Source: an uncultured Ectothiorhodospiraceae bacterium (lineage in GTDB: Bacteria > Pseudomonadota > Gammaproteobacteria > UBA6429 > Thiohalophilaceae). From it: a DNA stretch of 37,319 bases. The position numbers and the translations under genes are program-made. Location: positions 1 to 37,319 of the forward strand of contig CAMYOL010000052.1 of assembly GCA_947260005.1 (NCBI GenBank), in the 5' to 3' direction. Positions 1 to 37,319 of the stretch are shown here, piece by piece. The first letter of the stretch is position 1. Every line of letters begins with the position of its first letter. Below the pieces are notes generated by a model. It was not told the DNA's origin, made no database searches, and worked only from the letters and a program-made list of their open reading frames with translations.

Positions 1-1
1 G

Positions 2-736
2 GTGTTAAGCGCGTCGAAAGATCCGGTGGTTGCGGGTGAGACGTTTACGCTGAATGTGGACGTGGGCAATACGAGTGCGGGAACGTTAACGAACCTGCAG
101 ATGACCACGTTGTTACCGGCCGGGGTCAGTGTGGATGCGATCAGTGATGGCGGCACGGAAGTGAATCCAGGTGAAGTGGTTTGGAACAACACCAGTCTGG
201 CGGTGGGGGCCACCTTGCATCGGGAAATCACGGTAACAGCAAACGGTGTAACAGCAGGTGAGTTACTTAGAATGAGAGCAGAACTTATTCATGATGGAGG
301 CTCAGAAATTGATAATAACTCTGAGTTAACGGTTTCTGTCTCTGCCATTTCATCACCTTTATCGGTAGTGATAGGCGCGACACCAGATCCGGTTGCAGCT
401 AATAATCCACTGTTATACACAATTACTGTTACTAATAATTCTGCTCAAACCGTTGATGCAATAAACTTAACATTACGAGTGCCTCCTGAAATAAATTTCA
501 ATGCACTTACCGATGCTGCGCCAGATGCAGTATGCAGTGGCAACATCTGTAATCAGAATGATGAAGCGGTATGGGATCTAGGTTCAATTACCGCAGGAGC
601 TAGTCAGGTGATTACAATAGATGCGAATGTTGTCGCTTCATTGAATAGCGGCTCATTAATTGTTGCCCCGGTTCGTGTGACGGCGGTAGGATTATCCAAT
701 GTAATTAATTTACAAAATATAACGGGTATTCAATAA
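2..736 (+). CDS. C-terminal part of a DUF11/CARDB-type repeat surface protein (5' truncated by the window)
   Basis: The reading frame is open from the window edge, so the gene starts outside; the GTG at position 2 need not be a start. Two immunoglobulin-like repeats of about 115 residues are visible, each with the DUF11-style pattern: a D-P-V segment, then a T-V-N-T-like strand (VGNTSAG, VTNNSAQ), a P-x-G/P-E turn, and a 'VVWNN' or 'AVWDLGSI' strand followed by 'G-A-t'. Such repeats form extracellular stalks or adhesins. No cell-wall anchor, transmembrane segment or autotransporter barrel is seen at the C-terminus, so export may depend on N-terminal signals not in the window. The second repeat carries a Cys pair (CSGNIC). 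GC content and codon choice change sharply near nucleotide 236, inside the first repeat. A strong terminator follows 30 bases after the stop. Confidence 0.75.
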   Translation: MLSASKDPVVAGETFTLNVDVGNTSAGTLTNLQMTTLLPAGVSVDAISDGGTEVNPGEVVWNNTSLAVGATLHREITVTANGVTAGELLRMRAELIHDGGSEIDNNSELTVSVSAISSPLSVVIGATPDPVAANNPLLYTITVTNNSAQTVDAINLTLRVPPEINFNALTDAAPDAVCSGNICNQNDEAVWDLGSITAGASQVITIDANVVASLNSGSLIVAPVRVTAVGLSNVINLQNITGIQ

Positions 737-765
737 ATTGTAATAATTTAAAACTTTTACACGAT

Positions 766-801
766 AAAGAGGCGCATCATAATGATGCGCCTCTTTTATT
801 T
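766..801 (+). terminator. Rho-independent terminator after the DUF11 gene
   Basis: A near-perfect inverted repeat (766-780 against 782-796) gives a GC-rich stem with core GAGGCGC/GCGCCTC, closed by a small loop and followed by TTTTATTTT. It directly follows the stop at 736. Confidence 0.85.
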
Positions 802-896
802 TAAAAGCTTGAATCACGAAAAGAGTTAAGTAGGCCCGGACCAGTTTGATTTTTCAATAGTGTTTTTTCTATGACCGTAAGTCATTAATATAACTC

Positions 897-2021
897 TTAA
901 TCCACACTATCAAAAATCATGACCACGTAAGTTGCAAACAAGGCGAGATGTACGGCTCCAAGTAGAAAGTTGGTGCGCTGACTAATGAAGGTTACCAGGC
1001 TAACTGCCAATGTTAGTGTTAATAGCACTGTATCCGTTGTTCCAAGTCCTAGCACGATGCGTTCTCCCGATACCCAACTGATAATCAGCACTGCGGGTAT
1101 GGTTAGACCAATCGTCGCTAACGCCGAGCCCAAGGCTATATTGACAGAGCGTTGCAGCTGATTATCCCGTGCCGCTTGAATGGCACTTAATGCTTCCGGT
1201 GTGAGTATCAAAGCGGCCACTAAAAAACCACCCAACGCCAGTGGCGCACCGGATGTGGCAATGCCAAAGTTTACATAGGTAGCGAGCATCTTTGAGAGCA
1301 ATACAATGGGTAATAACGAGGCTAACAAGCCAATTGTATGAAAGGGTATTGTTTTAATCACAAACTGATGGTGATGACTGGCATCATCTGTTTGCACACT
1401 ATCTTGGTCAACCTCTTTAGGCTGTTGGAATATGTCACTATGTGTGATCGTTTGTACTGCGAGGAAGATAAGATAAAGGATAATCGCCAGGGCAGTCAAA
1501 TACCCTGCTTGTAATGGTGAAAGCTCACCAGTCGGCGCAGACGGACTATAGCTCGGTAAAACCAGACCCAGGATCGCTAGTGGCAGCAGTACCGCAAGAT
1601 AAGCATTTGCACCTTGCAGGTTATAGACTTGATTACGATGACGCAGCCCGCCCATAATCAAACACAAACCAACCAATCCATTCAGTACAATCATCAGTAC
1701 TGAAAACATCGTATCACGAGCCAGCGTAGGTTGATCTGCACCAGAAATCATTACCGCCGCAATCACGGCGACTTCAATACCGATCACGGACAAGGTCAAT
1801 ATTAATGTACCGTAAGGTTCGCCCAGAATCGTGGCGAGAGATTCCGCATGCCGGACGACACTGAATGCACCCCAGAGCATAACGAAAAATAAAATGCCAA
1901 GGGGTAATATCGATAATTCAAGCCCCAGTGCTTCCGGTGCCAACATATCGCCGAATATCATAAATAGTATTAGCGTAATGAATCCTGCAACCGTTGCAAT
2001 TTCTTGTTTAAGCGTGTCCAT
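897..2021 (-). CDS. chaA: ChaA-type Ca2+(Na+/K+)/H+ antiporter
   Basis: This 374-residue integral membrane protein, close in length to E. coli ChaA, has about eleven hydrophobic segments in two halves separated by a short hydrophilic loop (about residues 193-215, with HHH). This is the CaCA-superfamily layout. The first half carries GEPYGTLILTLSVIGIEVAV, matching the conserved alpha-1 motif with its essential acidic residue. The second half carries LTPEALSAIQAARDNQLQRS, matching alpha-2. It probably exports Ca2+, Na+ or K+ in exchange for protons across the inner membrane. An in-frame TAA six bases upstream fixes the ATG as the earliest start. The only AAGGAG lies about 18 bases upstream, farther than usual. 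It converges on the DUF11 gene. Confidence 0.9.
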   Translation of the reverse strand: MDTLKQEIATVAGFITLILFMIFGDMLAPEALGLELSILPLGILFFVMLWGAFSVVRHAESLATILGEPYGTLILTLSVIGIEVAVIAAVMISGADQPTLARDTMFSVLMIVLNGLVGLCLIMGGLRHRNQVYNLQGANAYLAVLLPLAILGLVLPSYSPSAPTGELSPLQAGYLTALAIILYLIFLAVQTITHSDIFQQPKEVDQDSVQTDDASHHHQFVIKTIPFHTIGLLASLLPIVLLSKMLATYVNFGIATSGAPLALGGFLVAALILTPEALSAIQAARDNQLQRSVNIALGSALATIGLTIPAVLIISWVSGERIVLGLGTTDTVLLTLTLAVSLVTFISQRTNFLLGAVHLALFATYVVMIFDSVD

Positions 2022-2326
2022 GAGTTATTTTATTTTTCACTCCTTATATTCTTAAAATTATTATGCAGCTTCCGAAATCATTATGGATAAATAGACTTTT
2101 TAAGAATTATTTGATTCTTTAGTCACACTTGGATTCTATAAATCTAAGTTTAATTTAGTTAAAGCTAATATTAGTATTAAATAATAGTGTTCTTAAGTTA
2201 TCGTTATTAAGTATAAAATTATAATACTATTGGATCTAAATAATACTACTTGTCACATTATAGTTTATATTATTAATACCTGGCCCCATGATTTGTTTAC
2301 TTTCAAAACTAATGAAGGAGCATTTC
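2022..2326. other. AT-rich divergent intergenic region
   Basis: Very AT-rich spacer between the divergent antiporter gene and the small secreted-protein gene. A TTGTCA at 2250-2255 followed by TA-rich sequence could be a promoter for the rightward genes, but no convincing -10 is spaced correctly. I see no gene here. Confidence 0.5.
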
Positions 2327-2668
2327 ATGAAAAGAAAAATTCTGGCAATCAGCCTCATTTCAACGGTTGCTTTTGCCACTCCAGTGTTCGCAGCGGGTAG
2401 CGGGGAACATGCCTCAGGTTCGGTTCGTCACTCAGGAATGGCGGTCAGTCATGCCGGGGCCAGCGGGGTTAAGCTTGTTGCTGGCGTTGTCGCGGTTCCC
2501 TTTAAAGCGCTTGGAGCAATTGGAAATCTTTCCGGTCAAGCAGGGGATAGCATGCTTGATTTTGCGACGGGCGATAATGAACAAGGGCTCGAGATCTCTG
2601 AGGAGTCGGTTACAGCCGGTCCATCACCCAAGCAAGCGATGCAACTATCAGATAATGTGGATTTGTAG
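2327..2668 (+). CDS. Small secreted protein encoded with DUF2145
   Basis: A 113-residue protein. The start at 2327 is chosen because GAAGGAG sits seven bases before it and the resulting N-terminus is a clean Sec signal peptide (MKRKILAISL..., cleavage near FA-AGSGEHAS). The mature part is short and rich in Gly, Ser and Ala, with a His-containing stretch (EHASGSVRHSGMAVSHAG), a hydrophobic glycine-rich helix (VKLVAGVVAVPFKALGAIG) and an acidic tail. I recognise it only as the small partner often found beside DUF2145 genes. Its stop overlaps the next start by one base (TAGTG), so the two are translationally coupled and probably work together in the envelope. Function unknown. Confidence 0.8.
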   Translation: MKRKILAISLISTVAFATPVFAAGSGEHASGSVRHSGMAVSHAGASGVKLVAGVVAVPFKALGAIGNLSGQAGDSMLDFATGDNEQGLEISEESVTAGPSPKQAMQLSDNVDL

Positions 2669-3456
2669 TGAAAACATTGTCTAAAATATTGGTAATTGGT
2701 GTAACGTTGTTAACACCTTTAACTTCGAATGCCGTCAGTCAACAGACTGACGGCGATCCCATCTATGATACAGCAACGATAAAGGTCTTCTCCAAAAAAG
2801 TCGAAAAGAGAGCGGCAAAACATCACGCCAGAGTATTTCTAATTGCTCGAGTGGGGCGACCCAAATCCTCTCTTCCAGATGAGATAAATTATACTCACAT
2901 GGGAATTGCTATCTATTCCTTAATCACTTTAGATGACGGTCGTAAAGTACCTGGATATGCGATTCATAGTTTGTATCAAAATGACGAGGAATTAAATAAA
3001 AGTTTTTTACAGATCGATTATCCAATCGATTTTTTTACCAACGTCTATGATTTGAAAGCGGGAATCTTGATTCCAAATGAAGAATTGCAAAAGCGTTTGC
3101 ATAAAGTTGTATTATCTCAAACTTACACTAAACTCCATAATCCAAATTATTCGGCCATTTCGAATCCCTTTACGACAGAGTTTCAGAATTGCACAGAACA
3201 CACTCTGGATCTAATTCAATCGGCTATCTACCAAACTGAAGATCTATCGATTATAAAAGCAAGAACGAAAGAATATTTCAAACCTCAAACCGTAAAAGTG
3301 AATCCATTCAGGCTCTTGTTTGGCTCGATATTCAGTGAAGATATCTATTTGCGGGATCACAATGACGATGATGTTGCAACCGCAACTTTTACAAGTTTAG
3401 GTGCCTATTTGCAAGAAAATGATCTGTTGGATGCCTGGTTTACCGTTGAGCCATAG
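2668..3456 (+). CDS. DUF2145 family exported protein
   Basis: A 262-residue protein starting at a GTG that overlaps the preceding stop by one base. The N-terminus is a Sec signal peptide (cleavage near SNA-VSQQ). The body matches DUF2145: ARVFLIARVGRP, then INYTHMGIAIYS, VPGYAIHSLYQ, PIDFFTNVYDLKAGILIP, a NPNYSAISNPF segment and FQNCTEHTLDL. The conserved His in YTHMG and Cys in QNCTEH are arranged as in permuted NlpC/P60-like papain-fold enzymes. I infer a possible thiol hydrolase or amidase acting on envelope substrates, but no activity is established that I know of. Full length for the family. Confidence 0.85.
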   Translation: MKTLSKILVIGVTLLTPLTSNAVSQQTDGDPIYDTATIKVFSKKVEKRAAKHHARVFLIARVGRPKSSLPDEINYTHMGIAIYSLITLDDGRKVPGYAIHSLYQNDEELNKSFLQIDYPIDFFTNVYDLKAGILIPNEELQKRLHKVVLSQTYTKLHNPNYSAISNPFTTEFQNCTEHTLDLIQSAIYQTEDLSIIKARTKEYFKPQTVKVNPFRLLFGSIFSEDIYLRDHNDDDVATATFTSLGAYLQENDLLDAWFTVEP

Positions 3457-3858
3457 GTATTTAGACTATGTGACTTTGTTGAAATCATGAGAAAAAAGAT
3501 TGGAAAACATATGCTACTGAAAATTAAAAAACTGTTCACCATCGACTACCAATTATAAACATTTATTCTTAGCCATTTTTTCCAATCTAAGATTTCCCAA
3601 TCACGGATTTGAAGTGACGCATCAACGTTAATTCAAACGAGCACACTCGTTCTTTTCAATACAGAAATCCTTGCTATGCAAGAGCAGGGAGTGGATAAAT
3701 ACGTTTATTCTGCTTATATTTTAGCTATCTAAGTAATAATTCTAGTCTGATCACTTATAATTTTGAATCATTTACATGTATTATGATAGTCGCTAAAAAT
3801 CACAAGACCCTAATAAATATATAATCATTGTCTAATAATTAAAAAAAAGGAAAATCAA
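3457..3858. other. Intergenic region without recognisable gene
   Basis: About 400 AT-rich bases. An 11-bp inverted repeat (3497-3507 and 3577-3587) is separated by 69 bases and may be chance. The last 20 bases supply the ribosome binding site (AAGGAAAA) of the next gene. I see no RNA gene, repeat family member or gene remnant. Confidence 0.5.
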
Positions 3859-5697
3859 ATGCCACTGAATGATGATGCTACAAATCTATTCGAGTGTTTG
3901 CCTGACAAAAATCAAACATTATCCCGTGAACTCAATGCCTATTTTGATAGCTTGAGACAACAAGGTGATATCGAAGCAGATGCTTTAGTCTATGATACCT
4001 TTGGCCAACCTAAGCAACAAAATAGAATTGCATTTAACCACTTATTAGATCTTACCGATACACTTTCGAAAAATCCCGAACTTGCATTAAACACAGAAAC
4101 GTTAACGGCACAGGAATTAAAGGAATATCCCGATGAGTTAATCAAGTATTTTGGTCCAGCAGAAGCACCGGACTGGGTCGATGAAGAAAAACTTAAGCTT
4201 AGTGGTGAGCTTTGGCAAAAAGATATGTTAGCTATCATCAGCGTGCTTTATTCCATCAGTCTTCCAGCCTGCTATTTAATGAAAAATGGTATTCCTGCGT
4301 TATATCAAACGGCGAAACTTACTTCAAAACGATATATTTATCAGCGCATATATGAAACCGGTATTATGCTTGATGCGGTGCTTTCTCCCAATGGACTGGA
4401 TGTCATACATGATATTGATCACTCAGTTGATGAGCATTTTTCAGAAGCCATGATAAAAATGGATCCAGATGGTCAGTGGACTAAACGTGGCCGCAGTATG
4501 GTACGTAAGGCCACCGCAACCGAGCATCTCAATATTACCGAATTAGAAGGGCACCTTGAAAGCTCACATCAGTCCAGGCAAAAATCAAAACGCTATATAT
4601 ATGGCAGGGGTTATGTCACTGCGAAAAAAATCCGATTTTTACATGCCACTATGCGCCTCATGCTGATGAATCCGGAATTATTTCCTGCGCACAATCATGC
4701 AAAGAGCAAAAATAATTTTACCGAAGCATTAAGCTTTGTCGAAGAGCCTTATGATGCCGCTAAGCTTGGTAAACCTGTGAATCAGGAAGATTTAGCCTAT
4801 ACGCTTTTAACCTTTGGCTATTGTATTGCCAATGGCCTGGAAAAGTTAGGTCGTAAATGGACGCTTAAGGAAAAAGAAGCCTTTCTTCATACATGGAAAG
4901 TGATTGGTCATACCATTGGTATTCAAGATAATCTCATTACCGATAATTGGGATGACGCTGAAAAATTATTTATCACTATTCAAAAACGCCAGGCTGGCGA
5001 GTCTGAGCAAGCAAAAGTTTTGACTTCGACATTGCTTAATTTTTTCGAAGATTACCTGCCTCACTATTTTAATATCAATAAAGGTATGGCTGCCCGCCTT
5101 ATTCTAAAACAACTTGGTGATAAGCAAACGGCAATGATAATGCCAGCAGACTACATAAAGGCCAGTGGTGGTTTTATTACGGTTATTTTATATGCTGTGA
5201 GTATGTTGGTATTTAAAATTTATTTTCGAGTCCGTCGATATCTCTATAAACTACCCGTAATATCCAGTTTCTTTGAAAAGACATTTTATGAAACCGGACT
5301 TGAGCTGGTAGATAGTTGGCGAGGTGTTTATAGTCGTAAACCATTCTATATTGCCAAAGATGCAAACGAATGGGAGATTAAGCAAGGGGTCAACCCATCA
5401 TTTCTAAAAAAATTAACCCGTTGGCGCCATAAGCTTTTCAATACGATTGGTCTCGGTATTGGATCGATCATAATCTCATTTATAAGTGTTTTGATTTATG
5501 CTTTTTCCGTAATAATCGAGGAGCATAAGTATGAAACCATTAGTGGTTGGGTGAGCCTGGGAATGGTCGTATTTGGCCTGTATATATTGCGCTACCGTGT
5601 TAAAAAAGTTTGTCAATCTCGACCTTTAATTGAAAATCATTCACGCGTAGAAATAGCTATAGAACAAGTAAAAGCGCAAGCAAAAGCACAAGAATAA
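3859..5697 (+). CDS. Membrane-anchored DUF2236 oxygenase (Lcp/MpaB family)
   Basis: A 612-residue protein. Residues about 120-420 match the mpaB/latex-clearing-protein oxygenase domain: a hydrophobic start (MLAIISVLYSISLPACYL), YQRIYETG, KIRFLHATMRLML (residues 258-270) and LHTWKVIGHTIGI (343-355). Characterised Lcp proteins are b-type haem enzymes that cleave polyisoprene. By analogy His262, with nearby Arg/Lys residues, is a candidate haem ligand (inference). There is no Sec or Tat signal. Instead hydrophobic segments follow near residues 438-456, 530-552 and 562-577, with a charged Gln/Ala/Lys tail, so the catalytic domain is probably tethered to the inner membrane on the cytoplasmic side. 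Substrate unknown. AAGGAAAA precedes the ATG. It converges on the cyclase/ATPase gene, with 25 bases between the stops. Confidence 0.8.
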   Translation: MPLNDDATNLFECLPDKNQTLSRELNAYFDSLRQQGDIEADALVYDTFGQPKQQNRIAFNHLLDLTDTLSKNPELALNTETLTAQELKEYPDELIKYFGPAEAPDWVDEEKLKLSGELWQKDMLAIISVLYSISLPACYLMKNGIPALYQTAKLTSKRYIYQRIYETGIMLDAVLSPNGLDVIHDIDHSVDEHFSEAMIKMDPDGQWTKRGRSMVRKATATEHLNITELEGHLESSHQSRQKSKRYIYGRGYVTAKKIRFLHATMRLMLMNPELFPAHNHAKSKNNFTEALSFVEEPYDAAKLGKPVNQEDLAYTLLTFGYCIANGLEKLGRKWTLKEKEAFLHTWKVIGHTIGIQDNLITDNWDDAEKLFITIQKRQAGESEQAKVLTSTLLNFFEDYLPHYFNINKGMAARLILKQLGDKQTAMIMPADYIKASGGFITVILYAVSMLVFKIYFRVRRYLYKLPVISSFFEKTFYETGLELVDSWRGVYSRKPFYIAKDANEWEIKQGVNPSFLKKLTRWRHKLFNTIGLGIGSIIISFISVLIYAFSVIIEEHKYETISGWVSLGMVVFGLYILRYRVKKVCQSRPLIENHSRVEIAIEQVKAQAKAQE

Positions 5698-5722
5698 TTG
5701 AAGGCTTGGGTTTTAGATCAAG

Positions 5723-8700
5723 TCAAGCTTGGAGAGGCTGTTGTAACTCGTTAAGCAATACATCAGCTTCTTGTAAATCTGGTAACGACATGTCAGTTGA
5801 TATTTTCTCACGTGCTTGTTGTAAAATACGTAGTGCTGACTGTTTGTTACTTTTTCCGTCTATTCTCGTATAACTTGATGCTGCGCGTAATAATAGCATT
5901 GGTACATTTTGTTCTGTCGCTATATTAACTGCATTAAGAAAATGACTTTCAGCTGCTTGAGCATTATCCATCTGCTGATAAGTTTCACCAAGTAAACGAT
6001 GAATGTCTGCAAGCCAGAATTTTTCACCCGTTTGCTCCGCGACTAAAATTGCTTCTTGTAAACATGTTTGAGCGCGTTCAAGCTCATTAGCCTGTAAGCA
6101 GGTGTCTGCTTCAATCGACAACTGTAAAGTCTGGCTTAAGTTTGCCCCTGCACCGCGGTAGTTTTGCAGACCACTTGAAATCGAATTTAAGCCTGCAACG
6201 GTGTCACCTTTACTGGCCTGCGCCCAGCCTGCAATGACGGAACCCAGCGTCACCCAGAAAAAACCGTGTTCTGACGATAATGAAATAACCTCATCAGCCA
6301 AAGTGGCGGCGCTATCAACCTGACGCAACATATAATGTAGCCAGGCCGAAAAATTCAATGCATACGCAATACTAAAGGGATGTTCGATTTTTCTAGCCAG
6401 TGCAATCGCATCATTACTTTTACTCAATGCTTGATCTGGCTTACCCATCAACCATAGTGCTAAACCCATATAAACCAGATTGCCAACGCTGCTATCCTGC
6501 CCACATATATAAGTGAAAGCACGATCACGATCAGGCGCATCCAACTGCTCAGCACGCAGCATATAGTTATAGGCATTGTTTACATCACCACTAAAATATT
6601 CGGTAAGTCCAAGTGCAACCATGGCCTCGAGTTGCATAAGCGTATTATCTTTATTTTCTGCTGCGGATAACATAGCTTGTGCACTGTCTCTTGCTTCATC
6701 CAATTCTGCACGCACTACATAGAAGGCATACAATCCCCATAAAATCTGGTATTGTTCAGGAATATCGCCCATCTTTTTAGAGAGTTCACTGGCACGATGA
6801 TAAACGGTTTTTACCTCATGCGATGCATAACCGGTGGTGGCACAATAGGCTGCACCGACTGAAGCGCATAATCGTAGTTCACGTAACCAATTTTCTTTGC
6901 TTTCCGGTAATGATTTCAGTAGGACCATCCCTTGTTTATAATGGCTAATGGCTTCTACATTTGCGGATTGTTCTAATGCCTTTTGTTCTGCAATTAACCA
7001 CCAATCAATTGCCTGCTCAATTTGACCTGCTTCAGTAAAATGATAAGCGAGATATTCAGGGCGTTCGCGTACAATGTCTGGATAATCTGTCTCAAGTATT
7101 TGTGCAAATTTCTTATGTACGACTTGACGGCGGCTTTTGAGCATAGACGATATTGCCGCTTCATGAATCAAAGCATGCCTGAATATGTAAAGGATTTCTG
7201 TACCGAAACCACGTTGCGATAGCAATTCTGCTTCAATAAGTTGATTGATATGCGTTTGTAATAATTCAGGTTTAAAGTTAGAAATTGATAATAACATTTC
7301 GAAGCTGAATTCACGCCCGATGATCGAGGCCAATTGAGCGACTTCTTTTGCCTGTCCTAAACTATCAAGCCGTGCATTTAACAAATCTTGTAAAGTGGAA
7401 GGAATGCTTAAACTTGCGAGATTGCCTATTAATTGAAAACCTCCATTCACTTCTTTTACCATACTGGAATTAATTACCATTTTAGTTAATTCTTCAACAA
7501 AAAGAGGTACCCCGTCTGTTTTCGTTACGATTTCATCTATCAATACTTGAGGCAGACTACGATTATTAGTTAGCCGATTAACCATTGAAATAATTTCTGA
7601 ACGATTTAAATGGGTCAGGTTAAACTGAACTAAATTTGAACGCGTATACCAGGGTATGTCGAAGCTTGGTCGACAGGTTAAAAATACAAATATTTTATGC
7701 GCTTGTTCTTGCAGGATAAGCATATCAAGAAATTCAAGTGTGGATGGATCGAGCCAGTGCAAATCTTCTACAACAAATAATAAGGGACGCTCCTGGGATA
7801 ATTTTTGCAGTAATTCAAATACCATCTCCAGTGTTCTTTTCTTTTTAAAATCGGCTGGTAAAGCAGGTTCAACGTAATTATTTATTAGAGGTATATTTAG
7901 CAGAGAAGCAAACAGTGGAATATAGTCTTTTAAACTAAAATTATATTTAGTTAATAATGTTTCCATTTTTTTATAGCGTTCTTCAGAAGAATCACTCGCC
8001 GCAAACTCAAATGTACTGTGTAACATCTCAATAATAGGACGCAACACGCTGGTTTCAGAAAAAGCCTTACCATTTGCACATAGGTAATGATGGCTGGAAT
8101 TATCTAACTGATCGATAAAGGCCTGCATTAATCGAGATTTACCAACACCACCTTCACCTTTCAATAACACAACTTGGCCACCACCATCGGTCACCTTATT
8201 CCACAAAAGTGATAATTGTTCTATTTCATTTTCTCGACCTACAATCGGCAATAATGCCCCCTGACGAAGCGCGACATCAATTCGATCCCGGGCATTGTTT
8301 TCTTTTATAACTTGATAAATTTCAACCGGCTGATTAATACCTTTAAGTGTATGTTGTCCCAGGGATTGTGTTTCAAAAAAACCGTGTGTTAAATTATGAG
8401 TTGTATCAGAAATGCAAACACTATTCAGTTTTGCAATATTTTGTAAACGGGCAGCAATATTAGGCGTCTTTCCCAGGGCTAATTGTTCGCGTTGTTCACC
8501 CGTTCCAATTTCACCAGTCACAACAAGGCCGGTATGAATTCCAATTCGAAGCGCTAATGATATGTTTTTTGTTGCCAGCTCTTTATTGAGTTTTTTAATT
8601 GCATCAATACAGCCAAGCGCACTATATACCGCCCGACGTGGATCATCTTCGTGAGCACGTGGATAACAAAAATAGACAAGAATACCGTCGCCTAAATATT

Positions 8701-9076
8701 GCGCGATATATCCGGAATAATGATTAATCACATCTGCACAAGTACTTTGATATTTCTGAATAATAGCGTGGAGTTCTTCCGGGTCCAGTGTGTCAGACAG
8801 TAATGTGGAGTCTGCTAAATCACAGAACATCACGGTGAGCTGTCGTCTCTCAGACGCGGCTACCATGTCGTTCGATACAGGGGAAGGCTTAGCGTTGGAT
8901 GTGCTCTCTATAATCGCCCCTTCATTTAAATTGTGGCCACACTTACCACAAAAATTAAAATCGGTAGGATTAGGATATTCACAGCTGGGGCAAATATTTA
9001 ATATTTCACGACCACAAGAACCGCAAAACTTCATACTGTCAGGGTTGGAAAATTTGCAATTTTGACAAATGCTCAT
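5723..9076 (-). CDS. Zinc-ribbon / class III nucleotidyl cyclase / AAA ATPase / TPR signalling protein
   Basis: About 1117 residues from the ATG (MSICQNC) preferred here. A GTG four codons upstream is possible but its Shine-Dalgarno spacing is poor. Domain order: two CxxC...CxxC zinc ribbons (residues about 4-50); a class III cyclase domain (about 77-258) with both metal-binding Asp residues (FCDLADST, YLGDG) and the NxxxR transition-state pair in TPNIAARL; an ATPase of the predicted-ATPase/AAA_16 type with Walker A GEGGVGKS (about 307-314) and Walker B LLFVVEDLHWLD; then a long TPR-like helical region to the C-terminus. It is likely a cytoplasmic regulator coupling cAMP/cGMP synthesis to ATP-dependent or protein-protein sensing. 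The architecture is known but the inputs are not. The catalytic residues I can check are present. Confidence 0.9.
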   Translation of the reverse strand: MSICQNCKFSNPDSMKFCGSCGREILNICPSCEYPNPTDFNFCGKCGHNLNEGAIIESTSNAKPSPVSNDMVAASERRQLTVMFCDLADSTLLSDTLDPEELHAIIQKYQSTCADVINHYSGYIAQYLGDGILVYFCYPRAHEDDPRRAVYSALGCIDAIKKLNKELATKNISLALRIGIHTGLVVTGEIGTGEQREQLALGKTPNIAARLQNIAKLNSVCISDTTHNLTHGFFETQSLGQHTLKGINQPVEIYQVIKENNARDRIDVALRQGALLPIVGRENEIEQLSLLWNKVTDGGGQVVLLKGEGGVGKSRLMQAFIDQLDNSSHHYLCANGKAFSETSVLRPIIEMLHSTFEFAASDSSEERYKKMETLLTKYNFSLKDYIPLFASLLNIPLINNYVEPALPADFKKKRTLEMVFELLQKLSQERPLLFVVEDLHWLDPSTLEFLDMLILQEQAHKIFVFLTCRPSFDIPWYTRSNLVQFNLTHLNRSEIISMVNRLTNNRSLPQVLIDEIVTKTDGVPLFVEELTKMVINSSMVKEVNGGFQLIGNLASLSIPSTLQDLLNARLDSLGQAKEVAQLASIIGREFSFEMLLSISNFKPELLQTHINQLIEAELLSQRGFGTEILYIFRHALIHEAAISSMLKSRRQVVHKKFAQILETDYPDIVRERPEYLAYHFTEAGQIEQAIDWWLIAEQKALEQSANVEAISHYKQGMVLLKSLPESKENWLRELRLCASVGAAYCATTGYASHEVKTVYHRASELSKKMGDIPEQYQILWGLYAFYVVRAELDEARDSAQAMLSAAENKDNTLMQLEAMVALGLTEYFSGDVNNAYNYMLRAEQLDAPDRDRAFTYICGQDSSVGNLVYMGLALWLMGKPDQALSKSNDAIALARKIEHPFSIAYALNFSAWLHYMLRQVDSAATLADEVISLSSEHGFFWVTLGSVIAGWAQASKGDTVAGLNSISSGLQNYRGAGANLSQTLQLSIEADTCLQANELERAQTCLQEAILVAEQTGEKFWLADIHRLLGETYQQMDNAQAAESHFLNAVNIATEQNVPMLLLRAASSYTRIDGKSNKQSALRILQQAREKISTDMSLPDLQEADVLLNELQQPLQA

Positions 9077-9837
9077 ATTTTTAATCACTTCTCACGCTGG
9101 GTAATTTTGTTGTCTAAGACAATCCCGTCGATATGTGGTATTTATGTTATCCCTACATAAATAATGGGCAATTATGTCATCATTTAATCAGTTAAACATA
9201 GAACAAAAAATGAATCCCGCGATTGAAGGGATAGCATTATTATAATCCGGACGGCTAGGTGGAGTATGGATTTTCATAATTTTAGACAAAACTATGTTGA
9301 GCTGATTGTTACTTCGTCAGAATCTGCGTCAAAGATTATAGTCGTTTTTAATTGCTGTTGATCAACCATCATGCAGCATCTTTAAATAATACGCTAATTA
9401 ATATAGTCATTTGAATGGTTTACCCATATTTACCCTGCCAAAACGCTGAATAATTGACCAATTCCCTGTCTAAGGCGGGTGTAAATTAGCGTAATTATTT
9501 TATTCCAATCCGTGAAATTTAATTCGCTCAATGAAAGATTGGTTCTACGTAGATTCCATCCTGAAAACACAAAAAAAACAACTTATCGCCGATGACAGTG
9601 TGAAGTTTCCCCTACGAGTATCTGGTTTCTGCCATATTTTAGTCTACTGGCTATCATATTGATTATAGGTGCATTTTATATGGATCGATATTTCACGACA
9701 AAAGTGGGTGGATACTTATAATTTTTAGACCTCATCACAAAAACGACACGTTATAGCTGTTATGAGTTATTCGGTGCGTAGGCGTATGGTCTACTCGAAT
9801 GACTATTTACCCCCATATTAGTAAGTAGAGGAAATCC
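9077..9837. other. Long intergenic region with eroded sequence
   Basis: About 760 bases without a convincing gene. The end nearest the cyclase gene should hold its promoter. A short frame at 9596-9721 encodes a hydrophobic segment and is listed separately as a possible remnant. The chemoreceptor scrap just beyond the lipoprotein gene supports the view that this neighbourhood has suffered deletions. Confidence 0.55.
9596..9721 (+). pseudogene. Possible remnant of a membrane-protein N-terminus
   Basis: A stop-to-stop frame without its own start encodes SIWFLPYFSLLAIILIIGAF followed by YMDRYFT: one transmembrane helix with a W-x-x-P start and an Asp just after the helix. The pattern resembles the first helix of DUF2254 membrane proteins, but the match rests on memory of a short motif. 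A second frame (ATG at 9531) runs through the same area and could represent the N-terminus before a frameshift. Very tentative. Confidence 0.25.
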
Positions 9838-10377
9838 ATGAAAAAATTACTTTTAGTGATATCAAGTATAAGCTTTCTGTTACTCGGTGGCTGTGCCTCG
9901 TTCACTGCAGATAAAAGTTTCGATCCATCATCCAGCAAAGACGAATCACTGGTTATTGTTTCTTTTGACCAAACATATAAAGTGATTAAGTGGATGTACC
10001 GGGATCTTACCGAAGATAAAGGCGTGAAAGGCTTTAATGAGAGTTTTATATCCACCGCTGAAATAACGGGTGTAATCCAGGATGGTCGAACCCAGATCTA
10101 TCCTTTCACGTTGAAGCCGGGAAAATATGAATTTTTCCGTTGGACTACGCCGGAAGTTGGTCATTACACGGCATCAAAAGACGATTTTTCAATTAAGTTT
10201 GAAGTGCTCCCGAATAAAGCGACTTATATCGGCCAGATTAAGTTGCACACTTCATCGGATAAAAAATATCTGATAAAAGTGGTTGATAATGAAGAGCAGG
10301 ATGTAGGTGTGATAATGAAAAAATATAAAAATATCTCAGAAGGTGAGATAGCTAAAAAGATAATGATTAAAGAATAA
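9838..10377 (+). CDS. Outer-membrane or periplasmic lipoprotein of unknown function
   Basis: A 179-residue protein with a type II signal peptide: MKKLLLVISSISFLLLGGC, lipobox LGGC with the modified Cys at residue 19. It is followed by ASFTADKSF. The mature part is beta-rich (for example DGRTQIYPFTLKPGKYEFF and KFEVLPNKATYIGQIKL), reminiscent of DUF2846-like lipoproteins that contain a 'lkPGkYe' strand, though I cannot assign a family firmly. AGAGGA lies eight bases before the ATG. It stands alone between eroded sequence and a chemoreceptor fragment. Confidence 0.8.
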   Translation: MKKLLLVISSISFLLLGGCASFTADKSFDPSSSKDESLVIVSFDQTYKVIKWMYRDLTEDKGVKGFNESFISTAEITGVIQDGRTQIYPFTLKPGKYEFFRWTTPEVGHYTASKDDFSIKFEVLPNKATYIGQIKLHTSSDKKYLIKVVDNEEQDVGVIMKKYKNISEGEIAKKIMIKE

Positions 10378-10387
10378 AAGATTAAGG

Positions 10388-10603
10388 CACTCAATAACGG
10401 CAATTAATGATATGAATACTCAGATTGCCAGCGCGGCAGAAGAACAAAGCGCAGTTGCTGAGAAAATAAACTGCAATGTGGTTAAGATTAATGATGTTGC
10501 AGACAGGGTTACTGAGAGTGCAAATCAAACCGCAAACTCTGGGACAGAATTAGCGAAATTAGGAAGCGATTTACAAACTATGATTTCAAGATTTAAAACT
10601 TAA
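10388..10603 (+). pseudogene. C-terminal fragment of a methyl-accepting chemotaxis protein
   Basis: About 71 codons match the extreme C-terminus of an MCP signalling domain. The homology starts before the ATG at 10412, with HSITAINDMNTQIASAAEEQ. It continues with SAVAEKINCNVVKINDVA and ends with the usual LQTMISRFK. Everything upstream of this (ligand-binding region, transmembrane helices, HAMP, hairpin tip) is missing and the frame is closed by a stop at 10364-10366. No ribosome binding site is seen. It is best read as the stump of a deleted receptor. It begins only ten bases after the lipoprotein stop, so the breakpoint lies there. Confidence 0.85.
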
Positions 10604-10628
10604 GAAATTTAAAATTTTAAACTCTACA

Positions 10629-10660
10629 AAAAAGCCAGAAATGGCCTCCATGGCTTTTAT
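10629..10660. terminator. Bidirectional terminator between the MCP remnant and the FHA gene
   Basis: Stem AAAAGCCA (630-637) against TGGCTTTT (651-658) with a 13-base loop. Read leftward it ends in a T6 run, so it should serve the FHA gene; rightward it has TTTTAT. Confidence 0.7.
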
Positions 10661-10715
10661 GTATGATCAAGTTTTATTGTAGACGACTAACGCCTTGCCT
10701 CACCATCTAAGATCA

Positions 10716-11006
10716 TTAGCCGTTTGGGCTAATTTCTAATTCATGTTTGCCGACTTTGATAACATCTCCCGGATGAAGAGTATGTTTCTGGATACGTTTG
10801 CCGTTTAGATAAGTGCCATTGGTGCTACCAAGATCTTCAATGTAGGAAGCATCAAGGTATGTGAAAATACGAGCGTGATATGAACTCACGGTCGTATCAG
10901 CAATATGCAGATCATTATCACCGGCACGTCCTATTGACATCGCTCCTGCCTGTAGTTTGACGCTGTCAGCATGGTTTAAGTCTTTATTAGTGTTAGTTTC
11001 GGTCAT
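10716..11006 (-). CDS. Single-domain FHA protein (paralogue 1)
   Basis: A 96-residue protein made almost entirely of one forkhead-associated domain. The start at 11006 (MTETNTNKD) is chosen for its AAGGATAA about ten bases upstream. FHA residues that read phosphothreonine are present: the GR of SIGRAGDND, Ser/His in VSSYHAR, and STNGTYLNG. FHA domains bind phosphothreonine peptides, so this is probably a small cytoplasmic adaptor for a Ser/Thr-kinase pathway. No kinase or phosphatase gene lies in the window. It is closely related to the gene at 17989-18273; both share the run ASYIEDL, a NG-containing loop and GKRI-KHTL-PGDV. Confidence 0.92.
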   Translation of the reverse strand: MTETNTNKDLNHADSVKLQAGAMSIGRAGDNDLHIADTTVSSYHARIFTYLDASYIEDLGSTNGTYLNGKRIQKHTLHPGDVIKVGKHELEISPNG

Positions 11007-11185
11007 TTTTATTATCCTTATCGAATAAGTTATATTTTTATAATTTAAAAGCAAATATCAGGCCAGTCGTAGAATGTTACGATAACAAGAATAATAGGGT
11101 GATTTAGCGATATTGTATGTAAGACGATGCCATATATTGGGTAGGAAATGTCCTACATTAGTGCAAAATGATAGGTTTCTAGAGC

Positions 11186-12022
11186 TTATTTAATGAAGGG
11201 GGCAACCAGCTTTCTGACGACGTCATATTCCTTGTCATCCGTTGCGGCAAAACCCGTGTATTTCTTATCCAGGGATTTTATTATTTTTAAGTGTTCTGGG
11301 ATGGTCGGATCCAGGCCCAGGAAAGCGGCCTTAATCTTTTGATACATGGGTTCAGGGACTTTACCGTTCACAACAATATTGTAAGGCGGCAATGCGGGGG
11401 AGGCGTATAACACCCGTAGACCTTTATCCTGCCATTTGTTGACTAAGGTATCTTTTAAAATACCAGCATCGAAATCACCACTCATCACACCACGGGCGAT
11501 ATTGTCATAGTGGCCAAGAAATTTAATATCGGCGAATTTTTCTAAGGTGATACCTGAGCCCACCACCACAGCACGTTGTAGTAACGCGGCGGGGTCGCCA
11601 AAAGCAAAATTTTTCTGATTTAAGTCGTCGACTGTTTTTATTGGACTGTCTTTTTTAACCACAATCATTAACTGAAATGAGCTCCGCCCTTTCGTGACTG
11701 TTTTGGCTATCAAACGTGCCTGGCCCTTCTCATGGGCTTTAATATAGGCAACTGGGGTTAAATAAGATATATGCACATTGTTGGCTGCAACCTCATTAAT
11801 GGCTTCTTTCATGTTTGGTGACAGCTTAAGCGATATACCGACACCCAACGTTTTGCTGAGATATTCGGTCAGGGGATGTAACCGTTTGTACATGACGGCT
11901 GGAATATCCATGGCAACCGAGCCCATGAATAATTTATCCTCAGTAGCGGTGATTGTTTTACTCGTTAAGAGTAGGCAGATTAAAGAAGTAACTATTAATA
12001 CTTTATGCACGGTTTTGTTCAT
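11186..12022 (-). CDS. PhnD/SsuA-like periplasmic substrate-binding protein
   Basis: A 278-residue protein. The ATG at 12022 has AGGAA six bases upstream and gives a Sec signal peptide (MNKTVHKVLIVTSLICLLLT, cleavage near ITA-TED). The mature protein matches phosphate/phosphonate-type binding proteins (PhnD family): GSVAMDIPAVMYKRLHPLTEYL, HISYLTPVAYIKA, KTVDDLNQKNFAFGDPA, GVMSGDFDAGILKD and the C-terminal KYTGFAATDDKEYDVVRKLV. No ABC permease or ATPase is nearby. The gene overlaps the 3' end of the diguanylate cyclase gene by 20 bases, so the two are co-translated. I infer a ligand-sensing partner for that cyclase rather than a transporter component. Confidence 0.9.
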   Translation of the reverse strand: MNKTVHKVLIVTSLICLLLTSKTITATEDKLFMGSVAMDIPAVMYKRLHPLTEYLSKTLGVGISLKLSPNMKEAINEVAANNVHISYLTPVAYIKAHEKGQARLIAKTVTKGRSSFQLMIVVKKDSPIKTVDDLNQKNFAFGDPAALLQRAVVVGSGITLEKFADIKFLGHYDNIARGVMSGDFDAGILKDTLVNKWQDKGLRVLYASPALPPYNIVVNGKVPEPMYQKIKAAFLGLDPTIPEHLKIIKSLDKKYTGFAATDDKEYDVVRKLVAPFIK

Positions 12023-13358
12023 TAATTTCCTGCTCCATATCCAGATCTTCAACATCATCCAGATCAACTTCGTGAAAATGGGTCACCCGGTTGCGCCCGT
12101 TACTCTTGCTAGAGTATAGAGCAATATCAGCCTGGCGATAGAGACAATCCGGACAATGGAGTGCGGCTCCGATTCCCGGTGTGGCAATACCAATACTCAA
12201 CGTGATATTCAAAGTAATATTATCAATTTGTACTTCAGTCTGTTCAATATGTTGGCGGAGTTTTTCGGCAATGTTATAGGCATCTTGGGAGCCGGCCTGG
12301 TAACAGAATATGGCAAATTCTTCACCACCGATGCGACAAATAACATCACTCTTGCGGATGCCTTCCGATAACCTGACTGCAAATTCCTGTAGTACTTTAT
12401 CACCAACTTCATGGCCATGCTTATCATTGATTCTTTTAAAATAATCTATATCAGCAATTAATAAGGACAAATTTTCATTATTTCGATCCATCGATTCGAC
12501 GCTGGTCTTCAGTAATGTTTGAAATTTTCGTCGGTTGAACAGGCCGGTAAGCGGGTCGGTGACGGCCTGGTTAATCAGTTCACGATTTGTCTCTTCTAAT
12601 TTCTGGGAATTAGCGATTAATTTTTCATTGGCCAGGCGTAGCTTTTTATCTGCGACATCTACCTTACCTTGTAATGCCCGGTGTGCTTTGTTTAATTGTG
12701 CCCGTAAAGCATTATATTTTCGTGCGATGTCGCCGAATTCGTCCTGGCTGTCCAAATTAATTTCATTAGGTAAAACACCGGGAAAGTCAGTTTTTTGTGA
12801 TAATGCTGCGGATATCCGTGAAAGCGGTCTAATGATCAGGATCGACAAGGCCAGGAATTCGATGAGTAATATAAATATAACAACACCGGCTTCACGTAAC
12901 AGGAGCGATTCTTTTTGTGCTTCGATGGTGGAAATGATGGCATCAGTGTTTAAGCCAACCGTCAGGTAACCTACCTGGTTGTCATCTATCATAATATTTA
13001 CATGAAATATTCGTAGCGTTTCAAGATTTGATTCTGATATTTTGGTTTCGGCCATGGTGTTACCACTGGTGTTGACCACCTTGATATATTGGACGTCGCC
13101 TTTGGTGACTTCATCGATAAATAACTGGATGCCGTGATAATCGTAACCAACAACGTAATTCGCTAATGAGTAAGATATGATTTTACTGATTTGTATACCT
13201 TTTCGATTGATTTCTTTATTCGTGTAGCTGGCTTGTTCCTGAATCGAGAGCCAGGAATTGATGGTGAGGCTGATAAGTAAGCCCACGAGCAATGCGAGGA
13301 CGACACGCTGCCGAACGCCAAATCGTAAATTTTGGAAAATTTGGGATCTTTTAAGCAC
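12003..13358 (-). CDS. Membrane-bound GGDEF diguanylate cyclase with periplasmic sensor and HAMP
   Basis: A 451-residue protein beginning at GTG, with AAGG seven bases upstream. TM1 lies at about residues 17-37, a periplasmic region at about 40-155, TM2 at about 157-177, HAMP and coiled coil to about 262, then a GGDEF domain to about 425. The active-site loop is GGEEF (344-348). The RKSD at 335-338, five residues before it, is the product-inhibition I-site. The domain also has DPLTGLFNRR and DIDYFKRINDKHGHEVGD, so it should be active in making c-di-GMP. An acidic tail (DLDDVEDLDMEQE) follows. The gene is first of a two-gene operon with the PhnD-type binding protein. The periplasmic region is a plausible docking surface for that protein (inference). 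Confidence 0.93.
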   Translation of the reverse strand: MLKRSQIFQNLRFGVRQRVVLALLVGLLISLTINSWLSIQEQASYTNKEINRKGIQISKIISYSLANYVVGYDYHGIQLFIDEVTKGDVQYIKVVNTSGNTMAETKISESNLETLRIFHVNIMIDDNQVGYLTVGLNTDAIISTIEAQKESLLLREAGVVIFILLIEFLALSILIIRPLSRISAALSQKTDFPGVLPNEINLDSQDEFGDIARKYNALRAQLNKAHRALQGKVDVADKKLRLANEKLIANSQKLEETNRELINQAVTDPLTGLFNRRKFQTLLKTSVESMDRNNENLSLLIADIDYFKRINDKHGHEVGDKVLQEFAVRLSEGIRKSDVICRIGGEEFAIFCYQAGSQDAYNIAEKLRQHIEQTEVQIDNITLNITLSIGIATPGIGAALHCPDCLYRQADIALYSSKSNGRNRVTHFHEVDLDDVEDLDMEQEINEQNRA

Positions 13359-13686
13359 GCAGCGACCTTATACTAAAATATAATCAATCACTTATTTATC
13401 GGGTAAGGCCAACAAGAGCTTGAGAGATTTAAATAACATAAATTTAGTATGGATATTGTTGCTTTATCCCAGATTTTGATTTTGGGGAATGCCGGTGGAA
13501 TTCGATTAAGTGAAAACTCTCCAAAATGTACTCACTTGAATGCACAAATATTGTACTGGAACATCGTTTTTATGGGGGCATCGCTTAAAATGGCCTACGA
13601 CAGGCGAACAACTTAAATAATTTACATACTATATATATAGGTTAAGATACGCTTGATTTATAGAGTTACCGAGAAAAACGTAAAAT
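13359..13686. other. Divergent promoter region, no gene seen
   Basis: About 330 bases between the leftward GGDEF gene and the rightward flavoprotein gene. It must hold both promoters. I see no repeat, RNA gene or clear operator. Confidence 0.5.
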
Positions 13687-15033
13687 ATGCAGAAGTGTGA
13701 TGTACTGGTTATTGGCGGGGGACCTGCGGGTTCGACGGTGTCTTCGCTTTTAGCTGAGCGAGGCTGGTCCGTTACTCAGGTCGAAAAAGATTCTCACCCC
13801 AAATTCCATATTGGCGAATCACTGTTGCCTATGAACTTACCCATTTTAGAAAAATTAGGCGTGCTTGAGCAGGTCCATGAGATTGGCATTCTTAAGTATG
13901 GAGTTGAATTTAACTGCACGAGTCGTGAAAAGCCGACCACTTATTATTTCGAGAATGCCCTAAATAAAAACCACCCTTACGCTTATGAAGTGCAACGAGA
14001 TAAATTCGATAAAATCCTTTTTGAAAATGCTAAACAGAAAGGAGTCGTTAATCTGGAAAATACGCGTGTCACCAGTGTTGAATTCCAGGATGACGAAAGC
14101 TGTTTTGTGCACGCAAAAAATGAAAATGGTGAAAAACTTGAATGGCATGCTCGATTCCTGATTGATGCCTCCGGACGTGGTACTGTCCTTGGAAATCAGT
14201 TTAAGACTAAACAACGTAGTAAAGCACATAGTAGTGCTGCTGTGTTTGGTCACTTTTCTGGTGTGGAACGGCGAGCAGGAAAAGATGAAGGTAACATCAG
14301 TGTTTATTGGTTTGAACATGGCTGGTTTTGGTTTATTCCTTTTAAAGATGGCACGATGAGTGTTGGAGCTGTTTGTTGGCCATATTATTTAAATTCTCGA
14401 AAAGTAGATGTTGAACAGTTTTTAATGGATACCATTAAACTGTGTCCAGCTGCTCAACACAGAATGGAGAAATCGAAGCTTATCTCACCGGTCACTGCGA
14501 CGGGTAATTTTTCTTACAAACTCAAAAAAATGTATGGTAAAGGTTATTTAATTGTTGGCGATGCCTTTGCTTTTGTGGATCCTGTTTTTTCCAGCGGTGT
14601 ATTACTGGGTATGAATGGGGCAATGCGTGCTGCGGATGTCGTCGATGGTCTTCTAAAAAATCCAGCGAATGCAAAAAAATTATTAAAAGAACACGACCGA
14701 ATAATTCGTTATGGTTTGAAGACTTTTTCCTGGTTCATCTACCGTATCACCCAGCCGGCTATGCGTAATATGTTTATGGGACCACGTAACTGGTTTCGTA
14801 TAGAGGAAGGCGCATTGTCGTTACTTGCAGGCGACCTTTTTTCTGATACTAAAATAAAATTCCCTTTATTTATGTTTAAGGTCGTATATTATTTTGCATA
14901 TCTTATGAACTGGCGAATCAACCGCGAGGCATATTCACGCCGTTTAAACAGTATACATCGAGGCGAGTCCCCAGTTGCAGAGACCAGTTCTGAACACGAA
15001 AAAAATAGTGAGATAAAAATTAAAATAAACTGA
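13687..15033 (+). CDS. FAD-dependent oxidoreductase, flavin halogenase-like
   Basis: A 448-residue flavoprotein. The N-terminal Rossmann motif is VLVIGGGPAGST (residues 7-18), followed by PKFHIGESLLP (38-48). The second FAD motif is YLIVGDAFAFVDPVFSSGV (about 289-307). The segment GWFWFIP (212-218) fits the WxWxIP signature of flavin-dependent halogenases, which is absent from ordinary monooxygenases. Lys70 in GILKYGVEF is placed like the halogenase catalytic lysine (inference). Related proteins without proven halogenation also carry parts of these motifs, so the reaction is not settled. No flavin reductase, carrier protein or polyketide gene is nearby to suggest a substrate. Stop at 15031-15033, with a REP-like element directly after. 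Confidence 0.85.
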   Translation: MQKCDVLVIGGGPAGSTVSSLLAERGWSVTQVEKDSHPKFHIGESLLPMNLPILEKLGVLEQVHEIGILKYGVEFNCTSREKPTTYYFENALNKNHPYAYEVQRDKFDKILFENAKQKGVVNLENTRVTSVEFQDDESCFVHAKNENGEKLEWHARFLIDASGRGTVLGNQFKTKQRSKAHSSAAVFGHFSGVERRAGKDEGNISVYWFEHGWFWFIPFKDGTMSVGAVCWPYYLNSRKVDVEQFLMDTIKLCPAAQHRMEKSKLISPVTATGNFSYKLKKMYGKGYLIVGDAFAFVDPVFSSGVLLGMNGAMRAADVVDGLLKNPANAKKLLKEHDRIIRYGLKTFSWFIYRITQPAMRNMFMGPRNWFRIEEGALSLLAGDLFSDTKIKFPLFMFKVVYYFAYLMNWRINREAYSRRLNSIHRGESPVAETSSEHEKNSEIKIKIN

Positions 15034-15139
15034 AATAAACCGGGGTCAGAGACGTATTTTTGGTAGGTTAATACAATATTTTCAATTAGTCGGCAAAAAT
15101 ACGTCTCTGACCCCGGTTTATTCTGACCCCGGTTTATTT
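15033..15139. repeat. REP/MITE-like inverted repeat element
   Basis: Perfect 27-bp inverted arms at 15036-15062 and 15094-15120 enclose a 31-base AT-rich centre. A second copy of the outer motif (CTGACCCCGGTTTATTT) follows at 15123-15139, mirroring 15033-15049. The CCGGGGTCAGAG...CTCTGACCCCGG type of terminus is one I associate with REP sequences mobilised by IS200-like REP-associated tyrosine transposases. No transposase is in the window, so it would be non-autonomous. It may double as a terminator between the convergent genes. Confidence 0.7.
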
Positions 15140-15140
15140 T

Positions 15141-15746
15141 TCAAGCGCGAAAGAACTTCCCCCGCTGATAAAAAAGGACGCCCAATATTGGGTGTGATAT
15201 GCGAATAATAACCTGAAAATAATGTGTGTCGATGTTGTGGTGTAATAGTTCGAACTTTCCTATCGAACACCAACGTGGAATAGGGATTTGCCATTTGCCA
15301 ATACGCCAGAAATAACCTTGATCCTGAAATAGTAAATCTCCATTTAAAACTGATAACTTTAATTTCATTCCGAGCCCCGCCTTAAATTCTTCATGTAATG
15401 TTGGTTGGTTTGCGAATAATGAACGAAATGTAAAGGCTGATTTCTCGCCCAAAAAATATCGACGTCTTTTTTTTATCTCATTTCCTTGATGGTCTATAAC
15501 AAATTCAAATTGTGTTTCGCGCGCACATTGTTCGGGCAATAATTCGAATGGTTTCAGTGCTTTTGCAATTAATTTACCGATAGGTGAGCAATAAACCCAG
15601 TTAACAACCCCTATATAACGTAGTCGTTGTGAGTGAGCGGCCATCGTAAAACGTTGAGCTATATCCTGACTTAGATCTTGCCATTGTGTTTCACCAAGAT
15701 GGCTCCGTATTAAGTCAACAAATGTGTTTAATCCTGGGTTTGGCAT
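15141..15746 (-). CDS. DUF4166 domain protein
   Basis: A 201-residue soluble protein matching DUF4166: ending FELLHHNIDTHYFQVIIRIS, HPILGVLFYQRGKF, with an earlier FAGLGM-like EFKAGLGMKLKLSV and the basic IKKRRRYFLG. The ATG at 15746 has CGGAG eight bases upstream. It is third in an operon after DUF393 and the TIGR01777 epimerase. DUF4166 is often fused to or encoded beside NAD(P)-binding dehydrogenase or epimerase genes, so this placement is typical. Biochemical function unknown. Its 3' end abuts the REP-like element. Confidence 0.88.
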   Translation of the reverse strand: MPNPGLNTFVDLIRSHLGETQWQDLSQDIAQRFTMAAHSQRLRYIGVVNWVYCSPIGKLIAKALKPFELLPEQCARETQFEFVIDHQGNEIKKRRRYFLGEKSAFTFRSLFANQPTLHEEFKAGLGMKLKLSVLNGDLLFQDQGYFWRIGKWQIPIPRWCSIGKFELLHHNIDTHYFQVIIRISHPILGVLFYQRGKFFRA

Positions 15747-15815
15747 GTGTCGGCTCCGGCATTTGTGAAATATAAGTCGTTGATTAGAAAAAAATCCGTT
15801 TATTTCTTTTTAAGG

Positions 15816-17243
15816 TTAAATGAGATCCATCAATGCGCCTCGAAGCTGTGGAAAACGAAATTTGAAATGATTTTTTTCCAGACGAGTTGGTTTGATGATA
15901 GGGCCGTCGACAAATAACGAGGCCATCTCGCCAAGCATTTGTCGTAACAGTTTTGCTGGCAAGCGAAGCAATACTGGGCGATGTAATAATTGCCCTGCCA
16001 AAATAGAAAACTCTTTATTCGTTGGGCAATCAGGAGCAACGACATTAATTTTCCCATTCATTGTTTTATCTGCAATGCTGCTTGCAATCACATTCAATAA
16101 ATCCTCGATATGGATCCAGGCCATGTGTTGTTGTCCGTTACCTAAAATTGCGCCCATACCAAAACGAAATGACAGCAACATCATTGGTAACGAACCACCA
16201 CTTCGTCCAAACACGAGACCAAAACGTAAAATGATCCGGCGTACTGCCAGGCTTTCGAGTTCGATTGTTGAATGTTCCCAACGCTCACATAATTCGGCAG
16301 CAAAACCTTCCCCCGCAGGGGAGGATTCGGTTAATGGCTGATCCGCATGTGTCCCGTAATAACCAATCGCTGAGGCCTGTATCCATACTTCAGGTCGGTG
16401 TTTGGCTCGTTTTACGAAATTCATTAGATCTTTCGTTGTATTTAAGCGGCTGTTTAACAGTGTTGATTTTCTCTTTACACTCCAGCGCGGCCCAACGACC
16501 GGGGCACCGGCTAAATTCACCACAGCATCAAATTGTTCAAAATCAGAAAGTACCGTTGTTGATTCAAAAGCACGTACTTTGCCTGAATACTGAAAACAGG
16601 CAGCAGCTGGATGCCTTGAGATTAAAGTAATTTCATGTCCCGCCTGTAATAACTCATGGCACAAAGCACTCCCTATGAAACCGGTTCCGCCAGAAATTAA
16701 TAATCGTTTATGTCCGTTTCCCAGGTTGAGATTCAGGTTGAGATGCAGGCGTTGTACTTGCCATGCAGCGAAGCCATCACGTATCCCTGAAATGACAACG
16801 CCAATACCGGCAAGCATTAAAAACCAGGAGCGCCAGCCATAATCAGTCGCCGCAAAGCTTGTGTCCTGAGCAAACCAGTTTGGTAAAGTTAAAGCGAGTA
16901 AGGTAAAAAGGGCGCCACCGTTAATCGCTAATAATGTATGGGTAATACGTTCAGAGTTTGGTAACAAGCGGGTTTTATCCTCGACTACAAAGTCCCAGAG
17001 CGTTAAGCCAATCTCTATGAGTACGATTCCGATCAACAACCAAATCCAGTGTCCATGCCATTCAAACCAGGCTAAACCAATAAATAAAACACCATAGAGT
17101 ACTGCTCGTATAGCATGTATGAAGAGTTCTAGCCGGGCGGTGAGTTGTTGATGCAGTGCGACCTTGAATTCATGGTGATAGAGCGTATCGAATGCACCCA
17201 TTAAAGCTTGCAGAATAAATAAATTTAAAAATAATTCGCTCAT
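15816..17243 (-). CDS. TIGR01777 family SDR epimerase with N-terminal membrane domain
   Basis: A 475-residue fusion. Residues 1-170 hold about four hydrophobic helices (for example AIRAVLYGVLFIGLAWF, IWLLIGIVLIEIGLTLW, SWFLMLAGIGVVISGI), resembling the DoxX-like membrane region. From residue about 180 begins a TIGR01777/YfcH-type extended SDR: NAD(P)-binding LLISGGTGFIGSAL, VVNLAGAPV, a catalytic-type IQASAIGYYG and AWIHIEDLLNVI. The substrate of this family is uncertain; nucleotide-sugar epimerase activity is only a homology-based name. Start ATG with GGGAG upstream, two bases after the DUF393 stop, so the two are translationally coupled. Confidence 0.92.
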   Translation of the reverse strand: MSELFLNLFILQALMGAFDTLYHHEFKVALHQQLTARLELFIHAIRAVLYGVLFIGLAWFEWHGHWIWLLIGIVLIEIGLTLWDFVVEDKTRLLPNSERITHTLLAINGGALFTLLALTLPNWFAQDTSFAATDYGWRSWFLMLAGIGVVISGIRDGFAAWQVQRLHLNLNLNLGNGHKRLLISGGTGFIGSALCHELLQAGHEITLISRHPAAACFQYSGKVRAFESTTVLSDFEQFDAVVNLAGAPVVGPRWSVKRKSTLLNSRLNTTKDLMNFVKRAKHRPEVWIQASAIGYYGTHADQPLTESSPAGEGFAAELCERWEHSTIELESLAVRRIILRFGLVFGRSGGSLPMMLLSFRFGMGAILGNGQQHMAWIHIEDLLNVIASSIADKTMNGKINVVAPDCPTNKEFSILAGQLLHRPVLLRLPAKLLRQMLGEMASLFVDGPIIKPTRLEKNHFKFRFPQLRGALMDLI

Positions 17244-17245
17244 AT

Positions 17246-17689
17246 TCAGGCTCCCTTTTTAGAGGTGGTTTTCGAAGGACACGTTTCACAGCCTGAATCT
17301 CCGGCATACATGCCCATGCCTTTGGAGATGGCCATCCGATTACGTGCGAACCAGTTGTATAAACGCTGACTGACATACCCCACCATCGGGAGTTTTGTCG
17401 ACCACCATAGCCAGCCTAATCCAACTTCATTGTAGACATGTCTGACGCCCGGAATACCGGTCAACCAGACTCCTGCCGGAGTACGAACATGGAGTTGTTC
17501 CAGCGCCGCGCTACGGGTTACTCCCCAAAGTTTGGCATCAAATTGTGGAGAAGATACGTCGACCAGATACAGGCGTTCAAGATAATCTCGTTTTTTCAGT
17601 TTGATCATTTCGTTTCGGCATAGGCCACAAGAATGGTCGTAGAAGACAATGGAATGGGGGAGCGTACGGTCAAGTTTATGTTGTTTCAT
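17246..17689 (-). CDS. DCC-type thiol-disulfide oxidoreductase family protein (DUF393)
   Basis: A 147-residue protein. The ATG at 17689 is chosen over one seven codons upstream because GGAGA lies six bases before it. The family motif is IVFYDHSCGLCRNEM (D-x-x-C-x-x-C near the N-terminus), followed by LVDVSSP and GVWLTGIPGVRHVY. The fold is thioredoxin-like, but redox activity is unproven. The C-terminus carries extra cysteines (GCETCPS). First gene of the DUF393 / TIGR01777 / DUF4166 operon; its promoter region overlaps one copy of the 18-bp palindromic repeat at 17717. Confidence 0.9.
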   Translation of the reverse strand: MKQHKLDRTLPHSIVFYDHSCGLCRNEMIKLKKRDYLERLYLVDVSSPQFDAKLWGVTRSAALEQLHVRTPAGVWLTGIPGVRHVYNEVGLGWLWWSTKLPMVGYVSQRLYNWFARNRMAISKGMGMYAGDSGCETCPSKTTSKKGA

Positions 17690-17716
17690 TGGACTCTCCT
17701 GTTTTGTCATTTATTA

Positions 17717-17949
17717 CTGTATAAACAGAAATTAATGCTTAAAGGTTTTAATTATTACTGCCGTGATTCATATAGGTTATTTGAGGTTCACTTTTCCGAT
17801 TTTGGGTGGAGTTGTGTTTGAGTAATCCAGGTTTATCAATGAATTACGCATATGATGCAAAAGGACGTTCAGACCATTCAAATAAAATCGGATTGGGTAA
17901 TAATTGCGCATGTCGACCCTTTCAGTTATTTCTGTATAAACAGAAATTA
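17717..17949. repeat. Pair of 18-bp direct repeats, each palindromic
   Basis: The 18-bp sequence CTGTATAAACAGAAATTA occurs exactly at 17717-17734 and 17932-17949. Each copy contains the palindrome CTGT-ATAA-ACAG, extended in the second copy to TTTCTGT/ACAGAAA. They bracket the spacer between the DUF393 gene and FHA paralogue 2. I see no gene between them. They could be operators or the ends of a lost insertion. Confidence 0.6.
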
Positions 17950-17988
17950 GTAGAGTCTTTAACAAATGTCAACAAATCAGGGGAATGT

Positions 17989-18273
17989 TTATACTTCAAC
18001 CTCGAGAATATGGTGGCCCAGCTTGACGACATCTCCGGGTTTTAAAGTGTGTTTATCAATACGCTTGCCATTGATAAACGTACCATTACTGCTTTTCAGA
18101 TCCTCAATGTATGAGGCATTAAGATAGGTAAAGATTTTCGCATGATGAGAGCTGACCGTATGGTCAGGAATTCTAAGGTCATTATCTTCAGAACGCCCGA
18201 TTGTGACGGATCCATACGCTAAATCGAGTGTCTTATGGGTTTGGTTTTCCTGTTTTATGACTAGCTTCGGCAT
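17989..18273 (-). CDS. Single-domain FHA protein (paralogue 2)
   Basis: A 94-residue FHA-only protein. The ATG at 18273 (MPKLVIKQE) has GAGGGA five bases upstream; an upstream TTG is less likely. Phosphothreonine-binding residues are present: TIGRSEDNDLRI, VSSHHAK and SSNGTFINGKRI, where the usual STNG has become SSNG. It is about 60-70% identical by eye to the FHA protein at 10716-11006 over the domain, so the two arose by duplication. It probably acts as a small phosphopeptide-binding adaptor; no partner kinase is visible here. Confidence 0.92.
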   Translation of the reverse strand: MPKLVIKQENQTHKTLDLAYGSVTIGRSEDNDLRIPDHTVSSHHAKIFTYLNASYIEDLKSSNGTFINGKRIDKHTLKPGDVVKLGHHILEVEV

Positions 18274-18580
18274 AACATCCCTCAATTATCTATTTTTACA
18301 CACAAAAATTCATGTTTAAATAATCGTGTCGAATAGTTGGTTCTCCTTAACGAAGGGCGATTATACAGAATATTAAGCCATAGTCATTACATATAACTTA
18401 CACGTAGAAAGTTACAGAATGTTAAATTGATAACAAGATACTCTTTTCGGTAGCAGAGCGGATAAAACTCGAGCATGAAAATGGAGTATTATTCTTGCCG
18501 TCCAGGAATGCGTTTTAGTAGGCAGGGACAAAGGAATATAAAAGTGTATAAACAATTTGGAAGCTAAGGAGAATTGAAAA
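18274..18580. other. Divergent intergenic region between FHA 2 and the superoxide-reductase-like gene
   Basis: About 300 bases. It contains AAGTTACAGAA at 18409-18419, which matches one half of the palindrome found at 22795-22810, and a GATAACAAGAT segment resembling one upstream of FHA paralogue 1. No full palindrome and no gene are seen. Confidence 0.45.
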
Positions 18581-19006
18581 ATGGATCGACGTAATTTTGT
18601 TCGTTTGGGTGTGGCTGGGGGAGTAGCCGCTTTATTTGCACCTGCGGTCGCCAATGCGGGTAAATCATCTGGCGCTTTAAGCTCAAATATGGCTGGCGGC
18701 ATCTACTATACCGCGGCGAATCCTGGTCGTTGGGGTAAGAAAATCAACGGCCACTTACCTATGATTGAAAAAGGTGATGGTCAGATTCAGGTAATAACCG
18801 GGCATGAGATGAACGCGCATAGTCACTATATTACCAAACACATTTTATTGGATGGCGATTTTAACTACATAACGGAAGTTCTGTTCGATCCTATAAAGGA
18901 TAAAGCGCCTAAATCTGTGTTCAATACCAGTAAGTACAATGGCACTGTTTATGTTGTCAGCCATTGCAACAAACATGATGCCTGGGTTAATAGCATCACG
19001 TTATAA
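18581..19006 (+). CDS. Tat-exported superoxide reductase (desulfoferrodoxin)-like protein
   Basis: A 141-residue protein with a twin-arginine signal (MDRRNFVRLGVAGG..., cleavage near ANA-GKSS). The mature part matches the iron-binding superoxide reductase / neelaredoxin domain. Candidate ligands are His58 (NGHLPMIE), His75 and His80 or His82 (GHEMNAHSHYI), then Cys129 and His132 (HCNKHDAW), mirroring the His4-Cys site. Two differences stand out. The Glu-Lys normally just before the first His is Asn-Gly. The loop between the second and third His is one residue longer if His82 is the ligand. It would reduce superoxide in the periplasm, or bind iron for another purpose. AAGGAGAA precedes the ATG; a terminator follows. 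Confidence 0.82.
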   Translation: MDRRNFVRLGVAGGVAALFAPAVANAGKSSGALSSNMAGGIYYTAANPGRWGKKINGHLPMIEKGDGQIQVITGHEMNAHSHYITKHILLDGDFNYITEVLFDPIKDKAPKSVFNTSKYNGTVYVVSHCNKHDAWVNSITL

Positions 19007-19031
19007 TCAGGATTAAGTCCTGTTCACATAG

Positions 19032-19059
19032 AAACCCGGTGTGTTTAGCCGGGTTTTTT
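19032..19059 (+). terminator. Rho-independent terminator after the superoxide-reductase-like gene
   Basis: Stem AAACCCGG (19032-19039) against CCGGGTTT (19049-19056), nine-base loop, T6 run. Confidence 0.9.
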
Positions 19060-19179
19060 ATTGCCTGTCATATTTGATCATATTTGATCGTGACTTCGCA
19101 AGGAGTCACTCGTCTTGATGCCATCTGTGCCCACCATACTTCTTGTCAACGAATCAACAAAAACAAGACGAGGTGGACC

Positions 19180-19416
19180 ATGGATTTTGCAGATGATTTT
19201 ACTTATTTCACTTTTGAGCAGATTCTGGCAGAAGTTAAAAGACTTTACAGCCGTAACAGACATGTTAAAGACATTAGATTGATTAAAGCGGCCAACGATG
19301 AGCCAACTATAAATTTCTATATCGACAAACCACAGCGACTTACCATTAACCAATTAGGACTTCCAGGCCAGTTTCGCTGCCTGAAGACCCGTTTCGTAGC
19401 GGTGAATGATGAGTAA
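19180..19416 (+). CDS. Small protein of unknown function
   Basis: A 78-residue acidic/basic mixed protein (MDFADDFTYFTFEQILAEVK...). The internal ATG at 19180 is chosen because GAGGTGG lies just before it; the longer frame upstream has no ribosome binding site. No signal peptide, membrane segment or recognised motif. Between the preceding terminator and this start lies a tandem 10-bp repeat (CATATTTGAT, 19070-19089) and a hairpin GTGACT/AGTCAC (19090-19109), possibly part of a leader. Probably real, but only moderately supported. Confidence 0.6.
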   Translation: MDFADDFTYFTFEQILAEVKRLYSRNRHVKDIRLIKAANDEPTINFYIDKPQRLTINQLGLPGQFRCLKTRFVAVNDE

Positions 19417-19430
19417 TTATTGTTACGGTT

Positions 19431-19692
19431 TGTCATCCTAACCGGAGCGAAGCGTAGGGAATGACTGTAGCGAAGCGGAAGGAATGACCGGAGTGTAACG
19501 TAGGGAATCCTGCATGGAACACGTAGTGGTACGAAGCAGGGACTGCGTGATGCGCGTCGCGCTTCAAGGCAGTGACTGCATGAAACGCTAAGCGGTTCAA
19601 AGCATGTGGAGCGAAGCGAAGGATCTTGTGGGGTAAAGCGTCATGCGATACGAAAAAGTTAAGATTCTTCGCTTCGCTCAGAATGACACAGT
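19431..19692. repeat. Dispersed hairpin-rich repeat cluster A
   Basis: About 260 bases built of related modules of the GCGAAGCG type. One is a 56-bp element at 19486-19541 (from GACCGGAGTG to AAGCAGGG), the same length as the elements inside the tRNA remnant at 36767-36907. Further partial hairpins follow (core TGCATGAAACGC...GCGGTTCAAAGCA at about 19577-19604), then GAGCGAAGCGAAGGATCTT at 19619-19637 and its inverse near 19670. It shares long near-identical stretches with cluster B at 23773. Confidence 0.85.
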
Positions 19693-19719
19693 GCAAATGC
19701 ACATTATTTCGATTAACCA

Positions 19720-20649
19720 TTATTCGAGCTCGCCACCAACTGCGGTTGTGAGTGCCGCTTGAATGGCATCGGGAGCACACATGATGGACATAAAACTGTT
19801 GTCACCCATCATGGATAAGTCCGGGAAGTTAATGGCTATGCGAAATTCAGCGGGTAAGGCATAAACGTTACCTTCAGAAATAACCACTTCATAGGGAAGG
19901 TGTCCGGTTGATTTAATTTTCTTAAAATCAATGCGAGACATAATGTATTCATCACCACTGCAGTCATTACCATTCGTTCCGGTCATGTTGACGCCGATGA
20001 TAGTTTCTTCTTTATTAGGGATATCAATCTGGTAAACCTTTTCAACACCGCTTTGCTTTTTATCAAAAAGTGCGTTGATTTCTTTTATTGCCATGGCTTG
20101 CGATGGATAAGAGGCTAAATCAAGCGTATCGGAAAAATGTGGCATCAGCCATTTATATTGATACGAGCGCAAATCAGCTTTAGCTAAGCCAGTTTCCGGG
20201 CCATAGGCCTTTTGGTTTCCGAGCGCACTGCTAAGTTGCGATTCGATGCTGCTTAAATCTTCTGTCATCCGATAGACATGGGCCATATAGATTGGATTGG
20301 TAAAACTAATCTGCACTTCGTCATTAATTTGTGTCAGCGATACCCGTTGGGCTACCCCAAAACTCCCTAACTCTGATTGGCCTGCAATGCTCTTCAGGGC
20401 ATCATTGGTGATAACCAGTATGGTGGTGTTTTTATACGGTGAGTACTGACCAACAATACTGAACCCCGCCTGCTTCAGTTTTTTGCTGACGGTGTTCGTC
20501 GCGTCGGTGAGCGATTGTTGTGTACTTTCAGCCAGAATAAATGGTTTATAGGTTGCTGCGCCTTCATCAGCAAAACTAATTCCGGTGAAACTTAGGGTGA
20601 GCGTTGCGGCAAAAAAGAACAGCTGAGCCAGTTTAGCTAAGTAATTCAT
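19720..20649 (-). CDS. Exported protein with DUF302-like N-terminal region
   Basis: A 309-residue protein with a Sec signal peptide (cleavage near SFA-DEGA). AGGGA lies about six bases before the ATG. The segment SLTDATNTVSKKLKQAGFSI with later VITNDALKSIAG resembles the DUF302 fold (helix, 'aGF', strand), but the DUF302 core signature is not clear. The C-terminal half holds two Cys (GNDCSGDEY and MSIMCAPDA) that could form a disulfide. The final stretch runs MMGDNSFMSIMCAPDAIQAAL. I cannot name a family firmly. It is transcribed divergently from the DsrE2 gene, and the shared 193-base spacer has a palindrome like that in front of the Crp/Fnr gene. The pair may therefore be co-regulated. Role unknown. 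Confidence 0.75.
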   Translation of the reverse strand: MNYLAKLAQLFFFAATLTLSFTGISFADEGAATYKPFILAESTQQSLTDATNTVSKKLKQAGFSIVGQYSPYKNTTILVITNDALKSIAGQSELGSFGVAQRVSLTQINDEVQISFTNPIYMAHVYRMTEDLSSIESQLSSALGNQKAYGPETGLAKADLRSYQYKWLMPHFSDTLDLASYPSQAMAIKEINALFDKKQSGVEKVYQIDIPNKEETIIGVNMTGTNGNDCSGDEYIMSRIDFKKIKSTGHLPYEVVISEGNVYALPAEFRIAINFPDLSMMGDNSFMSIMCAPDAIQAALTTAVGGELE

Positions 20650-20714
20650 AAGTGTTCCCTATCGTCAGGTCAGAAAAGAATAAATCTACTATAGATTTTC
20701 GGAATAGTTTGTTA

Positions 20715-20730
20715 TGTACCTTAAGTTACC
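20715..20730. promoter_or_regulatory. Candidate Crp/Fnr-type operator
   Basis: TGTACCTTAAGTTACC differs from the perfect palindrome at 22795-22810 at three of 16 positions, and the two bases before it are the same. It lies in the spacer between divergent genes starting at 20649 and 20843. Confidence 0.55.
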
Positions 20731-20842
20731 AATGCACTAAAGAAAAAAATACTTTGTGTACGTTTAGGCACTGAAGCCGGGCGACAAGCGGAGCAGAATG
20801 ATCACAACAAAAGTAACGCCAAACGAATCTAGGAATTAATAT

Positions 20843-21322
20843 ATGAGTGATAAAAAATTAGCAATCATTGCAACCAAAGGTACCCTGGATTGGGCCTATC
20901 CTCCCTTTATTTTAGCGTCAACTGCAGCCGCGTTAGGTTATGAGGTCGAAATCTTTTTTACTTTCTATGGATTACAACTCGCTAAAAAGAACCTGGCGCT
21001 ACAGGTCAGCCCGTTAGGCAATCCTGGGATGCCAATGCCAATGGGTATGGACAAATGGTTTCCAGTGATGGGGACCGCTATTCCTGGTATGCAAAGCATC
21101 ATGACCATGATGATGAAATCCAAAATGAAAAAGAAAGGCGTTGCCAGTGTCGGTGAATTACGCGAGCTCTGTGTTGAAGCTGATGTGCGAATGGTTGCCT
21201 GCCAGATGACAGTGGATTTGTTCGATATGAATCCAAAAGAATTTGTTAATGGTATTGAACTCGGTGGTGCGGCGACATTTTTCGAATTTGCAGGAGAGTC
21301 AGATATCACTTTGTATATTTGA
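20843..21322 (+). CDS. DsrE2-like protein (DsrE/DsrF/DrsH family)
   Basis: A 159-residue protein. The start MSDKKLAIIATKGTLDWAYP and the long Met-rich middle (PMPMGMDKWFPVMG, IMTMMMKSKMKKKG) are typical of DsrE2. The conserved Cys is Cys120 in VACQMTVDLFDM; Cys110 is nearby. DsrE2 proteins bind or transfer sulfane sulfur on a Cys and are often found with TusA and rhodanese genes. Neither of those is present here, so its partner is not local. The Met-rich helix may associate with the membrane. AGGAATTAAT precedes the ATG. It lies 56 bases before the FadL-type porin gene and is probably co-transcribed with it. Confidence 0.9.
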   Translation: MSDKKLAIIATKGTLDWAYPPFILASTAAALGYEVEIFFTFYGLQLAKKNLALQVSPLGNPGMPMPMGMDKWFPVMGTAIPGMQSIMTMMMKSKMKKKGVASVGELRELCVEADVRMVACQMTVDLFDMNPKEFVNGIELGGAATFFEFAGESDITLYI

Positions 21323-21378
21323 TTAAACGGGAAGGAAAAAACATAAAAGCGATAAATTTAAAGAATTGGAGTGGTCTT

Positions 21379-22638
21379 ATGAACAACAAATTTAACTACA
21401 AACTAAAAGTCATCGCCGCGGCGATGTTACTCACCCCGTCGGTAGCGTTCGCGACCAACGGTTATTTTGGGCACGGGTATGGAACTAAAAACAAAGGTCT
21501 TGCAGGTGGCGGGGTTGCTGCACCACAGGATGCGATGATTGCGGCGACTAATCCGGCTGGTATGGTTCATGTCGGTGAAAGGATGGATTTAGGGCTGGCC
21601 ATTTTTAGTCCAAGCCCCCGTGGTTATACCGCAACTGCACCAGGTGGAGGGGCTACCTTCCCGCTTGCTCCACAAACGGTTGAAAGTGATAGCGACTATT
21701 TTGTGATACCGCACTTTGCGTATAACTGGTCACTCAATCCAAACAATTCAGTAGGTTTAACTGTCTACGGTAACGGAGGTATGAATACTGATTATTCTGC
21801 CACTGCAAACGTATTTGGTGCCGGCGAAGCAGGTGTTAACTTAGAGCAATTATTTTTAAATGCTTCATACTCCGTAAAAGTCAGTCCGAATAATTCGCTA
21901 GGGGTAAGTGCTATTCTTGCTTATCAACGATTTGAAGCAAAAGGTCTGCAAGGGTTTAGTGCATTTTCATCTGATAGCGCGAACTTAACGAATAATGGGA
22001 CGGATACCTCAACTGGTTATGGTTTCAAATTTGGTTGGCTAGGTGAAGTTACAAAAGGCTTAAGTCTTGCGGCTTCTTATCAGACTAAAATGGAGATGTC
22101 CGAGTTTGATAAGTACCGTGGTTTATTTGCTGAACAGGGTGATTTTGATATTCCAGCAACCTGGACGGTTGGTTTAGCATGGGATATCAAACCCAAGAAC
22201 ACATTAACTTTTGATGTTCAGCAAATCATGTACAGTGATGTGGCCGCTATCGCAAACCCATTATTACCAAATTTACAAACATCTCAACTGGGCAACAATG
22301 ATGGTGCAGGATTTGGTTGGGAAGATATGACTATCTATAAACTAGGTTATCAGTTTGCTACGAGTGAAAACTGGACCTGGCGAGTCGGTTATAGTCATGG
22401 TGAACAACCTATCCCGAATAGTGAGGTATTATTTAATATCCTTGCTCCAGCGGTGATGGAAGATCATTTTACGTTTGGTTTTACACGTAGCATCGGTAAA
22501 GATTCGGAATTCAACTTTGCCGCAATGTACGCGCCTAAAAATGAAGTCACGGGCCCAAATCCGTTAGGCGATGGGCAGCAAGTAACACTGGAAATGACCC
22601 AGTATGAGCTTGAAGCAAGCTATAGCTGGAAGTTTTAA
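21379..22638 (+). CDS. OmpP1/FadL/TodX-family outer-membrane transporter
   Basis: A 419-residue protein. The ATG at 21379 has TTGGAG eight bases upstream and yields a Sec signal peptide (cleavage near AFA-TNGYFG). The mature N-terminus TNGYFGHGYGTKNKGLAGGGVA and AATNPAGMVHVGERMDLG are hallmark FadL features. The rest alternates polar and hydrophobic strands and ends with an aromatic C-terminal residue (SYSWKF), as expected of an outer-membrane barrel. FadL proteins move long-chain fatty acids or other hydrophobic compounds inward. Linkage to DsrE2 suggests uptake of a sulfur-containing or hydrophobic compound, but that is inference. A terminator-like hairpin follows. Confidence 0.92.
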   Translation: MNNKFNYKLKVIAAAMLLTPSVAFATNGYFGHGYGTKNKGLAGGGVAAPQDAMIAATNPAGMVHVGERMDLGLAIFSPSPRGYTATAPGGGATFPLAPQTVESDSDYFVIPHFAYNWSLNPNNSVGLTVYGNGGMNTDYSATANVFGAGEAGVNLEQLFLNASYSVKVSPNNSLGVSAILAYQRFEAKGLQGFSAFSSDSANLTNNGTDTSTGYGFKFGWLGEVTKGLSLAASYQTKMEMSEFDKYRGLFAEQGDFDIPATWTVGLAWDIKPKNTLTFDVQQIMYSDVAAIANPLLPNLQTSQLGNNDGAGFGWEDMTIYKLGYQFATSENWTWRVGYSHGEQPIPNSEVLFNILAPAVMEDHFTFGFTRSIGKDSEFNFAAMYAPKNEVTGPNPLGDGQQVTLEMTQYELEASYSWKF

Positions 22639-22668
22639 AGTTTAGGCGACCAAAATACAGATTAGGTG

Positions 22669-22693
22669 TGGGGCCATAATGGCCCCATCTTTA
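22669..22693 (+). terminator. Likely terminator after the FadL-type gene
   Basis: GC-rich stem TGGGGCCA (22669-22676) against TGGCCCCA (22680-22687) with a three-base loop, then TCTTTATA. The T-run is interrupted, so strength is uncertain. Confidence 0.65.
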
Positions 22694-22794
22694 TAGATTT
22701 GGTCAATATTTAATAGTATATTTTCAATTGAAATTGCCTAAGAATATAAGCCTTTAATATCTCTGTTTATTTCTTACTCCTGACATCCTTGCTA

Positions 22795-22810
22795 TGTAAC
22801 CTAAGTTACA
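22795..22810. promoter_or_regulatory. Perfect CRP-architecture palindrome upstream of the Crp/Fnr gene
   Basis: TGTAACCTAAGTTACA has the form TGTAA-N6-TTACA, i.e. the CRP half-site TGTGA with G4 changed to A and the same six-base spacer. It lies 152 bases before the regulator's ATG and is very similar to 20715-20730. Autoregulation is a reasonable inference. Confidence 0.65.
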
Positions 22811-22912
22811 GAAATTTACCCACGATCAGAGAACAATGCCTTATACTAGGTGAGCCTATAAACCTTAAGGGGTTTTGGCCATTCCACTGGGGAGAGGAAG
22901 GTAAGTAGCATC

Positions 22913-22942
22913 GGGTGCACCTAATAATATTAAGGTACACCC
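22913..22942 (+). promoter_or_regulatory. Leader hairpin before the Crp/Fnr gene
   Basis: GGGTGCACCT (22913-22922) faces AGGTACACCC (22933-22942), pairing at nine of ten positions over a ten-base AT loop. It ends 20 bases before the ATG, next to the AGGAG ribosome binding site. It could be an mRNA hairpin or a second operator. Confidence 0.45.
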
Positions 22943-22962
22943 AATTTAGTCAGGAGCATTTT

Positions 22963-23727
22963 ATGTCGGCCATTTCTTCTCTCGTCGATCACGAGCAAAT
23001 ATTAGATAGCGCTCAGGCTTGTCCAGCCGAGAGTGCCAGTCAGAATTTACACATCAAAGCCTTGTTATCGAAGTACCCAGCGTTAACGGAAGATGCGGAT
23101 GCCGCTTGCTGGAATATGCTCAACCAGGCCAAACTGATGACGGTTCCAGCTGACACGGTGTTATTTCATGAGGCGATGGAGTGCAAACACCTGATGTTGA
23201 TTGTTAAGGGGCAGGTACGTGTTTACAAAGACAGCCCTGAAGGTCGTGAAGTGACTTTGTATCGCGTCGAGCCGGGTCAATTATGTGTGCATAACCTGAA
23301 TAATCTGGTGAATGGGTTGGCTTACCCAATCATGGCCCAAACCGAAACCGATATGCAGGGGTTGGTGATACCGCGTCCAATTTTCCATAAAACGCTGGAA
23401 GAATCCGCCAGCTTTAGAACCTACGTGTTACGCACCTTAACCGAACGTTTGTCACATATGGTGGATTTGGTGTCTGGTTTTGCCTTTGATCGACTGGATT
23501 TACGTATCGCCTGTTGGTTAAACCATGAGTTTGAAAAAGGCTGTGGTAAACCCATTAAGATTACCCATAGTGAGTTGGCACAAGAGTTAGGTACAACACG
23601 TGAAATGGTAAGCCGTATCTTAAAAGAGTTTGAACACAAACGTTGTGTACAACTGGCCCGTGGTAAAATCCACTTGCAATGTCGACATACCCTGAAGTTG
23701 GTTAGTCAGGGGCAAGGCAAAAAGTAG
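22963..23727 (+). CDS. Crp/Fnr family transcriptional regulator
   Basis: A 254-residue protein. The ATG at 22963 is selected because CAGGAGC precedes it by seven bases. Residues about 50-160 form a cyclic-nucleotide-type beta roll (TVLFHEAMECKHLMLIVKGQVRVYK, REVTLYRVEPGQLC). A dimer helix follows, then a winged helix-turn-helix ITHSELAQELGTTREMVSRI. The recognition helix TTREMVSRILKEFE combines the R-E of CRP with the S-R of FNR. No N-terminal four-Cys cluster of FNR is present. Several scattered Cys (MECKH, GQLCV) might sense redox, but this is speculative. Two matching palindromes (20715 and 22795) suggest it controls itself and the DsrE2/DUF302-like pair. Confidence 0.93.
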   Translation: MSAISSLVDHEQILDSAQACPAESASQNLHIKALLSKYPALTEDADAACWNMLNQAKLMTVPADTVLFHEAMECKHLMLIVKGQVRVYKDSPEGREVTLYRVEPGQLCVHNLNNLVNGLAYPIMAQTETDMQGLVIPRPIFHKTLEESASFRTYVLRTLTERLSHMVDLVSGFAFDRLDLRIACWLNHEFEKGCGKPIKITHSELAQELGTTREMVSRILKEFEHKRCVQLARGKIHLQCRHTLKLVSQGQGKK

Positions 23728-23772
23728 AATAATTTAACGTCTCTTCAGTATTTGCTATGTAATTAATTGAGA

Positions 23773-24240
23773 TTGTCATCCTAACCGGAGCGCAGCGTAG
23801 GAAATGACCGGAGTGTAACGTAGGGAATCCTGCATGGAACACGTAGTGGTGCGAAGCAGGGACTGCACGAAACGCGAAGCGATTTAAAGCATGTAGAGCG
23901 AAGTGAAGGATCTTGCGTAGCGATAAATCTTGTGATGCGTCAGATAATACAAATCGAAACATTAAGATTCTTCGCTGCGCTCCACATGCTTTGCACCACT
24001 GCGCGCTTCATGCAATCTTGGCCCCGAAGCGCTACGCGCATCACACCGTATTCCTTACGCACCGCTCCGGTCTACTAGTTTGAATCCCTCCGGGATTTGT
24101 CTAGCATTCCCTACGCATTGCTCCGGTCATCTTGACACATTATCTAACTGTCATCCTGAGCGAAGCGAAGGATCTTAGTATTTTGTCTGTATGATCCGTC
24201 ACGTCTAAGATCCTTCGCTTCGCTCAGGATGACAGATACA
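23773..24240. repeat. Dispersed hairpin-rich repeat cluster B
   Basis: About 470 bases of the same repeat family as cluster A, in both orientations. It begins with a close copy of cluster A's start, including a 56-bp element at 23806-23861. It continues through inverted modules (for example CATTCCCTACGCATTGCTCC at 24109-24128) and ends in a perfect 30-bp inverted repeat. No gene is credible inside; the open frames here are by-products of the repeat. Confidence 0.85.
24148..24235. repeat. Perfect 30-bp inverted repeat
   Basis: The arms 24148-24177 and 24206-24235 are exact reverse complements with a 28-base loop. Each arm contains the widespread TCATCCTGAGCGAAGCGAAG unit. The transcript would form a long stable hairpin. 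A short direct repeat (ATGACAGATACAT) follows at 24229-24241 and 24245-24257. Confidence 0.9.
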
Positions 24241-24365
24241 TTAATGACAGATACATCATTGCAGTCAATTCATAAAAAACGTGTAAATCTTCACGTCCAA
24301 TCTTTACCCAAGCTTTACCAATTGATCGTATAACTTAATTTAAATTCATTAGAGGTTTTCCTCTA

Positions 24366-24872
24366 GTGAGTTTGATGATGGTTAGAAATTTTCTGTTTTC
24401 GTTTTTTCTTATATGTTCAGTGAGTCACCCAATACAAGCAGACGTTCGATTTGCTGAAAAAGTACTGGTTTTAAAGTCAAAACGTGTGCTTCAACTCATT
24501 CATAATGGAAAAACGTATAAGACCTATGATATCGGTCTGGGACAGCAACCAGTTGGACATAAAACCCGGCAGGGTGATTCGCGCACACCGGAAGGTCACT
24601 ATGTTATCGACTTCCGCAATCCAAACAGTAAATTTACTTTGTCGTTGCATATTAATTATCCGAAACAAAAAGATATTAATCAGGCACGCGCCAAAGGTGC
24701 GTCACCCGGGGGAGATATTTTTATTCACGGTTTGCCCAATGGCATGCAGGACTCCAGCCGTGCATTCAGAAATAATGACTGGACGGATGGTTGTATTGCA
24801 GTCTCAAACAAATCCATTCGAGAGTTATGGCGGCTGGTGAAAAATGGAACCCCTATTGAGATTCGACCTTAG
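24366..24872 (+). CDS. L,D-transpeptidase (YkuD) family protein
   Basis: A 168-residue secreted protein. The GTG at 24366 has AGAGG ten bases upstream; ATG at 24375 or 24378 is also possible and would not change the signal peptide (cleavage near IQA-DVRF). The YkuD catalytic pattern is present: FIHGLPNG with His121, and DWTDGCIAVSN with Cys143, the acyl-accepting nucleophile. The DSRTPEGHYVI segment is also typical. Members make 3-3 peptidoglycan cross-links, attach lipoproteins, or (small YafK/ErfK types) hydrolyse such links; which applies cannot be told. Its last 20 bases overlap the convergent peroxidase gene. Confidence 0.9.
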   Translation: MSLMMVRNFLFSFFLICSVSHPIQADVRFAEKVLVLKSKRVLQLIHNGKTYKTYDIGLGQQPVGHKTRQGDSRTPEGHYVIDFRNPNSKFTLSLHINYPKQKDINQARAKGASPGGDIFIHGLPNGMQDSSRAFRNNDWTDGCIAVSNKSIRELWRLVKNGTPIEIRP

Positions 24873-25437
24873 TAACAGGTGCAATTAACAGAGTCTCGAT
24901 TTTATCGGTAATGCTAGTGGGGTTGGTCAGACTGGAATAGGTGTCGACAATATTGCCATTGCGATCGAGTAGAAATTTATAAAAATTCCATTTTGGGTAT
25001 GTGTGACTAAGCTCACCAAGCGTTTTAAATACTGGATCGGCGTGATGTTTTTTTACCTTACTTTTGGCGAACATAGGGAACTGAACACCATAGGTTAACC
25101 GACAAAATTCCTGTACCTGTTTTTCATCCGCTGGCTCCTGGTTAGCAAAATCATTTGAAGGAAACCCCAACACTACAAATCCCTGATCTTTGTATTTGGC
25201 ATAGATTTTCTCCAGGTCTTCGTATTGATCGGTGAAGGCACATTTACTTGCCGTGTTGACGATCAGTACAACTTTACCCGTGTATTCGTCGCATAGGTTA
25301 ACTTCTTTTTTATCATTCAATTGCCGCACGGTATGGCGGAGCGTTTCGGGGCAGCCGTCGACCTGTTTCACCATAATGGTTTTTTGTTGGCAACCGAACA
25401 GAGATAAAAGCCATGTCATCACAATAATTGTCCGCAT
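24853..25437 (-). CDS. Glutathione peroxidase-family lipoprotein
   Basis: A 194-residue protein with thiol peroxidase motifs: VVLIVNTASKCAFTDQY with peroxidatic Cys66, GFPSNDFANQEP with Gln100, and WNFYKFLLDRNG carrying the Trp-Asn. Cys112 may be the resolving Cys of the thioredoxin-dependent type. The start MRTIIVMTWLLSLFGC fits a short lipoprotein signal with Cys16, so the enzyme would reduce peroxides in the periplasm, unlike most bacterial members, which are cytoplasmic. The usual FPCNQF Cys is Ser here (FPSNDF). An ATG six codons later is a possible start but leaves no signal. No good ribosome binding site is seen. Confidence 0.9.
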   Translation of the reverse strand: MRTIIVMTWLLSLFGCQQKTIMVKQVDGCPETLRHTVRQLNDKKEVNLCDEYTGKVVLIVNTASKCAFTDQYEDLEKIYAKYKDQGFVVLGFPSNDFANQEPADEKQVQEFCRLTYGVQFPMFAKSKVKKHHADPVFKTLGELSHTYPKWNFYKFLLDRNGNIVDTYSSLTNPTSITDKIETLLIAPVTKVESQ

Positions 25438-25659
25438 CGTTTTGGTACTTTAGTTGGTTAAATGATATACAGGATGTTGCTTGATAGTATCGCAAATTTC
25501 AGGGCTCTGTATAAGTAAATGATAATGAATAAGTTGAATTAACCTTATTAAGCCAGAAGCCCGTTATTTTAGTCGGGAATGTGAAGTACAGGATTAGCCA
25601 CATACTTATATATTAGATAACATGTACGGTAGATTTTAGACAAAATTATAGGGGGAAAG

Positions 25660-26265
25660 ATGTCTGAATCAAATCAATATCAAACACCATCAAGTCGTGT
25701 TGATGCTCAATCTGAACAGGCCTATTCGGACGTAAAGGTATTCTCACCGAAAGGACGGATGGGTCGGGTTCGTTTTATTAACTATTATATCGTGATCCCA
25801 TTTGCGATTTTGCTGGCCTTGTTAATCGTCATTGGAATAGTTGGGGCGGTGTTGGTCCCAATCATGGGTGAGTCTGCAGGGGGAATTATTTCCGTTGTTG
25901 GCGGGCTGATCATGTTGGTTATATATATCGCTTTTATTATTTATGCCTTTATCGTGATCATTCAACGCTGCCATGATTTTAACGCCTCTGGTTGGTTATC
26001 GCTGGTGATGCTTATCCCGGTAGTCGGTTTCCTTTTTTTGATTGCGTTATTGGTGATACCAGGAACGGAGGGTGAGAATAACTTTGGCGCTCCGACCAAG
26101 CCAAATTCAACTGCTGGCGTAGTGTTTGCCATACTGGCACCTTTTTTTCTTATCGTGGTTATTGGTATTTTGGCCGCAATTTCAATTCCTGCGTATCAAG
26201 GGTATATCGAAAAGGTAAATCAGGCCAAGCAATTTGAACAGCAGCAGTTCGAGCAACAACGATAA
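25660..26265 (+). CDS. DUF805-like membrane protein with C-terminal pilin-like helix
   Basis: A 201-residue protein. Residues about 30-147 match DUF805: GRMGRVRFINYYIV, then RCHDFNASGWLSLVMLIPVV and LVIPGTEGENNFGAP. The C-terminus adds one more helix, FFLIVVIGILAAISIPAYQG, followed by YIEKVNQAK. It is strikingly like the N-terminal helix of type IV pilins, but without the prepilin G|FTLxE cleavage site. A Gln-rich tail ends the protein. GGGGGA precedes the ATG. First gene of the long operon; RDD follows after seven bases. Role unknown. Confidence 0.85.
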   Translation: MSESNQYQTPSSRVDAQSEQAYSDVKVFSPKGRMGRVRFINYYIVIPFAILLALLIVIGIVGAVLVPIMGESAGGIISVVGGLIMLVIYIAFIIYAFIVIIQRCHDFNASGWLSLVMLIPVVGFLFLIALLVIPGTEGENNFGAPTKPNSTAGVVFAILAPFFLIVVIGILAAISIPAYQGYIEKVNQAKQFEQQQFEQQR

Positions 26266-26272
26266 CTAAAAC

Positions 26273-26953
26273 ATGCTAGATACTCGACGATCCATTGAAA
26301 CTCCTGAAGGAGTAGAACTTGGGCTGAGATTAGCCGGGCCGGTCGTGCGTGGCTATGCCTGGATCATCGACATCCTGGTCAGGACAGCAATTTATATCGC
26401 GGTGTGGATTGTATTTAGTGCACTGGGAAACTTTGGCGCCGGACTGGCGTTAATTTCGATCTTTTTGCTTGAATGGTTTTACCCGGTTGTTTTTGAGATG
26501 TATAACCAGGGGGCAACACCTGGAAAGCGATCGATGGGCATCAAAGTGGTACACGATGATGGAACGGAAGTGACGCTGCAGTCATCATTATTAAGAAATT
26601 TACTGCGTGCTGTTGATTTTCTTCCGTTCATGTACGGTTTCGGTTTGCTCTCGATGATGTTCAATCGTGACTTTAAAAGGCTTGGTGATCTGACGGCTGG
26701 TACCATTGTTATTTATACCGATAAATTAAGCGGGGCCAGTGATATAAAAAAAATGTCTCCATTGACTCCGCCTGTTTCATTAGCGGCCCCGGAACAAAAA
26801 GCGATCATTCAATATGCTGAACGACTCAATTTATTTACTCCTCAACGTTGCAGTGAGCTGGCTAACATACTTGAAGATGTGACTCATGAAAAAGATGAAA
26901 AGGGCGTACAACGCCTACTGCAATATGCGAACTGGATGATGGGTCGGCGATGA
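26273..26953 (+). CDS. RDD family membrane protein
   Basis: A 226-residue protein with RDD features: RLAGPVVRGYAWIIDILVR (the first Arg-Asp pair), TPGKRSMGIKVV, SSLLRNLLRAVDFLPF and RDFKRLGDLTAGTIVIY. About four membrane helices occupy the first 150 residues. A soluble C-terminal tail of ~70 residues (YAERLNLFTPQRCSELANIL...) is helical. There is no clear ribosome binding site, so translation likely depends on the gene just upstream. The stop overlaps the SpoIIM start (ATGA). RDD proteins in this operon type are of unknown function. Confidence 0.92.
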   Translation: MLDTRRSIETPEGVELGLRLAGPVVRGYAWIIDILVRTAIYIAVWIVFSALGNFGAGLALISIFLLEWFYPVVFEMYNQGATPGKRSMGIKVVHDDGTEVTLQSSLLRNLLRAVDFLPFMYGFGLLSMMFNRDFKRLGDLTAGTIVIYTDKLSGASDIKKMSPLTPPVSLAAPEQKAIIQYAERLNLFTPQRCSELANILEDVTHEKDEKGVQRLLQYANWMMGRR

Positions 26954-27933
26954 ATCAGGATAGTTTTACTGAAAAATATCAACCACTATGGGATGAGTTC
27001 GAAAACTGGTTAAATTCGCGTGATACCGACATACCTAAATCGCGGCGACCGGTCTCTTCAATTTCGGTAGATATACCTCATCTATATCGCCAATTGTGCC
27101 ACCATTTGTCACTGGCGCAATCACGGAATTATTCAGCTCACTTAGTCGAATATTTAAACCAGTTAACCTTACGTGGTCATCAACGTCTTTATCGTGCCAA
27201 GAGCAATACATTAAGCGGTTTCCTGGATTTTGTCTTTTATGAATTCCCATCGCTGGTTCGTTCTCAATGGCGACTCTTCTGGTTAGCGAGCATTTTATTT
27301 TATGGTCCTTTATTTGGCATTGGTTACGCTATACAGCTCAACCCGGAATTGGTTTATAGCGTTTTGCCACCCGAGCAGGTCAGCAATTTTAAATCAATGT
27401 ACGATCCTGATGCGGAACATATTGGTACGGATCGTGACTCCGATGATGATTTTTTAATGTTTGGCTTTTATATAAGAAATAACATTAGCGTTGGTTTTCA
27501 AACTTTTGCCGGTGGAATGTTATTTGGCTTAGGCAGCATCTTCTTTTTAGTTTATAACGGCCTGGCGATTGGGGCGGTGGCCGGACATCTTATTCAAATC
27601 GGTTACTCTGAAACATTCCTTTCCTTTGTGGTTGGGCACGGTTCTTTCGAATTAACCGCCATAGTGATCGCCGGGATGGCTGGGCTTAAATTAGGTGGGG
27701 CATTAGTCCGGCCGGGTCTTTATTCGCGTGGTGAAGCACTGAAACGAGCGGGTAAGATAAGCTTAAAGCTGGTCTATGGCGTTATTTTAATGTTAGTGGT
27801 TGCGGCATTTATTGAAGCCTTTTGGTCATCGAAGGGTAATCTCGATTCTAACCTGAAATTTGCCATTGGTTATGCATTATGGGGCATTGTCATATTTTAT
27901 TTCCTGTTTATAGGACGCCGCCGTGCAGCTTGA
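26950..27933 (+). CDS. SpoIIM-family (stage II sporulation protein M-like) membrane protein
   Basis: A 327-residue protein starting in an ATGA overlap. A soluble ~90-residue N-terminus (helical, YLNQLTLRGHQRLY) precedes about five transmembrane helices. The family region is NNISVGFQTFAGGMLFGLGS, then VYNGLAIGAVAGHL and FVVGHGSFELTAIVIAGMAG. In Gram-negatives the SpoIIM-like gene is regularly found with MoxR and DUF58 genes and has no sporulation role. It overlaps the next gene by 11 bases. Confidence 0.93.
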   Translation: MNQDSFTEKYQPLWDEFENWLNSRDTDIPKSRRPVSSISVDIPHLYRQLCHHLSLAQSRNYSAHLVEYLNQLTLRGHQRLYRAKSNTLSGFLDFVFYEFPSLVRSQWRLFWLASILFYGPLFGIGYAIQLNPELVYSVLPPEQVSNFKSMYDPDAEHIGTDRDSDDDFLMFGFYIRNNISVGFQTFAGGMLFGLGSIFFLVYNGLAIGAVAGHLIQIGYSETFLSFVVGHGSFELTAIVIAGMAGLKLGGALVRPGLYSRGEALKRAGKISLKLVYGVILMLVVAAFIEAFWSSKGNLDSNLKFAIGYALWGIVIFYFLFIGRRRAA

Positions 27934-29461
27934 AAATATGACCGCACGTGTACGCCCGCGTCAGACCTGGGAGGCGATGGACCTGGGTTTTATGCTGGTG
28001 CAGAAGTGGTGGGCCAAAATAGCATTTAGTTGGTTCGTTTTTACATTTCCGATATTTATCCTGATTAATATCTTATTACATGATCATTATATCTGGGCCA
28101 TGATTGCTTTTTGGTGGTTGATGCCGATCTTCGACAGAATCCCATTGCATATTATCAGTCGGGCGTTATTCGGCGAAGTTGAGTCCAATAAAAAAAACCT
28201 GAAATCCATCGTAAAGGTGATCTTTCCTCATTTTATTAAAATGTTAACTTTTTTACGTTTCGATCCGGGCCGATCATTTAACTTACCTGTGTGGCAACTT
28301 GAAAAACTGAAGGGTCATGCGCGAGCAGAACGCGCGCGAGTACTGAAGAAAATGACTTCAGGTAGTGCCTTTGCACTGACTTTTATGTGTATGCTCATTG
28401 AGTTGATAATTTTCATCAGCTTGCTGGCGCTAGTCTTTTTATTGGTCCCTGCAGCATACACTGAAGCATTAGCCGACGCCTTAAGTCCGACTGCTATAGA
28501 GGATAGTTGGTGGGGCGGTGTGAGTATTAATTTCCTCCTGTATATTACTTTTTTTATCGTCCAGCCGTTTTACGTTGCAGGTGGTTTTTCGCTTTATATT
28601 AATCGTCGCACACAACTTGAGGGATGGGATATTGAGATTGTGTTTCGTCAATTAGCACAAAGAGTTGGAAAATCATCTCAATATGCAGCAGGACTTGCAT
28701 TGGCTATCTCCTTCATTATTGGCGGGGCCTTTTATCCCAGCAATGAATCTGTTGCAGATGAAAAGATCGGTTTAGAAACAACTAGCAGTGGTGGCTCGCT
28801 CGATAATGCGGGTGCCAGAAAAGCCATCGATGAAATTATGGCACAAAAAGAATTTGGCGAAAAAAAGACAGTAACCCGATGGCGTGCCATCAATAAGAAA
28901 GATAAAAAAGAAGAAAAGAAAGAAGAGAAAAAAGAAACAATAAATGCAGATTGGTTGTCGGGGTTAAGTTTAGGCCTGGGTGCAATTGGTGAGGTTATAT
29001 TATGGATCGCCGTGGCCGCTTTGATTGTTTTAGCCGTTGTTTTCTATTTGCGTTGGGGACCGACGGCCAGCAAAGATAGTCTTAAAATAAATAAAAAACT
29101 CCCGAAGTCATTATTTGGTTTGGAAATAACGCCGGAATCTTTGCCTGATGATGTTGGTCGGGCAGCATTAGCCTTATGGAATAAACAAGATCCTATATTA
29201 GCATTAAGTCTTTTGTATCGAGGTGCACTTACGACACTTGTACATCATTATGGAATAAATTTAAAAGGCAGTGCCACTGAAGGTGACTGTATACGAACGA
29301 CATACATACATAAGGAAAAGCTCAGGCAGGGCAGTGCCGAATATTTTAAACGTTTAACACAAACCTGGCAGATGGCGGCCTATGCTCATCGATTACCTAG
29401 TGAAGAGGAAATAATCCAGCTGAGTGAACAATGGACGCCAATTTTTGGAGGTCATTCATGA
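27923..29461 (+). CDS. Membrane protein with C-terminal DUF4129 domain
   Basis: A 512-residue protein beginning at GTG, with AGGA about seven bases upstream; it overlaps the SpoIIM gene by 11 bases. About five helices occupy residues 30-260. A charged linker follows (KKDKKEEKKEEKKE, about residues 327-340), then another helix (IGEVILWIAVAALIVLAVVF). The DUF4129 domain follows with ALALWNKQDPILALSLLYRG, EGDCI and a tail SAEYFKRLTQTWQMAAYAHR. DUF4129 is found in transglutaminase-linked and MoxR-linked systems. The stop overlaps the next ATG (ATGA). Confidence 0.88.
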   Translation: MQLENMTARVRPRQTWEAMDLGFMLVQKWWAKIAFSWFVFTFPIFILINILLHDHYIWAMIAFWWLMPIFDRIPLHIISRALFGEVESNKKNLKSIVKVIFPHFIKMLTFLRFDPGRSFNLPVWQLEKLKGHARAERARVLKKMTSGSAFALTFMCMLIELIIFISLLALVFLLVPAAYTEALADALSPTAIEDSWWGGVSINFLLYITFFIVQPFYVAGGFSLYINRRTQLEGWDIEIVFRQLAQRVGKSSQYAAGLALAISFIIGGAFYPSNESVADEKIGLETTSSGGSLDNAGARKAIDEIMAQKEFGEKKTVTRWRAINKKDKKEEKKEEKKETINADWLSGLSLGLGAIGEVILWIAVAALIVLAVVFYLRWGPTASKDSLKINKKLPKSLFGLEITPESLPDDVGRAALALWNKQDPILALSLLYRGALTTLVHHYGINLKGSATEGDCIRTTYIHKEKLRQGSAEYFKRLTQTWQMAAYAHRLPSEEEIIQLSEQWTPIFGGHS

Positions 29462-30849
29462 ATCGGAATACCTTGTTGGTGGTTGCTGTTGTGTTAGTTT
29501 GTGTTGCTGCATTATTGGGCTGGTTTTTTACTAACTATGAACAGTATACCACTGAGAAAAAAACGGGCTATTCCGGCAAGGCAGCAAGTAACCATTTTTA
29601 TGCGGCAGAATTATTTCTGGCAAAGTTTGGCATGGAAGTTAAAAGCTTCGATAGCATTTTAACGATGAAAGAATTACCAGGTACTGATGATGTTTTGTTT
29701 ATTCCCACCCAGCGTTTTGACCTGGGTGATGATCGAGTTACCGAATTAATGGAATGGGTTAAAAAAGGCGGTCATTTAGTGGTGTTGGCACGTTATAGCC
29801 AAAGCGAAGAAACAGAAAGTAAAGATGTTTTATTTGAGCGTCTTGGCGTGCGGGCACAACGGACTTATTCTGATAATCCTTTTTTTGAGTTGTTTGAAGA
29901 GGACATCGATGAATTAACAGAGGCACTGGAAGATACCCATGACGATACCAGTAACGATACCAGTAACGATACCAGTGAAGATACAGGCGACACTGAAAAT
30001 ACAGACAAGATATCCGCTGAGAATGAAACAAGTACCGAAACCAAGGCTGATATAATACAAGAAAATGAGAATGATAAAACAGCAGAATCAGAAAAAAAAG
30101 ATTTGCGAAGTGAGCGTGAGAAATTTGAATCACGAGTTACTCCGGTTGTCGTAAACGTTAATGACGATATTGAAGACAAGAAAGTTTATTTTAATCAGAA
30201 TAAATGGATGCAAAACGAAAGCAGTTTTGAAATATCCTGGGTGGTCGATGGTGAAAACGGGGCACAATTGCTGGAGTTTAAGATTGATGACGGCTGGGTA
30301 ACTCTTTTAAGTGATATTCGATTTTTAACTAATCGTTATATCGACAAATTTGATCATGCAGCTTTTTTACATACGATTGTCCATATTGATGATTCCAAGC
30401 GCAAACTGTGGTTAATTCGTAATGACGATAGCCCATCTTTAATTTCACTTTTATTTACCCATGCACAAAGTGCGATGGTGATGTTTTTAATTTTTATCTT
30501 TGTTTGGCTCTGGTATGCCTCACGTCGATTCGGGCCAGTTGCACCCGATCCGAAAGCGATACGTCGTAGTATGAGTGAGCATATAACATCAACCGGGCAT
30601 TATCAGTGGCGTAGTCACAATCGCACGGAGTTATTGGAAAGTGTACAAAAAGCGTTACATGAACAAATTGCCCAAACGCGTCCGTTGTGGATTAATCTAT
30701 CAGATAAAGAGTTGGCAAAAAAATTATCGAAAGTGTCCGGCATCGATCAAGAACGTATTTTAAAAGCGATTACAATGAAACTTGCCGGCAAGGAACTGGA
30801 ATTTTCAGCAATAATTGAAGTATTAAGTATTATAAGGAAAAAATTATGA
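29458..30849 (+). CDS. DUF4350 domain protein
   Basis: A 463-residue protein. The ATG at 29458 is the start because GGAGG lies six bases upstream. TM1 is at about residues 5-25, then a periplasmic DUF4350 domain: SNHFYAAELFLAKFGMEVKS, VLFIPTQRFDLGD, WVKKGGHLVVLARY. DUF4350 resembles the GATase-like ThuA fold (family knowledge). Between about residues 160 and 225 there is an acidic, Asp/Thr-rich low-complexity insert coded by a 12-bp tandem repeat at 29941-29988. TM2 lies near residues 342-360, followed by the family's RRFGPV and a cytoplasmic helical tail. The stop overlaps the moxR start. Confidence 0.88.
   Translation: MNRNTLLVVAVVLVCVAALLGWFFTNYEQYTTEKKTGYSGKAASNHFYAAELFLAKFGMEVKSFDSILTMKELPGTDDVLFIPTQRFDLGDDRVTELMEWVKKGGHLVVLARYSQSEETESKDVLFERLGVRAQRTYSDNPFFELFEEDIDELTEALEDTHDDTSNDTSNDTSEDTGDTENTDKISAENETSTETKADIIQENENDKTAESEKKDLRSEREKFESRVTPVVVNVNDDIEDKKVYFNQNKWMQNESSFEISWVVDGENGAQLLEFKIDDGWVTLLSDIRFLTNRYIDKFDHAAFLHTIVHIDDSKRKLWLIRNDDSPSLISLLFTHAQSAMVMFLIFIFVWLWYASRRFGPVAPDPKAIRRSMSEHITSTGHYQWRSHNRTELLESVQKALHEQIAQTRPLWINLSDKELAKKLSKVSGIDQERILKAITMKLAGKELEFSAIIEVLSIIRKKL
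29941..29988 (+). repeat. Coding 12-bp tandem repeat in the DUF4350 gene
   Basis: Three near-identical units (GACGATACCAGT, then AACGATACCAGT twice) and a diverged fourth encode a repeated D-T-S-N. The unit length keeps the frame. Confidence 0.85.
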
Positions 30850-31832
30850 ATATGAATACAGGGGTGTCAACTGAGCATATACATGCAGCCAGCGAAACGG
30901 TTAAAAAACTACGCAGTGAAATCGCTAAGGCGGTTGTCGGGCAAGGTCGGGTCATTGACCAGGTGCTGATCGCTTTACTCGCTTCTGGGCATGTGCTTAT
31001 TGAAGGAGTGCCTGGGTTAGGAAAGACTTTATTAGTACGAGCACTCGCAAAAACATTCAGTGGAACTTTTTCACGAATACAATTCACACCAGATTTAATG
31101 CCCAGCGATGTGACTGGGCATGCGATGTATGATCTAAAGAGTGAATCTTTCAAAATTCGTAAAGGCCCTGTGTTCACTAATTTGTTATTAGCGGACGAAA
31201 TAAATCGTGCACCTGCCAAAACACAGGCAGCCTTGCTTGAGGTTATGCAGGAAAAACAGGTAACCATTGAAGGTAAACCACTTGCTTTGGATCCACCCTT
31301 TATGACATTGGCGACACAAAACCCAATTGAACAAGAAGGGACTTACCCGTTACCAGAAGCTCAACTTGATCGATTCTTATTAAAGATTATGATTGATTAC
31401 CCTGACCAAAATGAAGAGTACAAGCTGGTTCATAATGTGACTTCAAACCAGATTGGCGATGCGATTAATGTTGATGAAACGAATGCAGTTGTAAATGCGG
31501 AACATATTATTAATTTACAAAAAGTCACCGCCGATCTGACAGTGGATAGCCGGGTTAGTGAATATGCGGTTAACATTGTACGTCAGACGCGTAACTGGCC
31601 TGGAATTAGTGTCGGCGCAGGGCCACGTGGAGGTATTGCGCTATTACGTGCTGGCCGGGCCGCCGCTTTATTAAATGGTAATGATTTTGTCACACCGGAT
31701 GATATTAAAAGCATTGCGATTGCCGGTTTACGTCATCGTATTATCTTATCACCTGAAATGGAAATTGAAGGCCAGACGCCTGATACCATTTTAGAAAACC
31801 TACTCGATAGTGTGGACGCACCGCGGATATGA
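30846..31832 (+). CDS. MoxR-family AAA+ ATPase
   Basis: A 328-residue protein with Walker A GVPGLGKTLL, Walker B LLLADEINRAPAKTQAALLE, sensor-1 TLATQNPIEQEGTYPLPEAQ and arginine-finger/sensor-2 regions (LDRFLLK; GAGPRGGIALLRAGRA). AAGGA lies seven bases before the ATG, which overlaps the previous stop. MoxR ATPases act as chaperones that mature protein complexes, normally with a VWA-containing partner; here that partner should be the DUF58 protein encoded next (ATGA overlap). It is cytoplasmic but probably works on the surrounding membrane proteins. Confidence 0.95.
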   Translation: MNMNTGVSTEHIHAASETVKKLRSEIAKAVVGQGRVIDQVLIALLASGHVLIEGVPGLGKTLLVRALAKTFSGTFSRIQFTPDLMPSDVTGHAMYDLKSESFKIRKGPVFTNLLLADEINRAPAKTQAALLEVMQEKQVTIEGKPLALDPPFMTLATQNPIEQEGTYPLPEAQLDRFLLKIMIDYPDQNEEYKLVHNVTSNQIGDAINVDETNAVVNAEHIINLQKVTADLTVDSRVSEYAVNIVRQTRNWPGISVGAGPRGGIALLRAGRAAALLNGNDFVTPDDIKSIAIAGLRHRIILSPEMEIEGQTPDTILENLLDSVDAPRI

Positions 31833-33133
31833 TCCCAACTCGCCGAACTTTATGGTTTGTGCTGGGCTCTTTTTTGTTGGCTGTTGTAGTCAGCGTAGTA
31901 CCGGACTATCAGCATCAATGGGATATATTTATTTATCTCTTTATTGGTGCGTTAATCGCTGATGCGCTAAGTTTATTTGGGAAAGGCCATATTCAGGCTG
32001 AACGAAAAGTCATGCATGCCTTATCATTAGGCGCCTGGGCAGATGTCAAGATTACACTGCATAATCAATTTCGTTATCCGATTCGACTACAAATTTATGA
32101 TCATGTACCCACTCAATTAGAACATGAAGGGCTCCCGGTTGACGTTAAAATCCCGGCGCGAACCTGGGTAAAGACGCCTTACCGTGTTAAGCCTATCGAA
32201 CGGGGTCCGGCAACATTTGAATTTTTACAAATAAGAATATATTCGGTATTAGGCTTATGGAAGAAAAATATTAAACTGCCATTAAGATCTGAAATAAGAA
32301 ATTATCCGAATTTCTCCAGTGTTATGAAATATACTCTGTTGGCGACGGATCAGCGTTTGAATCAAATGGGAATTCTAAAAAAACGTCGTCGTGGTGAGGG
32401 GGTCGACTTTCATCAGTTACGGGAGTACCGGGATGGTGATTCATTACGCCAGATCGACTGGAAGGCTACCGCGCGAACGCGCAAGATTATTTCTCGTGAT
32501 TACCAGGAAGAGCGTGATCAACAAATTATATTCCTGGTTGATTGCGGTCGTCGAATGTTGGCACACGATGACCAATTGAGTCATTTTGACCATACCCTCA
32601 ATGCAATCCTGTTGCTATCGCATGTTGCATTACGTCAGGGCGATGCGGTTGGTCTGATGACGTTTAGTGGACATGAGCGTTGGATCCCTCCGCGTAAATC
32701 GATGGGGAGTGTTAATTCAATTTTAAATTCAATCTATGACTTACAACCCAGTCTGATATCACCAGATTACACAAAAGCTGCGACTCAGCTAATGACTCGA
32801 CAAAAACGACGTGCTTTGGTTGTTTTGATTACAAATTTGCGTGACGAGGATACCGATGAGCTTTTACCTGCATTGCATATTATGCGTAAACGACATTTAG
32901 TCATGTTGGCAAGCATGCAAGAGAGTGCTATTAACAAGATGCTGGATAAACCGGTATTGGGTTTTGATACAGCCTTGGACCATGCGGCTGCACAACACTA
33001 TTTAGGCTATCGGCGTGATGCGCACCAAAAAGTGATGAGTGAAGGGATTTTACATCTCGATGTTATGCCGCAGGAATTACCTATTAATATTGTTAATCGT
33101 TATCTCGAAGTTAAAAGTAGCGGCCGGCTATAG
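31829..33133 (+). CDS. DUF58 domain protein, VWA-like partner of MoxR
   Basis: A 434-residue protein. Two N-terminal membrane helices (LWFVLGSFLLAVVVSVV, WDIFIYLFIGALIADALSLF) precede a beta-rich domain. The DUF58 signature is GEGVDFHQLREYRDGDSLRQ followed by IDWKATAR. A VWA-like fold begins at IIFLVDCGRRM, where the MIDAS DxSxS is replaced by DCGRR, so classical metal binding is unlikely. Translation is coupled to moxR. Together they are expected to form the chaperone core of the RDD-SpoIIM-DUF4129-DUF4350 system. Confidence 0.93.
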   Translation: MIPTRRTLWFVLGSFLLAVVVSVVPDYQHQWDIFIYLFIGALIADALSLFGKGHIQAERKVMHALSLGAWADVKITLHNQFRYPIRLQIYDHVPTQLEHEGLPVDVKIPARTWVKTPYRVKPIERGPATFEFLQIRIYSVLGLWKKNIKLPLRSEIRNYPNFSSVMKYTLLATDQRLNQMGILKKRRRGEGVDFHQLREYRDGDSLRQIDWKATARTRKIISRDYQEERDQQIIFLVDCGRRMLAHDDQLSHFDHTLNAILLLSHVALRQGDAVGLMTFSGHERWIPPRKSMGSVNSILNSIYDLQPSLISPDYTKAATQLMTRQKRRALVVLITNLRDEDTDELLPALHIMRKRHLVMLASMQESAINKMLDKPVLGFDTALDHAAAQHYLGYRRDAHQKVMSEGILHLDVMPQELPINIVNRYLEVKSSGRL

Positions 33134-33150
33134 TCCTGTTCGGGGTACCT

Positions 33151-34125
33151 ATGCGAATTAAAAATATTATTATTACCATTGTCATGCTTAGCCTGGCTGG
33201 TTACGGCGGTCTTAAATTATATTTGTGGAATGAAGCTAAACAAAATGTTGATCTAATTTTCAATGGTATAAACCAGGCTATGACTTCCGCCTATGATTCT
33301 CGGGTGGTTGCCACCTATAATCAAATTTCTACTTCTGTATTTGGCTCGATTGGTATCAAAGGTATTAGTATCCGGTTTCCAGAACTTAATGAGGAAATCA
33401 AGGTTGCCGAAATTAAACTACTTGAAAGCGATTTGGATTCTGAATTAAAGAAGGGCAAACTTCCGACAAGAGTACATTTTGTCATTAATGGCTTGCAGAT
33501 GAATGTAAGTTTGTTTGATAAGCTGGACCGGAAGCTGGATAAGATTAAAATTCAACAAAATATAAAAGAAGATCCCAATGCATTGGTAAATCGTCTTGGT
33601 TACCAAAATATTGTACGCCGTTCCAATGATTTAATGCGACTGGGTTATAGCAAGATGGATATGGATCTCGAAATCGATATGAACCTTGATATGAAGTCAA
33701 ATGAAGCCTCTCTGTATCTTCGCCAGGATATTAAAGATATGGGTAAGTATAAAGTGATGTTAAAATTTTCCGGTATTTCAGACAATATCGACAAAGCTGT
33801 ATTGGGTTTACGTATTAAAGAAGCAAAACTGGAGTTCCTTGATAAATCATATGTTGACCGAATCATTCAATCTTATGCTGACGATAACAACATGACGTTG
33901 TCAGCTTATCGTAACAAGCTGATCGGTAAAATAAAAAAAGATTTTATTAACAAAGAAATGAAACTAAGTAAAAGCTCAATTAATAATATTCTGGCCTTTG
34001 TTAAAAAACCGAATAAGATTGTCTTCACGATTTATCCATATCGTCCTGTCGCTATTGAAAGTTTAAAGCACTACAAAGCCGGGGATGTTCCTGGTTTGTT
34101 AAATTTACAGGCTCATTTGAAATAA
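33151..34125 (+). CDS. Membrane-anchored periplasmic protein of unknown function
   Basis: A 324-residue protein. The N-terminal helix IIITIVMLSLAGYGGLKLYL is an uncleaved signal anchor. The rest is soluble and mostly beta with charged helices: FGSIGIKGISIRFPE and a long repeat-like DMDLEIDMNLDM at about residues 169-180. It ends with KIVFTIYPYRPVAIESLKHY. Some features (a long strand-rich periplasmic domain behind one anchor) recall AsmA-like or DUF2125-like proteins, but I cannot assign a family. GGGG lies six bases before the ATG, 17 bases after the DUF58 stop, so it is probably in the same transcript. It is followed closely by birA. Confidence 0.75.
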   Translation: MRIKNIIITIVMLSLAGYGGLKLYLWNEAKQNVDLIFNGINQAMTSAYDSRVVATYNQISTSVFGSIGIKGISIRFPELNEEIKVAEIKLLESDLDSELKKGKLPTRVHFVINGLQMNVSLFDKLDRKLDKIKIQQNIKEDPNALVNRLGYQNIVRRSNDLMRLGYSKMDMDLEIDMNLDMKSNEASLYLRQDIKDMGKYKVMLKFSGISDNIDKAVLGLRIKEAKLEFLDKSYVDRIIQSYADDNNMTLSAYRNKLIGKIKKDFINKEMKLSKSSINNILAFVKKPNKIVFTIYPYRPVAIESLKHYKAGDVPGLLNLQAHLK

Positions 34126-34146
34126 ACGGACCTGTCATATTCAAAT

Positions 34147-35121
34147 ATGTCCACACAATACCAACTATTAGTAGAATTGAGCGATGGAAAATTCCATTCA
34201 GGACAACGGCTGGCTACTGAGCTGGGGATTACCCGGGCTGCTATATGGAAGAATGTTAAAGTTTTGCAGTCAGAATATAATCTAGATATCCACGCGGTGA
34301 CCGGTAAGGGTTATCGACTTTCCAACCCGGTTGAACTTTTAAAGAAAGAAACAATTTCCCGTATCCTTGGCAGTGAAAATATTCAACTTGAAATAGAAAC
34401 GTTTTTAACAATTGATTCGACCAACCGATATTTAATGAAAAAAGTTTTACATGCCGATGTTCAAAACCAGGCTGTTTTTGCTGAGCAACAAACGTCGGGG
34501 CGCGGAAGACATGGTCGCACCTGGGTTTCGCCGTTCGGCGGAAATTTATATTTTTCTGTACTATATCCGTTTCAGCGCACACCACGTGATGTTACCGGTT
34601 TGAGTTTAGCGGTGGGAGTCGCTATTGTTGAACAGTTAGAACGATTTGATATCAATGGCGCTCAATTGAAATGGCCGAATGACGTTTTGGTTGATGGACG
34701 CAAGTTATGCGGTATTCTCCTTGAAATACATGGGGAGAGTCATGGCCCACTGGCGGTAGTCGTTGGCATAGGACTCAATATTTCAATACCAGAGAATGCT
34801 GCAAACGATATCGATCAACCCTGGGTGGCATACCAATCATTAACACAAAATCCCGTTTCGCGGAATCAACTGGCGGCCGGATTTTTATCAAGCGTCATTT
34901 TGGCCTTGCAGGAATTTGAGCAAAATGGATTAGAGTCATTCAAAGCACGTTGGTTACAACGAGACTGTTATATGAATACAAAAGTGAAGTTACAACTTGG
35001 TGATCGTGAAGTGGTTGGAATTTCACGTGGTATCGATCAACAGGGTGCGTTATTACTGGAGTCTCAAGGCCAGTTGCAGCGATATTATTCAGGCGAGATT
35101 CGCCTTCGTCCTGTTAGGTGA
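34147..35121 (+). CDS. birA: Bifunctional biotin ligase / biotin operon repressor
   Basis: A 324-residue protein. An N-terminal winged helix (FHSGQRLATELGITRAAIWK, residues 16-35) is followed by the ligase domain with the biotinoyl-AMP motif TSGRGRHGRTWVS, then LKWPNDVLVDGRKLCGILLE and GIGLNIS. A C-terminal SH3-like domain completes it. It attaches biotin to the acetyl-CoA carboxylase carrier and, because the DNA-binding domain is intact, probably represses biotin genes. No clear ribosome binding site; it starts 21 bases after the preceding stop. It overlaps the coaX region by a GTGA. Confidence 0.97.
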   Translation: MSTQYQLLVELSDGKFHSGQRLATELGITRAAIWKNVKVLQSEYNLDIHAVTGKGYRLSNPVELLKKETISRILGSENIQLEIETFLTIDSTNRYLMKKVLHADVQNQAVFAEQQTSGRGRHGRTWVSPFGGNLYFSVLYPFQRTPRDVTGLSLAVGVAIVEQLERFDINGAQLKWPNDVLVDGRKLCGILLEIHGESHGPLAVVVGIGLNISIPENAANDIDQPWVAYQSLTQNPVSRNQLAAGFLSSVILALQEFEQNGLESFKARWLQRDCYMNTKVKLQLGDREVVGISRGIDQQGALLLESQGQLQRYYSGEIRLRPVR

Positions 35122-35129
35122 TCGACAAT

Positions 35130-35873
35130 ATGTCAGGTAAAACAAAACTACTCATAGATGCGGGAAACACACGTATAAAATCGACGATTGTTGACGAGCG
35201 ATCGATTATTGATAAAGTTGAGATTCATGATGACCTGGCAAATGCAATTAATTGCTGGCAGGTTAATACCAAACCTGATGAGGTATGGTTGGCCAGTGTC
35301 CGCGACAAACAATTCGATACTGAACTGAGTGCTACCATTAAATCGCTGTGGGCATTAACCACGAACAATATTACCAGTGCTAAACAGGCGTTAGGCGTAA
35401 CCAATGCTTACACCGATCCAGAACAACTTGGTTGTGATCGTTGGGCGTCGATGCTTGCAGCCTATCATGAAACAAAGTCGTCAGTATTGGTTGTAAATTT
35501 AGGTACGGCGTTAACCATCGATGCTATTGATGCGGAAGGCGTTCACCTTGGCGGTTTAATCTGTCCAGGCATTTATTTACAACAACAGGCATTAGACTCT
35601 GGCACCAGCATAAATTGCTTGCCTGATTTTGATGTTGCCCAGGAGTATAAATTATTTACTAATGCAACCGCTCAGGGCATCGCTTCGGGTACAATTTATT
35701 CCATCAGTGCCCTGATTGATAAGAGCTATCAAGAATTGGCAAAACAGGATTCGAATGCAATCTGTTACCTTGCTGGTGGGGACGCCGAAAAAATTAAAGG
35801 TTTGCTGCAATGCCCCTACATCCTGCAGGAGTCTTTGGTCTTAAAGGGTATGGCACTAATAGCCGCTGCGTAA
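35130..35873 (+). CDS. coaX: Type III pantothenate kinase
   Basis: A 247-residue protein. ATG at 35130 is preferred over the overlapping GTG at 35118 because AGGTGA sits eight bases before it. It starts with LLIDAGNTRIKSTI (phosphate-binding motif of the ASKHA fold), then YTDPEQLGCDRWASMLAAYH, VVNLGTALTID, GLICPGIYL and CYLAGGDAEKI. It makes 4'-phosphopantothenate, the first step of CoA synthesis; type III enzymes need a monovalent cation and are insensitive to CoA feedback (family knowledge). The birA-coaX pair is widespread in Gammaproteobacteria. Confidence 0.96.
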   Translation: MSGKTKLLIDAGNTRIKSTIVDERSIIDKVEIHDDLANAINCWQVNTKPDEVWLASVRDKQFDTELSATIKSLWALTTNNITSAKQALGVTNAYTDPEQLGCDRWASMLAAYHETKSSVLVVNLGTALTIDAIDAEGVHLGGLICPGIYLQQQALDSGTSINCLPDFDVAQEYKLFTNATAQGIASGTIYSISALIDKSYQELAKQDSNAICYLAGGDAEKIKGLLQCPYILQESLVLKGMALIAAA

Positions 35874-35887
35874 TAAACTGAGCGAAT

Positions 35888-36538
35888 ATGAAATGGGCAA
35901 TTTACATTCTTCTGTTGGTTAATCTCGGTTTTGGTCTGCTGCATTATCGTAGTGTCGTGATCTCGAATGATTCAACACCTGCTAATGACGATAACTTACG
36001 CCTTGTTTTATTAAAAGAATATCTTGAACAGGAAAACCAACCCCAAACGGATGCTGTTCTTGATGATGTCATCGCGGTGGCTCGTTGCAACACGATTGGA
36101 CCCTTTAAATCCAAAAAGACGGCCAACATTATACGCAAAAAATTGGTCGAACTTGGATTATCCGCAGAACGTCGTATGAGTAAAGATAACAAACGCAAGG
36201 GATTTTGGGTCATGATTCCGCCAGCAGAAACTCGTAAGGCAGCAAAAAAATCTGTCCGGGAACTGAAGAAAAAAGAAATCGTGGATTATTTTCTCGTGGT
36301 CACTGGAGAGCAAACCAATGCTGTATCGCTGGGAGTATTTTCACGTTCGGACTTAGCTCAACGGCGCTATGACGAAATCCTGGGGTTAGGATTTGAGGTA
36401 AAAATACGCCAGGTTGATTTACCACTGCGCGAATATTGGCTGGACTGGCCCAAAGAACAACCCCTGTTACCCGAAGTGTTAGATTCGTTTCGACAAGAAT
36501 ATCCAAACATAGGCCAGACCGACCGGCCTTGTTCTTAA
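35888..36538 (+). CDS. SPOR domain protein
   Basis: A 216-residue protein with an N-terminal membrane anchor (MKWAIYILLLVNLGFGLLHY) and SPOR-like repeats: CNTIGPFKSKKTANIIRKKL, then VSLGVFSRSDLAQRRYDEIL with GFEVKI. SPOR domains bind denuded peptidoglycan at division sites. It follows coaX by 14 bases, as is common in Gammaproteobacteria. It is the last gene of the long rightward run; the tRNA cluster begins 93 bases later. Confidence 0.88.
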   Translation: MKWAIYILLLVNLGFGLLHYRSVVISNDSTPANDDNLRLVLLKEYLEQENQPQTDAVLDDVIAVARCNTIGPFKSKKTANIIRKKLVELGLSAERRMSKDNKRKGFWVMIPPAETRKAAKKSVRELKKKEIVDYFLVVTGEQTNAVSLGVFSRSDLAQRRYDEILGLGFEVKIRQVDLPLREYWLDWPKEQPLLPEVLDSFRQEYPNIGQTDRPCS

Positions 36539-36631
36539 TTCACTACCACCTAGATTCTTAGAAATAATTCAGTGGTAATAAGCCTATTTTTATAGCGATA
36601 TCCATAATGATGTACTACAATTCGCGTCCAC

Positions 36632-36704
36632 GCCGACATAGCACAATTGGTAGTGCAACTGATTTGTAATCAGTAGGTTCGCGGTTCGAGTCCGTGTGTC
36701 GGCA
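36632..36704 (+). tRNA. tRNA-Thr (TGT anticodon)
   Basis: Acceptor GCCGACA pairs with TGTCGGC. The anticodon stem ACTGA/TCAGT closes loop TTTGTAA with anticodon TGT (decodes ACA), and the T-arm loop is GGTTCGAGTCC-like. Discriminator A at 36704. The genome continues CCG, so CCA is not encoded and must be added after transcription. A TACAAT at 36616-36621 could be its -10 box. A terminator hairpin follows directly. Confidence 0.95.
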
Positions 36705-36706
36705 CC

Positions 36707-36728
36707 GCAGCTATTAGCTGCCCTTTTT
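36707..36728 (+). terminator. Terminator after tRNA-Thr
   Basis: GCAGC-TATTA-GCTGC (36707-36721) followed by CCTTTTT. It lacks the extra G/C pairs that its sister at 36924 has. Confidence 0.75.
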
Positions 36729-36766
36729 ATTTAGACCAGCATAATCGCTATCCGGTGATTTGTAAT

Positions 36767-36822
36767 GACCGTAGCGCAGCGTAGGGAATCCTGCATGAAG
36801 CGCGAAGCGGTTCAAAGCAGGG
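36767..36822 (+). mobile_element. 56-bp hairpin element, insert 1 (in the anticodon arm copy)
   Basis: It starts GACCGTAGCGCAGCG, ends AAAGCAGGG, and sits between T and C of the tRNA sequence with no target duplication. Outer stem CCTGC/GCAGG, inner stem GAAGCGC/GCGGTTC with one mismatch. It differs from insert 2 at two positions. Confidence 0.82.
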
Positions 36823-36851
36823 CAGTAGGTTCGCGGTTCGAGTCCGTGTGT

Positions 36852-36907
36852 GACCGTAGCGCAGCGTAGGGAATCCTGCATGAAGCGCGTAGCGCTTCAA
36901 AGCAGGG
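36852..36907 (+). mobile_element. 56-bp hairpin element, insert 2 (in the acceptor-stem copy)
   Basis: Same 56 bp as insert 1 except two bases. It also sits between T and C with no target duplication. Outer stem CCTGC (36875-36879)/GCAGG (36902-36906); perfect inner stem GAAGCGC (36882-36888)/GCGCTTC (36892-36898). Confidence 0.82.
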
Positions 36908-36923
36908 CGGCACCATATCTGAA

Positions 36924-36947
36924 GGGCAGCTATTAGCTGCCCTTTTT
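36924..36947 (+). terminator. Terminator after the interrupted tRNA copy
   Basis: GGGCAGC (36924-36930), loop TATTA, GCTGCCC (36936-36942), T5. Same hairpin as at 36707, with two more G/C pairs. Confidence 0.85.
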
Positions 36948-36973
36948 AGTTAGACCAGCATAATTATTTACAC

Positions 36974-37043
36974 TGATTTGTAATGCGAAACTAGTGAAAG
37001 GAACACTGAATGAACCTCGAAGCGGTTCAAAGCCGCCGGTTCA
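36974..37043 (+). pseudogene. Second, more decayed tRNA-Thr 3' copy with one diverged insert
   Basis: TGATTTGTAAT (36974-36984) is followed by a 52-base diverged relative of the 56-bp element (36985-37036, sharing CGAAGCGGTTCAAAGC). Then CGGTTCA (37037-37043) stands where CGGCACCA is expected, and a sequence like that after the first copy leads into a third terminator. The T-arm piece is missing. Confidence 0.7.
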
Positions 37044-37053
37044 TATTCAAAAG

Positions 37054-37074
37054 GGCAGAGATAGCTGCTTTTTT
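37054..37074 (+). terminator. Third terminator of the tRNA-Thr array
   Basis: GCAG (37055-37058)/CTGC (37065-37068) with a T6 run; a weakened relative of the hairpins at 36707 and 36924. Confidence 0.6.
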
Positions 37075-37211
37075 ATATCCGACTAGTGGGCGGTACTTGA
37101 ATTCTCGTTCTATCAGGAATGACGATAGTGCATACTTAGTCATTTGGACCTAATCTCGACCAAATTAACCCCGAACATCCCGAAAATTAAGGCTTTTTCC
37201 TCCCCGATCGG

Positions 37212-37240
37212 TTGACAGCCTATAGTCAGATGACGACAAT
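37212..37240 (+). promoter_or_regulatory. Sigma-70 promoter for tRNA-Tyr
   Basis: A consensus -35 TTGACA (37212-37217), 17-base spacer, and -10 GACAAT (37235-37240), followed by a GC-containing discriminator (ACGCAGC). The predicted start lies about ten bases before the tRNA. Confidence 0.75.
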
Positions 37241-37255
37241 ACGCAGCTTGCTCGC

Positions 37256-37319
37256 GGAGGGGTTCCCGAGTGGCTAAAGGGATCAGACTGTAAATCTGAC
37301 GGCTCCGCCTTCGGTGGTT
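37256..37319 (+). tRNA. tRNA-Tyr (GTA anticodon), cut by the window end
   Basis: GGAGGGG acceptor strand, D-arm GAGTGGCTAAAGGGA, anticodon stem CAGA/TCTG with loop CTGTAAA giving GTA, and a class II variable arm (CGGCTCCGCCTTCG). The sequence ends within the T-arm. Confidence 0.95.

Follow-up and report, generated by a model that had tools for sequence, protein, structure and literature searches.

A 56-bp element made up of two hairpins is inserted twice in a partial copy of a tRNA-Thr gene within the window, the 37,319-nt stretch of DNA analysed here. The element belongs to a dispersed family that displays a conserved fold, a fixed 5' end, insertion directly after T and repeated use of the same sites, and removal of its copies restores tRNA sequence exactly. 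With a probability of about one half, we interpret it as a non-autonomous, mobile two-hairpin sequence that enters after T and mostly before C, with no bases duplicated or lost, and that would move as a folded single strand handled by an HUH (Y1)-like nuclease.

Structure of the tRNA-Thr locus

The end of the window carries, in order, a birA-like gene, a type III pantothenate kinase-like gene, an unknown gene, tRNA-Thr(TGT) and the start of a tRNA-Tyr gene, the last being identified by comparison with relatives. An Rfam search of the window matched tRNA alone and gave no match to a group II intron or a retron. The remnant that follows the intact tRNA-Thr gene contains the two inserts (Table 1), and the original prediction of two 56-bp sequences in one orientation, differing at two bases and each lying between T and C, was confirmed in the sequence. 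Both differences fall in the apical hairpin; together with the flanking T and C, the copies form a 58-nt direct repeat of 97% identity. Joining the flanks without the inserts yields tRNA nucleotides 29-39, 40-68 and 69-75 in direct continuation, with zero bases gained or lost, such that the tRNA-Thr arms measure 11 + 29 nt around the first insert and 29 + 7 nt around the second. The claim that excision restores the 3' part of the tRNA exactly therefore stands, with the refinement that the remnant encodes CCA and the intact gene CC followed by G. The two-insert picture can also be extended, as a third, decayed unit comprising a tRNA fragment and an element remnant follows the second insert.

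The window copies are closer to each other than to the copy at the same site in the related genomes G003 or G001, and the pair was therefore made by a local second insertion or by conversion. A complete encoded CCA is absent from the intact tRNA-Thr (window 36700-36710) and tRNA-Ser(GCT) (locus L013, 990-1000), and present in their counterparts in the relative G002 and in the adjoining remnants; the 3' ends of the two intact genes seem to have been trimmed by small deletions.

Table 1. Positions of the tRNA-Thr gene, its remnants and the element copies in the window.
Feature	Position	Strand	Remarks
Intact tRNA-Thr(TGT) gene	36632..36706	+	ARAGORN and Rfam (36632-36706/36704); G next, final A of CCA unencoded
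Terminator-like hairpin and flank	36707..36745	+	Second copy at 36926-36964 (97%)
tRNA-Thr nt 29-39 remnant, short arm left of first insert	36756..36766	+	
Double-hairpin element, copy 1, between tRNA nt 39 (T) and 40 (C)	36767..36822	+	
tRNA-Thr nt 40-68 remnant, identical to intact gene	36823..36851	+	Exact repeat of 36671-36699 (29 nt)
Double-hairpin element, copy 2, between tRNA nt 68 (T) and 69 (C)	36852..36907	+	
tRNA-Thr 3' end remnant, CCA encoded	36908..36915	+	
Third tRNA-Thr fragment, nt 27-39	36972..36984	+	
Decayed third element copy	36989..37037	+	Covariance model E 0.0011
Element copy nested inside another copy	19486..19541	+	Model match and flanks
Element copy nested inside another copy	23806..23861	+	Model match and flanks
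Two element copies head to tail, array starting after GTCAAGAT	24017..24128	-	Model match and flanks

Fold of the element

The element comprises two hairpins of ~23 nt and ~33 nt. In an alignment of 32 copies from this genome and its relatives, hairpin 1 extends over nucleotides 3-19 and is followed by RAAT and by the longer hairpin 2 at nucleotides 23-56. Bases are paired in 89.8% of 606 cells of the alignment, a measure that is favoured by the structure having been designated after folding copies of the same family. Nine of the 19 pairs changed on both sides, in 44 cells, a level of both-side change that was reached by 0 of 500 shuffles, while controls with slid partners gave at most five pairs and ten cells. 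The number of further pair types was less striking, being reached by 32 of the 500 shuffles. Hairpin 1 is the weaker of the two, with 83% of cells paired and one pair displaying a both-side change. The predicted hairpin nature of the inserts is thus backed, as a two-hairpin fold, by compensatory changes in the 32 copies.

G-U pairs occupy 41 of the 606 cells and correspond to A-C mismatches on the opposite strand, which suggests that folding takes place in the strand as written. A G(T/G)AG motif (GKAG) is located at positions 5-8, within hairpin 1. The 5' end of the element is fixed; the 3' end varies with the second stem and has no fixed sequence, and by eye its two ends show no inverted-repeat relationship.

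Distribution of the family

In this genome, 47 stretches were matched by a 301-base DNA query and 83 matches were obtained with a covariance model (E ≤ 0.001); an iterated profile, run over the stretches collected to that point, gave 95. With 47 and 83 matches, the window inserts are more than a chance pair, and the search for other copies that had been proposed with the original prediction uncovered a dispersed family, here and in relatives. Of 40 genomes belonging to the order, 24 contained matches to the covariance model; a sample of 274 genomes from the class, screened at E ≤ 1e-5 and with stricter filtering, yielded 9 genomes with matches. The viral_contigs set gave 0 matches to the exact element pattern, a weak test owing to the strictness of the pattern, and plasmids gave no match in a distant DNA search, equally weak with its 56-base query. 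The site at tRNA-Thr nt 39 is occupied in two genera of the family and is therefore either old or hit repeatedly.

Insertion sites and nesting

The survey of insertion sites started from 163 model matches over 82 stretches, of which 120 full-length matches were used and reduced to 108 clusters; those left out were partial, weak, located in duplicate stretches or overlooked. The 108 sites include inherited, nested and duplicated copies, and are thus not independent, and counts over them do not give the number of events. Immediately before the element stands T in 96 of the 108 flank pairs (C 9, G 2, A 1), against 28% T in the surrounding DNA; immediately after it, C occurs 50 times, A 33, G 23 and T 2. 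Classification by rule placed 42 sites as nested, 26 in other palindromes, 12 in tRNA sequence and 28 elsewhere.

Nested copies are concentrated at two fixed positions (37 of 42), with 25 at position 23 (RAAT^MCTGC) and 12 at position 46 (GGTT^CAAAGC), and two copies that the rule assigned as nested at position 26 (L126, L024) lie in reality in GTCATCCT palindromes. Head-to-tail copies without a spacer were also found, which is the expected outcome of repeated insertion at the same T. Among the other palindromes, GTCATYCT...AGGATCTT carries 18 copies in one orientation and 2 in the opposite one, and GAGCYTGT^CGAA carries 6 copies, all in the relative G020. Many dispersed GTCATYCTGA...GAAGRATCTT palindromes with differing cores (L022, L024, L040, L043 and other loci of this genome) were noted, and it is mainly these that contain the nested element arrays; a text search of the literature found no mention of this outer palindrome.

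Approximately 20 uninterrupted copies of the GTCATYCT...AGGATCTT palindrome lie in the same stretches, and paralogous empty sites therefore exist. An orthologous empty locus is provided by tRNA-Gln, which is plain in this genome (L165); in G002 (L129) the element sits at TGGGGTGT^CGCC, and the start of the tRNA and its flank are repeated. The empty sites that had been sought were accordingly found in this genome and in relatives, and precise insertion without target duplication holds at the level of single bases in the window and in relatives. It had also been stated that a duplication of flanking bases would speak against this picture: no short duplication exists at the ends of the element, although on a larger scale the element is surrounded by a duplication of the tRNA end and some of its flank.

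Partial tRNA genes as hosts

The flanks of each copy (8 + 8 nt) were joined and compared blindly with 61 tRNA sequences, using 1500 random 16-mers as a control. At most one mismatch in 16 was observed at 10 of the 108 sites and for 6 of the 1500 random 16-mers, and both insertion sites in the tRNA-Thr remnant of the window display 0 mismatches in 16. The blind tRNA matches total 12, ten of them with at most one mismatch, while 26 of the 1500 random 16-mers have three or fewer. The matches lie at tRNA-Thr nt 39 (this genome, G001, G003 and G019), tRNA-Thr nt 68 (this genome and G002), tRNA-Gln nt 8 (G001) and tRNA-Ser-GCT nt 79 (this genome and G002), and on the reverse strand of tRNA-Arg-CCG (G001) and tRNA-Leu-TAA (this genome and G001). 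Further sites were added by eye for Gln (L129, L132, L150), Ser (L135), Arg (the second unit of L120, and L175) and Leu (L122, L123). The hosts are thus partial copies of five tRNA genes, with the element in sense orientation in Thr, Ser and Gln and antisense in Leu and Arg. In G001, 8 of the 10 matches were listed, and every one of these 8 belongs to one of four tRNA loci (Thr 2, Gln 1, Arg 2, Leu 3). In G074, which belongs to another family and has a single match, the element occupies the same site of a tRNA-Leu(TAA) remnant on the reverse strand, beside the intact gene. Copies adjoin the tRNA-Ser-GGA gene with none inside it, and the Gln site of G019 has one extra C between element and tRNA.

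An intact gene is present in the same stretch for most tRNA loci, with none in L122, L123 and L175. At tRNA-Thr, a partial copy was found in 5 of 5 loci with the element and in 0 of 15 element-free loci of other genomes. The element need not cause the partial copies, because element-free ones of tRNA-Pro, tRNA-His and tRNA-Ser-TGA occur in this genome; the Pro and Ser-TGA copies contain other hairpin-rich inserts. The reverse-strand, tRNA-Arg-like remnant that carries the element in L175 (contig C49, 31842) lies ~7 kb from tRNA-Arg(CCG) (L164; C49, 38780), next to which the start of a candidate integrase gene was recognised by eye; an island possibly lies between the tRNA and the remnant.

Search for a cognate enzyme

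A Y1 transposase or reverse transcriptase whose ends match the element had been proposed as a check, and none could be linked to it. This genome contains three Y1 transposase genes, two on contig C24 (L044) and one on contig C59 (L045), and no element match lies near them in the 7 kb (C24) and 3 kb (C59) examined, the C59 gene starting at the contig end with its upstream side outside that sequence. The C24 genes were inspected as a source of the element and rejected: they sit among GGGGTCAG repeats with no element nearby. At L044 (959-4833) the two genes lie amid repeated GGGGTCAGA motifs, an arrangement of the type flanked by terminal inverted repeats (TIR). Y1 genes with GGGGWSAS terminal repeats, termed TIRYT, are described by Di Nocera and colleagues (PMC3733652), and by eye the genes here fit this type.

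Presence of the element was also compared with gene content, in genomes that are mostly drafts and in which the absence of a gene is soft evidence; reverse transcriptase, IS110 and Y2 genes occurred inconsistently. Y1 genes do not clearly track the element, being detected in 18 of the 24 genomes that carry it and in 9 of the 16 that lack it (p 0.30), and none was detected in G001 (10 copies of the element) or G020 (8 copies); all five element-bearing genomes of other, more distant families contain Y1, a set with no element-free control. Reverse transcriptase (PF00078) was found in 8 of 24 genomes with and 4 of 16 without the element, and in none of G001, G003, G019 and G020. An IS110-type transposase domain occurs in 6 of the 8 element-bearing genomes searched, with none in G003 (70% complete) or G020 (93% complete, 8 copies), and a Y2 transposase in 1 of the 8. 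Genes between neighbouring copies (C7, C16) encode Mla transport proteins, NnrS and a HipA-like protein, and no DNA-moving function was found among them. In G029 only, a group II intron with a reverse transcriptase lies ~650 bp from an element copy, near tmRNA (L192, 1581-3330).

Proposed mechanism of insertion

The absence of duplication, insertion after T, the folded strand, the recurrent sites and the head-to-tail arrays together liken the family to single-strand transposition. In our preferred reading, the moving form would be a folded single-stranded DNA, cut and joined in trans by a nuclease encoded by the host or by a transposon, either of the HUH (Y1) type or similar in action, and tRNA insertions would be seen only where a partial tandem copy keeps the intact gene alive. 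Part of the mechanism originally advanced is retained, as insertion is precise and the inserts have a hairpin nature; the single-strand or retro-type route that accompanied it gained no Y1 transposase or reverse transcriptase tied to the element.

Some observations would fit a history with no transposition at all, in which template switching, tandem duplication and gene conversion act between hairpin-rich repeats and tRNA remnants are byproducts of repair. The window copies are near-identical and less like the same-site copy of G003, five loci (L069, L073, L121, L127, L162) have inverted fragments of their own tRNA close to the remnants, and element-free partial tRNA copies exist in this genome. 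We nevertheless regard such a history as unlikely, as the same start and a few target sites recur in tRNA genes, at GTCATYCT^GAG, at GAGCYTGT^CGAA (G020) and at nested positions, and the precise entry into the different palindrome of G020 is left unexplained by recombination between repeats. An RNA route, in which folded RNA is joined into the target and copied back by reverse transcriptase, was suggested for the hairpin elements of Allomyces mitochondria because flanking duplications are lacking, according to the paper on sponge elements (PMC2800124). Flanking duplication is absent here too, and G-U pairs are common in the fold, but the antisense insertions in Leu and Arg beside sense ones in Thr, Ser and Gln are not expected from entry into tRNA transcripts, and the distribution of PF00078, including its absence from four element-bearing genomes, also makes this route quite unlikely.

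Duplicated tRNA ends are the usual trace of island integration, and together with the candidate phage-integrase-like start after tRNA-Arg in L164 they would suit remnants that are attachment sites of integrative elements or phages, entered later by the repeats; yet the units lie 100-260 bp apart with no island genes between them and the element also occupies many non-tRNA palindromes, which renders this origin very unlikely. Recombinases of the IS110/IS1111 type also enter palindromes without duplication, and the frequency of their domain among the element-bearing genomes searched would agree with insertion by such an enzyme, although its absence from G003 and G020 leaves this proposal highly improbable. 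Should the preferred reading hold, a family with tRNA genes as landing sites would join the very small mobile DNAs, and its clean paralogous and orthologous empty sites would help in working out the chemistry of insertion. It may also account for the repeated tRNA ends long known at E. coli tyrV, and partial copies beside tRNA genes would then not always be traces of integrated islands.

Layout of the remnants and E. coli tyrV/rttR

At each tRNA insertion, the remnant retains two arms of the gene, one short and one longer, together with some of the flank, for example 5 + 46 nt for Ser in G002 and 8 + 123 nt (12 mismatches) for Arg in G001, in a comparison of 15 sites with anchors placed by eye that left out the Leu sites of this genome and G074. 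In E. coli K-12 tyrV, a 19-nt tRNA 3' end recurs every 178 bp, and the partial copies contain a structured insert between GGTTCGA and AATCC, with a short arm of 8 nt and long arms of 25-42 nt. The same RtT-type layout, with tandem split partial tRNA ends accompanying an intact tRNA, was found in the window, L119, L127 and L162. The Rfam RtT model (RF00391) gave 29.0 and 24.0 bits against a gathering threshold of 45 (E 0.025 and 0.43), in L127 and L162 and not in the window. The two systems thus share repeated partial tRNA ends, each split by a structured insert. In contrast, the tyrV/rttR insert is another structured sequence and splits the T loop, while the 56-bp element of the window lies at nt 39 and 68, outside the T loop. 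The resemblance is accordingly one of layout and does not prove a relationship.

A further structured insert, ~70 nt or longer and comprising several hairpins, interrupts partial tRNA ends in their T loop in L162 (tRNA-Pro), L169 (tRNA-Ser-TGA), L119 (tRNA-Gln), L127 (tRNA-Ser-GCT) and L069 (tRNA-Thr); the E. coli RtT insert is similar in design.

It is conceivable, if doubtful, that hairpin elements of this kind enter tRNA genes at favoured sites of folded single-stranded DNA, that repair rebuilds the intact neighbour and that tyrV/rttR is a fossil left by another element. Repair after a hit would in that case leave the insert flanked by one short arm of 3-11 nt and one long arm.

Comparison with known systems

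A literature search, for which most subscription journals were outside reach, found no report of this element, nor of the insertion of one like it into bacterial tRNA genes. The element has neither the target duplication at its ends nor the terminal inverted repeats that define MITEs. IS200/IS605 transposition proceeds without target duplication, on one side of a short target and with subterminal hairpins, and the absence of duplication and the subterminal hairpins are shared by the present element, which has T on its left at 96 of 108 sites. However, its target is little more than T^C, and no transposase with matching ends was found; its right end varies with the stem, unlike the cleavage sites known for IS200/IS605.

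GTAG-tagged REP and REPIN sequences resemble the element in being short palindromic repeats with many copies, arrays and G-T pairs in their stems, and in the placement of some families inside other palindromes, as described by Di Nocera and colleagues (PMC3733652). They are, in contrast, single palindromes of 20-40 bp that end on one side in an unpaired GTAG, compared with two unlike hairpins in 56 bp here; the GKAG of the element lies inside hairpin 1, with no unpaired end tag, and the element enters tRNA copies. RAYT genes of REPs are flanked by the repeat, but no such flanking by the element was found at the three Y1 genes of L044 and L045. Rickettsia palindromic elements are described in the same paper (PMC3733652) as palindromic inserts in genes that are not lost; they lie in frame within protein genes, whereas the present element is found in tRNA remnants and palindromes. 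The hairpin elements of Allomyces and sponge mitochondria, as presented in the paper on sponge double-hairpin elements (PMC2800124), possess two hairpins in some cases, apparent mobility and, in Allomyces, no flanking duplication. The present element is bacterial, and its sequence and targets are, as far as known, unrelated to theirs; what it shares with the mitochondrial double-hairpin elements, namely two hairpins, apparent mobility and the lack of flanking duplication, is a likeness of anatomy only.
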